DNA from: a virus
Direction: 5' to 3' (one strand)
Length of the DNA: 64,000 bases
IMG/VR virus record: IMGVR_UViG_3300032322_001517
Span: 41,665 to 105,664 of that record
This document shows, piece after piece, positions 1-64,000 of the stretch. Positions within the stretch are counted from its first letter, which is position 1; every line of letters begins with the position of its first letter. Made by a program: the position numbers and the translations under genes. Under the pieces are notes generated by a model. That model worked only from the letters and a program-made list of their open reading frames with translations, made no database searches and was not told where the DNA came from.

Positions 1-5710: not shown

Positions 5711-6645
5711 ACCAACTCTGCTTCAAGCATAATTTCAGACAAAAATGCAGCGAAGTTGATTTCCGGATTGGCCGAAAACGCATTTTGATATTGATACTTT
5801 GCAATCAACATAATCAAAATGGGTAAAGTTCTCTTAGAAAAATACTCAGAAGCATTGTCATAAAATTCATTGTACAACTGATTGACATCTGTATCAATGT
5901 TATTCTTAACCCACTTTCTGATCTCAGTGAGATTCTTATCCTTCATCAAGGCGATAAGTTCCTTGATAGAAGTTTGCTGCATGTTAGCGAGAATACCAGA
6001 GTCGATTTTGCCTGTAGCTGAATACCGCTGAAGTTCATTAAGAACACGACGCCAATCTGGAAAGTGCTTGTTGATTACTTCAGCAACAACAGCAGGATCA
6101 AACTCAATGGTTTCCTTCTTGAGGATGCACTGGACACGCTTAAAGAACTGACCAGCGAGCTTGGCCATATCCTTCTTGCTGATCTTAAAGTCTACAACTG
6201 AGCAACGCGAATGAAGTGGATCGATGATGCGATTCTTAAAGTTACAGGTGAGGATGAATCCACAATTCTTGCTAAATTCCTCCATAAAATTTCGCAAAGC
6301 TGGCTGTGTTGAGTTTGCGTTAAGGTAATCTGCTTCGTCAAGGATAACGTACTTACGACCTCCAGAAAGAGATACACTGGACGCGAAGTTGAGAATTTCA
6401 TTTCGCAGGGTATCGATATTACCATTCATAGATCCGTTAATTACAATATAGTCACATCCAAGTTGTTCAAGCATAGCTCTTGCTACTGTTGTTTTACCAA
6501 CACCAGCGGATCCAGATAGGATAAGATTAGGGATATTTTTTTGATCAACGAATCGTTGAAAAGTTGCTTTTAAATCAACAGGTAGGATAGTCTCTTCAAT
6601 AGTTTTCGGACGATACTTTTCAACCCACAAAAAATCATCAAGCAT
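5707..6645 (-). CDS. 44: Clamp loader ATPase subunit gp44
   Basis: 312 residues from ATG at 6645. I prefer this start over one five codons upstream because the GGAG that would serve it lies 6 bases before. It is an AAA+ ATPase: WVEKYRPKT near the N-terminus, Walker A SGSAGVGKTT (about residues 44-53), Walker B VILDEADYL, sensor ILTCNF and SRC arginine-finger motif. It loads the gp45 clamp onto primer-template DNA. A strong terminator lies just upstream, so it depends on read-through or an unseen promoter. Confidence 0.97.
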   Translation of the reverse strand: MLDDFLWVEKYRPKTIEETILPVDLKATFQRFVDQKNIPNLILSGSAGVGKTTVARAMLEQLGCDYIVINGSMNGNIDTLRNEILNFASSVSLSGGRKYVILDEADYLNANSTQPALRNFMEEFSKNCGFILTCNFKNRIIDPLHSRCSVVDFKISKKDMAKLAGQFFKRVQCILKKETIEFDPAVVAEVINKHFPDWRRVLNELQRYSATGKIDSGILANMQQTSIKELIALMKDKNLTEIRKWVKNNIDTDVNQLYNEFYDNASEYFSKRTLPILIMLIAKYQYQNAFSANPEINFAAFLSEIMLEAELV

Positions 6646-6660
6646 AGTATTCTCCATCAT

Positions 6661-6691
6661 AAAAAAAGGGGAGCCTTATTTTAGCTCCCCT
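6661..6691 (-). terminator. Terminator between gp45 and gp44
   Basis: Minus-strand stem AGGGGAGC/GCTCCCCT with loop of nine bases, followed by a T-run of about seven. The same stem sequence recurs in the terminator at 18550-18575. It probably limits gp44-gp62-regA expression relative to gp45. Confidence 0.92.
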
Positions 6692-6707
6692 GACACTTTA
6701 AGTCAAC

Positions 6708-7361
6708 TTAGAAAGTTGACGATTGTTCAACAGCAATCCAATACTCAGCTTCCTTGCCAGAGAAGTGCGAAATACCTCGCGAACAAATACTAACTTCATA
6801 ATCTCCAGGAATGATCTTAATATTTTCCAGCTTGAAGATAGCCTTAAATGTCTTTGTCGTTTCACCAACTTCAATAGAAAAAGTATTTCCATTAGTCAGC
6901 TTTGTATCATCAGCCTGAAGATACAACTTAGAACCATCGCCAACTATTACCATTTCAGGAAGGCTGTTAATACCAGCAGCCTTTTCAATCTTCTTAAAAT
7001 GATCCTGAGAAAGCGTAAAAGAAACATCAATGGATGGCAAATTGATTTCCTTTTCAGGCGGAGCCTTAATTGCGCTTTCATCAGCGAAAGGAATTACCTG
7101 CTTGAGATTACCCTCACGGATAACAAGCTGAGCATCGCCTAGCTTAACCTCAGGATCATTGAACATGCTCAAATTAGCAATGAATGAATCAAGGTTGTAG
7201 ATAGCAAACCTCTTATCGAAAGAGGTTTGAACTTGAGCCTTGGCCATTACAGTCTTTGAAGTTGAAATGGTCTTCAAAGTGTTTCCTTCCTGAATAATAA
7301 TGGAAGGATTAATCTTAGCAAAATTCTTAAGGATATTCACAGTATTGGTATCAATCTTCAT
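6708..7361 (-). CDS. 45: Sliding clamp gp45 (DNA polymerase processivity factor)
   Basis: 217 residues (T4 gp45 is 228). The trimeric clamp tethers the polymerase and, in T4, also activates late transcription with gp55 and gp33. The N-terminal LKNFAKINPSIIIQEGNTLKT and the two-domain clamp length match the family. Start ATG has AAAGGAG 6 bases upstream. It is followed by a terminator and preceded by its own promoter (7390-7418). Confidence 0.95.
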   Translation of the reverse strand: MKIDTNTVNILKNFAKINPSIIIQEGNTLKTISTSKTVMAKAQVQTSFDKRFAIYNLDSFIANLSMFNDPEVKLGDAQLVIREGNLKQVIPFADESAIKAPPEKEINLPSIDVSFTLSQDHFKKIEKAAGINSLPEMVIVGDGSKLYLQADDTKLTNGNTFSIEVGETTKTFKAIFKLENIKIIPGDYEVSICSRGISHFSGKEAEYWIAVEQSSTF

Positions 7362-7389
7362 ATCAAACTCCTTTAGTGGATACTTTCAT

Positions 7390-7418
7390 AGTATAACTTA
7401 CATACTATAATTTGGCAA
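7390..7418 (-). promoter_or_regulatory. Promoter for gp45
   Basis: TTGCCA (7418-7413), 17 bases, TATACT (7395-7390) on the minus strand, about 30 bases before the gp45 start. It lacks the ATTCCGG spacer of the P1-P4 family. No clear MotA-type box was seen. Confidence 0.6.
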
Positions 7419-8273
7419 TTACTTTTTGCCCTTCTTAAGAGCAGTGGGATCAGCTGTTGCTGCAGCCCCAATAGTCGCAAGATCAGCGAGCGAACCACCG
7501 AAGATGTAAGTACCAACATGCTGCATCTTCATCCATGGGCAGAACCATGTCTTCAAACCAATTTCCTGCGCCTTCTGACAGAACCAATAATCCTCAGAAA
7601 GATAACGCTTAGAAGCAGGATCGACTTCAGCCTGGAAGTACATCATAATTTCGCGAGAACCATCGAAATGTTCAGTACGAACATGGTCTGGCTTATAGTT
7701 ATACTGAGGATAGCTATCATTGAACTTCTTCATAGCTTCCTTGCTTACCATCATGAAACCTGTACCAATCTCAAGTACTTCGCATGGCTCGCTGATCTGA
7801 ATGCTCTGTTGACCACCCTTGGGATTAAAGACATAATCGCCAACAAACTTTTCAAGAACGTTAGGATCTTCGTCAGCAACGCCCTTATCTACAGCTTGCT
7901 TGATCTTTTCCCAACTGATACACTTCTTAGGATATGGACCACCAATGATGTCATACTTTTCAGTTTCTATTGTCTGCAAAGCCATCAATGCAATAACATC
8001 TTGAGGATTAAACCCAATGTCTGAGTCAATAAACATAAGATGCTGTGCGTCTGAACGCATAAACTCATCACAACAATAGTTTCTTGCACGAGTAATCAAA
8101 GATTCGTTGAACAAGAAATACATCTGAAGTGGGATGCCATAATTGGCACAAAGAGCTGAAAGGTCTGCTACAGAACGAGCAAACATACCAGCGCATTGCC
8201 CGCCATACATAGGCGTAGCAATAAATAACTTTCTTTCGCGAAGCTGTTCAATCGGGATTTGAATTTCCATCAT
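7419..8273 (-). CDS. GT-A-type glycosyltransferase
   Basis: 284 residues. The N-terminus (KLFIATPMYGG) and the LMFIDSDIGF segment with a DSD metal-binding motif near residues 83-85 are those of a GT-A fold glycosyltransferase, and a second acidic patch (EDYWFCQKA) fits the catalytic loop of the family. It is the last gene of a run led by a TET/JBP dioxygenase, with an ATGA overlap to the preceding gene. A role in adding sugar to an oxidised DNA base is plausible from context. Glycosylation of another substrate cannot be excluded. Confidence 0.82.
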   Translation of the reverse strand: MMEIQIPIEQLRERKLFIATPMYGGQCAGMFARSVADLSALCANYGIPLQMYFLFNESLITRARNYCCDEFMRSDAQHLMFIDSDIGFNPQDVIALMALQTIETEKYDIIGGPYPKKCISWEKIKQAVDKGVADEDPNVLEKFVGDYVFNPKGGQQSIQISEPCEVLEIGTGFMMVSKEAMKKFNDSYPQYNYKPDHVRTEHFDGSREIMMYFQAEVDPASKRYLSEDYWFCQKAQEIGLKTWFCPWMKMQHVGTYIFGGSLADLATIGAAATADPTALKKGKK

Positions 8274-8593
8274 TTACCATCCTTATAATGATCTACGTAT
8301 AAACACATCAATACATAATGTATTGTTTTCATAAGATCGTCTTTATTAGAGCCGTTCTTTTTTCCGTAACGCCAAAGATATTTTAATGCAGTATTTCTAA
8401 AGGTAGGAGTAGAATCACCAAGAGCAATCCAAGCATCAAAACATTCAATTGACTGTTGTTCAGTCTTATAATGCTGACTATAAGTCTTATCGATATAAGA
8501 TTTGAAGTCGGCTATAATACGATCTTCAGCATATTTATATTCTATTTCTTCCTTCTTGTATGTGTTTTGGTGTACTAAGGAAAAATCTTTCAT
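8270..8593 (-). CDS. DUF3310-like protein
   Basis: 107 residues from the ATG at 8593, with AAGAGG 6 bases upstream. A longer reading begins 13 codons earlier but lacks a ribosome site. The segment TFRNTALKYLWRYGKKNG followed by DDLMKTIHYVLM is the pattern of the DUF3310 family, small phage proteins of unknown function often found near nucleotide-metabolism genes. It lies between two glycosyltransferase genes and overlaps the next start, so it probably belongs to the same transcript. Confidence 0.7.
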   Translation of the reverse strand: MKDFSLVHQNTYKKEEIEYKYAEDRIIADFKSYIDKTYSQHYKTEQQSIECFDAWIALGDSTPTFRNTALKYLWRYGKKNGSNKDDLMKTIHYVLMCLYVDHYKDGK

Positions 8594-8603
8594 TATGAAC
8601 CTC

Positions 8604-9392
8604 TTAAAAAAATGAATCCAATGTCGCTCCAATTTGTTTACTATTATCCTTTAATCTAAGCTCAGCCATACCAGTTGTTTCGCGTATGTACATGGTGCAG
8701 TAATCTGGAAACATCTCAGCAATTTTACTGATAGATTCATGAACATATTCTTTGGTTCTAATTGTTTGAAGACCACCATCTTCCTTGTAGTAATTTGACT
8801 TTACAGTATAGTCATCAAATCGAACAACAGCACCGTTACGAATATACTGACGAATAGAATATTCATAATCTTCACCATGATTAGTTACGCGAGCAAGGTC
8901 ATCATGATGTTCGACAATAACACCAAACATCGAAGCAATGATATAGCAGAGCTTAGTATAAACTCTTTCCTTCATAAAGTATGCATTGGCAGCAGCGTAA
9001 ATACCAAATGTTTTAGCGCCTACCTTTTCGCACTCTTCAAAGCCACGAAGAATAATTTCCTTCTCAAGGTCATCAACACGACCCAACTTCTGTTCGCTGA
9101 TTTTCTTTTGAACCTCTTCAACGTCATCATCAAACATCATAAGGTAAGTACCTTCTGGGTAATACCTTTCAATGAAGTTACGTTGAGCGCCAATAGTAGG
9201 AACACCAACTACAATGTTTTGGTAGGGAGTATCCTTAAGAGAAAACTTGTATGCTTCATATTCGTTTTCATCAGCAACAAATATGGTGATCTTTGAAGGT
9301 TCTATATTGTAGCTTTCTAGAACCTTCAAAGTTTTCTTTTTAATTGTTTCAGGTCGCTTATATGAAGGAATCGCGATCTCATAATTAATCAT
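8604..9392 (-). CDS. TET-associated-type glycosyltransferase (TAGT-like)
   Basis: 262 residues. YEIAIPSYKRPETI at the N-terminus, IGAQRNFIERYYPEG, and a MMFDDDV motif (DDD about residues 88-90) are the marks of the GT-A-like family found beside TET/JBP dioxygenases in phages. Its start overlaps the TET stop as ATGA, so the two are translationally coupled. The likely job is to glycosylate hydroxymethyl-pyrimidine made by the dioxygenase in phage DNA. That is inference from family and neighbours. Confidence 0.83.
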   Translation of the reverse strand: MINYEIAIPSYKRPETIKKKTLKVLESYNIEPSKITIFVADENEYEAYKFSLKDTPYQNIVVGVPTIGAQRNFIERYYPEGTYLMMFDDDVEEVQKKISEQKLGRVDDLEKEIILRGFEECEKVGAKTFGIYAAANAYFMKERVYTKLCYIIASMFGVIVEHHDDLARVTNHGEDYEYSIRQYIRNGAVVRFDDYTVKSNYYKEDGGLQTIRTKEYVHESISKIAEMFPDYCTMYIRETTGMAELRLKDNSKQIGATLDSFF

Positions 9393-10699
9393 GCAAAAAA
9401 GCTCTCCAAATTAACTGTTTTATTTTTACCGTATGGATCCTTCATATCATGCTTATGAAGGTAATCATACCATTCCTGATCTTCCCACATTCCTGGAGAA
9501 ACACCATTCCACAGATTACGCTGAAGAGGATGATCCTTATTCAAGCGGCGCTCATCAACATACTGCTTGCGGAGATTTTCATATTCCCAAGACTGGAGTT
9601 CAAGCATCTTTTCGCGGAAGTATGCAACAATAGTCATACGGTCGTTATCATCACCTAGAAGAGCATCATTACCATGAATACCACCATGGTTATTTACAAG
9701 CAACATGTCTCCAGGTTGGATATTGATTGCGATACGATACTCAGGAAGAATAAACTCACCACCTCGCCAACCCTTACCGTCGGGTCCAGTTACACCACAG
9801 ATGTTAGAGAAACCTTCGTGAAGGTCGCCAGCATCTCGGTGACAGGCAGTACGCCAGTTGTGATTAACTGTAAGGGTAGTAAAAACAGTATCCGAAATAC
9901 GGAAACGATGATCAAGTTGTTGAGCAGCGTTGTTTTGCTTAGCCCAACGATTAGGAAGAAGTTCCTTGAACTGCTGATCCAACTTGCGCAGATAAGGATA
10001 CGAAAGCGCAAACTTCTCAAGGTTCTTTTCAGTATAAGAAGTTGCACGTCCATAAGGAATGCGAGGATAACGATCAAAGTAACCAGCGATGCCAGACATA
10101 ACGGACTGAGCGTAATTAGTTTCAGAAATGTAATTCTTAGCTACATACTCAGCTTCTTTACGCTGTTCTTCGCGTGTCATATTACCTAGACCATCAACCC
10201 ACTTGTCGAACCAACCGTGGTATTCAGGATACTTCTTGGTAACTTCTGAACGAAGCCATACTTGACCGCGAGTTTCTTCTTTCTTTGAAGATGCCTGGTG
10301 ACGAGCACGAATTGAGTCAATGCTATCATCTTCAACAATAGCATTCTCAGGTCTTAGAAGAAAATCGAGTATGTCAATATGATATTCCGTAACCCAATCT
10401 CTACCGCCGCGACCATTAGCGCCAAGCATATCGCCACGTGGTCCTGCAGCCAACCCGCGATTTTGTGACTCAACAGCAGCTTCTCGTAAACCAGCATACG
10501 CAGCATCTTGCTCTTCCTTTGTAAAAACATTTTTTCTATACTTAAAAATTATGTTTTCTTCAGAGATAGATCCATCAAGCGACTCAGCATACAAGTCACA
10601 ATCTTCGTTGATTACACGATCAGCGTAATCCTTAACTGTGATGAAAGCACCAAGAGTTTCTTCTGAATCAATTTTTTTTCTAACTATAATTTCTACCAT
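9389..10699 (-). CDS. TET/JBP-family 2-oxoglutarate dioxygenase
   Basis: 436 residues. The catalytic core is C-terminal: CHRDAGD gives the HxD metal pair (H287, D289), GGEFILPEYRIAINIQPGD and NNHGGIHGN give the distal histidine (H338 or H342), and R354 could bind 2-oxoglutarate. This arrangement is that of the TET/JBP family, which oxidises the methyl group of 5-methylcytosine or thymine in DNA. The N-terminal 230 residues are less conserved. No cytosine methyltransferase is seen in this window, so the substrate base is not determined. A promoter is visible at 10745-10772, and AGGAG precedes the start. Confidence 0.88.
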   Translation of the reverse strand: MVEIIVRKKIDSEETLGAFITVKDYADRVINEDCDLYAESLDGSISEENIIFKYRKNVFTKEEQDAAYAGLREAAVESQNRGLAAGPRGDMLGANGRGGRDWVTEYHIDILDFLLRPENAIVEDDSIDSIRARHQASSKKEETRGQVWLRSEVTKKYPEYHGWFDKWVDGLGNMTREEQRKEAEYVAKNYISETNYAQSVMSGIAGYFDRYPRIPYGRATSYTEKNLEKFALSYPYLRKLDQQFKELLPNRWAKQNNAAQQLDHRFRISDTVFTTLTVNHNWRTACHRDAGDLHEGFSNICGVTGPDGKGWRGGEFILPEYRIAINIQPGDMLLVNNHGGIHGNDALLGDDNDRMTIVAYFREKMLELQSWEYENLRKQYVDERRLNKDHPLQRNLWNGVSPGMWEDQEWYDYLHKHDMKDPYGKNKTVNLESFFA

Positions 10700-10744
10700 A
10701 TTACGCTCCTGTTGTTAGTGAATTACCATAGTATATATGCAACA

Positions 10745-10772
10745 ATTATAGCGTAATTATGTCATTAATCAA
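10745..10772 (-). promoter_or_regulatory. Possible promoter for the TET cassette
   Basis: TTGATT (10772-10767), 16 bases, TATAAT (10750-10745) on the minus strand, lying in the last codons of the MazG-like gene and about 45 bases before the TET start. A second -10-like TATACT lies a little downstream (about 10730). Confidence 0.55.
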
Positions 10773-11156
10773 ATTTTCTCTTTCATTTTGCAAAATTTTT
10801 GCAACATTCGGTGGTTGCCACCCAGCTGGCTTGAGGATTTTGCCATCTTCACGACGGAGAGGTTTACCATCCACCAACTTTGCCATGTTAGAATTATGAA
10901 CTTCTTCGAAAACCTTATCAAGGGGAATACCATAAGACACAGCTGTACCACAAGCAATGTAAATAATATCTGCTAGCGCATCAGCGATCTCAACGAGATC
11001 GTTGTTATGCTCTGCATCCTTGTATTCTGTAAATTCTTCAGTTAGAAGCTTGACTCTCAATGCTCTCTCAGCCTCGCCAGGAAGCTCAGGAAGCCTTCCT
11101 ACACGCTGACCGAAAGAACGATGAAAGTCCATTACATCTCTATACCAATTACTCAT
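10746..11156 (-). CDS. MazG-like nucleotide pyrophosphohydrolase
   Basis: 136 residues, all helical. The metal-binding pattern EEFTEYKDA followed by EIADALADIIYIA is the ExxE...ExxD signature of the all-alpha NTP pyrophosphatase fold (MazG, HisE-like). Such phage enzymes hydrolyse nucleoside triphosphates or alarmone-related nucleotides. The exact substrate is unknown. The start overlaps the upstream stop by eight bases, so it is in one transcript with the genes up to gp46. Confidence 0.85.
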   Translation of the reverse strand: MSNWYRDVMDFHRSFGQRVGRLPELPGEAERALRVKLLTEEFTEYKDAEHNNDLVEIADALADIIYIACGTAVSYGIPLDKVFEEVHNSNMAKLVDGKPLRREDGKILKPAGWQPPNVAKILQNERENLINDIITL

Positions 11157-11688
11157 TAATCCACTCCGGAGGTTGACGGTTAGTCCACTTATGCATGGAA
11201 ACTTTACCTAGTCTATAATAATTACGATAGTTTGTCAATGGGTCATTAGAAACTTTGTACTCGTCTGCCATAGCGGAAGGCATTGGTGTTGCCTCGTATC
11301 GCTTGAGATTATTTGGCGGAGATTGAAGCATATAAGAAAGCTCGCCGTAACACTTATGTTCTTTGTTGTAACGATAAGTGTATTCTGCCATCAGTGCATA
11401 AAAGTGATCAGTAAGCCAATTGTAATTCTCAACTGACTCACGGCACCAAACAGCTGAAGGATGATTGATGTGCGTTGCTTGATACACAACAGGGTCGCGT
11501 GCATCATCAAGAATCCAACGGCGAGCTTTACGCCCAGTCTTAGACTTACCTTCTACTTCACGACCATCGAGCAAGCGATGAGCAGTAGAAAGAAGTTGTG
11601 CTGACTCGAGGATCATTTTGACAACATGCTTGTCAACCATCCACTGAGCAGCTTGCGCTGGGTCTTTATCGATGTAGAAGATATTCAT
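11149..11688 (-). CDS. Conserved phage protein of unknown function
   Basis: 179 residues. It begins MNIFYIDKDPAQAAQWMVDKHVVKM, a signature I recognise from many phage and some bacterial proteins, followed by ESAQLLSTAHR, THINHPSAVWCRES, and a C-terminal MHKWTNRQPPEW. The repeated His, Asp and Arg in conserved blocks suggest an enzyme, but I know of no established activity. It overlaps the deformylase gene by 23 bases and the MazG-like gene by eight. Confidence 0.75.
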   Translation of the reverse strand: MNIFYIDKDPAQAAQWMVDKHVVKMILESAQLLSTAHRLLDGREVEGKSKTGRKARRWILDDARDPVVYQATHINHPSAVWCRESVENYNWLTDHFYALMAEYTYRYNKEHKCYGELSYMLQSPPNNLKRYEATPMPSAMADEYKVSNDPLTNYRNYYRLGKVSMHKWTNRQPPEWINE

Positions 11689-12205
11689 ATGAGCCCAAAT
11701 TAGATTTGATGTTGATCGAAGATTTAATACCTCGACGCCATTTGTCTAGTGCTTTATCACGATGAACGCGATTAGCTTTGTTGAAAAATATAACGCCGTC
11801 TAGATGATCTAGCTCATGCTGGAAAATACGAGCTGACATACCAGTAAACTGCTTAGTCAAGGTATCTCCATTAGGAGTTTGGAATCTTACTCTTACATGT
11901 TGAGAACGTTTAATTTTAACGTATAAACCTGGATAAGTCAAGCACCCTTCTTCAAGGACTACCTCAGCCTCTGAGGGCTGAACAATTTTCGGATTGAAAC
12001 AAACAAAGTTCTCAGGAGCAGCACGCATAGCAAAAATACGATATGGCACTCCCACTTGATTGGCAGCAAGACCGATACCGTTGTTATCATACATACACTT
12101 AACCAACTCCTTAGAAAAGTCAATGGGATCAAAAGGAGGATGTGAAAAATCAAAATGCTTGCAAGGATTAGTAAGTATAGGATCGTCATTCTTCACTAAA
12201 TTCAT
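11666..12205 (-). CDS. def: Peptide deformylase
   Basis: 179 residues, a normal length for bacterial deformylases and longer than many phage forms. All three motifs are intact: GIGLAANQVG (43-52), EGCLTYPG (86-93, Cys88 metal ligand) and QHELDH (129-134, His130 and His134 ligands, Glu131 catalytic). It removes the formyl group from nascent proteins. Aquatic phages often carry one, probably to keep up with a surge of phage translation. It overlaps the genes on both sides. Confidence 0.95.
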   Translation of the reverse strand: MNLVKNDDPILTNPCKHFDFSHPPFDPIDFSKELVKCMYDNNGIGLAANQVGVPYRIFAMRAAPENFVCFNPKIVQPSEAEVVLEEGCLTYPGLYVKIKRSQHVRVRFQTPNGDTLTKQFTGMSARIFQHELDHLDGVIFFNKANRVHRDKALDKWRRGIKSSINIKSNLGSYEYLLHR

Positions 12206-12371
12206 TTTTCTTATCCGTTAATGTGTAGGTTCCATTTTTGTTATCAATCCAAAAAAGATCTGTTCCTTCTGCCCACCCCATTTGAGAAAGCAGATCAACA
12301 GGAATAGGAAGAATCAATTCTCCAGTTTCAATATCTTCTTGAACTTCTACCGTATATGTATTTGCTACCAA
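12186..12371 (-). CDS. Small AbrB-like protein
   Basis: 61 residues. It starts with TTG at 12371 with GGAG ten bases upstream; there is no in-frame ATG. The pattern TYTVEVQEDIETGELILPIPVD then QMGWAEGTDLFWIDN resembles the swapped-hairpin AbrB/MazE fold and a common marine-phage hypothetical protein. DNA binding is possible but unproven. It overlaps the upstream gene's end by seven bases and the deformylase start by 20. Confidence 0.65.
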   Translation of the reverse strand: MVANTYTVEVQEDIETGELILPIPVDLLSQMGWAEGTDLFWIDNKNGTYTLTDKKNEFSEE

Positions 12372-12514
12372 TGTCTTATAACTCCAGCTATGATAAACAA
12401 GTTAGTTATAATATAACAAAATACTATTAGAGTTCTAATCAAAGCAATTTTATCTGCTTCTTTATCGTTTACACCTGCTTTTTCACCAAGAGCTTTAGAC
12501 CAAAGACGCCACAT
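12365..12514 (-). CDS. Small membrane protein
   Basis: 49 residues. The ATG at 12514 overlaps the gp46 stop as TAATG. The N-terminus MWRLWSKALGEKAG is followed by a charged segment and then one hydrophobic helix (IRTLIVFCYIITNLFIIAGV). I recognise this small protein as a companion of gp46 in marine T4-like phages. Function unknown. It was found by reading the frame directly because it is short. Confidence 0.75.
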   Translation of the reverse strand: MWRLWSKALGEKAGVNDKEADKIALIRTLIVFCYIITNLFIIAGVIRHW

Positions 12515-14220
12515 TACAATATCCTAGAAAAGTTTTTATGTTTTCCAAACTTGATGACCTTCTCGAACTTGTCATAAAGCTGATCTGTTTTATGAGATAT
12601 AATAAACGTATTTGTATCAGAAGTCAACTCATTTATTATCTTGAGGAATTCCTCTGTGCCATTAGAATCCAGAGATGAATCAAAGACCTCGTCCATAATA
12701 AGAATGTTAGTATTGATAGAGTTACGTAGCTTGGCGAGAGAACGCCAAGTGAAAAGAATGGCAAGATTAATACGCATCTTTTCGCCTTCTGAGAAAGAAG
12801 CATACGAAAATTCATCTCTATACCTCGACTTAATTGTTTCGTTGAACTCTTCATCAAGTTCGAACTGACACATAAACTCCATAGAAGAAAGATACTTGTT
12901 GATTAGCTTGTTGATGATAGGAATATACTGCTTGATGATACGAGCTTTAATACCACCATCTTTCAGCAATGAAGAAGTAACATTCAATAAGTTTTTATCT
13001 TCAGAAAGTTCATTGAACTCTGCTTCTATTTGCCTCAACTCTTTTTCTAATTCAGGTATCTTGTTATCTTCTTTAACAGAGTCTGACTTACCAAGAGTTT
13101 TTAACTCTTCCTCTAGTCTATCTCTATATTCTATAACGGAAGATATTCTAGTTCTTACACTGTTTATCTCCATACGAATATCATTTATTTTGGATTGAGT
13201 TTCCAAAATTTGTTTTAGTTCACTGTTCTTTTCTTCGTATTGCTTAGTAAGCAGTTCTAAACCAGAGTTGTATTCTTCAATTTGTTTATTTTTTGTGTCA
13301 ATAGTTTCGCACTTGAACTCTTCATTTATTTCTTGCTTACAGGTTGGACAGTTGTCATGTTTTTCAAAAAACGTAACTTCTTTTTTAACCAATACCAAGT
13401 TAGCTTCTATTTGATGCCTTAACTTAGAAAGTTTTTGTAGCATTTTAGAAACACATTCAGAATCAGGAATGTTTTCTATTAAATCTTTTCTTTCGTTTTC
13501 TAACTTCCAATAATCCTTATTAAGTTGATCAATTTTTTTATTCGTGTCTTGAATCAACTCTTTCTTTTCATTAATCAGCTGATCTGTATTGTTCTGAAGT
13601 TGCTTAAGATGATCTTTGATAAAATCAATTTTTTCTTGAGTTACTTTTTTCTTCGTTTGAATTTCAAAAAGTTTTTCAGTATTATTAAGCAATTTATTTT
13701 TAAGAATAGAGTTCATCGTAGTAAAGATTTGAAGGTCAAGAAGATCTTCAATAATTTCTCTACGCTGACCAGCAGACAACTGCATAAAAGGTTGGAACGT
13801 AGCAGATCCAAGAACTACTACCTGACAAAAAGACTTATGGTTAATCTTAAGAATTTGCTTCTCAAGAATTTCTTGATAGTCTTTCATCTCCGCTGACTGA
13901 TTCATCAGCTTATCATCTTTGTAAACTTCAAAAACGTTGGGCTTCATACCACGAACAATTTTAAAGTTGTTCTTGGCGATAGAAAACTCAACTTCAACTA
14001 CAAGTTGTTTCTGAGTTATAGTATTAATAAGCTGTGGCTTGTTGATTTTACGAAACGCCTTGCCAAACAAAACAAATGACAATGCGTCAAGAATGGTAGA
14101 TTTACCTGCACCATTCTCACCAACAATCAAAGTTGTATTGTACTTGTTAAGTTCGATTTCAGTAAAAACATTACCAGTGGATAGTAAGTTTTTCCATCGC
14201 AGTTTCTTAAATAAAATCAT
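12514..14220 (-). CDS. 46: Recombination endonuclease subunit gp46 (SbcC/Rad50-like)
   Basis: 568 residues (T4 gp46 is 560). Walker A GENGAGKST (34-42), a long coiled coil broken by the zinc hook CPTC near residue 292, the ABC signature FSEGEKMRINLAILF, and Walker B NILIMDEVFD are all visible. With gp47 it resects DNA ends for recombination-dependent replication and host DNA breakdown. The start overlaps the gp47 stop as ATGA. Confidence 0.97.
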   Translation of the reverse strand: MILFKKLRWKNLLSTGNVFTEIELNKYNTTLIVGENGAGKSTILDALSFVLFGKAFRKINKPQLINTITQKQLVVEVEFSIAKNNFKIVRGMKPNVFEVYKDDKLMNQSAEMKDYQEILEKQILKINHKSFCQVVVLGSATFQPFMQLSAGQRREIIEDLLDLQIFTTMNSILKNKLLNNTEKLFEIQTKKKVTQEKIDFIKDHLKQLQNNTDQLINEKKELIQDTNKKIDQLNKDYWKLENERKDLIENIPDSECVSKMLQKLSKLRHQIEANLVLVKKEVTFFEKHDNCPTCKQEINEEFKCETIDTKNKQIEEYNSGLELLTKQYEEKNSELKQILETQSKINDIRMEINSVRTRISSVIEYRDRLEEELKTLGKSDSVKEDNKIPELEKELRQIEAEFNELSEDKNLLNVTSSLLKDGGIKARIIKQYIPIINKLINKYLSSMEFMCQFELDEEFNETIKSRYRDEFSYASFSEGEKMRINLAILFTWRSLAKLRNSINTNILIMDEVFDSSLDSNGTEEFLKIINELTSDTNTFIISHKTDQLYDKFEKVIKFGKHKNFSRIL

Positions 14221-15281
14221 TCAACAGCCAATGCCTCATTATACAGATCTACAATTTTTCTAGAAAGTTTATCTTTGTTGACGTTTTTCAAATCGTAATT
14301 GTCAATATACTTTTTGAAAATATCAAGAGTCGATTCAGCTTCATTAATAATATCCATATCGTCTTCTAGATCTAGATTAAGATGATCTTCAACGATCTGA
14401 ATATCGATAGGGGTTTCGCTTTCAATATTTTCGATAAACTTATCGAACCAGTATGGATTAGTTTTATTTGTTACAATAACCTTCAGCAATGTATTTTTAA
14501 AACTAGAGTAATCTACATCAGCATTTAGGAAATTTTCGTCAACGTCATTATACCATACCTTCTTAAACATCTTATATGGATTTTCAATGAAAGTCAACTC
14601 ACGCGTTTCTGTATCCAAGATATGAAACCCTCTAGGATCATCATAATCAGACCAGGTAAACTCGCCATGAGAACCAAGATAGAAAATAGTACCATCAGTG
14701 GAACGGTGATGATAATGACCGCTAAGAACCATGTCAAAGCGCCCAAATAAAGAACGGTCACTGCCATGAGATACGATACTTCCGCGATACATTTCGAAAC
14801 CTTGTATCTCAAGGTGTCCTGCGCACACTGACGTATTAGCATTCTCAATCGCTGAAAGGATTTGTTTGTTGTTGTCATCACATATCCATGGAATAAAAAG
14901 AATAGGAAGGTTATCGAACGTTACTGTTTCAGCATAACGATCGTAGATATGAAACGGATACTTACCATAAACAAGTTCACGAAGTGCATTAATCTCATTC
15001 GTGTTTTTAAAGTAAGTATCATGATTACCAGCAATCAGATGAACCTCAAGGTTTCTACCTAAAAGTGGATCAAGGAAATCATTTTTTAAACGGTTCCCAG
15101 TATTGTAGTTAATATATTTACGCCTATCAACGAGATCCCCAAGGTGAACAACATTACGAATTCCATGTTTTTCCAAATAAGGAAAAAAAGTATTATCAAG
15201 GAACAACTTGCTGTTGTCAAGAAACGCCAAGTTATCATTACGAACTCCCCAATGAGTATCTGTTATCAGTGCAATTTTCAA
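14217..15281 (-). CDS. 47: Recombination nuclease subunit gp47 (SbcD/Mre11-like)
   Basis: 354 residues (T4 gp47 is 339). Metallophosphatase motifs in order: DTHWG, GDLVDRR, AGNHDTY and GHYHHR. It starts with TTG at 15281, overlapping the stop of the 64-residue gene upstream. It is the nuclease partner of gp46. Confidence 0.96.
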   Translation of the reverse strand: MKIALITDTHWGVRNDNLAFLDNSKLFLDNTFFPYLEKHGIRNVVHLGDLVDRRKYINYNTGNRLKNDFLDPLLGRNLEVHLIAGNHDTYFKNTNEINALRELVYGKYPFHIYDRYAETVTFDNLPILFIPWICDDNNKQILSAIENANTSVCAGHLEIQGFEMYRGSIVSHGSDRSLFGRFDMVLSGHYHHRSTDGTIFYLGSHGEFTWSDYDDPRGFHILDTETRELTFIENPYKMFKKVWYNDVDENFLNADVDYSSFKNTLLKVIVTNKTNPYWFDKFIENIESETPIDIQIVEDHLNLDLEDDMDIINEAESTLDIFKKYIDNYDLKNVNKDKLSRKIVDLYNEALAVE

Positions 15282-15472
15282 CGCATAACTCTCGTGTTAG
15301 GTCTAGTAACTGGCTTGCTGGTGTTATGTTTGTTGATTACAACAGAACAATAATCTCTAATAGCTTCTAGTCTCAAAATATAGTTCATTTTTTCATTCTC
15401 ACGAACTGTTGGCGAGTTAGATTTTTCACCTATATCTAAAACTATAGGTGGAATCAAATGTTCATTTTTCAT
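15278..15472 (-). CDS. Small protein of unknown function
   Basis: 64 residues, overlapping the end of gene 55 by 11 bases and the start of gene 47 by four. The middle, NYILRLEAIRDYCSVVINKHN, is a probable helix. The C-terminus is basic (RPNTRVMR). It is one of the short proteins typical of the 55-47 interval in T4-like phages. No function known. Confidence 0.65.
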   Translation of the reverse strand: MKNEHLIPPIVLDIGEKSNSPTVRENEKMNYILRLEAIRDYCSVVINKHNTSKPVTRPNTRVMR

Positions 15473-15995
15473 TATTATCTCCTAAAAATTTTTCTATTCC
15501 AGATATTTTATCCTCTTTTTTTGGTTTAGTCAACTTATTTTCATAAGATCGAACTACCTCAGCAGAGTACTCATTAACTCCTATCTGAATATCATTATCG
15601 CCATTGAACAACTCGTTCATCAAATACAAGTTCTCAAAGTTTTTGTGTTTAATATAAGTCTGCTTCTTTTCCTTGTGGATCCTTCGGATGAAGGCATTCC
15701 ATGCGATCTGAGTAAAATAAGCAAAAGGGTTGTTGGTTTTATCTGGATTAAAGTTATCTACTGCAGCTATACAATCAATCATAGCATCAGAGATCATGTC
15801 TTCTTTGTATGTGTATCCAGAAAAGTTAGGCTTCTTGGCTAGATTGTTACAAATTAAAACAATAGATTCACCTATGTACCTAGGAACTTGTGGCTTCTTT
15901 TTATTTTTTTGTTCAGCTTCCCTAAGAGAGTTCTTATAATGAATCATAGCACCATAAAGAGTTTTGTTATTAATGTAATTATTAGTTCTTGCCAT
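15462..15995 (-). CDS. 55: Late transcription sigma factor gp55
   Basis: 177 residues (T4 gp55 is 185). The central part, NFSGYTYKEDMISDAMIDCIAAVDNFNP then NPFAYFTQIAWNAFIRRIHKEKK, matches T4 gp55, the minimal sigma that directs RNA polymerase to TATAAATA late promoters. Such promoters are present in this window (see 20008, 21092, 33198). AAAGG lies before the start ATG. A shared 34-base element lies just upstream (16016-16050). Confidence 0.95.
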   Translation of the reverse strand: MARTNNYINNKTLYGAMIHYKNSLREAEQKNKKKPQVPRYIGESIVLICNNLAKKPNFSGYTYKEDMISDAMIDCIAAVDNFNPDKTNNPFAYFTQIAWNAFIRRIHKEKKQTYIKHKNFENLYLMNELFNGDNDIQIGVNEYSAEVVRSYENKLTKPKKEDKISGIEKFLGDNNEK

Positions 15996-16015
15996 TTTAC
16001 TTTACCTTTTCAATT

Positions 16016-16050
16016 TTCATAGTATAATCACTTTGTGCCAATGATAATAT
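16016..16050 (-). repeat. Copy 1 of a shared intergenic element
   Basis: Nearly identical to 51910-51945: both read TTCATAGTATAATCAC on the plus strand, then a TGTGC.AATGAT core. On the minus strand it contains TATACTATGAA. Here it follows the uvsW stop and precedes gene 55. A seven-codon frame (MKIEKVK) begins in it and ends by overlapping the gp55 start region. Confidence 0.7.
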
Positions 16051-16053
16051 ATC

Positions 16054-17505
16054 TTAGATAGTCAATGCTACTTTATAGATCTTGTATTCAAACTTCTCTT
16101 CGTTGTAAGTCTTAATACGTTCCATAAAATGGAGAAGAGTGTAATTTTTCTTAGTTTTCCAAGACATATCGTCAGCAATATCAAATAGAGTAGCTGAATC
16201 TTTAGTATCCGACTTACGTAGTCCTCTACCAATCGACTGTAAGTTTCTTACCTTCGATTTCGAAGGCGAAGCAAATATAACGTTGTGGAGGTTCTTGATG
16301 TTAACACCAGTGGAAAATGTACCAAACGATGCAACGATGATAGAATTCTTTTCAGTTTCTACTATCTTACGTATACGTTCTCTATCATCTCCATCAACTT
16401 CGCCGGAAACATAGAATACTTTCTTATCGCCAGCTTCTCTCTGAATCATATCATGTAAAACTTTACCATGTTTTTCCACGAACTGAAACAGCAACAGAGT
16501 GTTACCTTCTAAGGATAGAGTAAGATTCTTGATGAAATTATTGCGTGCTTGAAGTTTGACAATATAATCTATCTCTGCCTGATAGTCAGAAGCTCTAGTA
16601 ATCATCTGACGTATTTCGTCAGGATATGTAAGAACTATTGCTTTGATCTTGAAAGCAGCGAGGTGCTTTTGCTCAATGAGTTCTGCTGTTGTTGTAACTC
16701 TTCTAACGGGTCCGAAAAGTCCTTCAAGAACAAGCTTGTGAGTTTGTGTGCCATCCAAGGTGCCAGTAAAACCAAAGCGATACTTGCAAGTATCCAGCTT
16801 ACTGAGAATAGAAGTGAGTGACTTAGCTTTAAATAAATGCGCTTCATCGCCTATGACCACATCAAATTGTTGGAAATATTCTTTAGGAAGTTTATAAATC
16901 GATTGCCAGGTTGAGATGGTAATTTGTTTATCTGTTTGTTTATCTTGCCCTGCGTAGATTCTATGGACATGCTTATTGGCATCAAAACCATAATCAGCAA
17001 AGTCACTGGCAAGCTGACTAACAAGAGAAGTAGTTGGCACAATAATAAGAGTACGGGCATTATAGTACCTCGTTATAAGATAGATAATAAACGACTTACC
17101 GGAAGCCGTCGGAGATAATAACAAAGCTCGACGCTCTCTTACTGCATGTACAAAAGCGTCGAGCTGATAATCTCTTGGTTGTAGTTTTAAATTTAATTTG
17201 TTTGTATATTCTTTAGCTTCTTTAATAGAAAATTCTTCGCTTGAATTATCGTAATCGTATTCTATTTCGTATTTTCTTGACTTACAAAACTCTTCTAGAT
17301 ACTTTGTTAAACCGACATATAAAGTACAAGTTAAAGCATTGAACAATCTTATTTTTCCATCCCAGATTTTATTTCTAAAAGCTGGCATAAATTTAGCTCC
17401 TGGTACATCAAAGGTGAAATAATCATTCAACTCATATGCTGTACTAGGTTCGCATTCAATCTTATTATATATTTCGTCTAACTTATGTATTACAATTTTT
17501 TCCAT
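16054..17505 (-). CDS. uvsW: UvsW RNA-DNA and DNA helicase
   Basis: 483 residues (T4 UvsW is 502). An SF2 helicase: Walker A SPTASGKS (131-138), DEAH box (220-223), FTGTLDGT motif III region and QSIGRGLRKSD motif VI. UvsW unwinds R-loops and recombination branches and helps switch replication from origin-driven to recombination-driven. The start overlaps the uvsY stop as TAATG. Confidence 0.96.
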   Translation of the reverse strand: MEKIVIHKLDEIYNKIECEPSTAYELNDYFTFDVPGAKFMPAFRNKIWDGKIRLFNALTCTLYVGLTKYLEEFCKSRKYEIEYDYDNSSEEFSIKEAKEYTNKLNLKLQPRDYQLDAFVHAVRERRALLLSPTASGKSFIIYLITRYYNARTLIIVPTTSLVSQLASDFADYGFDANKHVHRIYAGQDKQTDKQITISTWQSIYKLPKEYFQQFDVVIGDEAHLFKAKSLTSILSKLDTCKYRFGFTGTLDGTQTHKLVLEGLFGPVRRVTTTAELIEQKHLAAFKIKAIVLTYPDEIRQMITRASDYQAEIDYIVKLQARNNFIKNLTLSLEGNTLLLFQFVEKHGKVLHDMIQREAGDKKVFYVSGEVDGDDRERIRKIVETEKNSIIVASFGTFSTGVNIKNLHNVIFASPSKSKVRNLQSIGRGLRKSDTKDSATLFDIADDMSWKTKKNYTLLHFMERIKTYNEEKFEYKIYKVALTI

Positions 17506-17936
17506 TATGTTCCCATAGTAAACTTTCTATAATCAATAGCAGCTTTAATATTATAACCTCTGTATTGAAAAGATTTTATTATAGATTCTAAAAATTCGAT
17601 TTTTTCTTGTTGATAACCTATCTTTAATGAATGTTCAACAATTTCTTTATCTGCTTCTATGTAAGAAGGTATATCTGATTTTAATATCATACCCCTAGCT
17701 GGGAGTTTCCAATGCTTAGGAGTATCTTCGTTTGGACCTTGTGTATAAAATTCTACCTTATCTAGTTTTAGTTTTTTAAATTCAGCTTCGTATTTTCTTA
17801 AAAGTAATTTTTCTTTTATGTAAATCTCATAATACTTATGATGAAGCTTGGCAATTTTGATAGCTTCAATATCCAGATCAGCTGTATCTATTTTAGAATC
17901 AACTTCCCAGAGAGCTAAAATTTCATCAATATTCAT
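17505..17936 (-). CDS. uvsY: UvsY recombination mediator
   Basis: 143 residues (T4 UvsY is 137), helical and charged. The C-terminal IIKSFQYRGYNIKAAIDYRKF matches the T4 SRGFAIKHIQDMRAF region, and the N-terminus follows the same IDSTKL pattern (KIDTADLDIEAI). UvsY loads the UvsX recombinase onto ssDNA covered by gp32. It lies next to uvsW as in T4 and cyanophages. Its own promoter is at 17967-17994. Confidence 0.9.
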   Translation of the reverse strand: MNIDEILALWEVDSKIDTADLDIEAIKIAKLHHKYYEIYIKEKLLLRKYEAEFKKLKLDKVEFYTQGPNEDTPKHWKLPARGMILKSDIPSYIEADKEIVEHSLKIGYQQEKIEFLESIIKSFQYRGYNIKAAIDYRKFTMGT

Positions 17937-17966
17937 TGCTTTACTTTCCTTTAAAACCTTAGTATT

Positions 17967-17994
17967 ATTATACTATAGATCCTCGAAAAGTAAA
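17967..17994 (-). promoter_or_regulatory. Promoter for uvsY
   Basis: TTTACT (17994-17989), 16 bases, TATAAT (17972-17967) on the minus strand, 31 bases before the uvsY start. The -10 box is consensus. Confidence 0.7.
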
Positions 17995-17995
17995 G

Positions 17996-18520
17996 TTATA
18001 TCTTGGTTATTGTGTAAATTGTGTATCTAAATTCTACTCTAGCCTCTAGATATTTTACGTCAGTATTAGTTGTATTAAAAGTCATAGCAGATAAAGTAGT
18101 TGGAAACGCATCGATAAAAGCTATATCGTAATTTGGCATTTTAGTGCTTGATAAAACTATTAATGATATATCAGAATATAAACCTTTACCGCTACCAGGA
18201 GGAGCGTTTTGTAGAGCTTCGTAATCGCCGTCTCTACCATAATCTCCTAAAGCTTTAATCCAATTGAATATTTCTAGATAATTTTGTAAATCTTCATCAA
18301 CTTTAAACTTCAAACTTAAAGGAGAAAAAGTAACATGTTCTCCATGTATTGGAATATTAATTAAAATGTTGGAATAAACAGGAGTAGGATTAATAGATAT
18401 TTGAGGTAAGATAACTTCTTGTAAAAAAAAGTTCATATGTGGCGCTCTTTTTAAGACGAGCTTAAAATTAAGCGGTGATAAAAAGTTTTTGTTTTCCGGT
18501 ATATTTTCTATAGCAGTCAT
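17996..18520 (-). CDS. Tail-tube-like virion protein next to gp23 (possible gp3 or gp54 role)
   Basis: 174 residues from the ATG at 18520, with GGAGG 6 bases upstream. A TTG four codons earlier is in frame but overlaps the ribosome site. The pattern FKLVLKRAPHMNFFLQEVILP, then VDEDLQNYLEIFNWIKALGD and a strand-rich end, resembles the gp19 tail-tube fold in this same genome (FRFLCKTAELPES...MFEAWSNALN). In marine T4-like phages the tail completion protein gp3 is placed after gp23, which fits the position. The fold call is by pattern. It has its own late promoter (18540-18547) and lies past a terminator. Confidence 0.6.
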   Translation of the reverse strand: MTAIENIPENKNFLSPLNFKLVLKRAPHMNFFLQEVILPQISINPTPVYSNILINIPIHGEHVTFSPLSLKFKVDEDLQNYLEIFNWIKALGDYGRDGDYEALQNAPPGSGKGLYSDISLIVLSSTKMPNYDIAFIDAFPTTLSAMTFNTTNTDVKYLEARVEFRYTIYTITKI

Positions 18521-18539
18521 AGTAACCTCCAATTATCAT

Positions 18540-18547
18540 TATTTATA
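18540..18547 (-). promoter_or_regulatory. T4-type late promoter
   Basis: Exact TATAAATA on the minus strand, 20 bases before the start of the gene at 17996-18520. It lies between that gene and the gp23 terminator, so it starts a new late transcript. Confidence 0.75.
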
Positions 18548-18549
18548 AT

Positions 18550-18575
18550 AAAAAAAGGGGAGCCGTAGCTCCCCT
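18550..18575 (-). terminator. Terminator after gp23
   Basis: Minus-strand stem AGGGGAGC/GCTCCCCT with a 4-base loop and a T-run of about seven. The stem sequence is identical to that at 6661-6691. It is 35 bases past the gp23 stop. Confidence 0.93.
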
Positions 18576-18610
18576 CGGATAGTTGTCGATCTTTTGATCG
18601 CTTTATTATC

Positions 18611-19969
18611 TTACATAAGATTGTTAACAATAACGCGACGATAGTACTTGTTAGTGCTAATGGTAGTAGTACGACCATTACCCTTAGTAAGACCTTCAGC
18701 GAATGGGTTTGCAACCATGCCGTAACGAGTCTTAAAGCCAATCTTAGGCTGGAAGCTGTCCTGGTCAACAGCACGTACCATCTGTAGTGGAACGTATGGG
18801 CAATAGAAGAGACCTGCGTCGAATGCAGAAGAACCCTTATAACCAACAGTCAAGTAGTTACCACCGATTGCGTATGGGTCGATGTAAACACGGAGACGAC
18901 CGTTAAGAACACCAGCGAAAGTGTTACCAGTGTCGTCTACCTGGAGGTTGTTTGAGTTAAGAGCAGGAGCGTAGTCAAGAACACCAGCCATCTGTAGAGC
19001 GGAAGCAACGTCCGAAGAACAGATAACGATGTTACCCTTACCACGACGAGTCTGCTTAGCAATCTGGTTAGCTTCGCGTTCTAGCTGGAACATAAGACCC
19101 TTGAACTTTTCAACTGACCAACGACCGTTTGAGTCAGTGTCAAGATCGAAAATACCAGCAGTTGTAGTATTTTCCTGAGCACCAGCTTCAGCAGTGATGT
19201 TGATAGTACGAACTACTTCACGGTTAATTTCAGCAAGAATTTCAGCTGAAAGAATGTTAGCAAGTTCAGTTTCTGCGTCTAGACCATGGATTGCCTTAAG
19301 ATCCTGGGCAAGTTCCATAGTGTACTCTGCCTTGAGAGCGCGAGTGTTAGCAGTTACAGTAACCTTCTCGATTGAGAAAGCCATCTGTGGGAATGCTGCG
19401 TTACTAGTAGTACCAAGAGCTTCAGCCTGAGCACGAGCCATACCAACACCAGTGTTATAGGTGTTAACAGCAGTAAGAGGTGAAGTGTTAGTTGCGCCTG
19501 GGATAGTACCAATGAAACGGCTACCTAGAACGTTGTTAGCACCAGTTGGAACAGTTGAGAACGCAGTGTTAACTTCGTTGTAGAATGTTTCATCGCCAGT
19601 CTGGTTGCTGTAGCGTGAACGCATAGCAAAGATAAGTCCAGTTGGACCAGTCATTGGCTGAACACCGCAGATGTCATAAGCCATAAGGTTTGGCATTGCA
19701 CGGCGAACGAGAGAGATAAGAACTGGGTCGAAAGTATCGATACCACCAGCGCCAGCTGTTGAGCTTGATGCGCCCATGAAGTTTACAGGAATATCACCTT
19801 CTGTAAGAGTCTGATACTGACCATGAGCAGCTGCTTCTCTGAGAGACTTTTCAGTGTTCTCAAGCATAACAGCAGTTACTGAACGACGGTGAGCGTCCTT
19901 GATAACGCCAAGAGCGTCATGGTCAAGAACTGGTGCCCACTTATTTTGAATTTCCTCAGCTAGATACAT
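18611..19969 (-). CDS. 23: Major capsid protein gp23
   Basis: 452 residues (T4 gp23 precursor is 521). Recognised by PVLISLVRRAMPNLMAYDICG, QPMTGPTGLIFAMRSRY and the C-terminal half with GRLRVYIDPYA. Likely processed by gp21 near the N-terminus; the cut site was not identified. Late promoter TATAAATA 40 bases upstream, AAGGAAA before the ATG, terminator downstream: the gene is arranged for high expression. Confidence 0.98.
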   Translation of the reverse strand: MYLAEEIQNKWAPVLDHDALGVIKDAHRRSVTAVMLENTEKSLREAAAHGQYQTLTEGDIPVNFMGASSSTAGAGGIDTFDPVLISLVRRAMPNLMAYDICGVQPMTGPTGLIFAMRSRYSNQTGDETFYNEVNTAFSTVPTGANNVLGSRFIGTIPGATNTSPLTAVNTYNTGVGMARAQAEALGTTSNAAFPQMAFSIEKVTVTANTRALKAEYTMELAQDLKAIHGLDAETELANILSAEILAEINREVVRTINITAEAGAQENTTTAGIFDLDTDSNGRWSVEKFKGLMFQLEREANQIAKQTRRGKGNIVICSSDVASALQMAGVLDYAPALNSNNLQVDDTGNTFAGVLNGRLRVYIDPYAIGGNYLTVGYKGSSAFDAGLFYCPYVPLQMVRAVDQDSFQPKIGFKTRYGMVANPFAEGLTKGNGRTTTISTNKYYRRVIVNNLM

Positions 19970-20007
19970 TTAAGTTTCCTTTCTTTTATAACTAGGATTC
20001 TAATTTT

Positions 20008-20015
20008 TATTTATA
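20008..20015 (-). promoter_or_regulatory. T4-type late promoter of gp23
   Basis: Exact TATAAATA on the minus strand, about 40 bases before the gp23 start and just past the gp22 stop. Confidence 0.8.
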
Positions 20016-20020
20016 AAAAC

Positions 20021-21061
20021 TTATTTCTTAACAGTTTTCGAGATAGCCTGTACATAACGATTTACTTGTGGATCGATATGATGAGTGCTTTCTGTCAATT
20101 CGCCTTCAAAAGTTTCTTCTTCAATATTTGAAGAATTGAATGAAGCTTCGCCCTTGAAATAATTTTCTTTGATGATTCTCAACTTCTTTTCATAAGTTTC
20201 AAGATTACCATCAAACTCGATACCTTCAGCAAGAGCTGCGAACTTTTCCTGCTGTGTTAGTGCAAGGTCAGAAGAAAGACCTTCGAAAATTTCATGAGCA
20301 TGAGATTCTACAAGAACACCCTTTAACTCAGTATTTTCTAGGATTACTTCATCGAGTTTACCTTCAAGTGCTTCTACCTTTTCAGCTAGAGCTTCAATAA
20401 CGTCAACCTTTTCCTGAGGAATATTGATAAAATGCTCAGCGAAAAGATTCTTCAAACCTTCCATAAACTCTTCAGTGAGTTCGTTACGAAGAGTTGATTC
20501 AATAGCTACTTCATTATCGCTCATCCATTGTTCCACAACATAATCGAGATAAGAATCTAGTCTAGAGTTAACTTCATTTTGGAACTGAGCTAGTTCTTCC
20601 TGAAGCATTAATTCATATTCTTCTTCAAGGCGAGCAGTTTCCAAAGTCAAGCGAGCAGAAACAGCAGCTTCGAATAGAGTTTCTACGCTTTCCTTAAATT
20701 CTTCTGAGAGGTCGTGTCCAGCAAACATTTCTTCAATGTCTTCCTTAACATTAACCTTACCCTTCATTGCAATAGTTGCAGCGTTTTTCTTTGAATTGTC
20801 GCCAACGCCATAGTCTTTATTTGGTCCAAACTGTGACATAGTAGCAGCAAATTTGTTTAGGTCATCTTTTGACATACCACCAGCTGCTGACATAATTGAA
20901 CTCAACAAGCCCAATTTCGATTTATCATCAGAAACTGACTTTGCTCCTGGCTTCAATGTGCTAGCAGCAAGAGTTTCTTCATCAAGTTCTTCATCAGCCT
21001 CAGACGCGTCAACCTGATCAACGATATCGTCTTCTAGCTCATTAGTTCTTTTGTTAGCCAT
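20021..21061 (-). CDS. 22: Prohead core scaffolding protein gp22
   Basis: 346 residues, very acidic with long Glu-rich helices (residues about 100-280, coiled-coil-like, e.g. EEYELMLQEELAQFQNEV). It lies between gp21 and gp23 as in T4. It forms the scaffold around which gp23 assembles and is then degraded by gp21. Larger than T4 gp22 (269), as in marine relatives. Identity rests on composition, position and the EGLKNLFAEHFINIPQEKVDV segment. Confidence 0.92.
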   Translation of the reverse strand: MANKRTNELEDDIVDQVDASEADEELDEETLAASTLKPGAKSVSDDKSKLGLLSSIMSAAGGMSKDDLNKFAATMSQFGPNKDYGVGDNSKKNAATIAMKGKVNVKEDIEEMFAGHDLSEEFKESVETLFEAAVSARLTLETARLEEEYELMLQEELAQFQNEVNSRLDSYLDYVVEQWMSDNEVAIESTLRNELTEEFMEGLKNLFAEHFINIPQEKVDVIEALAEKVEALEGKLDEVILENTELKGVLVESHAHEIFEGLSSDLALTQQEKFAALAEGIEFDGNLETYEKKLRIIKENYFKGEASFNSSNIEEETFEGELTESTHHIDPQVNRYVQAISKTVKK

Positions 21062-21091
21062 TAGAAAGGTCTCCTTTTAAAGAATTTAAAT

Positions 21092-21099
21092 TATTTATA
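21092..21099 (-). promoter_or_regulatory. T4-type late promoter of gp22
   Basis: Exact TATAAATA on the minus strand, about 30 bases before the gp22 start, overlapping the end of the gp21 gene. Confidence 0.75.
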
Positions 21100-21772
21100 T
21101 GTTTTTATTTTTTGAGGCTAATGAAGATAAAAACTCTTCAAAAATAGCCAAACGTTGTTCTTCTAATTTTTTAGATGATAATCTATGAACTGATTTTTTG
21201 ATTGACTCTGCTTTTTCTTGCAACCAAACACCATTAGCTTCATCATAGAACCATTCTACATTTTCCATAATACCTTTAACAAAAGCTTCTGGTGCTGAAG
21301 GATCAGCAACAATGTCAGCAGCTGTTGAAAGTTTAAGATCGCTCTGAACAACCATAACTCCACGTTCTTCTTTAAGAGAACCCATAGCTCTAGAAGAAAC
21401 ACCAAGCTGACCGCCTGACTCCATAATACCACGAGCAATATTGCCCATTGGCGTTTCGGTAATTTTAGCTTTACCAATAAAGTTGTTCTTATCTCTTTTT
21501 AGTTCAGTGATAATATGAGATACACGATCAAGATTAATTGATGGACCAGAAGGATGACCTAGTTCGCCGTAAGCACGGTTATGTGATACGACCTCTGTCA
21601 TATAACGCTTAACTTCGCTCTCAAGAACATTGATAGGATACATACGACCGTTACGGTTTTTGATTTCTGCCTGAAGGAAAATACCCTCAATGTACATATC
21701 CTTCTTGCCAGACTTTTCGTTGGCTTCAGTAACGTACTGAACATTTTCTGTAAGTTCTGTAATGAGTTTCAT
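21095..21772 (-). CDS. 21: Prohead protease gp21
   Basis: 225 residues from the ATG at 21772, which has GAGGATAAA just upstream. A reading ten codons longer begins inside the previous gene. Family S77/S78-like serine protease: AYGELGHPSGPSINLDRVSHI holds the catalytic His, and GGQLGVSSRAMGS holds the Ser. It matures the prohead by cutting scaffold and capsid proteins. Confidence 0.96.
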   Translation of the reverse strand: MKLITELTENVQYVTEANEKSGKKDMYIEGIFLQAEIKNRNGRMYPINVLESEVKRYMTEVVSHNRAYGELGHPSGPSINLDRVSHIITELKRDKNNFIGKAKITETPMGNIARGIMESGGQLGVSSRAMGSLKEERGVMVVQSDLKLSTAADIVADPSAPEAFVKGIMENVEWFYDEANGVWLQEKAESIKKSVHRLSSKKLEEQRLAIFEEFLSSLASKNKNI

Positions 21773-21773
21773 T

Positions 21774-22019
21774 TTATCCTCTATAAGCAGAAGCTGTAGC
21801 AAAAACTGCTACGTTTGACGCTATTGTATCTGTTGGGTTCTTAGAAACAAAAATGTATTGATTAGCAGGAATAGTAAATGTTCCTAGTGTTGTTCCTGTA
21901 TTGGAAGCAACAGTGATCAAGGCTGCTGATGGTGCACCAATATAAACAATCGGTGAGTTGTAAACATTATTAGCAGTAGTTAAAGATATTTGATTAGCTG
22001 ATGCTTTAATAATATTCAT
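21774..22019 (-). CDS. Small probable structural protein
   Basis: 81 residues, Ala/Ser/Thr/Asn-rich and strand-like (TTLGTFTIPANQYIFVSKNPTDTI). The ATG overlaps the upstream stop as TAATG and it ends two bases before gp21. A head decoration or jelly-roll-like minor protein is possible. No family recognised. Confidence 0.6.
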   Translation of the reverse strand: MNIIKASANQISLTTANNVYNSPIVYIGAPSAALITVASNTGTTLGTFTIPANQYIFVSKNPTDTIASNVAVFATASAYRG

Positions 22020-22900
22020 TATACTCTTCCTGTATCGCCAACCATGCTACTTGGAGTAGCAACGTGAGTATCTGCTTGTTCGCTCTTCATAGCCTTTTTA
22101 CGGATGTAGGCAAAGTAAACTTTTTTGCCTTTTTCATCACCATACTGCTTTTGCATATTGGCTTTCATACCTGAATCGTCGTATTTTGACTTTAGCTTCT
22201 CTTCTCTTTTTTTGTCAGCTGCAGTCATTTCGCGTTCTTCAATTTTCTTTCTATCAGTGATAAGCTGACGACCTTCCTTTTTCTTACCATTATATCTTGG
22301 CTCTTTATCTGTAGCGCCAGCTGACTTGTCCTCTGAACAAGACTTCATGCCATGTACTTCGCACATAGTACCAGCTTCTGTCATATTACATTTAGAATCT
22401 TCTGTCATTTCAGTTGCATAATAATCAGCAGCTGTTTGGATATAATCTTTAGCTAAAGTAATTTTCGACTGAACCCATTCAGGAAGATTAGTATCTGGCT
22501 TCAACATACCCATAAGTTGCTGAGAGTGATTCATAATAGACTTAATTTGGGAGATAGCCATCTCGCCTTCATAGTCATACTCTCTAGTATCCTTAGCTTC
22601 ATTTGCTAACTTGTAAGCAGTTTTAGCTTTTGGATCTGGGTCATGACCATGGCGTTCCATCTTAGCTTTTTTTACCTTAGAGGCATTGTAAATATCATCA
22701 TCATTTCCTACACGATCTGGAAATTTTTCAGTTTTATGAAGAGCAACAAAATCTCTTTCGTCCTTCATTTTACCAGCATAATCTACGCCTGGATCATCAC
22801 CAGTTGAACCTGGAACAATTTTAGGAGTTCCTATTGCACCATAAATGCGTGTACTAGATTTGTTTACACCTTTAAGAATATCACTAAGATCCTTAGCCAT
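22019..22900 (-). CDS. Prohead core or internal protein of unknown function
   Basis: 293 residues, charged. The middle EGEMAISQIKSIMNHSQQLMGM then EWVQSKITLAKDYIQTAADYY is a block I recognise from head-cluster proteins of marine T4-like phages. The C-terminal TAADKKREEKLKSKY...YGDEKGKKVYFAYIRKKA is a common phage motif. Two Cys pairs lie near residue 180. Position between gp67 and gp21 is where T4 has gp68, but length and sequence differ. Confidence 0.7.
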   Translation of the reverse strand: MAKDLSDILKGVNKSSTRIYGAIGTPKIVPGSTGDDPGVDYAGKMKDERDFVALHKTEKFPDRVGNDDDIYNASKVKKAKMERHGHDPDPKAKTAYKLANEAKDTREYDYEGEMAISQIKSIMNHSQQLMGMLKPDTNLPEWVQSKITLAKDYIQTAADYYATEMTEDSKCNMTEAGTMCEVHGMKSCSEDKSAGATDKEPRYNGKKKEGRQLITDRKKIEEREMTAADKKREEKLKSKYDDSGMKANMQKQYGDEKGKKVYFAYIRKKAMKSEQADTHVATPSSMVGDTGRV

Positions 22901-22904
22901 TTAA

Positions 22905-23120
22905 TTAATCCTCTTCGTATTCTTGTTCTGTTTCTGGATCATTATATTCTTCAGGGTCATAACCATACATTTGCTGGGCTATTTCGATTTTTTTATTTTC
23001 TATAGCAGTATGCAACTTATCAACTATTAAGTTGCCAAAGGCTGATTCAAAATCTAAAGGTTTTTGTTCAACAGCAGAAACTATTAAATCAGTAGTATCA
23101 TATTTATTATTATCAGTCAT
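22905..23120 (-). CDS. 67: Prohead core protein gp67
   Basis: 71 residues, acidic at the C-terminus (PEEYNDPETEQEYEED). DKLHTAIENKKIEIAQQMYG resembles the T4 gp67 segment that reads KKIAEAIDNAKVEVAASLY. It follows gp20 exactly as in T4. GAGGTGAA precedes the start ATG. Confidence 0.85.
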   Translation of the reverse strand: MTDNNKYDTTDLIVSAVEQKPLDFESAFGNLIVDKLHTAIENKKIEIAQQMYGYDPEEYNDPETEQEYEED

Positions 23121-23136
23121 TTATTCACCTCAATAG

Positions 23137-24891
23137 TTATTGCGCGCCCAAACTATTTGCTATTTCTTTATTTTTAGCTATAATTTGAACTGCTTGTTTA
23201 TACTTAGATTGATCTTGGATAGAGCGATTATTTACGCCCTTTTCTTTCATTTGCTTCACAAAAATCATAGCTTGGCGCACTCGTTCCATTTTATTATCCT
23301 CATCAGGAGGTTGCTGTTGATCTTGTGGCATACCTTGCTGTTCAGGAGGAACTTGTGGTTGCATTTGTTGAGCGTTTTGCTCAATAGCAGGATTTAACCA
23401 ACGAGGATCGCCAGATTTATTTTCTTCTACTATTTCTTGATCGTTAGTTTCAATATCGTCGTCAGACTGCTGGAGAATATTTTCTCTAATCCATTTATGC
23501 GAATAATACTTGCCAGCGAAATCTTGAATCTGACCTGCAAGATTAATACGATTAGAAATAATTTCAGCGTCTTTAAGTTCGGTGAAATAATTGTCCTTAG
23601 CGAAATCGTACTTAATTTGACCCGAAATAGAAGCCCAATCTTCTGGAGTAGTAATACCTTTAAGAACTAACTGCCTTTCTAACATTTTTGTAAATAAAAC
23701 AGAAAATCTAGCACGAAGTCTAACTACAAAACGGTTAAACTTTAATTCGTCTCTAGTAATTTCCGTTGCTCTGCCCAATGAATACATTGAGTCAGAGTTC
23801 AAACGATTTACTGGAACGTTAAGTGTCTGGAGAAATTTTTTTTGGAAGTAGAGAACATCATCCATCTGACCTAAGTTCTGACCACCAGGAAGGGTAGTAA
23901 CCTCCGTACCTCTTCCGCCCTCTCTTCTTGGAAGCCAATAGTCTTCCAACATAGTCATAAACTTACGATCATCTCTAATTTCGCCAGACGACGCGTCATA
24001 GATCAAACGATTTTTATGTTTGACCATAATGTCGCGTACATATTGTTCAGCTTTCATCTTTGGCAAATTACCAACATCGATATACCAAATACGACGTTCT
24101 GGCGCTCTTGCCAATCTGTAGATAACCAAAGCGTCTTCAAGAGTTCTTAACTGATTAATAGCCTTGATTGCTTTGTGAAGATATGAAAGTACCATTGTAC
24201 CTTGGTTATCTGTCAAACCTGATACAATGTGCAAAATAGAATCTTTAGCAATTTTCAAACCAGTTGTTGATGGTCCGATTGCCTTGTTACCGTAGTTAAA
24301 CCCTTTGTCATTAAAAATGAAATATTCGTTAACAGTTTTTGTAACTGTTGTATCAGCAGGATTATCAGTTCCTCTGATTCTTTTTCTTTGAACTTCTCTG
24401 ATTTTACGGATTTTTCTAGGATCGATATAACGTATTTCTTTAATACCGTCTTTTGGATTTTTTTCGTCGATAACAACGTGATAATATAAACGACCATCGA
24501 TATACCAACGACGGTAAATTTCATAAGCGTATTTGTTAAATTCTAAAATATTTAAACAGTTTTCGAATTCAGTTTTGATTATTTTTTTAACAGGATCTGA
24601 AATTTTAACTTCGTCTAAATTAATTTCAACCAATTCTTTTTCGTCAATAGAAATAGATTCGTTGATAATTTCGTCAATCGCAGCATCACATTCTGGCTGT
24701 AATGCCATTTCTCTATATCTTGTAACTAACTCTGCTTCTGATCTTACTGTACCATCAAGGTCTACATAAGTACCATAAGCTCCTCCAGCTGTAATGACTG
24801 TAGAGCCATCATCTGACTCTTTAGGAGGAGCAAAAGAAGGTAGTTCTTCTTTTACCTTACGTTTAAATTCGAAACCAAATAACTCTGCCAA
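23137..24891 (-). CDS. 20: Portal protein gp20
   Basis: 584 residues (T4 gp20 is 524). Recognised by RYREMALQPECDAAIDEIINE, the RRWYIDGRLYYHVVID block, and RREGGRGTEVTTLPGGQNLGQMDD. It forms the dodecameric DNA entrance vertex. It begins with TTG (GGAG eight bases upstream) and there is no nearby ATG. The C-terminal 60 residues are Gln/Pro-rich. Confidence 0.97.
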   Translation of the reverse strand: MAELFGFEFKRKVKEELPSFAPPKESDDGSTVITAGGAYGTYVDLDGTVRSEAELVTRYREMALQPECDAAIDEIINESISIDEKELVEINLDEVKISDPVKKIIKTEFENCLNILEFNKYAYEIYRRWYIDGRLYYHVVIDEKNPKDGIKEIRYIDPRKIRKIREVQRKRIRGTDNPADTTVTKTVNEYFIFNDKGFNYGNKAIGPSTTGLKIAKDSILHIVSGLTDNQGTMVLSYLHKAIKAINQLRTLEDALVIYRLARAPERRIWYIDVGNLPKMKAEQYVRDIMVKHKNRLIYDASSGEIRDDRKFMTMLEDYWLPRREGGRGTEVTTLPGGQNLGQMDDVLYFQKKFLQTLNVPVNRLNSDSMYSLGRATEITRDELKFNRFVVRLRARFSVLFTKMLERQLVLKGITTPEDWASISGQIKYDFAKDNYFTELKDAEIISNRINLAGQIQDFAGKYYSHKWIRENILQQSDDDIETNDQEIVEENKSGDPRWLNPAIEQNAQQMQPQVPPEQQGMPQDQQQPPDEDNKMERVRQAMIFVKQMKEKGVNNRSIQDQSKYKQAVQIIAKNKEIANSLGAQ

Positions 24892-24908
24892 ATTTTATAC
24901 TCCAAAAT

Positions 24909-24929
24909 GGAGGGGCGATTAACCCCTCC
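24909..24929 (-). terminator. Weak terminator or attenuator between gp19 and gp20
   Basis: Minus-strand stem GGAGGGG/CCCCTCC with a seven-base loop, followed only by ATTTT. It sits in the 52-base gap between gp19 and gp20, just before the gp20 ribosome site. Confidence 0.45.
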
Positions 24930-24943
24930 TAATCACATTAAAA

Positions 24944-25558
24944 TTAAGCTGGTCCTGCAGGACCATCAACATCAACTAATCCACCGTAATTATTTACGCC
25001 ACCAGCCTTCTTATCAGAAGATTCAATAGCTGGTACCCAGTAATCGTAAGCAAAAGTAACACTGAATTCTTCAATAGCATTAGCACTATCCCAGTTCAAA
25101 CCAATTGAACCAATTGCTGTTGGGAATGCGCCAACAAGCTGGTAGGAACGGATTACTCCACCATCCTTAGCGTACTGAATAACTTCTAGGTCCACCTTGT
25201 ACTGTTCAGCTGAAAGAGCTGGGTCGCGAACGTTAGAAACATGGCGGTTAAGAGCGTTAGACCAAGCTTCAAACATAGCACGAACTGAGAAGTCTTCGTC
25301 GTTTAGTACGCTTACTGACCAATCAGCAAAAGCTCTTTCGCCAGCAACTTTAATTCTACGACCGAAGTATGGAACATCGATAGAAGAAACAGTTGACTCT
25401 GGCAATTCAGCTGTTTTACACAGAAAACGAAACTTGTTAACTGAAACAGTATCGATACCGATACCTGCTGGCGCGCTCATGAATACTTGGAATAGAGATG
25501 GTCTGGCACCACCGTATACCAGACCATTAGATTTGAAAGCGTCAATATTAAATGGCAT
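24944..25558 (-). CDS. 19: Tail tube protein gp19
   Basis: 204 residues (T4 gp19 is 163). ARPSLFQVFMSAP, then FLCKTAELPES, VPYFGRRIKVAGER and MFEAWSNALN match the family. Hexamer rings stack to make the tube inside the gp18 sheath. AAAGGAG precedes the ATG. It follows gp18 as in T4. Confidence 0.96.
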   Translation of the reverse strand: MPFNIDAFKSNGLVYGGARPSLFQVFMSAPAGIGIDTVSVNKFRFLCKTAELPESTVSSIDVPYFGRRIKVAGERAFADWSVSVLNDEDFSVRAMFEAWSNALNRHVSNVRDPALSAEQYKVDLEVIQYAKDGGVIRSYQLVGAFPTAIGSIGLNWDSANAIEEFSVTFAYDYWVPAIESSDKKAGGVNNYGGLVDVDGPAGPA

Positions 25559-25590
25559 TTATTTTACTCCTTTGAGTTTTAATCTATTTA

Positions 25591-27933
25591 TTAGAAACGA
25601 CCAACTACTTCGGAGAATTGAACGCCAGTTCCAACAGCCACAAAGTTCAACTGAATAAAGTTAATTGAACGAGCTGGCTTGATATAAATGTCACCAACAA
25701 ACTGGTTAGTATCAATGATCTGTGGAGTATTGTTAGTATCGTCACAAACAACCAAGAAGTCTGTAATACCACGGCGACCTTGAATATTACGAAGATATGG
25801 TGTTACAAGGTTCTTAAACTGCGCTCTAGTGAATGCATCGTTAAACTCGAATAGAGAAAACTTAGCAGCTCTAGAAATAGCTTTTTCAAGAACAATAAAC
25901 AAGCGACGAACATTGATGCGGTCGAAAGCTGATGGTTTAGCCTGAAGAGTTCTATCACCATAAAGAATAGTGCCCTGACCTGGGAATGATACAACAGGGT
26001 TGATTCCGTTTGGATACAAAACATCTCTTTCAGCTTGACGTGGGTTATAAGCAAGCTTGATGATGTTCTTGATATTACCACGGTTAAAACCAGCTGGTGA
26101 CCACCAAGCATCATTAGTATTATCTGTTCTTACGCAAAGACCAGCAATGTCACCGTTTAGAGGGATCCAACGATTGACATCGTTATAACGGTCGTACTGA
26201 TACTTGTAACCAGAATCAAGAACAGCATAAGAACTGCTTCTAACTGCGCCTCTCCAAGCTACAAGGTTAGTTGCTTGGTTGCCGAATGCGTTTAGAACTT
26301 CATTCTTATCTGGTGAAATAAGAGCAATACAATCCTTACGAATTTCGCAGATGTTATCAATGATATAGTTTGCAAGCTGGAAGTTTTCAACAGTTACACC
26401 ATTGATTGCTGTAGAACCACCTAGTGGGCGACCCTGCATAACAAGCGAAATATCCACATCTTCTGCAGAAGCGAACAAATCGTAAGCAGCTGCGATAGAA
26501 GAAAAAATTCCAGTATTTGATTCTGCATGACCATCAGAACCAACAACGAAATTATAACTTCCTGGAGCTGTAGTAGTTGAAGATGTAACATTCAATGCTG
26601 TATTTGAAACGGCATTACCTCTGTCATTAGCCCACCAAACATATGCCGAACCCTGGTTAATAACATTCTTATAGTAGTTATCAGAACCATCATCGTTCTT
26701 AGCATCAGTTGCTCTTGACAAACCTCTATAAACTTCAAGAACCTGACCTGGAGTTCCTGTAAAACCACCGTCTTCATCAACAACAACTACGTGAAGTTCG
26801 TCTTGAGCTGAAGTATTACCATAATTTGCTACATAATTAGACTGACCTGGAGCAACATCAACCAAGTTAAAGAATTCCCAATAACGCTGAACATTGTTGT
26901 TCAATGTGTTATTAGCAACAAAATTAGTAGACAATCTGTATGGGTCTTCAAATGTAACGTCGAAGTAAGCAGCAGAAGCATTAGAAGAAACACCGCCTAC
27001 TGCAGTAACCTTCATGTATTGAACGCCAAGAGTTGCGTTACCAACTTTGATGTTATCGCCAACGCTTATTGAACTTTGAGCGATTGCAGCAACAGACTGT
27101 GCGTTAGTTACCGAACCACCAGAACCTGGAGTATATACGAAATTACCAGTTGTATTACTTACATTTACAGTAAATACGCCTGAAGTGTTACCCAATATGA
27201 CATAAGTATTCATATAAAGATTAGAAGTAAAGCTTCCAGCGTTATCGCAAACAGAAATTCTCAATGAGTTACCAAGAGCGCCTGGGTATTTAGCAACATA
27301 AAGAAGATCCGAATCAAAGTTACCATCCTTAACTAAGTAATCTTCGTCGTTCTTAACAATCTGATTTACTACATTTGAAACAACAGCATTAGTTTCAAAG
27401 GCAAGAGATGAATAGGAAACACCTAAATCGCCGAAAATGAGACCAACGTTAGTATTAACAGTAGCATTTGAACTTAGAACAACCGCTGTGGAATTAACAG
27501 AAGTAACTGTTACACTATTGCCGTAAGGAATTACGCCAGTATTAGTTGAAAATAGAACATACATTCCTGGAATAATTTGACTTGAATAATCAGCGCCAGT
27601 CAAAAAAGCATTGTTTGGAGCAGCTGGAGTAGCTACTGTGTTAGCTATAGCTACATATGGCGTTACACCACCAGTGTTAGCAGCACGAGAAACATACAAG
27701 CGATTGCCATAAGAAAGGAAGTTAGCAGCTGTAAAAAATGTTTCAGCATTGTGGCTAGTTGGCTTACCGAATCTATTTACAAGATTATTTTCAGAATCTA
27801 CCAAAGATCTTTGGCCAATTGGACCCCAACGGAAAACACCAGCAATTGCTCCATCAGAAGTAGCAACTGCAGGCACAACTGTTGTAAGATCAATTTCGCT
27901 TACATTAACGCCTGGACTTAGTTGAAATGCCAT
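25591..27933 (-). CDS. 18: Tail sheath protein gp18
   Basis: 780 residues (T4 gp18 is 659). It begins AFQLSPGVNVSEIDLTTVVPA, the sheath N-terminal strand that links neighbours, and ends with VVCDDTNNTPQIIDTNQFVGDIYIKPARS, the conserved C-terminal domain. The extra length sits in the middle, consistent with surface-exposed insertions. GGAG precedes the start. Confidence 0.97.
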   Translation of the reverse strand: MAFQLSPGVNVSEIDLTTVVPAVATSDGAIAGVFRWGPIGQRSLVDSENNLVNRFGKPTSHNAETFFTAANFLSYGNRLYVSRAANTGGVTPYVAIANTVATPAAPNNAFLTGADYSSQIIPGMYVLFSTNTGVIPYGNSVTVTSVNSTAVVLSSNATVNTNVGLIFGDLGVSYSSLAFETNAVVSNVVNQIVKNDEDYLVKDGNFDSDLLYVAKYPGALGNSLRISVCDNAGSFTSNLYMNTYVILGNTSGVFTVNVSNTTGNFVYTPGSGGSVTNAQSVAAIAQSSISVGDNIKVGNATLGVQYMKVTAVGGVSSNASAAYFDVTFEDPYRLSTNFVANNTLNNNVQRYWEFFNLVDVAPGQSNYVANYGNTSAQDELHVVVVDEDGGFTGTPGQVLEVYRGLSRATDAKNDDGSDNYYKNVINQGSAYVWWANDRGNAVSNTALNVTSSTTTAPGSYNFVVGSDGHAESNTGIFSSIAAAYDLFASAEDVDISLVMQGRPLGGSTAINGVTVENFQLANYIIDNICEIRKDCIALISPDKNEVLNAFGNQATNLVAWRGAVRSSSYAVLDSGYKYQYDRYNDVNRWIPLNGDIAGLCVRTDNTNDAWWSPAGFNRGNIKNIIKLAYNPRQAERDVLYPNGINPVVSFPGQGTILYGDRTLQAKPSAFDRINVRRLFIVLEKAISRAAKFSLFEFNDAFTRAQFKNLVTPYLRNIQGRRGITDFLVVCDDTNNTPQIIDTNQFVGDIYIKPARSINFIQLNFVAVGTGVQFSEVVGRF

Positions 27934-27996
27934 TTTTATCTCTCCTTTGATGCGAGAATATGATTTATTTTATTGTTATTTATTAAAAGCGATTTT

Positions 27997-29664
27997 TTAA
28001 AAATTGCTGTGTTTATTCCACATCCACGAGTCCGGCACAAACTGTTCAATTGCTTCATCGTATTCATCACGACCGTCGAATACAAAACCAAAAGGAGCTA
28101 GATCTTGCTCCATATCTTCCTCTGTTTTTTCTCTTAAGGACATAAGAGTACTTATGTCAGTGTAATCTTTGAAATACTGCTGTTCAGTCAGCCAAGCAAA
28201 GAGCACTAGACACATTACAAGGTCGTCGTGTTTTCCTGGCTCTGCTTCGTAAGAATTGTTCTTTCTAGAAAATGTAGAAAGTTCATTTATAGTATGAAAG
28301 TCGTTAATTATAAGTTGATTACCTTCAATCAACAACTTCAAAATAGAACAACCAACTGCCTTAACTACTTTGGTAGTTCTAATTCCTTTATCTTTTTTAC
28401 CTTTAGCTATAGAATTTCCTGTACCACCAAACCCTAAAGTAATACGTTTACCGCTTCTTCCAGCATTTTCAGTAAACAAAACATTGTCATATGAAAAGTC
28501 ATAATGTAAAGTATGCGCTGTTTGTTCACCAATATCATTTACTTCAACAAGCACCGAAGCATTATTATACGCCTTGGCTATTCTGTGAATAACATCAGCA
28601 TAATCTGCAGGTGTTACAGCGTTGTTTCTATAAACAGCTACCTGACTGTATGGCATTTTAGAAACATCTATAACCTGGAAAGCTGAATAGTCTAGTCCTT
28701 TACCGCGACTAACGTCGCAAATAATCATATAGATATGCTGCTCTTCTGGAGAGTTATATTGAATTAGTCCTTCACGTTCTACTACTGGGTTTTGGTGCAC
28801 TAATTCTTTCAACTTCCAACCAGCAATAAGCGTACCAGAGCTACCAAGGAATTCGCAATTGTACTCCTGATCAAACTTCTCTAAATCGAAGTTCATAGCA
28901 GCAAGAGTATTTTCTCTCCACTTTTCGTCACGCCCTGGAACGTTTTCCCAACGAACGAACATGTAATTATATCCGTTTCTATTTTCTTTGGCGTTTACCC
29001 AAATACTGTAGAAGTGGTTCAAACCGTTAGGCGTAGAAACTAGAATAATTTTAGATTCTTGACCAGATGAAATAGTAGGATAAACTGAGGTGAAGAACTC
29101 GTCCCAGTTTTCAATGAACGCAGCTTCGTCGATAAACAAAAGGTTGATAGAATAACCACGGATAGCATCAGAGCTAGTAGCAGCAGCAAGAACACGCGAA
29201 TTATTTTCAAGTTCAAAAGAACCTTTGTTCCATTCTTTAACACCCTGCTGTAACCATCTTGGTAAATGCTGATACGCAAGCTGAATACGACCTAAAATTT
29301 CACGAGCCGTATCGCCTTTGTTAGCCAAGAGAGCAACAGTTTTATCAGCATGAAATATGATGTACCAAAGAATAAAGGCGCAGGTTGTAGTAGACTTACC
29401 AGCCTGACGGGCAGTAGTTACGATATTGAATCTGCCTTTGGAAAAGTTATACAACATTTGCTTTTGATAAGGGTACAGTTTAAAATTGACAAGACCTTTA
29501 TCAATGCTAATGATTTTCATATATGTTTCAGTAAAATATACAACGTCTTGAGAACAACGTATATACTCTTGAACAAGTTCTGGTGTCCAATCAATAGGCT
29601 GATTGGATCTTTTTAGATTAGCATTACCTTTATAACCACGTAAGTCTAGGTTATCCATTACCAT
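27997..29664 (-). CDS. 17: Large terminase subunit gp17
   Basis: 555 residues (T4 gp17 is 610). ATPase motifs TARQAGKST (84-92) and LLFIDEAAF, coupling motif VSTPNG, and nuclease motifs DVSRGKGLDYSAF and KHDDLVMCLVL are intact. It packages DNA through gp20. Two ATGs (29664 and two codons on) are possible starts. The gene overlaps gp16. Confidence 0.98.
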   Translation of the reverse strand: MVMDNLDLRGYKGNANLKRSNQPIDWTPELVQEYIRCSQDVVYFTETYMKIISIDKGLVNFKLYPYQKQMLYNFSKGRFNIVTTARQAGKSTTTCAFILWYIIFHADKTVALLANKGDTAREILGRIQLAYQHLPRWLQQGVKEWNKGSFELENNSRVLAAATSSDAIRGYSINLLFIDEAAFIENWDEFFTSVYPTISSGQESKIILVSTPNGLNHFYSIWVNAKENRNGYNYMFVRWENVPGRDEKWRENTLAAMNFDLEKFDQEYNCEFLGSSGTLIAGWKLKELVHQNPVVEREGLIQYNSPEEQHIYMIICDVSRGKGLDYSAFQVIDVSKMPYSQVAVYRNNAVTPADYADVIHRIAKAYNNASVLVEVNDIGEQTAHTLHYDFSYDNVLFTENAGRSGKRITLGFGGTGNSIAKGKKDKGIRTTKVVKAVGCSILKLLIEGNQLIINDFHTINELSTFSRKNNSYEAEPGKHDDLVMCLVLFAWLTEQQYFKDYTDISTLMSLREKTEEDMEQDLAPFGFVFDGRDEYDEAIEQFVPDSWMWNKHSNF

Positions 29665-30070
29665 TCTTCATCTGTTCTATCATTTTTTGTAGTTCTGCAG
29701 TAGATCCCACAAATAAGTTGTTATTAATAGTCTTAGCCTTTTCATTTATTGGGCTATCTGCAGCATCTAATTCGCGAATATCTTTTTGAAGACCCATAAG
29801 ATCTTTATTAGCCTGAAGCATAGTTTCCATCATCTTAGCAAGAACTTCGAAAGCTCTTGGGTGCTGAGATTGGGTCGCTATTTGCGTTAGTTTGTGCATA
29901 GCATCTTGACCTTCTTCTATCATGGTCAAGATATTTGCTCTTGCTGTTTCGAAATCAGCTTTGGCGCTATCGTTATGAGCATCAGCTACGATATTACTAA
30001 TAGTAGAAGTTGTTAAAGGGTTTATGCCTAAAGCTCTACCAATTGGATCATTATTAGATTGTTCATTCAT
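29651..30070 (-). CDS. 16: Small terminase subunit gp16
   Basis: 139 residues (T4 gp16 is 164). Helical: an N-terminal DPIGRALGINPLTTSTI, then a central coiled-coil pair (RANILTMIEEGQDAMHKL; AKMMETMLQANKDLM), as in the T4 family. It recognises viral DNA and regulates gp17. It overlaps gp15 and gp17 by a few bases each. Confidence 0.92.
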   Translation of the reverse strand: MNEQSNNDPIGRALGINPLTTSTISNIVADAHNDSAKADFETARANILTMIEEGQDAMHKLTQIATQSQHPRAFEVLAKMMETMLQANKDLMGLQKDIRELDAADSPINEKAKTINNNLFVGSTAELQKMIEQMKNGNG

Positions 30071-30930
30071 TCTATTTCAGTTTCGTCATAAATCATAGTT
30101 ATAAATCCATAGTCATCGTCAACGTCTATTTCATTGTAACTAACTGTTGCAAGATTACTGTTCGCCTGACCATAATAATTTAAAGGCGAACCGTTAGAAT
30201 ACATTCCAGGTTGTACCGTTACCTTTTCAGCTATAGCTGTATTGCCTACTGCTGTAACAAGTTTACCATCTTCTACATTTGGTATGTAGAAATTAGCATT
30301 AACAAACTTAATAATACCACCGCTTTTAACTGGTCCGTAAATATACCCTTTAAGAGTTAAATCAAGTTCCCATATGATAGCTCTACGTTGTTTGTAAGAA
30401 CCATCATAAGTATCATTATAACTAATATTATTTAATATAATTGGAATATCCATAGTAACTTCCATTTCAGGAATCAAGTTTACCGTAGTAGTCCAATCAG
30501 GTGTAAAGTATGGAAGTATCTGTTCAATTATTTTTGTAGCATCATCAGTTTGTTTAGCATAGATATAAACTTTAAAATCTATATTATACGGAACTGGGTT
30601 GTACTGATATTTAAATTTGTCAGCATCAGTAGCATTTTTTACAGCCATTCTACCAGTTGTTGGTAGCTTTCTTTCTCCATCATATGACATCTTGCCCATT
30701 TCGAAAGAAATAAGAGGCAATGGAGCTGTAGCTGTAGGTCTGTCAATACCAGGATCCTGTATAACACGAGCTAACATTTTATCTTTTGGAGCGTATGTAA
30801 TAGGAACTTTTAACAGGGAAGTAACATCGCCTGAGGAGTTTGTTCTAGTTATTCTAATATTGTTAAACAAAGTTCCAACAAGAATAACATATTTTCTAAT
30901 AAGACTAAAATAAAATGGACCACCAAACAT
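30067..30930 (-). CDS. 15: Tail terminator and sheath stabiliser gp15
   Basis: 287 residues (T4 gp15 is 272). MFGGPFYFSLIRKYVILVGTLF matches the T4 start, followed by KVPITYAPKDKM, QYNPVPYNIDFKVYIYAK and IIEQILPYFTPDW, all conserved. It caps the tail and joins it to the neck. The start overlaps the gp14 stop as TAATG. Confidence 0.97.
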   Translation of the reverse strand: MFGGPFYFSLIRKYVILVGTLFNNIRITRTNSSGDVTSLLKVPITYAPKDKMLARVIQDPGIDRPTATAPLPLISFEMGKMSYDGERKLPTTGRMAVKNATDADKFKYQYNPVPYNIDFKVYIYAKQTDDATKIIEQILPYFTPDWTTTVNLIPEMEVTMDIPIILNNISYNDTYDGSYKQRRAIIWELDLTLKGYIYGPVKSGGIIKFVNANFYIPNVEDGKLVTAVGNTAIAEKVTVQPGMYSNGSPLNYYGQANSNLATVSYNEIDVDDDYGFITMIYDETEIE

Positions 30931-31653
30931 TATATTGATCTTTCTGAGAATGGATCGTAAGCTGTAAAGTCAACAAACAGATCAGACTCCCTCTGAATCT
31001 CATCATTATCTGCAGCAAATATTAAGTTATCTACGCTAGAACCTTCAAGAACAATCAGATCACCATCTTCTGTAAGAATAGGACCGCCGTCTTCATCTTT
31101 TACAGTCCAATGATATTGGTTTGTATCAAATAGTTTTTGAAGTTTATCAATTTCAGGTATACCAGTATTAATAGTTTCACCAGCATACTCAAACAACTCG
31201 CAAGTCATTTCCCATGTTTGTAATGTGCCAAGCTGATAAAACATTTCATGCTTATTAACATACTTAATCTGGAAACACTTTTGGTTTAATGGAAAATAAA
31301 TTAGATCGCCTTCATTTGGTCGAACTTGTGTAGTATACGATCCAACTTCATCATTAAAAATTCTGCGAGCTACAGAAAATATTACTTGGTCTCTAATTTC
31401 TATACCAAACTTAGACATAAAATTGCCATCGCCACTAAATCCGTCAACAGACTTAATGTACATTTCTATCATATATGCATTTTCATAACTTGATTGATCG
31501 TCAGCGCCATATACTTCATCGTAATTGTTTAGCTTACGAGGTATATAATACATATCTTCGCCGTAAATCTTAATAGATTCTATAATAAGATTTTCAAGAA
31601 GTGTTTGCTCTTGAGACGATTGAAAGTTATTGAAGAAAAAAGTTTGTAGACAT
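30930..31653 (-). CDS. 14: Neck protein gp14 with an apparent frame break near the N-terminus
   Basis: The body (30930-31553, 207 residues) reads MYYIPRKL...YEVYGADD-like neck protein with EGDLIYFPLNQKCFQI and FYQLGTLQTWEMTCELFEY, matching T4 gp14. Conserved N-terminal sequence continues upstream in the same frame (QSSQEQTLLENLIIESIKIY) with no start codon before a stop. A good start (GGGAGG, ATG at 31653, MSTNFF) lies in another frame. The frames would join if the six-T run at 31641-31636 had five T. Either a one-base error or mutation, or a +1 frameshift, is needed for full-length protein. Confidence 0.85.
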
Positions 31654-31680
31654 CAGTCTAAGCCTCCCATTAGTAAGGCG

Positions 31681-32361
31681 TTAAACGCATAAAAATTTTT
31701 GTTTGCATTTATCGTTGTGGTATCTAGCAACATTACCTTTGTTTCCTACGAATTCGCAATATGCGCATTTAATTTTCATACTATTTAGGGTTTTAAAGGC
31801 TGTGGTTTCTTTTATTTTGTTTTTGTGTTCTTTAGTCAATTTACGACCACGGTTTGCTGCTGCTGCCATTGCAAGAGCTTTAGAATTGTCCTTACCTACA
31901 TTTTTACCGATCATAGATTGACGACGTTTTTCACGAACTTCTAGTTCAGAAGATCTATTATCTCTAGTAGATAAACCAGCAAAATATTTTTCACGAACTT
32001 CAGGACGATACATTGCTTCTTTTGTTTTTTGAGAAATTTTTTCTGATATTGACAATTTTGTATTTTCGTCTGTGGTCCAGTGACCCCATTTATGTTTTCT
32101 CAAATTGTAATATTTTTTACCAAGATCTTTTTCTTCAATTAGAGACATCCATCGATGCTCTTCTTCGAACATTAGTTCTCTGTTAGAAATGTTACTTGAT
32201 AATATTTTACGTTTGAAATCAGCTGGTCTTCGTTTGTACGCCTTACGCATTCTATTTGAAGAACAGATATAACCATCAGTTTCAACACCCCAATGACAAC
32301 CTATATAATACATTTTACGTTTCTTATCGAACCAAAGATAAACGAAACCATATTTATTCAT
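31681..32361 (-). CDS. GIY-YIG homing endonuclease
   Basis: 226 residues. GIY-YIG core YGFVYLWFDKKRKMYYIG at the N-terminus, a downstream EEHRWM region with the catalytic Glu, NUMOD3-like repeats (SISEKISQKTKEAM; NRGRKLTKEHKNKI) and a C-terminal CAYCEF...ARYHNDKC zinc-finger-like motif. It is free-standing between gp14 and gp13, with GGAGG before the ATG and its own promoter (32388-32416). It is a mobile element and cuts DNA lacking it. The likely target is the gp14-gp13 junction of related phages. Confidence 0.93.
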   Translation of the reverse strand: MNKYGFVYLWFDKKRKMYYIGCHWGVETDGYICSSNRMRKAYKRRPADFKRKILSSNISNRELMFEEEHRWMSLIEEKDLGKKYYNLRKHKWGHWTTDENTKLSISEKISQKTKEAMYRPEVREKYFAGLSTRDNRSSELEVREKRRQSMIGKNVGKDNSKALAMAAAANRGRKLTKEHKNKIKETTAFKTLNSMKIKCAYCEFVGNKGNVARYHNDKCKQKFLCV

Positions 32362-32387
32362 AAAACCTCCTTATAAAGTAAAGATAA

Positions 32388-32416
32388 ATTATACTATATA
32401 AAGAGTATTTAGTAAA
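32388..32416 (-). promoter_or_regulatory. Promoter of the homing endonuclease gene
   Basis: TTTACT (32416-32411), 17 bases, TATAAT (32393-32388) on the minus strand. It is a host-type promoter within a late operon, so the endonuclease may be made early. Confidence 0.75.
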
Positions 32417-32438
32417 GCGGTCGTCCAAGCGGTCGTCC
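32415..32438. repeat. 12-bp tandem repeat at the endonuclease insertion edge
   Basis: AAGCGGTCGTCC occurs twice in a row (32415-32426, 32427-32438), next to the gp13 stop and overlapping the endonuclease promoter's -35 box. It may mark the insertion boundary. Confidence 0.8.
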
Positions 32439-33178
32439 TAGCCTATCATATCCGTTGCTGGTAGTGAGTAAGAGAATATCATTTCTCTTTCTAAAGCTTC
32501 GCGTTCATTGGTAGCTTCATCATATATTTTTTGACCATTAAATGTCAAACCACCTGGCATCTTCATACCGTCAAACTTTTTAAGGTTAGTGCCCCACTGC
32601 TGTTTAATCAAACAAGCAGCGTAACGAAGCAACCAACGATCAGACCAAGCGTCAGTATATACATCTGGGTCTACTACTTGATAAGCTTCTACAATAATGT
32701 ATTCGCCTACGTTCATACGATCCCAGTCCATATCGATATAAAGTTTGTTGATATGGCGATTGTATCTTAGTGGCTGTTTACCAACAAGCATAAACTCAAG
32801 AAACTGAATATGTTGCATAGCCATATAGTATGGCACCATAGATACAGATGTTAAGGTGTAAAGGTCATTAAGAGCGATCTGATAACGAATATTGAATAGA
32901 TTGTTAGTACCAAGAGCGGACCCAAGATCAAATATATTAATAACGCCAATGATATTTTCTGGCATTGTAATATATTTGTTGTCTTTGTCTTGTTGAGTAA
33001 CTTGATACTTGTAATGAACTTTTTCAGCGCCGTCGAAATGATAGTCCCAGAAGTAGCGAAGAGCTTCATCGATCCTATCCTCAACCTGATCATCATCAAC
33101 GTTAATTTCAATAACAGGTTTACCTAAACGACGTAGGCAATTTTCTTTAAAATCTGATCTGGTTGTTGGTGACGCCAT
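32438..33178 (-). CDS. 13: Neck protein gp13
   Basis: 246 residues (T4 gp13 is 309). DFKENCLRRLGKPVIEINVDDDQVEDRIDEAL at the start and QKIYDEATNEREALEREM near the end are characteristic. With gp14 it closes the filled head for tail joining. A TATAAATA late promoter is 20 bases upstream. Confidence 0.96.
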   Translation of the reverse strand: MASPTTRSDFKENCLRRLGKPVIEINVDDDQVEDRIDEALRYFWDYHFDGAEKVHYKYQVTQQDKDNKYITMPENIIGVINIFDLGSALGTNNLFNIRYQIALNDLYTLTSVSMVPYYMAMQHIQFLEFMLVGKQPLRYNRHINKLYIDMDWDRMNVGEYIIVEAYQVVDPDVYTDAWSDRWLLRYAACLIKQQWGTNLKKFDGMKMPGGLTFNGQKIYDEATNEREALEREMIFSYSLPATDMIG

Positions 33179-33197
33179 TTAAATACCTCTTTTTAAT

Positions 33198-33205
33198 TAT
33201 TTATA
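33198..33205 (-). promoter_or_regulatory. T4-type late promoter of gp13
   Basis: Exact TATAAATA on the minus strand, 20 bases before the gp13 ATG, at the 3' edge of the PP-loop gene. Confidence 0.75.
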
Positions 33206-33206
33206 A

Positions 33207-34370
33207 TTATTTTAACCAGCAGTTGTTATTAAGTAGAGTGTACTTTGAACTAAACCATTCATTAGTATCTGTTGGATTTAATAATTTTGAAAATTTTTCA
33301 GGCGATTGTTCAATTTCTGATTTAAAAAAGTATGTATAATTTTCATCAATTAGAACGGGCACTTTATCTTCTTGGATCAAATCTCTAAAATTTCTTAATT
33401 CGAAAAAATCTAATAATTTAACGTTTGATCTTTCTGAAGTTTTTTGGTTGAAATATTTTTCGTTTTTATCAAATTCAAAAATTTCCTCTTTCATTATATA
33501 CTTGAAAGATGGCGCATCATTTTTAATCTTCTTATCATGGTTAAGCATCGACCAGATTTCAAAATCAGTTGTTCTGAAAAATGGTTTAATATTATTTTCA
33601 AAAATATTTTTATCGTAAAAAGAGTTCCATCTTAGTGGTTTAAATCTATTGTTATTCCATCTTATAGAAAAACATAGCCACCACATGAAATCAAAAACAG
33701 TTTTAATTTTAACCGGAGACTTATCTAACCAAGGTTTAATATTTGACATAAACCATTTGGCTTTTTCTTTGGAGTCAAACTTACTGAGAACCCACGGTAT
33801 CCAAGACTCGTTCTTTGAGTCAGAAAACGAAACAAAAGAGAAACCAAATATTTGTGGTATCTGATCGCCTGTAACAAATAATTGATTTTCTGTTGGTATA
33901 ATTTTTGGATAATATTCCGTAGGTTCTATAACTTTTAATTTATCTTTTATGTAATTTATATAAAATTTATCATTTTCCATAATTGAAAAATTGTACATTA
34001 AAACAGATATTTGGGAAGTGTCACTGCAATTTTTTAGTAGAGATACTAATGCATAAGTAGCATCTATGCCTCCAGACCAAGAAACAATTATTTCTTTTCC
34101 AGTAGATAGTAACTCAATCGATCTTTCAGATGCTATATCAGAAAACGATTTATTAAAATTAGAAGGTAGTTCAGGTATAGGATCGACAATTGCCTTATAT
34201 CTTCCTGCAAATGTGTTAGTTCTATCTGTAATTTGACCCTTTGGCTTTGAAGACAAAGCCATCAACATCTCTGTAATATTAATTTTATTTTCAGCGTCTG
34301 GATCAATTAAATTAGCTAAATCTCGTCTATCTTCTGCATGATAAAGGACATTATTACCAACTTCTTTCAT
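33207..34370 (-). CDS. PP-loop ATPase, asparagine-synthase-like (degenerate loop)
   Basis: 387 residues. IIVSWSGGIDATYALVSLL (99-105 is the PP-loop) places it among the asparagine-synthase C-domain and N-type ATP pyrophosphatases, which activate a carboxylate or carbonyl with ATP. The final Ser of SGGxDS is Ala here, so activity may be altered. No glutaminase domain. A separate class from the two paralogues at 35318 and 37523. Product unknown. Late promoter at 34404-34411. Confidence 0.78.
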   Translation of the reverse strand: MKEVGNNVLYHAEDRRDLANLIDPDAENKINITEMLMALSSKPKGQITDRTNTFAGRYKAIVDPIPELPSNFNKSFSDIASERSIELLSTGKEIIVSWSGGIDATYALVSLLKNCSDTSQISVLMYNFSIMENDKFYINYIKDKLKVIEPTEYYPKIIPTENQLFVTGDQIPQIFGFSFVSFSDSKNESWIPWVLSKFDSKEKAKWFMSNIKPWLDKSPVKIKTVFDFMWWLCFSIRWNNNRFKPLRWNSFYDKNIFENNIKPFFRTTDFEIWSMLNHDKKIKNDAPSFKYIMKEEIFEFDKNEKYFNQKTSERSNVKLLDFFELRNFRDLIQEDKVPVLIDENYTYFFKSEIEQSPEKFSKLLNPTDTNEWFSSKYTLLNNNCWLK

Positions 34371-34395
34371 AGAAACTACCTTTTTTAGTGTAAAT

Positions 34396-35316
34396 TTATT
34401 GATTATTTATATACCATTGATAGTCTTCTTTAATTTTGACAGATAGCTCTTCAGGTCCCAAACAGGCGTGTTTGCGGTTAAATGACACCAACATCTTTTT
34501 AAATACGTCTTCATTACATATTTTTAACATTGTTGGTCTTAGTTCTTCTGCAAAATCAATATATTGACGAGGTATAGTAAAGAAAGTTTGTGCCTCTGAA
34601 ACAAATTCAGTCATGCCTATCTGTATACCAGTTGGCACTTCTGGGTAATAGGGATTGGTTTCCCTTGTTCCCATTAACATCAATCTCGTACCTTCAGTTA
34701 ACATATTCTCAGGCGTAGTGACCCCAAAATCAATCTCTTTTGCTAACAAAGATAATAGCATATCAGTTTTGGCTCTAAAAGAAACTGGTTTGATGTTAGT
34801 CAAATTATAATGCTTTAAAAACAACTCACTGAGCACTTTAGTTCTAGGGGAATTATTAGAAACACCATAGAATATGATAGGTTTTTTTCGCAAAGTCTCA
34901 ACCATTTCGTCTAATGATAAGACATTTAATGAAGATATCAATCCATGAGCAGATGACCCAAACCCCTGTACATGATAAAAATCTCTTTGTTTATCATATT
35001 CAAACTCATTGTCTACAGTTTCCATATGTTTGTTAAGAGTAAAAACATCTAGACTGGTGAACAAAAGATTTCTAGTTCCTGCTCTAGCAGCTGCTAATGA
35101 TCTGCGGGCAGAGGTTTCGCCGAATGCTCCTGGCAAAACGCTAATACGAAACGAATATTTATTATTTTCATCATTCATTCTATTTACAATATAAACCAAT
35201 TGTTTATGCGCCAAATCACTGACTGAATATCTAGAATAAATTGTAATTGTTTCTTTAGCAGTTACTGTGTTAGAAACAAAAAATAAAGCCATAATAAACG
35301 TTAGTATTCTCATCAT
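34396..35316 (-). CDS. TctC/Bug-like periplasmic solute-binding protein
   Basis: 306 residues with a signal peptide ending VTA near residue 20. The fold pattern fits the tripartite tricarboxylate transporter binding receptors: YSVSDLAHKQLVYIVNRMN, then SVLPGAFGETSARRSLAAARAG and DFGVTTPENMLTEGT. It lacks the usual PRDG motif, so it is a divergent member. In bacteria these proteins bind carboxylates for TctAB import. No membrane subunits are encoded nearby. GGAG sits before the ATG, overlapping the upstream gene's end. Confidence 0.7.
   Translation of the reverse strand: MMRILTFIMALFFVSNTVTAKETITIYSRYSVSDLAHKQLVYIVNRMNDENNKYSFRISVLPGAFGETSARRSLAAARAGTRNLLFTSLDVFTLNKHMETVDNEFEYDKQRDFYHVQGFGSSAHGLISSLNVLSLDEMVETLRKKPIIFYGVSNNSPRTKVLSELFLKHYNLTNIKPVSFRAKTDMLLSLLAKEIDFGVTTPENMLTEGTRLMLMGTRETNPYYPEVPTGIQIGMTEFVSEAQTFFTIPRQYIDFAEELRPTMLKICNEDVFKKMLVSFNRKHACLGPEELSVKIKEDYQWYINNQ
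34404..34411 (-). promoter_or_regulatory. T4-type late promoter
   Basis: Exact TATAAATA on the minus strand, 34 bases before the PP-loop gene at 33207-34370 and within the 3' end of the TctC-like gene. Confidence 0.7.
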
Positions 35317-35317
35317 T

Positions 35318-36553
35318 TCAAACTCCGAATTTAGGATTAAATTTACCTATAAAATATTTGCGAGTGTTTATAGGCATTTTGAGATATTTGATTGGTATAT
35401 TAGGATATTTTTTTATAACTCCTGTATTATATTCAAGTATCGCATCTTCAATATTTGTTTTTCCAAAAAAAATTTCAGATGCAATAATATCAGCGCTCTT
35501 TTTCCATTCTCTACGATATTGTATTTTTTTAGGCGTAGAATACTTGTATACGTATGGCGAAAACAATCGATCAATTGACAACTTATCATATATCAATCCT
35601 TTCACCATTAATTTATCTCTAACGCCTCCTGATTTCCATAGTCTAAACGCATCATATATTTCTTTATCATTTTCTAAAACTTTTTTAATTATATGAGCTT
35701 GTTTTATCGGTATCAGGGGTGATTTTGTCGACCAATAAAATTGTTCAAAAAAACATCTTTTGTCAAAACTATGTGTGTTTACCAATCTAGCAGAAACATA
35801 AACAGTATCATTAAAATTAAAATAAAAATTTTCATTTTCGATTTGAACAATTGGTTTTTCTATGCCTGTTATCATGGCAGTTTTTTTATTTGCGTTGATA
35901 TATTTTTGATTATGTTCATAATTTACAGCGGTGATACATCTGCTTGTTCTAACAAGCGGAAATCTACTTGTTGCTATTTTTTTATATTTTGGGTTAAACG
36001 TTGAAAAATTACCAGATATAATGTCATCTAAGAAAAAATCTGTCGCATCGATATCTACTATTTTAGTATTAGGACTTCTTTTCTTAATTTCCTTTAGATG
36101 TTCTAAAGCGCAATCATCATATTCAGTAAAAATATCCAATCCCTCTTTCTTAAGATAATTTTTATCAAGGTTTTTTATTAAATTTGAAAAGTGAAATATC
36201 TGTACTTCATCTAAGAATATTCCATTATCTAAAAACGTGTAAAGAATTTCAGTTGAATCAGTGCCACCAGAAAATGAAAGTATGAGATATTCATATTCTT
36301 CTCTCAAAGATTTAGCTCTTTGTCTATAAAGTTCTTCTAAAGAAAACGGTGGTTCTTCTGACCAGTTTAGATATTTAAAATAATTATCATGAAAATTAAA
36401 GGATATATTTTTATCAAAAGTATTTTTTTGTTCCATATAATCGAATATCAATTCTCTAGATATAAATAACTTGTTGTCATGTTCATAATATCCATTATAA
36501 AGCAACGGTTTTTCATCAAAAGCGTATATCTTATTTGATATAATTTTTAGCAT
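35318..36553 (-). CDS. PP-loop ATPase, asparagine-synthase-like
   Basis: 411 residues. EELYRQRAKSLREEYEYLIL leads into SFSGGTDSTEIL (PP-loop SGGTDST, residues 95-101), then DIDATDFFLDD and a conserved GIEKP segment. It is a paralogue of the gene at 37523: the same LYxxRAxxLRxxY leader, DST loop and GxEKP block. No amidotransferase domain. It starts 17 bases from the divergent plus-strand gene. The substrate is unknown. Confidence 0.8.
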   Translation of the reverse strand: MLKIISNKIYAFDEKPLLYNGYYEHDNKLFISRELIFDYMEQKNTFDKNISFNFHDNYFKYLNWSEEPPFSLEELYRQRAKSLREEYEYLILSFSGGTDSTEILYTFLDNGIFLDEVQIFHFSNLIKNLDKNYLKKEGLDIFTEYDDCALEHLKEIKKRSPNTKIVDIDATDFFLDDIISGNFSTFNPKYKKIATSRFPLVRTSRCITAVNYEHNQKYINANKKTAMITGIEKPIVQIENENFYFNFNDTVYVSARLVNTHSFDKRCFFEQFYWSTKSPLIPIKQAHIIKKVLENDKEIYDAFRLWKSGGVRDKLMVKGLIYDKLSIDRLFSPYVYKYSTPKKIQYRREWKKSADIIASEIFFGKTNIEDAILEYNTGVIKKYPNIPIKYLKMPINTRKYFIGKFNPKFGV

Positions 36554-36576
36554 AACTTAATCATTCCGAGTTGAAA

Positions 36577-37530
36577 ATGAAAAAAATGAAATTTATATTA
36601 TTACTTTTATTTATCTTTATATCGACGACTTCCTTAAAGAGTCAAGAATTGAACATCATTCTGTCTTCTGAAAGCGATGGTCATACAACCAGCGCAAGAA
36701 TTTTCGGAAAATATCTTGGTATGTATATGCGTGAAAATCCGAGAGTGGTTTACCGAGTTGTTCCTGGTGCTGCTGGATTGAACTCAACAAATTATTTGTA
36801 TAATATCGCCCCCAGAGATGGTAGAACTATTGGTATTATGTTTAAAAACATACCTATCGTCGGAGCTATTGGTGGACCAAATATCAATTTTGATGCTAGT
36901 AAATTTACTTGGATTGGCTCATTTGCTGATGGCAGACTAGACGCATCTATTCTTATTTCCAACAAACAATTATCAGAAGATAGAGAACTTATTGTTGGCT
37001 CTGATAATGTTGTTTTGGCAAATCCTGTAGATTTTATTGAAAGGTATGCTGGTTTAAGAATGAGAAAAATTGTTGGATACAATAGCTCCAACGCTATTCG
37101 TTTAGCTTTTCTAAGAGGCGAAGTGGATGCTTTTGTGACTAGCATCCTAGGCGTAACGACCTTTGACCCAACATGGCTAGAAAGGTATCCTGTTATAGTA
37201 CAGTTTGGTAATGGTAAAAACAGACATCCTCAGTTAGTTAGAGTTCCAACTCTTGCCGAAATGGTAAAAGACCAAGATGGTCAGAGGATTCTTAAGATAA
37301 TCGAAGATCAATTCGCTTTGATTAGACCTTACGTAGCTCCTCCGGAAATACCAAAAGAAGCTGCTGCAGAATTACGTCGAGCTTTCGCGAAAGCTGTTGA
37401 GGACAAACAATTTATCGAGGAAATTGGTAAATTACAAATTAATGTAAATCCAATTTTTCATGAAGAAGCTCAAGCTATCGTAAACCAAACAGTTAACATA
37501 GACAAAACTTTAAGAGATAAACTCAAGTAA
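36577..37530 (+). CDS. TctC/Bug-family periplasmic binding protein (only plus-strand gene)
   Basis: 317 residues from ATG at 36577; a TTG two codons earlier is also in frame. Signal peptide: MKKMK, a hydrophobic core, TTSLKS. GAAGLNSTNYLYNIAPRDGRTIG is the Bug-family signature (PRDG loop), and IGSFADGRLDAS and FLRGEVDAFVTS fit the second lobe. It is more typical than its minus-strand relative at 34396. It is divergent from 35318 and its end overlaps the 37523 gene tail to tail by eight bases. No clear promoter; it would have to lie in the divergent gene. Confidence 0.88.
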   Translation: MKKMKFILLLLFIFISTTSLKSQELNIILSSESDGHTTSARIFGKYLGMYMRENPRVVYRVVPGAAGLNSTNYLYNIAPRDGRTIGIMFKNIPIVGAIGGPNINFDASKFTWIGSFADGRLDASILISNKQLSEDRELIVGSDNVVLANPVDFIERYAGLRMRKIVGYNSSNAIRLAFLRGEVDAFVTSILGVTTFDPTWLERYPVIVQFGNGKNRHPQLVRVPTLAEMVKDQDGQRILKIIEDQFALIRPYVAPPEIPKEAAAELRRAFAKAVEDKQFIEEIGKLQINVNPIFHEEAQAIVNQTVNIDKTLRDKLK

Positions 37531-38566
37531 TATAATAATTTTTAGTAAAAATTTCGTATCTATTTTTTAAAGGAACTTGTTTCATAAGTTTCCTCAAAGC
37601 TTGACGATAAACTTCGTATATACATGAATTTTTGTGGTTTAAAATATACAAATCTCTACCACTTAAAAACATGTTAGAGTTTTTCTTAGAAATCCATTCT
37701 AAAGGATAACGCAAGTCATAAATCAGTTTATGAATTATGTTATTATAATTACTATCAAAATTTTCTTGAGATATGCTACGTTCAACAACTACACATCGAA
37801 TATAAAAATCCTTAATGATGTGTAGTTGTTTTCTCATTATATTATGGGCTTCCGGATCGCTATAAAAATTAATCTTAACATTATGATCGAATTCAAACTT
37901 AGAATAGGTGCAGATAGAAGCATCTGAAAAATTTAAATACAATTTTCCTGATTCTTTTCTTTTTAAAGACGGTTTTTCGTTACCGAAAACTAAAGCTGTG
38001 TTCCTTTTCGTTTTCAAAAATTTACCTAAATCGTACCAAAACAGATAGGTGATACTAGGATACGCTCCTATGTATTTGTAATAATCATCACCATAATCAT
38101 TCAACAAAGAAAAGTTGTTTAGATTATTAAAATATTCTGTATAATCAATAAACGTTTTCTTAGTATTAGGCAGATGTAGTCTGTTTAAGTTGTTTTTAAC
38201 ATTACAATAAATGTCTTTATTGTTGTATAAGTCTATTTCTTTATCAGGGTGTTGAGAAAACGAACCGATAGAAACGATCTCGTCAATATGAATGTTATTA
38301 TAATAAAACGTTTCTAAAATATTGGTAGAATCGATGCCACCAGAATAACAAAGAACTACGTAATCGTAATCATTTCTGATCTGCTCAGCTCGTTCTTTAT
38401 ACAATTGCGGTAAAGATTCTTTCGGTTCTGTTTTCCAATCAATTTTGTCGAATTCATTATCTCTCCAATACAAATTGATTGGAGCGTATTTTTTAATATT
38501 ATCTTGCAAAGCATCGTATCTGTTGTCGTAAATATGATTATTTACTGCATTATAATAATAGTACAT
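37523..38566 (-). CDS. PP-loop ATPase, asparagine-synthase-like
   Basis: 347 residues from the ATG at 38566, which overlaps the upstream stop as TAATG; a reading 14 codons longer lies in that gene. PQLYKERAEQIRNDYDYVVL then CYSGGIDSTNIL (PP-loop SGGIDST, 75-81), FIDYTEYF and GNEKP: paralogue of the gene at 35318. Many Tyr and Asn residues and a strongly A/T-rich sequence. Substrate unknown. Confidence 0.8.
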   Translation of the reverse strand: MYYYYNAVNNHIYDNRYDALQDNIKKYAPINLYWRDNEFDKIDWKTEPKESLPQLYKERAEQIRNDYDYVVLCYSGGIDSTNILETFYYNNIHIDEIVSIGSFSQHPDKEIDLYNNKDIYCNVKNNLNRLHLPNTKKTFIDYTEYFNNLNNFSLLNDYGDDYYKYIGAYPSITYLFWYDLGKFLKTKRNTALVFGNEKPSLKRKESGKLYLNFSDASICTYSKFEFDHNVKINFYSDPEAHNIMRKQLHIIKDFYIRCVVVERSISQENFDSNYNNIIHKLIYDLRYPLEWISKKNSNMFLSGRDLYILNHKNSCIYEVYRQALRKLMKQVPLKNRYEIFTKNYYIT

Positions 38567-39369
38567 TAAAAATTTCTTTTTAAAAATTCTGAAGCGTTCA
38601 TACGCCAACTATATTCAGGTATACGTTCTTTATTAGTCTTCAGCCATCTAAACCATTCTAATGTAAGCGGCGACAACTTCAAAGTAATTTTATCACGATA
38701 TGGTATGTTGTATAACCTACACTTAAATTGTTGTGAATTTTCATCAGGCGTGTTACACATTTCTGAAACCATTGAATAAACGATTTCAGGTGTGTGTAAA
38801 AAAAAATCGTAAGTATAACCTGGATATAACACATCAGTATAAAAATCCCATTCATTAATTTCAGTACAAACTTTGTTTTCCATATCTCCGACCATATGTT
38901 CGCCCTTAATATATATTCCACCATTTTCTCTAGCATATTCTGCCATTACCAGAGCTGGAATAGAACCTATACCGAAGCTATTAATAACATCATGAACTTG
39001 AGTTTTATGGCGAAATATAATGTCTTTCTCATCAATGTTTATAACAGTAGGATTTACACTATACTCTTTACAAATATCAAAGGCTATAGAGCTTTCTTCT
39101 TTATAACATGTAGAATAAACGATAACTGGTTTAAAAGGAATATTAAGTTCTGTTAAACGACGGAACACATACTCTGAGTCGATTCCACCACTTAGCCCAA
39201 CAAACAGCTTGTTGTTTAAAGCATAGAGTTTTTCAGCAACCTCTTTAGTTGCTTCATCAAAGTTAAGTTTACGGTATTTCGGTATGTTGAATTTGACTTG
39301 TAAGTCAGCATTTTTGTTTCGCAGTCTTTCACGTAAGTTATGAGTAAGCCAATCATTTTCCGTCGCCAT
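38566..39369 (-). CDS. PP-loop ATPase
   Basis: 267 residues from the ATG at 39369, with GGAAA upstream. The reading from 39420 would begin inside the previous gene. KLFVGLSGGIDSEYVFRRL (PP-loop SGGIDSE, 60-66) followed by FKPVIVYSTCYKEESSIAFDICKEY is the N-type ATP pyrophosphatase pattern. Shorter than the other two paralogues and only distantly related. An ExsB/QueC-like or asparagine-synthase-like role is possible. Confidence 0.78.
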   Translation of the reverse strand: MATENDWLTHNLRERLRNKNADLQVKFNIPKYRKLNFDEATKEVAEKLYALNNKLFVGLSGGIDSEYVFRRLTELNIPFKPVIVYSTCYKEESSIAFDICKEYSVNPTVINIDEKDIIFRHKTQVHDVINSFGIGSIPALVMAEYARENGGIYIKGEHMVGDMENKVCTEINEWDFYTDVLYPGYTYDFFLHTPEIVYSMVSEMCNTPDENSQQFKCRLYNIPYRDKITLKLSPLTLEWFRWLKTNKERIPEYSWRMNASEFLKRNF

Positions 39370-39799
39370 AATATTTCCAAGTTCCAAATAATATATCCCA
39401 AATAGGAAAAAACACACCATAATTATAATTTTTGTGGTAATGGTGCACCATATGCCACTTACCGCTAGTTAAAATAGGATAAATGCTAAAATTAGGATTG
39501 TGTTCTACAGCTTCTTGAATAAAAGCAGCCCAAATATAATATACAACAAACAACCACCAACCAAATATAAAGCTCATAAGGATAGTTGGAATAACCTCAG
39601 TGTACCACTGATCTAATGTGCTTTTAGGAGAGTCAAAATACAGAAACAAATTTTTCCAGTTCAACCCCTGAAATGTGTTCTGTGATATTTGCTTATGGTG
39701 GTCTGCATGTATGTGTTTGAAATAAGGAAGAATATGAACTAATCTATGAGTCCAGTAAATTATAAAAGTCCAAAAAACAAAGACTAGAACATAATACAT
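39353..39799 (-). CDS. Fatty-acid-hydroxylase/sterol-desaturase-like diiron membrane protein
   Basis: 148 residues. Histidine motifs are HRLVH (18-22), HADHH (31-35), EAVEHN (96-101) and HMVHHYH (116-122). With hydrophobic helices at about 3-16 and 70-95, this is the FA_hydroxylase superfamily layout. Family members hydroxylate or desaturate lipids or sterols using a diiron centre. It is short but the four motifs look complete. The next PP-loop gene overlaps its last 17 bases, so they are probably coupled. The lipid target in a phage infection is unknown. Confidence 0.85.
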   Translation of the reverse strand: MYYVLVFVFWTFIIYWTHRLVHILPYFKHIHADHHKQISQNTFQGLNWKNLFLYFDSPKSTLDQWYTEVIPTILMSFIFGWWLFVVYYIWAAFIQEAVEHNPNFSIYPILTSGKWHMVHHYHKNYNYGVFFPIWDILFGTWKYYGDGK

Positions 39800-39807
39800 T
39801 TACCATT

Positions 39808-40137
39808 TTACTCCTCGTAAAACCCTCTTTCAACAGACCATTTTGTCGCACCGATATTGATAGGAACTTCTAGTTTTGGTATATTATTTGGATAGCTAGG
39901 ATCAATTTCTTTTATAATTTCGTAGAGCTGCCTTTCTTCCTCTGTAATAGGTATTTCGTTCAGAGTAATTTCTACTAGCTTATAATTTTCAGGAACAGGA
40001 TCTTCGAAAGTATTAACCATAATAATATTTTCTACAATATTAGTAGATAAATTTACCAAAGCAGCTTTTTTCGGCGATAGATTACCTACAATTTCAAATG
40101 TATCTAAATTTAACATTGCAATGTTATCGACAGACAT
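39808..40137 (-). CDS. Small tail-associated protein
   Basis: 109 residues. The segment NLSTNIVENIIMVNTFEDPVPENYKLVEI resembles the short N-terminal module of phage tail-fibre assembly proteins, and the C-terminus (IGATKWSVERGFYE) is typical of small tail-region proteins of T4-like phages. Its stop lies eight bases before the hydroxylase start, and it overlaps the next upstream gene by one base. Confidence 0.6.
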   Translation of the reverse strand: MSVDNIAMLNLDTFEIVGNLSPKKAALVNLSTNIVENIIMVNTFEDPVPENYKLVEITLNEIPITEEERQLYEIIKEIDPSYPNNIPKLEVPINIGATKWSVERGFYEE

Positions 40138-40760
40138 TATTTTATCTCCAGTAATTTTGGTATGTCTAACTTATTATTTCCTAACTTTTCAACAATATTT
40201 AAAAAGTTATCATTGGTAGTCATCACTAACTTAATGTTTTCTATTGCTGGTAAAATATCAGATTGGAATTGAGGATGCTGTCTCATAGTTTGTAAAAGGT
40301 CTGTGGAAATAGAACCAGATGCTAACAAACTATTTTCAGCACGTTTAACCAATTCAAATTTCCACTCTTCCATCTGAATAGCCTCATGCGCTTCATGATC
40401 AGATAGGTGTGAATATTTTCTGTAAGGTTGCAAACGATCAATGCATTTTTGAATAAAATCTAATTCTCTTTTTGCAGCTTCAATGTTTCTACGAAGGAAA
40501 TCTTCGTTGTTTTTCATATCAACCAACTCAGCCTTACCTTCTAAAACAGTCGCAGGATCATCAGAATCAATCATTTTTTCAGCGCGCAAAATTTTAGCTT
40601 TGGCTCGAAGTTCATTGCCCTCGATTTGAGCCAAAGCCATTTCGCGTTCTTCTTGTAAATCTTTTAGCAGAGAATATGCAGCATCAGGTGTATGACAAGA
40701 ACCAGCTAAAAAATAAGCAATTTGAAAATCATGATTAACTCTATTATTTTTAGAAGTCAT
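40137..40760 (-). CDS. Helical protein of unknown function in the fibre cluster
   Basis: 207 residues, mostly helical with a probable coiled coil at about 28-115 (LLKDLQEEREMALAQIEGNEL). QPYRKYSHLSDHEAHEAIQMEEWKFELV is the most conserved-looking stretch, and I believe similar proteins lie beside fibre genes of marine myoviruses. A chaperone or connector for fibres is possible. No known domain. Confidence 0.6.
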   Translation of the reverse strand: MTSKNNRVNHDFQIAYFLAGSCHTPDAAYSLLKDLQEEREMALAQIEGNELRAKAKILRAEKMIDSDDPATVLEGKAELVDMKNNEDFLRRNIEAAKRELDFIQKCIDRLQPYRKYSHLSDHEAHEAIQMEEWKFELVKRAENSLLASGSISTDLLQTMRQHPQFQSDILPAIENIKLVMTTNDNFLNIVEKLGNNKLDIPKLLEIK

Positions 40761-40773
40761 ATTACCACCTCAA

Positions 40774-42594
40774 TTACGAAAAATACGAACCTGTAACGCC
40801 TGTGCCAGTAGTTTGGAGTCTAGGAAATGATAAGTTAGAACCAGTAGAAGTGGTTTCGTTTGAATAACGATAAATTTCTACTGAAGCTAGAGGACTTGTC
40901 CAAAAATTGTTGGATTGACCATAAGAAACTATACCAGCTACATTAGAACTAACAGAACCGCCTGCCCATCTAAATGTAGAAAGCGTAGTACCAGAAGTAA
41001 CAGTATCTCCTGAATATGTATATTTATACGTACTTCTATTTTCTCCAGCTGATTGGATACCGCTTGTAATAAGTCCTACAGTAGAGTTTCCTAATGGAAC
41101 AGCCCATCCTTTAGGATTTGTTAAAGATGTTGCAGCTGCCATAACGTTAGAAGAGTATGTATACTTTTCAGTAGTAGCGATATAGTTAATTGTATTAGAA
41201 CCACCACCAGCATAAATTGCCACTGTCGACTTATCTGTTATAGCTGAATGTAACCATCTTCTTGTAATCAGAGCAGCTGCCGAAGTTCTAGTTTCAGCTG
41301 CATAATTATATTTGTCATGCCTTCCAGCAAAAGTTCCTGGCGAAGTAAGGTTTATCGCGCCACCAGAAACATAACCATCTGTTGTAGTTCCAGTAGCAGC
41401 TCCGTAATTAGCAGCATTAGCGATCGTAGCTCCTGCTGCTACAGCATCTCCCGAATAGGTATACTTAGCAGTAGTCGCAATAGGAGAAGCCGTTTGATTT
41501 GCGCCAGCGAAGAAAATAGCTCTGGTTTCATTTCCAGAACCAGCAGTGCCCATAGCGTGTCTTACAAGGGTAAGGTTAGTTCCAGTTGTAGTAGCGTCTG
41601 TCGCATAATAATATTTTGATGTAAGTGCTGTTGAAACTGTAGTATAACCACCAGCAATGACGCCAAATTTAGAAGAAGAGAGACCGTAGCCAGAAGACAT
41701 GGATATTTGGCCGCTAGGAACACTTAGTAAAGTTCTTACGCTTAAATCGTCCAAACTATTTGATAATGTACTAGGGAAACCAAGAGCCAAGTTTACGTTA
41801 GACATACCGATACTACCAGAAGCTGGTAAAGCAACAGGAGTCCATTCCCAAGAAACTATAATTGCTCCTTGTGCTCCTTCACTGTAATTACTTCCGTCAG
41901 GTTGCCCAGCACTAATTATCGCAGTTCCGCCACCACCGCCGCCAAAAAGACCACCAGAACCTCCAGGGTAAAATGTGTCTGGCCCATCATCACCAGCATC
42001 CCTGCTTTTGGCTCCAGTTCCACCAGACCCAGCATAGTTAGTACCATAAAAATTACCACGAGGAGCGTCTCCGCCCGTGGATGTTACGCTTGCAGCGCCA
42101 CCAGTTGCTCCTCCAGCGCCTGAAGTACGTCCACTGCCATTACCGCCCGCTGCAGTATCACCACCTGCTCCACCACCACCACCATAGTTTTGTCCAGATG
42201 AATGTGTTGCTGAAGCTCCGTTACCACCGTTCCATTTGGTTGTACCAGTGGAATTAGTAGCAGAACCACCTGTGCCACCAGTGCCAGAAGTCGCAGCTCC
42301 GCCGTTACCACCCTTGGCTAATACAGTACCACTATTGAACGAAGTATCACCGCCTACGCCATTAATAGCACCACCAGCTCCAATACTAACCGGAATTGAA
42401 GCTCCAATAGTTAACGAAATATTATTACTGATTGCACGTGCGCCACCGCCGCCGCCACCAGTTGCTGCTCCACCAGTGTTAGCGCCACCACCACCGCCAC
42501 CACCAATACAGGAAACGCTGTTATTTGAGTTGTTCCAAGATTTTGGTACGGTCCAAGTTGTGCCGGAAATAATAACAACTGTGCTTCTTGGCAT
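40774..42594 (-). CDS. Glycine-rich tail adhesin with repeated propeller-like C-terminus
   Basis: 606 residues. Residues 31-230 are packed with glycine runs (GGGGGGGAN, GGGGGGAR, GGGGGAGG, GGLFGGGGGG) between short loops, like the polyglycine-helix receptor-binding domain of T-even gp38 adhesins. The C-terminal half carries about five repeats of TxKYxYSGDxxxxGT with intervening hydrophobic strands, suggesting a kelch-like propeller. It is likely the receptor-binding tip. The fold is inferred from pattern only. Confidence 0.75.
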   Translation of the reverse strand: MPRSTVVIISGTTWTVPKSWNNSNNSVSCIGGGGGGGANTGGAATGGGGGGARAISNNISLTIGASIPVSIGAGGAINGVGGDTSFNSGTVLAKGGNGGAATSGTGGTGGSATNSTGTTKWNGGNGASATHSSGQNYGGGGGAGGDTAAGGNGSGRTSGAGGATGGAASVTSTGGDAPRGNFYGTNYAGSGGTGAKSRDAGDDGPDTFYPGGSGGLFGGGGGGTAIISAGQPDGSNYSEGAQGAIIVSWEWTPVALPASGSIGMSNVNLALGFPSTLSNSLDDLSVRTLLSVPSGQISMSSGYGLSSSKFGVIAGGYTTVSTALTSKYYYATDATTTGTNLTLVRHAMGTAGSGNETRAIFFAGANQTASPIATTAKYTYSGDAVAAGATIANAANYGAATGTTTDGYVSGGAINLTSPGTFAGRHDKYNYAAETRTSAAALITRRWLHSAITDKSTVAIYAGGGSNTINYIATTEKYTYSSNVMAAATSLTNPKGWAVPLGNSTVGLITSGIQSAGENRSTYKYTYSGDTVTSGTTLSTFRWAGGSVSSNVAGIVSYGQSNNFWTSPLASVEIYRYSNETTSTGSNLSFPRLQTTGTGVTGSYFS

Positions 42595-42596
42595 AA

Positions 42597-45269
42597 TTAC
42601 TCTTTCTTAAGTTTTTCGACTTCAGCAGAAAGTTCCTTAACCGCTTCAATCAATAAAGCAACGATTCTGTCATATTTAACAGCTTTTATACCATCATCTC
42701 TTTCAGAAACAACTTCTGGTAAAACTTTTTCGATTTCTTGTGCAATAACACCAACATCGTGTTTCTTAACAAAATATTTATCAACATGATTACGAGTTTC
42801 AATATATTCGTCGCTCCAATCAAATTCTACACCACGAATTTGTTTTACTTTTTCAAGAGCATTTGAAATTTTCACAACATTATTTTTTAATCTTGCGTCG
42901 GAAGAATAAAAAGCTGTTACGTCACCATAAACATTAAAATTAAAATTGCCTGAGGCAAAAGTAGAACCTGCGACAGCATTAGTACCTTCAATTTGAAATC
43001 TACTAGTGGTAGCAGTTTCATCAGTTATATGAAAATAACCGTCGTCCTTTTGCAAAACTCTCCAATCTCTTCCGCCTGTAGCATTTTGTAATTTAACGCC
43101 ACCATTTATTCCAGTTCCATTTATTGTAATTAACCCTGTTAATGTATCTGCGCTATCACTTCTAGCATAATTAGCAGCAGCAACACCACCCAAAAACGAT
43201 GCGTTGTTAGCGGACAATGTTCCAACATATGTAGTATTAACAAATAATCCAGTAGAGTTCGCAACAATACCTGTATTCGCAAGAACAAACAATCCAGTAG
43301 CATTAGCGACGATGCCATTATTCGCAAGTACAGATACCGTTCCTGTTGTTGTAACAGGTCCACCTATCATACCATTACCAGTAGCAACAGATGTTACTGT
43401 ACCACCAGAGGTATCATCAGCAGCCCAATAGGTTGCTGTGCCATTAGTGTGAAGAACATGTCCAGCAGTACCAAACGAACCGTTGGCAGATAAACCAGAA
43501 GAACCTAATATGACGTTTGCGCCAAAAGTAGTTACAGCACTTCTTGTAAATGCTGTTGAAGTTGTGTAAGAAACAGCATTAGTATAAGCTGTACCAGCTT
43601 TCGTTGTTGCGTCAGAAGCAGCAACAGAAACAGCATTAGTATACGCAGTAGCCGCTGTTGAGTCACTATAGCTTCTCAAGGTTGCGGCAGTATTACCACC
43701 AACAGTAGCAGCACTCACACTAGTTAAAGAAGCACCATTACCAGAAACGTTTACTGCAACTAAATTATTGGCGTATACATTTTGCCATCTTAATGTGTTT
43801 AATCCAAGATCCCAGCTATTGTTAGCTGATGGCATCAAACCAATATTAAATTCCCAAGTATTTGATGCAAAAGTATAACGCATCGACGCACCAGAAACAT
43901 CAACAGACAATCCAGCGCCGTCAGTAGCAGCAGCAGATGCTGCATTTTTAGCTACTGTAATATTTTTATCAGCAACATCAAGGTTAGTTACGTTAGCATA
44001 TAAAGTAGTGCCAGTAACAATCAAGTTACCTGTAATAGTAACGTTAGCGTTTACGTTAACAGGACCAGTAAATGTATCACCAGCTTTTAGAGCATAAAGA
44101 GTTAGGTTGCTAGAAAGCTGAGCGCTGTTAACATACGCAGAATTAATATGAACGCCAGTAGCATTAACAACTAGACCTGTATTACCAAGTACAGCAACAC
44201 CACCAGATGTTACTGTAATACCATTAGCGGCAGCTACAGCTATTGCATCAGCAGAAACAGAAACACCGTTACCAGCGCCAACGTCTAATGTAACAGCTCC
44301 TGAAGTACCACCACCTGTTAAACCGTTACCAGCTGTTACAGCTGAAATATCACCAACTTCAGTTGCCCAATAAGTAGCGCTACCATTTGAGTGAAGCACC
44401 TGACCAGCAGTACCAAACGTACCGTTGGCTGACACTCCTACAGAACCAAAAGAAACGTTAGCATTAAACGTAGTATTAGCGTTGAATGTAGTAACACCAG
44501 TTCTTGTGAAAGAAGCAGTAGTGTTAATAATATTAACTGGTATTTGAGCGTATGGTAGAGTACCAGAATTTATATTAGTAGCGTTGGTATAAAAGGAAGC
44601 TTCTTGACCATTAAAATGAGTAGTATTGTTAGCAGTTAGTCTAGCAACGTTAGCAGACAATCCAGCAGTTGTCTGATAGTTCGTTAAGTTTGCAGAAAGC
44701 TGAGAATTAGAAACAACGTTAGCAGCGGAAACTGTTCCAACAAAGGATGTATTATTAGCTGTTAATGTAGCAACGTTAGCAGACAATCCAGCAGTTGTCT
44801 GATAAAGAGCCAAATTGCCAGATAATTGAGCTGTGTTAACAACTGCAGCAGCTGATGTAGTACCAACAAAAGATGTATTATTAGCTGTTAATTTAGCAAC
44901 GTTAGCAGATAGTCCAGCAGTTGTTTGGTAGTTTGCTAAATTATTAGTTAAGTTTGTAGTTGTTACATAATTGGCAAGATTACCTGAAAGCTGTGCGGTG
45001 TTAACGACAGCAGCTGCAGCAGTAGTACCTACGAATGATGTATTGTTAGCAGTGCCTGTAAATGATGTAGAGTTAACTGTAACATTGGCAACAGTGTTAC
45101 CTATTATTAAAGTAGTCGCAGTAACTCTAACATTGGCAGTGCTGTTACCAACAGCAACAGTAGAAGTATTAACTGCTACGTTTGAACCAAGGTTTACTTG
45201 AGTAGAATTTGCAGTAAAAGCTGTGTTTACTACTAGACCGTTTTTTACTACAAAATCGAATTCTGCCAT
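42597..45269 (-). CDS. Tail fibre with C-terminal S74 intramolecular chaperone
   Basis: 890 residues, Asn/Thr/Ala/Val-rich, with many copies of a short motif (NNTSFVGTxxAAxVVNTAQLSGNL and LANTGIVANxTGLFVN). The last hundred residues form a peptidase-S74 domain: YSSDARLKNNV marks the predicted cleavage at the Ser-Asp junction, then DVGVIAQEIEKVLPE. The domain trimerises the fibre and is cut off. Late promoter at 45299-45306, then the ATG 30 bases on. Confidence 0.9.
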   Translation of the reverse strand: MAEFDFVVKNGLVVNTAFTANSTQVNLGSNVAVNTSTVAVGNSTANVRVTATTLIIGNTVANVTVNSTSFTGTANNTSFVGTTAAAAVVNTAQLSGNLANYVTTTNLTNNLANYQTTAGLSANVAKLTANNTSFVGTTSAAAVVNTAQLSGNLALYQTTAGLSANVATLTANNTSFVGTVSAANVVSNSQLSANLTNYQTTAGLSANVARLTANNTTHFNGQEASFYTNATNINSGTLPYAQIPVNIINTTASFTRTGVTTFNANTTFNANVSFGSVGVSANGTFGTAGQVLHSNGSATYWATEVGDISAVTAGNGLTGGGTSGAVTLDVGAGNGVSVSADAIAVAAANGITVTSGGVAVLGNTGLVVNATGVHINSAYVNSAQLSSNLTLYALKAGDTFTGPVNVNANVTITGNLIVTGTTLYANVTNLDVADKNITVAKNAASAAATDGAGLSVDVSGASMRYTFASNTWEFNIGLMPSANNSWDLGLNTLRWQNVYANNLVAVNVSGNGASLTSVSAATVGGNTAATLRSYSDSTAATAYTNAVSVAASDATTKAGTAYTNAVSYTTSTAFTRSAVTTFGANVILGSSGLSANGSFGTAGHVLHTNGTATYWAADDTSGGTVTSVATGNGMIGGPVTTTGTVSVLANNGIVANATGLFVLANTGIVANSTGLFVNTTYVGTLSANNASFLGGVAAANYARSDSADTLTGLITINGTGINGGVKLQNATGGRDWRVLQKDDGYFHITDETATTSRFQIEGTNAVAGSTFASGNFNFNVYGDVTAFYSSDARLKNNVVKISNALEKVKQIRGVEFDWSDEYIETRNHVDKYFVKKHDVGVIAQEIEKVLPEVVSERDDGIKAVKYDRIVALLIEAVKELSAEVEKLKKE

Positions 45270-45298
45270 GGTTCACTTCCCCTTTTTGGCTTTATTTT

Positions 45299-45306
45299 TA
45301 TTTATA
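45299..45306 (-). promoter_or_regulatory. T4-type late promoter
   Basis: Exact TATAAATA on the minus strand, 30 bases before the 890-residue fibre gene. Confidence 0.72.
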
Positions 45307-45309
45307 TAA

Positions 45310-45483
45310 TTACAATTTATCTGGAGGCGGGCCAACTTCTCTTGGCATATTTTTAACTTGCGAGTCAGCTTGTTTTTGAATTTCTGCAATCAAAGGAGCT
45401 ACGGCTTCGTAAGGCAAACGAACCAAAGCTGCCATAATCATATTAGTCTGTTCAATAGTAAATTCAAACTTGATACTATTCAT
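45310..45483 (-). CDS. Small protein of unknown function
   Basis: 57 residues from the ATG at 45483, with AAGGA seven bases upstream; a TTG five codons earlier is not supported by spacing. FEFTIEQTNMIMAALVRLPYEAVAPLIAEIQKQA is helical. Small proteins of this shape are frequent in fibre clusters of marine myoviruses. Function unknown. Confidence 0.65.
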   Translation of the reverse strand: MNSIKFEFTIEQTNMIMAALVRLPYEAVAPLIAEIQKQADSQVKNMPREVGPPPDKL

Positions 45484-45507
45484 ATTATTTCCTTTCAATA
45501 TAATAAA

Positions 45508-45858
45508 TTATGTATTAGCAGTTACAGTATTAGATTCAGCCCATGGAAGTGGCTTTTCTACCACAGGATTTTTCTTCAAATTAATTTGTTCTTGGATTCG
45601 CCAATCAATATGTGATTGATCTGTAATTGAATCTTGTATCCATTGAATAACTATATCTTGTGTTAATTGATCATATGGTACAAAATTTTCAGGATCTACT
45701 GATGATATTGACAGTGGAGTTGCGCCTGAAAACGAACCCTCATTACCATCTTCATCAACACCTGTTTTAACCCAATATGTTTGAATGACTACATTTTGTA
45801 AATCTGTAGTATCAACCACTTTCATTGATGTTACTTTCCACGTATAAGTAATAGCCAT
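45508..45858 (-). CDS. DUF7936-like phage protein
   Basis: 116 residues, strand-rich. TYTWKVTSMKV then NVVIQTYWVKTGVDEDGNEGSFSGATPL is a family seen in many marine phages (I believe DUF7936), always near fibres. The C-terminus ends in NPVVEKPLPW. Likely a small structural or assembly protein. Confidence 0.7.
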   Translation of the reverse strand: MAITYTWKVTSMKVVDTTDLQNVVIQTYWVKTGVDEDGNEGSFSGATPLSISSVDPENFVPYDQLTQDIVIQWIQDSITDQSHIDWRIQEQINLKKNPVVEKPLPWAESNTVTANT

Positions 45859-45859
45859 T

Positions 45860-48800
45860 TCAATTTACTCCTTTGAGACTATTTATCTCTTTGGTTAGAG
45901 ATTGTATTTGAGTTTGCTGTTCTTTGATAGCTTCTATAAGCAACGGTATAAGTTTTTCATATTGTACCGTCTTATAGTTTTCACCGGAAATAGAAACTTC
46001 CTGACCATCAACATATTTTGTGTCAAACGGTGCGCTCTTGACAATTTGAGGCAACACAGATTCGACTTCTTGTGCGATAACACCGACTTGCTCAGACTGA
46101 TCTTTATATCCATATTTTGCCGCTGTTTCGTTACTAGTATATAGTACACCAGACAACGACATAACTTTATCAAGAGCATTAGGGATAGTTGATTTAATAT
46201 CCTTTAGTCTTTTGTCTGAAAAATATGCGGTAATATTATTTGTTGCACGAATTTCGCCAGTTGTACCAGAAGCTGCTGTTCCTACACCAAGAGTTGTAAT
46301 TTGTGCATTGTTTATAATAGATGTAGAAGCTGGGTCAACATAGAACGCTGTATTGTTGTTATCGTAGAATATATTCGCAAACAAGTTCGCCATATAAACG
46401 TCGCGATAATCTGTACTTGTAACCGATTGCGCTCTAATTCTGATGTGACCATCAGAATACATTTTAATAGCAGCAGCTGCGATGTTACTCCAATGGAAGT
46501 ATATACTAGGAGCATAATCTGAGCCTGTTTGAGTGTTTGTTACTCCATTGACTTCGCGAATTTCTATAGAGTCATTCCAAACATCGTTCGTCACAGTCAA
46601 AGGAAAAATTCTTGTGTGTCTTAGAAGAGATGTTCCGTTAGGATTAAGATAATACCCAGTATCATTAGAATCATAGAAGATAGGAGCTCTAAAATCTGAT
46701 ATAGCAGTACCAGTTCTACCAATAACACAATCATTATTAGTAAGATTTACGTAAAATGGCCATTGACCGTCAACTTGAGTCCATGATGTGCTGTCGTTTC
46801 CACCACGGAGAATATAGAACAGATTGCTATTCACGTGAATCATAGCAGAGTTATGATCCGTATCTCTAAAGTAAATTGTTGGCGAAGAACTTCTCATAAC
46901 CATAGCACCAGCAGACCAATATGCATTGGTATCTGAAGAACTATAGAAGAATGGTGCACGATACGAAACAGCAGCGTCAACGTTACCGCTAGTATCAATG
47001 TTAAAGCGATTTGAAGCAGCAACCGAAGAGTATATTGAAAAGTTTTTGGTCCCGTTGCCATTCGAATCTTGAAGAACTAGCCAATTATCCAACGACAAAG
47101 CTGCTCTTCTAGAAGATGCATGTGTGCTAGGCGCGATATTGAGTGCTGTTGTAAACTGTCCCGATCCTGTCGCTACAGTATATGGGTTCAGAGTGTTTAG
47201 TACGCTAGTGCCAGCGGGATCAACGTAATATGCTGTATTATTTGTATCGTAAAATATAGGTGATCTAATAGAAGTCCCATTGAATAAAAATGCACCCGCT
47301 CTATTGATTGATAACGCAGTTCCTATATATGAACCAGCATCATTAAAAGTATTGATAAAGAAGTCAGAACCAGCACTTGACCCAGATTCAGCAACGTTAT
47401 CGATGCCCATATCAAATCTATTAGAACCAGAAGTACGCCAACTCATATATGAATAATTTCCAGCAGCTCTATCAAAACGAATAGCATCAGTGACATAGTC
47501 TAAAGTTATTCTATTCATCACAGACGTGCCAGCCGGATTTGTATAATATGCTGTATTGTCTGAGTCGTAGTATATTGGACCTCTGTAATCAGTATTGGTA
47601 ACAACCGAACCATATAGTCTAACAATACGACCAGTAGCAGCCGCAGTTTGTGTGCCAACGATATTCAATCCGGTGGCAAATAAACCTGCACCTATTTTAC
47701 CATCATTAACATCTGTTTGGTTAGCAGAACCAAATCTAATAAAAATACTTTCAGTTATATCTTTACTGGCATCTGTTCTTAAATAATTAGCTGCTGCAAT
47801 ACCACCGAGATTGTTAGCGTTATTAGATGTCAAAGTAGCTACATTCGCGGAAAGAGTGGAGTTTAACTGATAAGATGCGCCTTGTACTCCATCAAGAGTA
47901 TCAGCATCTAGTCCAGAGCCAGCGCCATCGTTACCTGCGTGCCAAACTTTATTTTTAACAGCGCCATAAGACCAACCACCAACAAACAAATCATTCGTTG
48001 TGCCATCTATACCAAAATGACCAGCAAAATCACCATTAATATGAAAGGTCATGAAAGCGTCAGCACCAGCTGTTGACTGATACACCTGAAGACCGTTAAC
48101 GTTTCCTGTATTAGAACCTAAGATACCAGCATCATTTCTAAATTCAGCAACACCTCCACTAAAAGTATCACCGGTGTCTGATCTAAAATAAGAAGCTGCC
48201 GCAGTGCCACCAAGGAAAGAAGCATTGTTAGCAGATATCGTGCCAATATATGTTGCATTAACAAACACACCAGTAGCATTAGCGACGATGCCAGTGTTAG
48301 CTAACACGGAAACGGTGCCTGTAGTGGTAATAGTTCCACCAGTCATACCGTTGCCAGTAGCAACAGATGTTACTGTACCGCCAGAGTTATCATCAGCAGC
48401 CCAATAAGTAGCAGTTCCGTTGCTATGTAATACGTGTCCAGCAGTTCCGAATGAACCGTTAGAAGATAGTCCTACAGATCCTAAAACAATGTTTCCTGAA
48501 AATGTAGTAATACCACCAATTGCAACATTACCAGATACGTTAGCAGTACCTGTAATATGTAATCTAGCGTTTGGTGATGAATTGCTGATACCAACATTAC
48601 CACCTGCATCAATCCTAATTCCTCTTGCTAAATCTGACCATTGACCAATAACTAAAGCGCCAGTGTTAGATGTGCCGTCAGAGTAAATAAATGCATGATC
48701 ATTGTTTGCGACCATAGGATTATATGCACCAGCACTTTGGCGAGAATTCAATTGATACCAATAAGAACCTTCAGTCGCCCAAATCTCGCCACCAATAGTT

Positions 48801-51673
48801 TGTCCTGATGATCTTTGTATTTGTAATTTAGAGTTTGTTGGTGTAGAAGTTCCAATACCAAAATTTCTTGATGTATTAAAATATGATTCAAAGTCAGGTG
48901 TTCCACTGATACGAGTGGTAGCAACTCCGCCGTTTAGTAATTGAATAAGACCGCCATCGTTTGTAGTTGCATTCGATCCGAGAATTTCAACAGCATTTAC
49001 TGTACCATTATTTAAAGTAATACCTGTATATTGTGTATTAGTAGAAACAGTAAATCTAGAAGATGGACTAGATGTTCCTATACCTACAGCACCAGTACTA
49101 GTGATGCGCATGCGCTCCTGAAGCGAACCCGCACTGTCTGACGTGTTAAGGATCAAGAACCCACCGTTTCCGGTGCCGTCCTGCTGTCCATAGATCTCCA
49201 CGCGTGATCTGCCGTTCGAGTAGAGATCTAAAACGGCGGTTGAGAAAGAAGACGTGTTCGGGTTGCTAATCCGCAGCCGTGCATCAGCAATGGTTGATCC
49301 CGCGCCAACTACTTCAAGTCTTCCGAACGGCGACGACGTTCCGATACCCACGTTGCCACCGCTCGTGATGCGCATACGCTCGTTTGAATTGGTCCAGAAC
49401 GTAGTGGCATTGTCACCCGTAAACCTAATCTGCTGCTGTCCTGCAGTTTCATCGACGTTTCTGCGAATGATAAGATCAGCAGTCGTCCAGTTTGTCGGAC
49501 TAGATGCGGTTCTAGAATATAAGAAATCTAATGCATCTCCATTGCCGGTGTTGTTGTAAGCTCTAAACAAGGAAGCACTGTTTCCAGATGTTGCCCCTAG
49601 TGCACTACCTTCAATCTGAAACTTGTATGGTGTCGCTGAACCACCGATAATCACGTTACCATTAGCAAGGAAATATGCTGCTGTACCAATTGTAGCTACA
49701 TTAGTAGTCGTTGTTAAATTAGCTGAAGTAAGAGCACCACCAATAACGACATTACCAGATATATTTGCTGTGCCAGTAACTGCTAATCTAGCGTTTGGAT
49801 TTGTGTTTCCAATACCAAAGTTACCACTATTTAATACAGTAGCATATTCGAAAAATGTATTCTGTGATGTATTTGATGCAGGATAAGCACCAATTCTTAC
49901 TGCAACTGTATCAGATCTTCTACCGTAAAGCGCCGTCGCCCAAGCTAAACTTTGGCCAGATCCTGTATCTCCATGATGTAGATCTACACCAAATGCGTTA
50001 TCTGTCCATAATTTTATACCAGCATTTCTAACGTTATTAGCAGTTGATGCACCATTTTGTAATAAAATATTACCTTGTACTTGTAGTTTTTCTGCAGGTG
50101 TTGTATTTCCAACACCAACATTTCCATTAGCAACAAAGTATGCAGCTGTGCCAACAGTGAATGTATTGGTTACTGAAGAATTGGCAAAAGTTGCAGAATT
50201 AGAAGAAATCGTATTAATATACGCAGCGTTTACATATATGCCCGTAACATTAGCTACAATGCCTGTGTTAGCATCAATAGTAGAAAGAACTTTTCTCCAA
50301 GAAGTGTTTCCTGCAGATCTTTCTCTAAACCAAAGTTGATTTATAGAAGTTCCTAAAAGGTCGAATCCTCTTGATGAAGTATCTCCAGCGCCCATGATAA
50401 AACGATAACCAAGACCACTTGCTGCTCCTGTTGGAACATTAGTAGAAGAGGCCATATTTACAAAGATAGTAGAATATAATTTTGGATACGTATCAAAATC
50501 ATGAACTTCATAATTTCTACCGCCTTGTTGATTGGCAGAAGATATTAAAGTTCCATCAGTATTAAATATAGTAGATCCTACACCTGCCCCACCAGAAATA
50601 GTTGAAAATGTAGCAGAATTAGAAGAAATCGTATTGATATACGCAGCATTAACAAACACACCAGTAGCATTAGCGACTATGCCAGTATTTGCAAGAACAG
50701 AAACAGTTCCGGTTGAAGTAATCGTTCCACCAGTCATACCGTTGCCAGTAGCAACAGATGTTACTGTTCCAACACCTGCTGACGACCAATAAACAGTTGT
50801 CCCGTTCGAAGTCAAAACTTGGCCAGATGTTCCAGGTCCACCATTAGCTATTATCGCTGTTGTGGTACCAAATCTAACGTTTCCGCCACTAAAATCTAAT
50901 GGTACAGAAAAATTTAAATTACTGCTAACACTATTTGCGAAAATAGAAAATACAGCTCTTTGCTGATTTACAGTATTTGTACTATAGAAAACAAAATTGT
51001 CATCGTTCTGTTGAACGAAAAATACGTTAGAACCACCAGCTAATGGCGCAAACGAAATACGTCTATTATTTGTTGATATGTTAAGATTGTCAGAAAACGT
51101 TGTTATACCGCCGATTACAACATTACCAGAAATATTTGCAGTTCCAGTAACCTGTAATCTAGCGTTTGGTGCTGTATTACCAATACCAACATTGCCTGAA
51201 GGTAAAATTCTCATATACTCGGTATATGTTGAACCGTCTGTGGTACTAATACCACCAAATGTATGACCTACAGTAGCATTAGCCGGTACGAAATATCTAA
51301 GCTCGTTGCTTTGAATACCAAATCCATAGCGCGTAGTCCCAGATTCCCACATTAACAATTTTTGCGCTGCAGTAACGTTACCTAGAGATAATAATGCTCT
51401 TGGCGAAGCTGTACTAATACCTAAATTGCCATTGGCAACAATATAAAAACTGTTGCCGACAGTTAAATTATTTGTTGAAATATTTTGCGTAGTATTATTA
51501 GAACCAATTTCAATTACAGCAGATCCATTAGACGAGTAAAGGATACCGTCGGCCATATTAAGCGCAAGTTCGCCAGCTGAAATGTATTGGGAATTAGTTG
51601 CGTACGAGCCAGTTGTGTTTGGTGTACGTCCAGATGTGCTGGTTCTTTTTAATATGATTCTATTATTAGCCAT
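45860..51673 (-). CDS. Giant tail fibre with S74 chaperone
   Basis: 1937 residues. The N-terminus reads MANNRIILKRTSTSGRTPN, the shared start of phage fibre proteins of this kind (also at 51945). Repeated strand modules follow, with copies of VTGTANISGNVVIGG and GNGMTGGTITxTGTVSVLANTGI. Four or five copies of YDxxNTAYYxxPAGTS lie in the last third. A terminal S74 domain begins near residue 1820 (YFSDKRLKD, then GVIAQEVESVLPQ). Part of it (49095-49515) has far higher G+C than the rest. Confidence 0.9.
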   Translation of the reverse strand: MANNRIILKRTSTSGRTPNTTGSYATNSQYISAGELALNMADGILYSSNGSAVIEIGSNNTTQNISTNNLTVGNSFYIVANGNLGISTASPRALLSLGNVTAAQKLLMWESGTTRYGFGIQSNELRYFVPANATVGHTFGGISTTDGSTYTEYMRILPSGNVGIGNTAPNARLQVTGTANISGNVVIGGITTFSDNLNISTNNRRISFAPLAGGSNVFFVQQNDDNFVFYSTNTVNQQRAVFSIFANSVSSNLNFSVPLDFSGGNVRFGTTTAIIANGGPGTSGQVLTSNGTTVYWSSAGVGTVTSVATGNGMTGGTITSTGTVSVLANTGIVANATGVFVNAAYINTISSNSATFSTISGGAGVGSTIFNTDGTLISSANQQGGRNYEVHDFDTYPKLYSTIFVNMASSTNVPTGAASGLGYRFIMGAGDTSSRGFDLLGTSINQLWFRERSAGNTSWRKVLSTIDANTGIVANVTGIYVNAAYINTISSNSATFANSSVTNTFTVGTAAYFVANGNVGVGNTTPAEKLQVQGNILLQNGASTANNVRNAGIKLWTDNAFGVDLHHGDTGSGQSLAWATALYGRRSDTVAVRIGAYPASNTSQNTFFEYATVLNSGNFGIGNTNPNARLAVTGTANISGNVVIGGALTSANLTTTTNVATIGTAAYFLANGNVIIGGSATPYKFQIEGSALGATSGNSASLFRAYNNTGNGDALDFLYSRTASSPTNWTTADLIIRRNVDETAGQQQIRFTGDNATTFWTNSNERMRITSGGNVGIGTSSPFGRLEVVGAGSTIADARLRISNPNTSSFSTAVLDLYSNGRSRVEIYGQQDGTGNGGFLILNTSDSAGSLQERMRITSTGAVGIGTSSPSSRFTVSTNTQYTGITLNNGTVNAVEILGSNATTNDGGLIQLLNGGVATTRISGTPDFESYFNTSRNFGIGTSTPTNSKLQIQRSSGQTIGGEIWATEGSYWYQLNSRQSAGAYNPMVANNDHAFIYSDGTSNTGALVIGQWSDLARGIRIDAGGNVGISNSSPNARLHITGTANVSGNVAIGGITTFSGNIVLGSVGLSSNGSFGTAGHVLHSNGTATYWAADDNSGGTVTSVATGNGMTGGTITTTGTVSVLANTGIVANATGVFVNATYIGTISANNASFLGGTAAASYFRSDTGDTFSGGVAEFRNDAGILGSNTGNVNGLQVYQSTAGADAFMTFHINGDFAGHFGIDGTTNDLFVGGWSYGAVKNKVWHAGNDGAGSGLDADTLDGVQGASYQLNSTLSANVATLTSNNANNLGGIAAANYLRTDASKDITESIFIRFGSANQTDVNDGKIGAGLFATGLNIVGTQTAAATGRIVRLYGSVVTNTDYRGPIYYDSDNTAYYTNPAGTSVMNRITLDYVTDAIRFDRAAGNYSYMSWRTSGSNRFDMGIDNVAESGSSAGSDFFINTFNDAGSYIGTALSINRAGAFLFNGTSIRSPIFYDTNNTAYYVDPAGTSVLNTLNPYTVATGSGQFTTALNIAPSTHASSRRAALSLDNWLVLQDSNGNGTKNFSIYSSVAASNRFNIDTSGNVDAAVSYRAPFFYSSSDTNAYWSAGAMVMRSSSPTIYFRDTDHNSAMIHVNSNLFYILRGGNDSTSWTQVDGQWPFYVNLTNNDCVIGRTGTAISDFRAPIFYDSNDTGYYLNPNGTSLLRHTRIFPLTVTNDVWNDSIEIREVNGVTNTQTGSDYAPSIYFHWSNIAAAAIKMYSDGHIRIRAQSVTSTDYRDVYMANLFANIFYDNNNTAFYVDPASTSIINNAQITTLGVGTAASGTTGEIRATNNITAYFSDKRLKDIKSTIPNALDKVMSLSGVLYTSNETAAKYGYKDQSEQVGVIAQEVESVLPQIVKSAPFDTKYVDGQEVSISGENYKTVQYEKLIPLLIEAIKEQQTQIQSLTKEINSLKGVN
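49095..49515. other. GC-rich patch inside the giant fibre gene
   Basis: Hand counts of 60-base lines give 53% (49141-49200) and 62% (49321-49380), against 40% at 48661-48720. Codons are GC-ending (ATC, CTC, GGC, GAC) in contrast to the flanking A/T-ending ones. The segment encodes two repeated RMRIT / VGIGTSSP modules. It was probably acquired from another phage. Confidence 0.75.
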
Positions 51674-51707
51674 ATGGCATCCTCGTCAAACGCCTATCTA
51701 GGCGAGG

Positions 51708-51914
51708 TTAAAAATCAGAAGTAGGAACTTCCTTTAATTTCTTTTTATTTAGTTTTTCAACTTGCTGTTCTAATTGAGATATTTTATTTTGAAATTCAGT
51801 GTTCATTCTTTCAGTGTATCTCAATTGGGTTTCAACAAGGAGCCGATTTTTAGTCAGCTCCGAAATTTCTTGTAACAATCTTTCAATATACATATTGACT
51901 ATTTCAGGATTCAT
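51708..51914 (-). CDS. Small coiled-coil protein
   Basis: 68 residues. VNMYIERLLQEISELTKNRLLVETQLRYTERMN and ISQLEQQVEKLNKKK form a heptad-rich coil. I recognise the type from fibre clusters of marine myoviruses. The ATG overlaps the shared element at 51910, which also carries its AGGTG ribosome site eight bases upstream. Confidence 0.7.
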   Translation of the reverse strand: MNPEIVNMYIERLLQEISELTKNRLLVETQLRYTERMNTEFQNKISQLEQQVEKLNKKKLKEVPTSDF

Positions 51915-51945
51915 AGTATAATCACCTATGTGCTAATGATGATAT
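51910..51945 (-). repeat. Copy 2 of a shared intergenic element
   Basis: Near-identical to 16016-16050. On the minus strand it carries TATACTATG, with the last ATG being the start of the 68-residue gene and AGGTG as ribosome site. It fills the gap after the fibre gene at 51945. Confidence 0.7.
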
Positions 51946-53768
51946 TAGAACGTTCCACCATCGAGTGTATCATAAACAAGAGCAGTACCATTCGACTGAA
52001 GAACATATCCAGAAATACCCAATGCTAATCCAGTAACACCACCAGTGCTATTAGTAAATAGAACATCTTGATTACTTCTACCAGATAAAGTAAGAACGTT
52101 AGCTGAAATACTGACACCAACTGTTGAGTTAGCAGTAATAGCAACGTTAGTAGCATTAGTTACCAAACCACCAGACAACAAATATGTTGTAAGATTAGCC
52201 AATGAAAACGAAGGATCGGTAACTATAATTTGGTTATTTTCAACTCTGGCTTCATCGCCATATGTCGAAAATAGATAATAATTCTTATTTGAAGGTTCGC
52301 GGACCAAACCAGTGTGGTTAGTAGCATTACCAAAACCATTATAGTGACCAGCGAAACCGATATAAAGCGTATCACTAGTGGTGTTATTAACGGCGAGCTT
52401 GATTAATGGGTCTGTTACCGAAAGAGAAGAAACGTTAACAGTAGTTACGTTACCAGCAACAGTAAGATCGCCGCCGATAGAAACGTTGCCGCTGATTGTA
52501 GCGAAGTTAGAAAAAATATTGTTAGAGTGAACGTTATTCCATCTTAGTGCTGCTGTACCTAAATCGTAAGTTAAATTAGCAGATGGAACTATGTTAGTGT
52601 TTACTCTAGCAGTAATAGAAACTATATCTGTAGTATTATCGCCAAGAGCAGTATTTCCAAATACAGTAAGTAATGTAGTAAATACGTTAGCGAATGTTAC
52701 ATTACTTGTTGTAGAAACTGGCTGACCGATGAAGATACCAGTTGAGTTAGCAACAACACCAGTGTTAGCAAGAACCGAAACAGTAACAGCAGCAGTTTCA
52801 GAACCGCTACCTGCAACAACTATACCATTACCAGCTGCTACAGTAGCAACATAGTTACCAGATGTTTGAGTGCCAAGAGCAACATCGCCTGTTAACTGAG
52901 AGGTAGCAATTGAGAATGTTGCAGCGTTAACAAATACACCAGATGTGTTAGAAATAACACCAGAGTTACCAGCAAGAACGTTAACGCCATCTGCAGTTAC
53001 TGAAATACCATTAGCGCCATCAACATACACACCAGTTGCGTTGGCAATAATACCGTTGTTGGCAAGAACAGAAACAGTTCCTGTATTAGTAATGGTACCA
53101 CCGGTCATACCATTGCCAGTTGCGAGAGATGTTATACCATCGTCAGCTGCCCAATATACAGTAGTTCCATTTGAGTGGAGAGTTTGACCTGCAGTACCGA
53201 TACCACCGTTAGCCTGTAAGCCGACTGCAGTACCAATAACTAATCTGCTGCTGTTGGCTATTACTGAAGGACCTACTTGAATAGTAGTAGCGTTAACTGT
53301 AGCGCCAGAAAAAATTGATCCAACTACTGTTAACGTGTCAGTAGTTTTATTGTAGGTTAAACCAGCATCAGCGCCTAGAGAGCCGCCGTCATTAAACTGT
53401 ACTTGTGTATCAGAACCAACAACGCTTGGAGCAGGAGTGTTCCAATATACTACAGAGCCATTAGAAGTAAGTAATTGACCTGCAGTGCCAGCAGCTCCGT
53501 TAGCCCAAATTGTCGTAGGAACAAGATTAGCTACTATAACTTTATCAATACCAGAGGTAGAGTTAGCAACCAGCGATTGGTTAGCTGTTAGAATACCAGG
53601 ACTTCTTGCACCACCAATGGAAATAACGTTAGCAGAGTTAGCAGGGTCACCAATCGCAAGAATATAACCATTCGATGTAAATACTAACTCGCCAGCATTA
53701 ACCGAAGGAGTAGTATTCGTAATCGCTGTGGTTGTACTTCTTTTAATTTGAATTCTGTTATTAGCCAT
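51945..53768 (-). CDS. Tail fibre or fibre-like structural protein
   Basis: 607 residues starting MANNRIQIKRSTTT, like the giant fibre. Modules LQANGGIGTAGQTLHSNG, GNGMTGGTITNTGTVSVLANN and VVANSTGIF are shared with it. It ends YDTLDGGTF, a C-terminus also seen in the 89-residue protein at 53809. No S74 domain. Late promoter at 53797. Confidence 0.8.
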   Translation of the reverse strand: MANNRIQIKRSTTTAITNTTPSVNAGELVFTSNGYILAIGDPANSANVISIGGARSPGILTANQSLVANSTSGIDKVIVANLVPTTIWANGAAGTAGQLLTSNGSVVYWNTPAPSVVGSDTQVQFNDGGSLGADAGLTYNKTTDTLTVVGSIFSGATVNATTIQVGPSVIANSSRLVIGTAVGLQANGGIGTAGQTLHSNGTTVYWAADDGITSLATGNGMTGGTITNTGTVSVLANNGIIANATGVYVDGANGISVTADGVNVLAGNSGVISNTSGVFVNAATFSIATSQLTGDVALGTQTSGNYVATVAAGNGIVVAGSGSETAAVTVSVLANTGVVANSTGIFIGQPVSTTSNVTFANVFTTLLTVFGNTALGDNTTDIVSITARVNTNIVPSANLTYDLGTAALRWNNVHSNNIFSNFATISGNVSIGGDLTVAGNVTTVNVSSLSVTDPLIKLAVNNTTSDTLYIGFAGHYNGFGNATNHTGLVREPSNKNYYLFSTYGDEARVENNQIIVTDPSFSLANLTTYLLSGGLVTNATNVAITANSTVGVSISANVLTLSGRSNQDVLFTNSTGGVTGLALGISGYVLQSNGTALVYDTLDGGTF

Positions 53769-53796
53769 TTAAGATGGTCTCCTTGATTTTTATAAT

Positions 53797-53804
53797 TATT
53801 TATA
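53797..53804 (-). promoter_or_regulatory. T4-type late promoter
   Basis: Exact TATAAATA on the minus strand, 29 bases before the gene at 51945-53768, between it and the 89-residue gene. Confidence 0.72.
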
Positions 53805-53808
53805 AAAT

Positions 53809-54078
53809 TTAAAACGTACCACCGTCTAAATCGCCAATTACATTAGATATGTCAAGTTTTTGTACTATGTATTTGTCAGTCGAAGCGTCATAAACTAAAG
53901 TCGCTCCATTAGATTCGTTATTCGCAACCACATCAGTCAATTTATCAAGTCTAGAGATACCTGAAGTTATTGAAGGGTTATTTTTTATAGTTACTGGAAC
54001 CGAGGTATCAATTATTCCAGCTGTAGCGTTTGCAGAAACTTGTACATTTCTTTTTCTTGCTACTACTACGTTAGTCAT
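53809..54078 (-). CDS. Small structural protein
   Basis: 89 residues. TNVVVARKRNVQVSANATAGIIDTSVPVTIKNNPSI is a pattern seen in small proteins of marine T4-like phages next to fibres. It ends DLDGGTF, matching the 607-residue fibre's end. One base separates it from the next gene upstream. Confidence 0.7.
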   Translation of the reverse strand: MTNVVVARKRNVQVSANATAGIIDTSVPVTIKNNPSITSGISRLDKLTDVVANNESNGATLVYDASTDKYIVQKLDISNVIGDLDGGTF

Positions 54079-54408
54079 TTATCTTGTTACCTGTGGAGTT
54101 ACTGTAACTATACCCTCTACTATTCTAGATACTTCAGAACCATCGTTTATTTCTACGTCATAAACATATCTTCCAGCAACCAAATTAGATGTTTGGTTCG
54201 GAGTTAAACTTAAAGTTATAACTCCTGATTGAACATTTATAGAAGTTGCAAAAGTAGCAGCTGGGTTGGCGGAAGTATACCATTTTCTCATTTGAGAATT
54301 GGCTGTATAACCAAACAATACTATAGGATCGCCATTTTCATCAGTAAGCGTCAAATCAGTAGAAAACGTAGAACCTTGATCTATTACCAGATTAGATTTA
54401 GTGGCCAT
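54079..54408 (-). CDS. Small beta-rich structural protein
   Basis: 109 residues, strand-rich: NLVIDQGSTFSTDLTLTDENGDPIVLFGY then SQMRKWYTS and AGRYVYDVEIND. This resembles the BppU-like N-terminal module of phage baseplate and fibre proteins. It ends at 54079, one base before the 89-residue gene begins. Confidence 0.65.
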   Translation of the reverse strand: MATKSNLVIDQGSTFSTDLTLTDENGDPIVLFGYTANSQMRKWYTSANPAATFATSINVQSGVITLSLTPNQTSNLVAGRYVYDVEINDGSEVSRIVEGIVTVTPQVTR

Positions 54409-54409
54409 T

Positions 54410-57400
54410 TTACACCGTAATTAAAACTTTATGTACCTTTACGGATACAGTAGAAGTTGTTGGAGTTCCGAGTAAGTTTATATTACCACCACTTATAGTT
54501 GTTCTAAAAGCGCACAAAGTATTGTTAGTTGATATAGAACCAAACTGAGTTGAGTATGGTTCTGTTCCATTGTGAACAACCAAAATTCTAGCTATGCTGT
54601 AACTGTTTGTAGCAGTATCAGTCATTTGAATAGAATAGTCAGCTGATCTATATGTTGAAACTGAGAACGTGTCAACAGTAGTTTCTGCAGTTGATGAGAA
54701 ACTGAAAGAAGAAGTTACGCTATGAGAAACAGAGTTTAGAGTTACAGTATTAGATATCAAGCCTCTTGTAGCAATAAAATTATTAGCTACTGTTGCATTG
54801 TTAGATGATTTGTTGTAAACAAATCCTGCAGCAGCGCCAAGAACACCAGCATCATTAAATTGGACTTGCGTATCAGAACCAGCAACTACAACAGCTGTAG
54901 ATAAGAAACTACTGTCTGGGAATACTATTCCAGAACCAACCGTAGTAATAGCAACGTTGCCACCTGAAATTGATAGCTTGCTTCCAGGATTAGTATTTGA
55001 AACACCAACTCTAGAGTTGGTAGCATCTACGAACAAGATACCAGAGTTAAAATTAGTGTTTCCGGTAGCTACTGATATTCCTGTAGTAAATGTTCCAGAA
55101 TTAGCGAAAAGTTGCCATCTATTAGTAGTATTACCTAAATTAATACCGTTAGTAGAAGGAACTAGATCAGCGTCATAAAGAGTAGTACCAACAATTGTTT
55201 GATTACCAGAAACTAACAAACTTCCAGTAATAGAAGCATTGCCAGAAACTGTTAATATACCACCTACTGATGCATTTCCACTAGCAGAAAATACACCGTT
55301 AGTAGTTATAGATATAGAACTAATATTAGTGAAAACAGTAGAATTACCTACTCTAATAATTGTAGAATTAGCGAAAGTATTAACTGTAGTATTACCAATA
55401 GTAAGAGCAGCAGTCGTTAAATTAATATTGGCACCAACATTAAGAGCTACTGATGTATTGGTAGTACCTGTAATCGAAGCTCCACCAGAACCAGTAAACA
55501 AACCAGTTACACCAAGAGTATTGCTCAGTGTTACTGCTCCAGTAACACCTAAAGTATTAGAAAGCGTGGTTGCTCCAGTAACTGCCAGTGTTCCATTAGT
55601 AGAAACTGCAGCAGCAGAAATTACTGTATTAACTGTAGAGTTACCGATTCTAACTACTGTAGAATTAGCAAAAGTATTAACTGTAGTATTACCGACAGTT
55701 ATACTTGACGTAGTTAGATTAACGTTGGCGCCAACGTTTAATGCTACAGAAGTATTAGTTGTGCCAGTAATCAGAGCACCATCAGAAGCAGTAATAAGAC
55801 CGCTAACTCCGAGAGTGCTGTTTAAATTAGTAGCTCCTGTAACACCAAGAGTATTGCTTAGTGTAGTTGCGCCAGTAACTGATAGTGTGCCATTTGTAGA
55901 AATAGCAGTAGAATTGATAAACGAAAATACAGCATTTCCTACAGTTATACCTGATACAAGAACTGTTGTATTTGATACTGAATTTCCTACTCTTAAAGCT
56001 GATGTGTTTACTGAAGCATTCGCACCAACATTAATAATAGTAGCTACGTTTGCTGAAGCTGCTATGGTTAAATTGGCAGAGCCAGTGATATTACTGTCGA
56101 CCTGCAAAGTATTAGCAATAGTTACTGCGCCATTTACGCCGAAGGTGCTTGAAATATTCGCAATAGATAACTGTGTGTTACCAGTTACTGAAAGTGTATT
56201 GCTTAAAGTAGCTGCGCCTGTAACACCTAATGTATTAGAAAAAGTAGCAGCACCAGTAACACCGATTGTATTTGATAGAGTTACGGTTCCCGTAACACCT
56301 AATGTATTAGAAAAAGTAGCAGCGCCAGTAACACCAAGAGTATTGCTTAAAGTAGTTGCTCCAGTAACCGCCAGTGTTCCATTAGTAGAAACCGCTGCAG
56401 CAGAAATTACTGTATTAACTGTAGAATTGCCAGTTCTTATAATAGTAGAATTAGCAAATACACTAGAAATAGCATCGCCTAAAGATAAACTGCTAGTATT
56501 AATATTGAGATTAGCGCCAACATTAAGAGCTACTGATGTATTGGTAGTACCTGTAATCGAAGCTCCACCAGAACCAGTAATAAGTCCTGATACTAATAAT
56601 GTATTGGAAAAAGTAACAGAATTAAGTACTGCTAAAGTAGCATCAGTATCGATACTTGCGCCTGAAATTACTGTATTAACTGTAGAATTGCCAATTCTTA
56701 ATTGAGAAGAATTAGCATATGTGTTTACAGTAGTATTACCAATAGTAAAATCGGCAGTCGTTAAATTGATGTTAGCGCCAACATTGAGAGCTACAGAAGT
56801 ATTAGTAGTACCTGTAATAGTAGCGCCGCCAGAGCCAGTAAATAAACCAGTAACATTTAAAGTGTTACTAAATTGAGCATTACCAGTTACCGCTAGAGTA
56901 TTACTAAATTGAGCATTACCAGTTACAGCGACAGTATTGGAAAAGGTAGAATTACCAGTAACAGCAATCGTGTTACTAAATATCGCGTTTCCTGTTGTAA
57001 TTACTGAATTGCTAAAAGTAGCATTACCAGTTACTGTTAATCTAGCTGAAACTGTAGTATTACCTGTAGTTTCTACTAATCCATTTAATGTAGTATTAGC
57101 ATTAGTTGTAAAATTAGTGCCAGAAATAGTAACATTTGAATATATGTTAGTAGTTGTTGCATTAGCAGTAATAGTAAGAGCGTTACCATTGGCTACAAAC
57201 ATAGTATAGCTACTGTTAGCTTTTAGTGAAGTATTTCCTGTTAGGAAAGAGCTACCAGCGTTTACTGTTAATACAGAGGATACTATATTAGTATTAGTAG
57301 ATAAAATGCTAAAATTATTAACATTGAAATAAGAATTAGATGTAGTATTTACCGATAAATTATCGACTATAAAATTTACATTAGTAGATGTAGTGTTACC

Positions 57401-57685
57401 AGTAATAGTTACTAAATTTGAGCTACTGTATGTAAAAGCTACGTTTGAAACTACTAGTAGTGTATTAGAAGTTACAACATTACCGCCTCTTAATCCATTA
57501 ACAGCAAATAAAGTTGTAGAACCAAATATACCGTTTACTGTACCATTGCCTGAGGTAAACCCTCCAACTACAGAATTTGCAGTTGTAACAGCGTTAGCTG
57601 AAATTATAGAAGCTATTTGATTTGTTCTAGCTAACCAAGTGCCAAAACTTTGAGAATTTGTAACTGGTGTTACTGAAACTGACAT
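54410..57685 (-). CDS. Large repetitive fibre-like structural protein
   Basis: 1091 residues. About 30 repeats of a NTLGVTGAATFS / NTSVALNVGANINLTT kind fill residues 150-850. The C-terminal part is non-repetitive (DTQVQFNDAGVLGAAAGFVYNK, shared with the 607-residue gene's SDTQVQFNDGGSLGADAG). The repeats suggest a long beta-helical fibre shaft. No S74 domain. It overlaps nothing and the ATG lies next to the stop of the coiled-coil gene at 57686. Confidence 0.82.
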   Translation of the reverse strand: MSVSVTPVTNSQSFGTWLARTNQIASIISANAVTTANSVVGGFTSGNGTVNGIFGSTTLFAVNGLRGGNVVTSNTLLVVSNVAFTYSSSNLVTITGNTTSTNVNFIVDNLSVNTTSNSYFNVNNFSILSTNTNIVSSVLTVNAGSSFLTGNTSLKANSSYTMFVANGNALTITANATTTNIYSNVTISGTNFTTNANTTLNGLVETTGNTTVSARLTVTGNATFSNSVITTGNAIFSNTIAVTGNSTFSNTVAVTGNAQFSNTLAVTGNAQFSNTLNVTGLFTGSGGATITGTTNTSVALNVGANINLTTADFTIGNTTVNTYANSSQLRIGNSTVNTVISGASIDTDATLAVLNSVTFSNTLLVSGLITGSGGASITGTTNTSVALNVGANLNINTSSLSLGDAISSVFANSTIIRTGNSTVNTVISAAAVSTNGTLAVTGATTLSNTLGVTGAATFSNTLGVTGTVTLSNTIGVTGAATFSNTLGVTGAATLSNTLSVTGNTQLSIANISSTFGVNGAVTIANTLQVDSNITGSANLTIAASANVATIINVGANASVNTSALRVGNSVSNTTVLVSGITVGNAVFSFINSTAISTNGTLSVTGATTLSNTLGVTGATNLNSTLGVSGLITASDGALITGTTNTSVALNVGANVNLTTSSITVGNTTVNTFANSTVVRIGNSTVNTVISAAAVSTNGTLAVTGATTLSNTLGVTGAVTLSNTLGVTGLFTGSGGASITGTTNTSVALNVGANINLTTAALTIGNTTVNTFANSTIIRVGNSTVFTNISSISITTNGVFSASGNASVGGILTVSGNASITGSLLVSGNQTIVGTTLYDADLVPSTNGINLGNTTNRWQLFANSGTFTTGISVATGNTNFNSGILFVDATNSRVGVSNTNPGSKLSISGGNVAITTVGSGIVFPDSSFLSTAVVVAGSDTQVQFNDAGVLGAAAGFVYNKSSNNATVANNFIATRGLISNTVTLNSVSHSVTSSFSFSSTAETTVDTFSVSTYRSADYSIQMTDTATNSYSIARILVVHNGTEPYSTQFGSISTNNTLCAFRTTISGGNINLLGTPTTSTVSVKVHKVLITV

Positions 57686-57895
57686 TTACTTACGATCCAT
57701 TAATTGTAAAAGAAGTTGTTTAATTTCTGATATGTCTTTTTTAATTTCTTCATGCTCCGAAATTACTTTTTGCATTTGAACAAATCTTTCTCTTTCTTGT
57801 TTGTATTTATTCAATGCATCATTATTCACATTTAGGATAGCATTAGATTTGCTATCCCTAACAAGGTTCGGTTCATCAGTTACTTTTATATACAT
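57686..57895 (-). CDS. Small coiled-coil protein
   Basis: 69 residues. TDEPNLVRDSKSNAILNVNNDALNKYK, then a coil of Lys, Glu and Leu (ISEHEEIKKDISEIKQLL). I recognise the VRDxxxxAILNVDN pattern from marine T4-like phages, where it follows the DUF4815 fibre gene. The ATG overlaps the stop of that gene by one base. Confidence 0.75.
   Translation of the reverse strand: MYIKVTDEPNLVRDSKSNAILNVNNDALNKYKQERERFVQMQKVISEHEEIKKDISEIKQLLLQLMDRK

Positions 57896-64000: not shown

What the first reader, a model, noticed from the sequence alone, without database searches (positions are those of the whole stretch)
33207..39799. Accessory island with four PP-loop ATPases
Four SGGxDS-type proteins (33207, 35318, 37523, 38566) in a 6-kb stretch between gp13 and the fibres; two (35318 and 37523) are paralogues with the same LYxxRA leader and GxEKP block. 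None has a glutaminase domain. Such enzymes activate carboxylates or carbonyls with ATP, so this may be a small-molecule, cell-envelope or nucleic-acid-modification pathway not described for a T4-like phage.
Basis: partly seen in the sequence, partly recalled or inferred. Interest (0 to 1): 0.75.

Follow-up and report, generated by a model that had tools for sequence, protein, structure and literature searches.

The report
Phage PP-loop enzymes paired with carboxylate transporters
A T4-like phage from uncultured microbes carries a seven-gene cargo island in which four ATP-splitting 'PP-loop' enzymes sit beside exported binding proteins of carboxylate transporters and a membrane-lipid-type oxygenase, and the same pairing recurs in many uncultured phages but in almost no cultured phage, so it looks like an undescribed way for phages to take up and chemically activate small acids.

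Summary
In detail: four PP-loop proteins lie between gp13 and the tail fibres, and none has a glutaminase domain. They are three families. Family A (35318, 37523) has AsnB/carbapenam-synthetase-like folds. Family B (38566) is NadE-like. The third (33207) is AsnB-like but has a partly degenerate motif. Cultured T4-like relatives have nothing at this site. Family A occurs in 487 IMG/VR contigs; my searches found none in 50,697 phage records or 84,980 genomes. Family A genes are directly next to, and usually overlap, a TctC-type binding-protein gene far more often than other genes are. QueC-like PP-loops pair with a second TctC subfamily, and the 33207 family with a cytoplasmic DctP family. In several phages a TctA permease gene stands between A and TctC, and one locus has a full TRAP transporter immediately upstream. 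B is nearly always joined to a membrane oxygenase. The best reading is carboxylate uptake plus AMP-forming activation modules carried by phages. The substrates, the chemistry and the benefit to the phage are inferred, not shown.

The parts
33207..34370 (-). PP-loop family 'PPL4': AsnB-like synthetase domain without glutaminase (387 aa); SGGIDA variant and degenerate AsnB-type loop (TGDQIPQIFG against family TGExGDQxFG)
   Evidence: (PF00733 in 4 of 23 relatives, best 1.1e-4); nearest cultured-phage relative is in Pseudomonas phage Cygsa01, 22% identity, E=3e-8
34396..35316 (-). Exported TctC/Bug-type solute-binding protein (BUG), Sec-type signal MMRILTFIMALFFVSNTVTA-KE
   Evidence: 32 of 46 aligned relatives hit PF03401, best 1.7e-33; 103 of 104 BUG proteins show a signal-peptide pattern
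35318..36553 (-). PP-loop family A, long form (411 aa), 1 nt from the BUG gene
   Evidence: pLDDT 89.0; top Foldseek match carbapenam synthetase, E=3.2e-4
36571..37530 (+). Second exported TctC-type solute-binding protein (BUG2), on the opposite strand; likely real start at the ATG 36577 or 36586
37523..38608 (-). PP-loop family A, short form, beside the oxygenase-B unit; likely ATG start at 38563
   Evidence: A genes beside oxygenase/B are about 351 aa, beside binding proteins about 400 aa
38566..39420 (-). PP-loop family B, NadE-like; likely start at 39369
   Evidence: NadE profile E=2.7e-7; pLDDT 93.9
39353..39799 (-). Membrane di-iron oxygenase, FA_hydroxylase family, with histidine boxes HRLVH, HADHH, HMVHH; its 3' end overlaps the start of B
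   Evidence: PF04116, E=1.7e-17, above the curated cut-off; oxygenase adjacent to B in 43 of 53 unique B genes
34404..34411 (-). T4-type late promoter motif TATAAATA, 34 nt upstream of the 33207 gene
   Evidence: 6 of 11 motifs lie 10-50 nt before a start; p=6e-7
36461..36468 (+). TATAAATA motif 103 nt upstream of the 36571 gene (weak support)
32438..33178 (-). gp13 head-tail adaptor, left boundary of the island, with its own late promoter motif 33198-33205
   Evidence: (phrog_211, 8.5e-44)
39808..40137 (-). Small fibre-linked protein, right boundary of the island (conserved next to the island in L004, L093, L099)

Best explanation
The island is a set of cargo modules for small-carboxylate (and probably lipid-acid) metabolism in the infected cell. 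Module 1 is an exported TctC/Bug-type binding protein plus a PP-loop enzyme of family A (or, elsewhere, QueC-like or AsnB-like). The binding protein captures a carboxylate in the periplasm and delivers it to a tripartite tricarboxylate permease, the host's own or, in some phages, one the phage encodes. The PP-loop enzyme then adenylates the acid with ATP, releasing pyrophosphate, and passes it to an amine, ammonia or another nucleophile. Module 2 is a membrane di-iron (or Rieske, or desaturase) oxygenase translationally coupled to PP-loop B, with short A beside it. It would oxidise a hydrophobic substrate that the PP-loop enzymes then activate. Shown: gene content, folds, recurrence, adjacency and overlap, export-signal patterns, permease genes in some relatives, purifying selection. 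Inferred: the substrates, the bond made, the flow from transporter to enzyme, and the benefit to the phage.
For: (1) 53 of 123 unique family A genes in the A/B-centred loci are directly next to a binding-protein gene, against 91 of 1146 other genes (Fisher p=4e-22); QueC-like genes 6 of 6. 60 of the 67 A/binding-protein contacts are same-strand A-Bug pairs, mostly with overlaps of 4-17 nt or gaps under 15 nt. (2) Reverse scans agree: in BUG-centred loci 17 of 22 A genes, and in DctP-centred loci 23 of 40 genes of the 33207 family, are adjacent to a binding-protein gene. (3) PF03401 (TctC) in 32 of 46 relatives; 103 of 104 BUG proteins carry an export-signal pattern. (4) TctA permease genes (PF01970, 2.6e-26 to 1.2e-35) stand between A and TctC in L069/L070 and L161/L162 and close by in L237; L161 also has a gp13-like gene. 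L070 carries DctQ-DctM-DctP directly upstream of A. (5) A resembles CarA, beta-lactam synthetase and AsnB by fold; B resembles NadE, TtuA and LarE. (6) B is adjacent to a membrane oxygenase, Rieske or desaturase gene in 43 of 53 cases. (7) Island GC is 0.30-0.32 against 0.37-0.43 in most of the flanking structural and fibre region, and the site is empty in phiM12 and Melnitz-3.
Against: No permease gene was found in the window's own 105-kb record, so it would need the host's. The DctP partners elsewhere lack a signal peptide (72 of 74), so not every binding protein can work by import. The two window binding proteins do not reach a Pfam hit individually. The co-variation of A with BUG (rho 0.65) was not specific in a within-locus swap control (207 of 403). 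Family A has no detectable cellular homologue from which a reaction could be inferred. The 33207 protein has a variant PP-loop and may be altered or inactive.
Confidence: 0.45

Rival explanations
1. Virion or tail-fibre modification: the PP-loop enzymes and oxygenases post-translationally modify the tail fibres or receptor-binding proteins next to which they are encoded.
For: The island abuts the fibre genes here and in most T4-like relatives. PP-loop genes of the 33207 family also sit directly behind fibre or baseplate genes in Pseudomonas phage Cygsa01 and in a Xanthomonas tail locus with Baseplate_J. A T4-type late promoter motif precedes 33207.
Against: A-BUG pairs also occur away from fibre genes in larger phages such as L060 and L086. 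The partners are exported binding proteins and permeases, which have no obvious role in fibre modification. Fibre loci are common insertion sites for cargo genes (general knowledge).
Confidence: 0.15
2. Envelope-lipid remodelling: the oxygenase-B-short A unit makes a modified membrane lipid (for example a hydroxylated or amide-linked acyl group) that blocks superinfection or alters the membrane, and the Bug proteins are bystanders.
For: Three unrelated lipid-type oxygenase families (FA_hydroxylase, Rieske, FA_desaturase) replace each other beside B. L070 has four tandem desaturase-type genes upstream of the transporter-A cluster. The same virus carries a heptose-type gene set.
Against: It does not account for the tight A-TctC pairing. 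No acyl carrier or acyltransferase is a constant partner in the loci seen.
Confidence: 0.2
3. Host-takeover, defence or counter-defence island: PP-loop enzymes conjugate a small molecule to a protein, as QueC-like proteins of bacterial defence systems are reported to do (recalled, not tested), and the binding-protein fold is a scaffold.
For: Family B's profile weakly matches Cap9 (E=0.33). The islands are multi-copy and variable. DctP relatives are cytoplasmic.
Against: 103 of 104 BUG proteins carry an export-signal pattern, which takes them away from a cytoplasmic PP-loop enzyme. TctA genes co-occur. No constant C-terminal motif was seen on BUG.
Confidence: 0.1
4. The island is a loose hotspot of unrelated cargo genes with no shared function.
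For: The site is variable between relatives (L004 carries an amidoligase and a QueC-like gene where the window has others). The within-locus co-evolution control failed.
Against: The A-BUG, QUEC-BUG2 and oxygenase-B pairs recur, often with overlapping reading frames, in phages with different backbones and at different genomic positions, with purifying selection on A, B, FAH, BUG and BUG2.
Confidence: 0.1

Closest known systems
AsnB / carbapenam synthetase (CarA) / beta-lactam synthetase group of PP-loop amide-forming enzymes
   Same: SGGxDS PP-loop, AANH-type core, best structural match for family A; AsnB-type loop motif TGExGDQxFG in the 33207 family
   Different: No N-terminal Ntn glutaminase or equivalent domain (A has only about 70 residues before the core); GxEKP replaces the AsnB loop (inferred); about 10% identity; no Pfam membership for A
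NadE (NH3-dependent NAD+ synthetase), TtuA, LarE
   Same: Family B shares the PP-loop core (profile E=2.7e-7 to NadE, 1.4e-4 to TtuA)
   Different: Different C-terminal half with a conserved NEWDFY block; low global TM (0.3-0.4); nearly always beside a membrane oxygenase or desaturase
TTT transporters (TctC/TctA, Bug proteins)
   Same: BUG/BUG2 belong to the TctC family and carry export signals; TctA genes co-occur in several phages
   Different: Phage-borne, mostly receptor without permease, and paired with a PP-loop enzyme
TRAP transporters (DctP-DctQ-DctM)
   Same: PF03480 binding proteins with the conserved Arg region; DctQM in L070 and in L201, L202, L205-L208
   Different: The commonest phage DctP family has lost its signal peptide (72 of 74)
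PstS of cyanophages (phage-encoded phosphate-binding protein, from general knowledge)
   Same: A phage that supplies an extra binding protein for a host transporter
   Different: Carboxylate-type receptor instead of phosphate, and coupled to an ATP-dependent enzyme
Phage QueC and 7-deazaguanine DNA modification
   Same: PP-loop enzymes in phages; a QueC-like gene with a four-Cys site occurs in syntenic islands (L004)
   Different: Window proteins lack the four-Cys site; no TGT found

Membership tests
PP-loop / N-type ATP pyrophosphatase superfamily | SGGxDS phosphate-binding loop at the end of the first strand of an AANH-type core | tested here: met
   Conserved in A (S95, G96, G97, D99) and B (S77, G78, G79, S82); folds confirmed for A and B. 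33207 has Ala at the last Ser and was not folded
AsnB-type glutamine-dependent synthetases | N-terminal Ntn glutaminase domain | tested here: not met
   No glutaminase family hit in the four proteins; about 70 residues precede the core in A
AsnB-type glutamine-dependent synthetases | Catalytic residues of the synthetase site as in beta-LS/CarA (Tyr-Glu, Lys) | tested here: inconclusive
   Conserved K233, K348 and Q285 in A and K310/K312 in the 33207 family, but not superposed on a ligand-bound structure
QueC / 7-deazaguanine pathway | QueC four-Cys zinc site and a TGT-type transglycosylase in the genome | tested here: not met
   No such Cys set among invariant or near-invariant columns of A, B or the 33207 family; TGT in 0 of 13 records. 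Records may be partial
TTT receptor (TctC/Bug) | TctC domain PF03401 | tested here: inconclusive
   32 of 46 aligned proteins match (best 1.7e-33), but the two window proteins do not match individually
TTT receptor (TctC/Bug) | Export signal peptide | tested here: met
   Heuristic positive in 103 of 104 BUG and 32 of 33 BUG2; a rule-based pattern, not SignalP
TTT receptor (TctC/Bug) | Cognate TctA permease in the same genome | tested here: not met
   None in the window's virus record, which may be partial; present beside A and TctC in L069/L070, L161/L162, L237
FA_hydroxylase / sterol desaturase superfamily (PF04116) | Pfam score above cut-off and histidine boxes | tested here: met
   64.5 bits against cut-off 31; HRLVH, HADHH and HMVHH read in the sequence
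Carboxylate transport function | Binds a carboxylate | not testable with these tools
   Needs binding assays

The most novel reading that the evidence does not exclude
Aquatic phages encode a previously undescribed uptake-and-activation system in which a virus-specific PP-loop enzyme family works with a carboxylate transporter (receptor, sometimes permease), so that the phage brings in and chemically converts an external acid during infection.
Probability: 0.35. Interest if true: 0.85.

Novelty: new variant of a known kind. Interest (0 to 1): 0.7.

Why it matters
Phages are known to carry single transporter receptors such as PstS and single metabolic enzymes. A recurrent pairing of a carboxylate receptor or permease with a virus-restricted ATP-dependent enzyme, in many uncultured phages and multiple copies per genome, would mean that phages commonly alter what an infected cell takes up and converts. 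It gives a large set of unannotated viral genes a testable shared function, and it adds PP-loop families (A above all) with no Pfam model.

Tried and rejected
Nucleic-acid modification: TGT searched in 13 related virus records, none found; no QueC-type Cys set in the window proteins.

Assignment by Pfam, NCBIfam, PHROGs or PDB sequence profiles for family A: nothing convincing.

Cellular origin of family A: the genome-contig scan gave 39 pattern matches and no relative. This is limited to the two patterns used.

Cellular relatives of the 33207 family exist (36 loci), some with a cupin partner, but their function is unknown too.

BUG C-termini as modification sites: Lys is common last (32 of 68) but not constant.

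Specific A-BUG co-evolution: a strong Mantel correlation did not survive a within-locus swap control, so shared ancestry may explain it.

Literature: ten searches, no description of this pairing. The nearest were a tctA domain listed in SUP05 viral contigs (PMC4164917) and asnB/cysH in an AMG list (PMC8226683).
Full report
What is there. The window is part of a 105,664-base IMG/VR virus record, G000:C1:41665-105664. It is a T4-like phage: gp13 (phrog_211, 8.5e-44) lies beside the island, and its large terminase is closest among cultured phages to Sinorhizobium phages phiN3 and phiM12 (56-57%) and is also similar to Methylophilales phage Melnitz. Between the tail-fibre genes and gp13 lie seven genes: 39353-39799 (FA_hydroxylase), 38566-39420 (PP-loop B), 37523-38608 (PP-loop A, short), 36571-37530 on the other strand (TctC-type), 35318-36553 (PP-loop A, long), 34396-35316 (TctC-type) and 33207-34370 (AsnB-like PP-loop). 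GC is 0.30-0.32 there against 0.37-0.43 in most of the flanking structural and fibre region. In phiM12 a fibre-assembly-like gene is next to gp13, and in Melnitz-3 a fibre gene is next to the neck gene, with nothing between. So this is an insertion at that junction.

The four PP-loop proteins. Family A (35318, 37523, plus a third copy elsewhere in the record) has no convincing hit in Pfam, PHROGs, NCBIfam or PDB sequence profiles. The AlphaFold model is confident (pLDDT 89, pTM 0.90), and its best solved match is carbapenam synthetase (E=3.2e-4), followed with weaker scores by asparagine and beta-lactam synthetases and GMP synthetase. The SGGxD loop, the Y-x-x-R-A leader and the GxEKP block are conserved. 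From its position in the fold, GxEKP probably corresponds to the AsnB substrate loop; that is an inference. Family B (38566) matches NadE by profile (2.7e-7) and NadE, TtuA, LarE and TilS by fold (pLDDT 93.9). The 33207 family is AsnB-like (PF00733 in 4 of 23 relatives, motif TGExGDQxFG); the window's copy has SGGIDA and a changed loop, so its activity is uncertain. No glutaminase domain was found.

Recurrence. One pattern from family A picked up 487 confirmed relatives in IMG/VR. tblastn with two family A members found none in 50,697 phage records, and a pattern scan of 84,980 bacterial and archaeal genomes found none. B gave 38 loci and no phage-collection match. The TctC-type proteins gave no phage-collection match either. 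The 33207 family had one cultured match, Pseudomonas phage Cygsa01, with two PP-loop genes annotated mnmA behind a tail-fibre gene.

Partners. I grouped the proteins of 129 sequences by similarity. TctC-type proteins fall in two groups (PF03401 in 32 of 46 representatives). Among unique family A genes in the A/B-centred loci, 53 of 123 are directly next to a binding-protein gene against 91 of 1146 other genes (p=4e-22); QueC-like genes 6 of 6; in DctP-centred loci the 33207 family 23 of 40. The p-values treat contigs as independent, and relatedness inflates them. A-Bug contacts are mostly on one strand with overlaps of 4-17 nt or very short gaps. A genes next to binding proteins are about 400 aa and those next to oxygenase/B about 351 aa, and context follows the tree (35 changes against 57 or more in 100 shuffles). 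B is next to FA_hydroxylase, Rieske or desaturase-type genes in 43 of 53 cases, usually overlapping (families). Selection on A, B, oxygenase and BUG is purifying in the close pairs tested (dN/dS 0.01-0.19).

The transport link. BUG proteins carry export-signal patterns (103 of 104), BUG2 likewise (32 of 33), while phage DctP proteins mostly do not (72 of 74 negative); this is a rule-based test. TctA permease genes stand between A and TctC in L069/L070 and in L161/L162, and near A in L237; L161 also carries a gp13-like gene, so it is a phage. L070 carries DctQ, DctM and an exported DctP directly upstream of A. Twelve of the 13 records searched have no permease hit, so a receptor-only form would have to use the host's.

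Expression. TATAAATA motifs lie 20-39 nt before six starts in the window (p=6e-7), one of them before 33207 and one before gp13. At least that end of the island is probably late-transcribed.

Reading. The simplest account of TctC/TctA beside an ATP-dependent carboxylate-activating fold is uptake and activation of an acid. The oxygenase-B-short A unit is probably a second, lipid-related step or an independent module. Neither substrate nor product is known. Cytoplasmic DctP proteins and the failed co-evolution control are reasons for caution.

Limits. Virus records may be fragments. Searches by peptide pattern miss divergent relatives. Clusters were made by single linkage. The literature search covers only open-licence papers.

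Noticed in passing
L010:8095-12324 (G000:C1:28095-32324): Run of genes resembling a heptose biosynthesis set (nucleotidyltransferase, GmhA-like isomerase, GmhB-like phosphatase, transaldolase-like, glycosyltransferase, GHMP kinase), read from the sequences only.
   Followed up: no
window 2524-2601: tRNA with anticodon TCA, called tRNA-SeC by ARAGORN; could be a UGA-reading suppressor tRNA.
   Followed up: no
window 31681-32361: Homing-endonuclease-like gene between gp13 and gp14 (phrog_314, 1e-14); a related one lies at the same place in L004 (12755-13423).
   Followed up: partly
L019, L021, L026, L043, L104, L108: Curli-like genes (CsgF/CsgG/CsgA-like, read from the sequences) adjoin the islands or family A genes in many relatives.
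   Followed up: no
L160-L239: A family of DctP-type binding proteins without signal peptide in 244 viral contigs, often with DUF2061 membrane proteins and PP-loop genes; a cytoplasmic role for a TRAP receptor fold is unexplained.
   Followed up: partly
L257, L259, L274: Bacteroidetes three-gene group: cupin-type protein (PF07883 hit in L257), a roughly 130-aa protein and an AsnB-like PP-loop related to 33207.
   Followed up: partly
L265, L269: Xanthomonas tail locus with Baseplate_J followed by an AsnB-like PP-loop gene.
   Followed up: partly
L292:4567-9941: Three 33207-family PP-loop genes alternating with small proteins of 91-244 aa in a 228-kb virus record.
   Followed up: no
L070:65-3081: Four tandem fatty-acid-desaturase-type genes upstream of the TRAP-A-TTT cluster.
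   Followed up: no

What the first reader, a model, noticed from the sequence alone, without database searches (positions are those of the whole stretch)
34396..37530. Two phage-encoded TctC/Bug-like periplasmic binding proteins on opposite strands
Both carry signal peptides. One (36577) is the only plus-strand gene in the window and has the PRDG signature; the other (34396) is divergent. No TctA/TctB subunits are near. A phage may use such a protein to feed substrates to host TctAB, or to block a receptor. Strand and overlap (8 bases tail to tail with 37523) suggest recent insertion.
Basis: partly seen in the sequence, partly recalled or inferred. Interest (0 to 1): 0.7.

Follow-up and report, generated by a model that had tools for sequence, protein, structure and literature searches.

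The report
Phage cassette with paired Bug-type binding proteins
A T4-like phage carries two genes for exported nutrient-binding proteins of a bacterial uptake family, and these are not stray captures but long-standing members of a gene cassette shared by dozens of environmental phages, probably a phage-run metabolic pathway whose substrate is not yet known.

Summary
The genes at 36577-37530 (+) and 34396-35316 (-) encode exported proteins of the TctC/Bug family, and no TctA permease was found in the record. 'Recent insertion' is wrong. Each protein lies in its own phage-only clade (31 members, support 0.999; 30 members, support 1.0). Both families are under purifying selection (dN/dS 0.035-0.065), and the 8-base tail-to-tail overlap recurs in a relative whose BugA is about 52% identical.

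The larger finding is context. The Bugs belong to an accessory cassette, in the window's group placed between the tail-fibre block and gp13. It holds families of PPi-loop (SGGxDS) ATPases, a fatty-acid-hydroxylase-like protein and, variably, 2OG-Fe(II) and Rieske oxygenases, radical-SAM, amidoligase and ATP-grasp enzymes. Of 84 viral contigs carrying one cassette marker, 65 also encode a Bug; 34 of 36 terL-related contigs lack the cassette and have no Bug. Bug genes often directly follow a PPi-loop gene.

Best reading: the Bugs are the periplasmic substrate-capture arm of a phage-encoded auxiliary pathway, using a host TctAB-type permease. Export, family and linkage are supported by sequence; ligand, permease use and benefit are inferred. 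Host unknown.

The parts
36577..37530 (+). BugA: exported TctC/Bug-type binding protein (317 aa; in-frame TTG at 36571)
   Evidence: Bacterial Bug profile E 1.4e-55; tblastn to bacterial TctC; signal peptide; phage-only clade of 31
34396..35316 (-). BugB: second exported TctC/Bug-type binding protein (306 aa); C267 and C285 invariant in 30/30 members
   Evidence: Bacterial Bug profile E 8.8e-9; its family profile hits PDB 2QPQ Bug27 at E 7e-16; phage-only clade of 30
35318..36553 (-). PPi-loop ATPase, family F0 long form, directly upstream of BugB (1-base gap)
   Evidence: SGGTDS motif; family alignment A8; F0 is the same-strand 5' neighbour of 28 of 42 BugB genes
37523..38608 (-). PPi-loop ATPase, family F0 short form; ends 8 bases inside the 3' end of BugA
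   Evidence: SGGIDS motif; alignment A8; same overlap in L051
38566..39420 (-). PPi-loop ATPase II, family F8 (probable start at 39366); cassette marker
   Evidence: Alignment A9; weak profile hits to NAD synthetase and TtuA structures; 148 viral contigs
39353..39799 (-). Fatty-acid-hydroxylase-like protein (F9)
   Evidence: PF04116 E 1.7e-17
33207..34370 (-). Further PPi-loop protein (SGGIDA), not found in the other cassettes mapped
   Evidence: NCBIfam NF006351 E 1.3e-5, far below its curated cut-off; singleton
36461..36468 (+). TATAAATA, T4-late-promoter-like; the only plus-strand copy in the window, 110 bases upstream of the BugA ORF
   Evidence: total count in the window is not above chance, so weak
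32438..33178 (-). gp13-like head-tail adaptor (Ad2): one border of the cassette
   Evidence: phrog_211 E 8.5e-44
39808..40137 (-). Small conserved ORF (F18), beyond which tail-fibre-like ORFs follow: other border of the cassette
   Evidence: Conserved in L043 and L051

Best explanation
The two genes encode exported (periplasmic) substrate-binding proteins of the TctC/Bug family that T4-like environmental phages have kept for a long time as parts of an accessory cassette. Shown from sequence: family, signal peptide, selection, phage-only clades, linkage to PPi-loop ATPases and iron oxygenases, and no TctA permease found in the phage. Inferred: during infection the proteins reach the periplasm, capture a small organic molecule and hand it to a host TctAB-type permease; the cassette's cytoplasmic enzymes (PPi-loop ATPases, hydroxylase, oxygenases) then convert it or use it. 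The phage would thus bring its own receptor for a substrate it needs. Because a Bug gene so often directly follows an F0 gene, the two probably act in the same pathway. The ligand is unknown. BugA has lost the GG of the carboxylate-binding loop and has a conserved Asp there, so a plain dicarboxylate is not a safe guess.
For: Homology. Export. Phage-only clades. Purifying selection: BugA dN/dS 0.05-0.065, BugB 0.035. Cassette conserved in other phages. 65 of 84 contigs with F8 carry a Bug against 0 of 34 cassette-less terL relatives. F0 directly 5' of Bug on the same strand, often overlapping. No TctA in 9 and then 12 further phage records. Bacterial relatives of BugA lie beside TctA permease genes (L006, L007). 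Published precedent: phage-encoded PstS is a binding protein taken up by phages (PMC6359870); many bacterial TTT binding proteins are orphans thought to share permeases (PMC5994714).
Against: No ligand, expression or host is known. BugA loop 1 departs from the published P-F-x-A-G-G-x-x-D motif (PMC8556258; alignment A4). Nothing shows that the host has a matching permease. 19 of 84 F8 contigs show no Bug in the stretch held, so Bugs are common but not obligatory (some stretches are short). The co-conserved enzymes could instead modify something unrelated to uptake. The tree rests on a limited bacterial sample (80 sequences, partly found through the phage proteins).
Confidence: 0.45

Rival explanations
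1. The cassette makes or modifies a compound or surface structure (PPi-loop, ATP-grasp and amidoligase ligases, radical SAM, oxygenases), and the Bugs bind the product or an intermediate in the periplasm instead of feeding a transporter.
For: Tailoring-type enzymes in other copies of the cassette: Amidoligase_2, 2OG oxygenases and radical SAM, Rieske, radical SAM/SPASM and ATP-grasp. F0-Bug pairs are repeated in several contigs.
Against: No known scaffold gene or precursor peptide was identified. Characterised Bug proteins act in uptake or sensing. No export machinery was looked for or seen.
Confidence: 0.25
2. The Bugs are periplasmic decoys or blockers that alter host receptors or signalling (superinfection exclusion, or interference with Bug-dependent sensor kinases).
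For: Small exported phage proteins are a usual format for exclusion (general knowledge). Bug proteins can act in sensing, as in the Bct system discussed in PMC5994714. BugA has its own strand and a possible late promoter.
Against: No PADLOC match. BugA residues are strongly conserved over 31 members, which fits a fixed ligand better than a variable receptor target. Linkage to metabolic enzymes is not expected.
Confidence: 0.15
3. Recently captured host genes without function.
For: BugA lies on the opposite strand from its neighbours; the cassette is patchy among close relatives.
Against: Phage-only clades of 31 and 30, low dN/dS, conserved 8-base overlap in L051.
Confidence: 0.03
4. The Bug fold has been reused as a virion or tail-fibre-associated structural protein.
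For: The cassette abuts tail-fibre genes.
Against: Signal peptides in 108 of 109 would send the proteins out of the cytoplasm, where virions assemble; no fusion to structural domains seen.
Confidence: 0.04

Closest known systems
Bacterial TctC/Bug receptors of tripartite tricarboxylate transporters (PF03401; Bug27 2QPQ, BugD 2F5X, TphC 7NDR)
   Same: Homologous over most of the length, signal peptide, PGA loop; BugB profile hits Bug27 at E 7e-16
   Different: Phage-only clades; GG of loop 1 lost; linked to PPi-loop ATPases and not to TctA; ligand unknown
Cyanophage PstS (phage-encoded phosphate-binding protein; PMC6359870)
   Same: A phage supplies an exported binding protein and would rely on the host permease
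   Different: Different protein family and ligand; pstS is reported to be upregulated in infection of P-limited hosts, here nothing is tested
tctA-like hit reported in SUP05 viral contigs (PMC4164917)
   Same: TTT-related gene proposed as a viral auxiliary gene
   Different: That is the permease subunit, a domain hit only; here it is the binding protein, in a conserved cassette and without permease
Orphan Bug expansions in Bordetella, Cupriavidus and Rhodoplanes (PMC5994714)
   Same: Binding proteins without their own permease
   Different: Cellular, expanded by duplication; here carried by phages and paired with F0 ATPases

Membership tests
TctC/Bug (TTT solute-binding protein) | Significant profile homology to PF03401 or bacterial Bugs | tested here: met
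   Bacterial-only profile E 1.4e-55 (A) and 8.8e-9 (B), no hits to reversed controls; Pfam matches most family members but not the window copies themselves
TctC/Bug (TTT solute-binding protein) | Signal peptide for export | tested here: met
   Heuristic finds one in both window proteins and 108/109 phage Bugs; not SignalP, not experimental
TctC/Bug (TTT solute-binding protein) | PGA loop | tested here: met
   VVPGAAG in A and VLPGAFG in B
TctC/Bug (TTT solute-binding protein) | P-F-x-A-G-G-x-x-D carboxylate loop (called highly conserved in PMC8556258, not strictly defining) | tested here: not met
   A has SSESDGHTT, B has YSRYSVSDL; therefore filed as divergent members, with ligand class open
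TctC/Bug (TTT solute-binding protein) | Two-domain alpha/beta fold with ligand cleft | not testable with these tools
Complete TTT transporter | TctA (and TctB) encoded with the receptor | tested here: not met
   No PF01970 in the window's record, 8 relatives or 12 further records; TctB not searched; records may be incomplete
Phage auxiliary metabolic gene | Phage-borne homologue of a cellular metabolic or transport gene, maintained in phages | tested here: met
   Phage hallmark genes on the same contigs, phage-only clades, dN/dS
Phage auxiliary metabolic gene | Expressed in infection and changes host metabolism | not testable with these tools
   Needs infection experiments
Anti-phage defence or counter-defence system | Match to known defence proteins | tested here: not met
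   No PADLOC match for seven cassette proteins

The most novel reading that the evidence does not exclude
Dozens of T4-like and other environmental phages share a modular pathway in which exported Bug receptors are matched with phage-specific PPi-loop ATPases: a receptor-enzyme pair that captures an outside metabolite and activates it in the cell, with oxygenases as tailoring enzymes. This would be a new kind of phage-encoded metabolic or biosynthetic system.
Probability: 0.25. Interest if true: 0.85.

Novelty: new variant of a known kind. Interest (0 to 1): 0.6.

Why it matters
Phage-encoded binding proteins are known for phosphate (PstS). A conserved, recurrent use of the Bug/TctC receptor family by phages was not found in the papers searched (open-access library only) nor, for BugA, in 50,697 phage records. 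If the uptake reading holds, these phages steer which organic compounds infected cells take up. The cassette's ATPases, which look phage-specific in the samples searched, also offer an undescribed enzyme set whose substrate might be found through the Bug ligand.

Tried and rejected
Single-sequence searches of PDB, PHROGs, Pfam, NCBIfam, INPHARED and IMG/VR with the window proteins found nothing significant for either Bug; only profiles from relatives worked. BugA's own phage profile hits no solved structure; the mixed phage and bacterial profile does. 'Recent insertion' rejected. Defence role: no match. Late promoter: the plus-strand TATAAATA lies where expected, but the motif is not enriched in the window (11 found, 8.9 expected) and was seen upstream of only 2 of 28 such Bug genes (0.34 expected), so it is weak. 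One BugB-like hit in INPHARED is an unverified faecal scaffold, not followed. Host: not determined; terL is nearest to Sinorhizobium phages phiN3 and phiM12 (56-57%), then other T4-like phages including Methylophilales phages (50.6%). F8 was not seen as a bacterial family: only partial weak matches in 6 of 398 genomes.

Full report
What was checked. The window is bases 41,665-105,664 of a 105,664-base IMG/VR virus record. It is a T4-like myovirus: terminase, portal, sheath, major head protein and scaffold match PHROGs strongly, and the nearest isolates by terminase are Sinorhizobium phages phiN3 and phiM12 at 56-57% identity. Both ORFs of the finding are there. BugA starts most likely at ATG 36577 (plus strand); BugB is 34396-35316 (minus strand). 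They are separated by a PPi-loop gene, 35318-36553.

Family. On their own the window proteins are too divergent for Pfam, PHROGs or PDB. BugA finds bacterial TctC proteins by tblastn (best E 1e-23); nearly all annotated matches are TTT binding proteins, and two that were opened lie beside TctA permease genes. BugB alone gives weak hits, all annotated TctC. Relatives settle it: 8 of 9 BugA and 6 of 7 BugB family members match PF03401, the BugB family profile matches Bug27 2QPQ at 7e-16, and a profile of 80 bacterial Bugs recovers BugA at 1.4e-55 and BugB at 8.8e-9 with no reversed-sequence hits. Ten of the more distant phage 'Bug' calls were checked in Pfam: all have TctC as best hit, nine of them at E 3e-5 or better and the weakest at 0.018.

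Export. A simple signal-peptide rule (hydrophobic core, small residues at -3/-1, charged start preferred) finds a signal in 108 of 109 phage Bug ORFs, against 7/184 F0, 16/250 F8, 0/62 F16 and 3/106 gp13 ORFs. BugB carries two cysteines invariant in 30 of 30 members, which would fit a disulfide in the periplasm (inference).

Not a recent insertion. The terminase search gave two contigs (L043, L051) with the same genes at the same place. In L051 the BugA gene is again on the opposite strand and overlaps the PPi-loop gene tail to tail by exactly 8 bases (2255-2262), although the BugA proteins are only about 52% identical. Profile searches extended the set. In a tree of 173 sequences the window's BugA falls in a phage-only clade of 31 (support 0.999) and BugB in one of 30 (support 1.0), with few changes between bacteria and phage overall. 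Close pairs give dN/dS of 0.05-0.065 for BugA and 0.035 for BugB. The bacterial sample is limited, so later sampling could break up the clades.

The cassette. Clustering of nine loci shows a recurrent set: F0 PPi-loop ATPases (long and short forms), F8 PPi-loop ATPase, F9 fatty-acid-hydroxylase-like protein (PF04116), two 2OG-Fe(II) oxygenases in several and, in some, an amidoligase, a methyltransferase-like protein, radical SAM proteins, a Rieske protein or an ATP-grasp protein. In the window's group it lies between gp13 (Ad2) and the tail-fibre block; in more distant contigs it has other neighbours. Among terL relatives with at least 2.5 kb upstream of gp13, 34 of 36 contigs lack the cassette and have no Bug (a few have a 2OG oxygenase alone), so it is an accessory island. 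The F8 profile found 148 viral contigs. Of 84 analysed contigs with F8 (82 in the neighbour analysis), 65 also encode a Bug within the stretch held; the F8 search did not select for Bugs, though a few contigs in this set had come in through Bug searches, which raises the figure slightly. 51 of the 84 carry at least one of the T4-like hallmark genes tested, some of these only a tail-fibre family. F0 is the same-strand 5' neighbour of 28 of 42 BugB and 13 of 58 BugA genes; for BugB the gap is mostly an overlap or a few bases. In several contigs F0-Bug pairs are repeated. Full-length F8 was not seen in 398 bacterial genomes, only short partial matches in 6, so this ATPase looks like a mainly viral family in these samples.

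No permease. PF01970 (TctA) is absent from the window's record and 20 further records, some of 150-168 kb, while PF03401 hits 11 of the 12 large ones. TctB was not searched. If the proteins act in uptake, the permease must be the host's.

Mechanism. Established knowledge of the family: TTT binding proteins capture mainly dicarboxylates and pass them to TctAB (PMC8556258); many are orphans thought to share permeases or to act in sensing (PMC5994714). A phage precedent for a binding protein is PstS (PMC6359870). I therefore take the two Bugs as the substrate-capture arm of a phage-encoded auxiliary pathway, at 0.45. The weak point is the ligand: aligned to TphC, BugA lacks the GG of loop 1 and has a conserved Asp there, and the position of the TphC glutamine Q150 is Asp, Glu or Asn in BugA (residue mapping by hand from the printed alignments). 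This suggests a ligand unlike a simple dicarboxylate (inference). The 31 BugA members keep many positions invariant or nearly so (D120-G121-R122, E184, Q211, N214, R252), which suggests one common ligand; BugB is more variable.

Rivals and limits. A product-binding role for a biosynthetic cassette is the main rival (0.25); a periplasmic blocker (0.15) has no direct support. No experiment, no structure model and no host were available. All contigs are metagenomic and may be fragments, so absences are weak evidence. Literature was searched only in an open-access library.

Noticed in passing
L003:8095-12324 (record bases 28095-32324): A run of genes that reads like a sugar-nucleotide (heptose-type) pathway: nucleotidyltransferase, SIS-domain isomerase, HAD phosphatase, transaldolase-like, glycosyltransferase, GHMP kinase. 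Judged from sequence only.
   Followed up: no
window 890-2413 (-): Carbamoyltransferase (PHROG 'Nol-like', phrog_1601 E 3e-123) inside the tRNA cluster.
   Followed up: no
record bases 20356-44703 (L003 and L004): 28 tRNA genes, among them one that ARAGORN calls tRNA-SeC (window 2524-2601), which is doubtful.
   Followed up: no
L002:19189-19998: A further F0 PPi-loop paralogue of the same phage, far from the cassette (profile E 1e-50).
   Followed up: partly
window 31681-32361 (-): Homing-endonuclease-like gene between gp13 and gp14 (phrog_314 E 1e-14), also at the same place in L051 and present in other relatives.
   Followed up: partly
L093:11989-12735 (-): A shortened second BugB copy (248 aa) beside a full-length one: possible decaying duplicate.
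   Followed up: no
L213, L214, L215 (viral contigs): F8 beside an ATP-grasp/PurT-like gene and an F9-like gene in a quite different gene neighbourhood, without T4 hallmark genes found: F8 may have other uses.
   Followed up: no
window 55239-56705 (+): A 488-aa open frame antisense to the long minus-strand ORF 54410-57685; probably not a gene.
   Followed up: no
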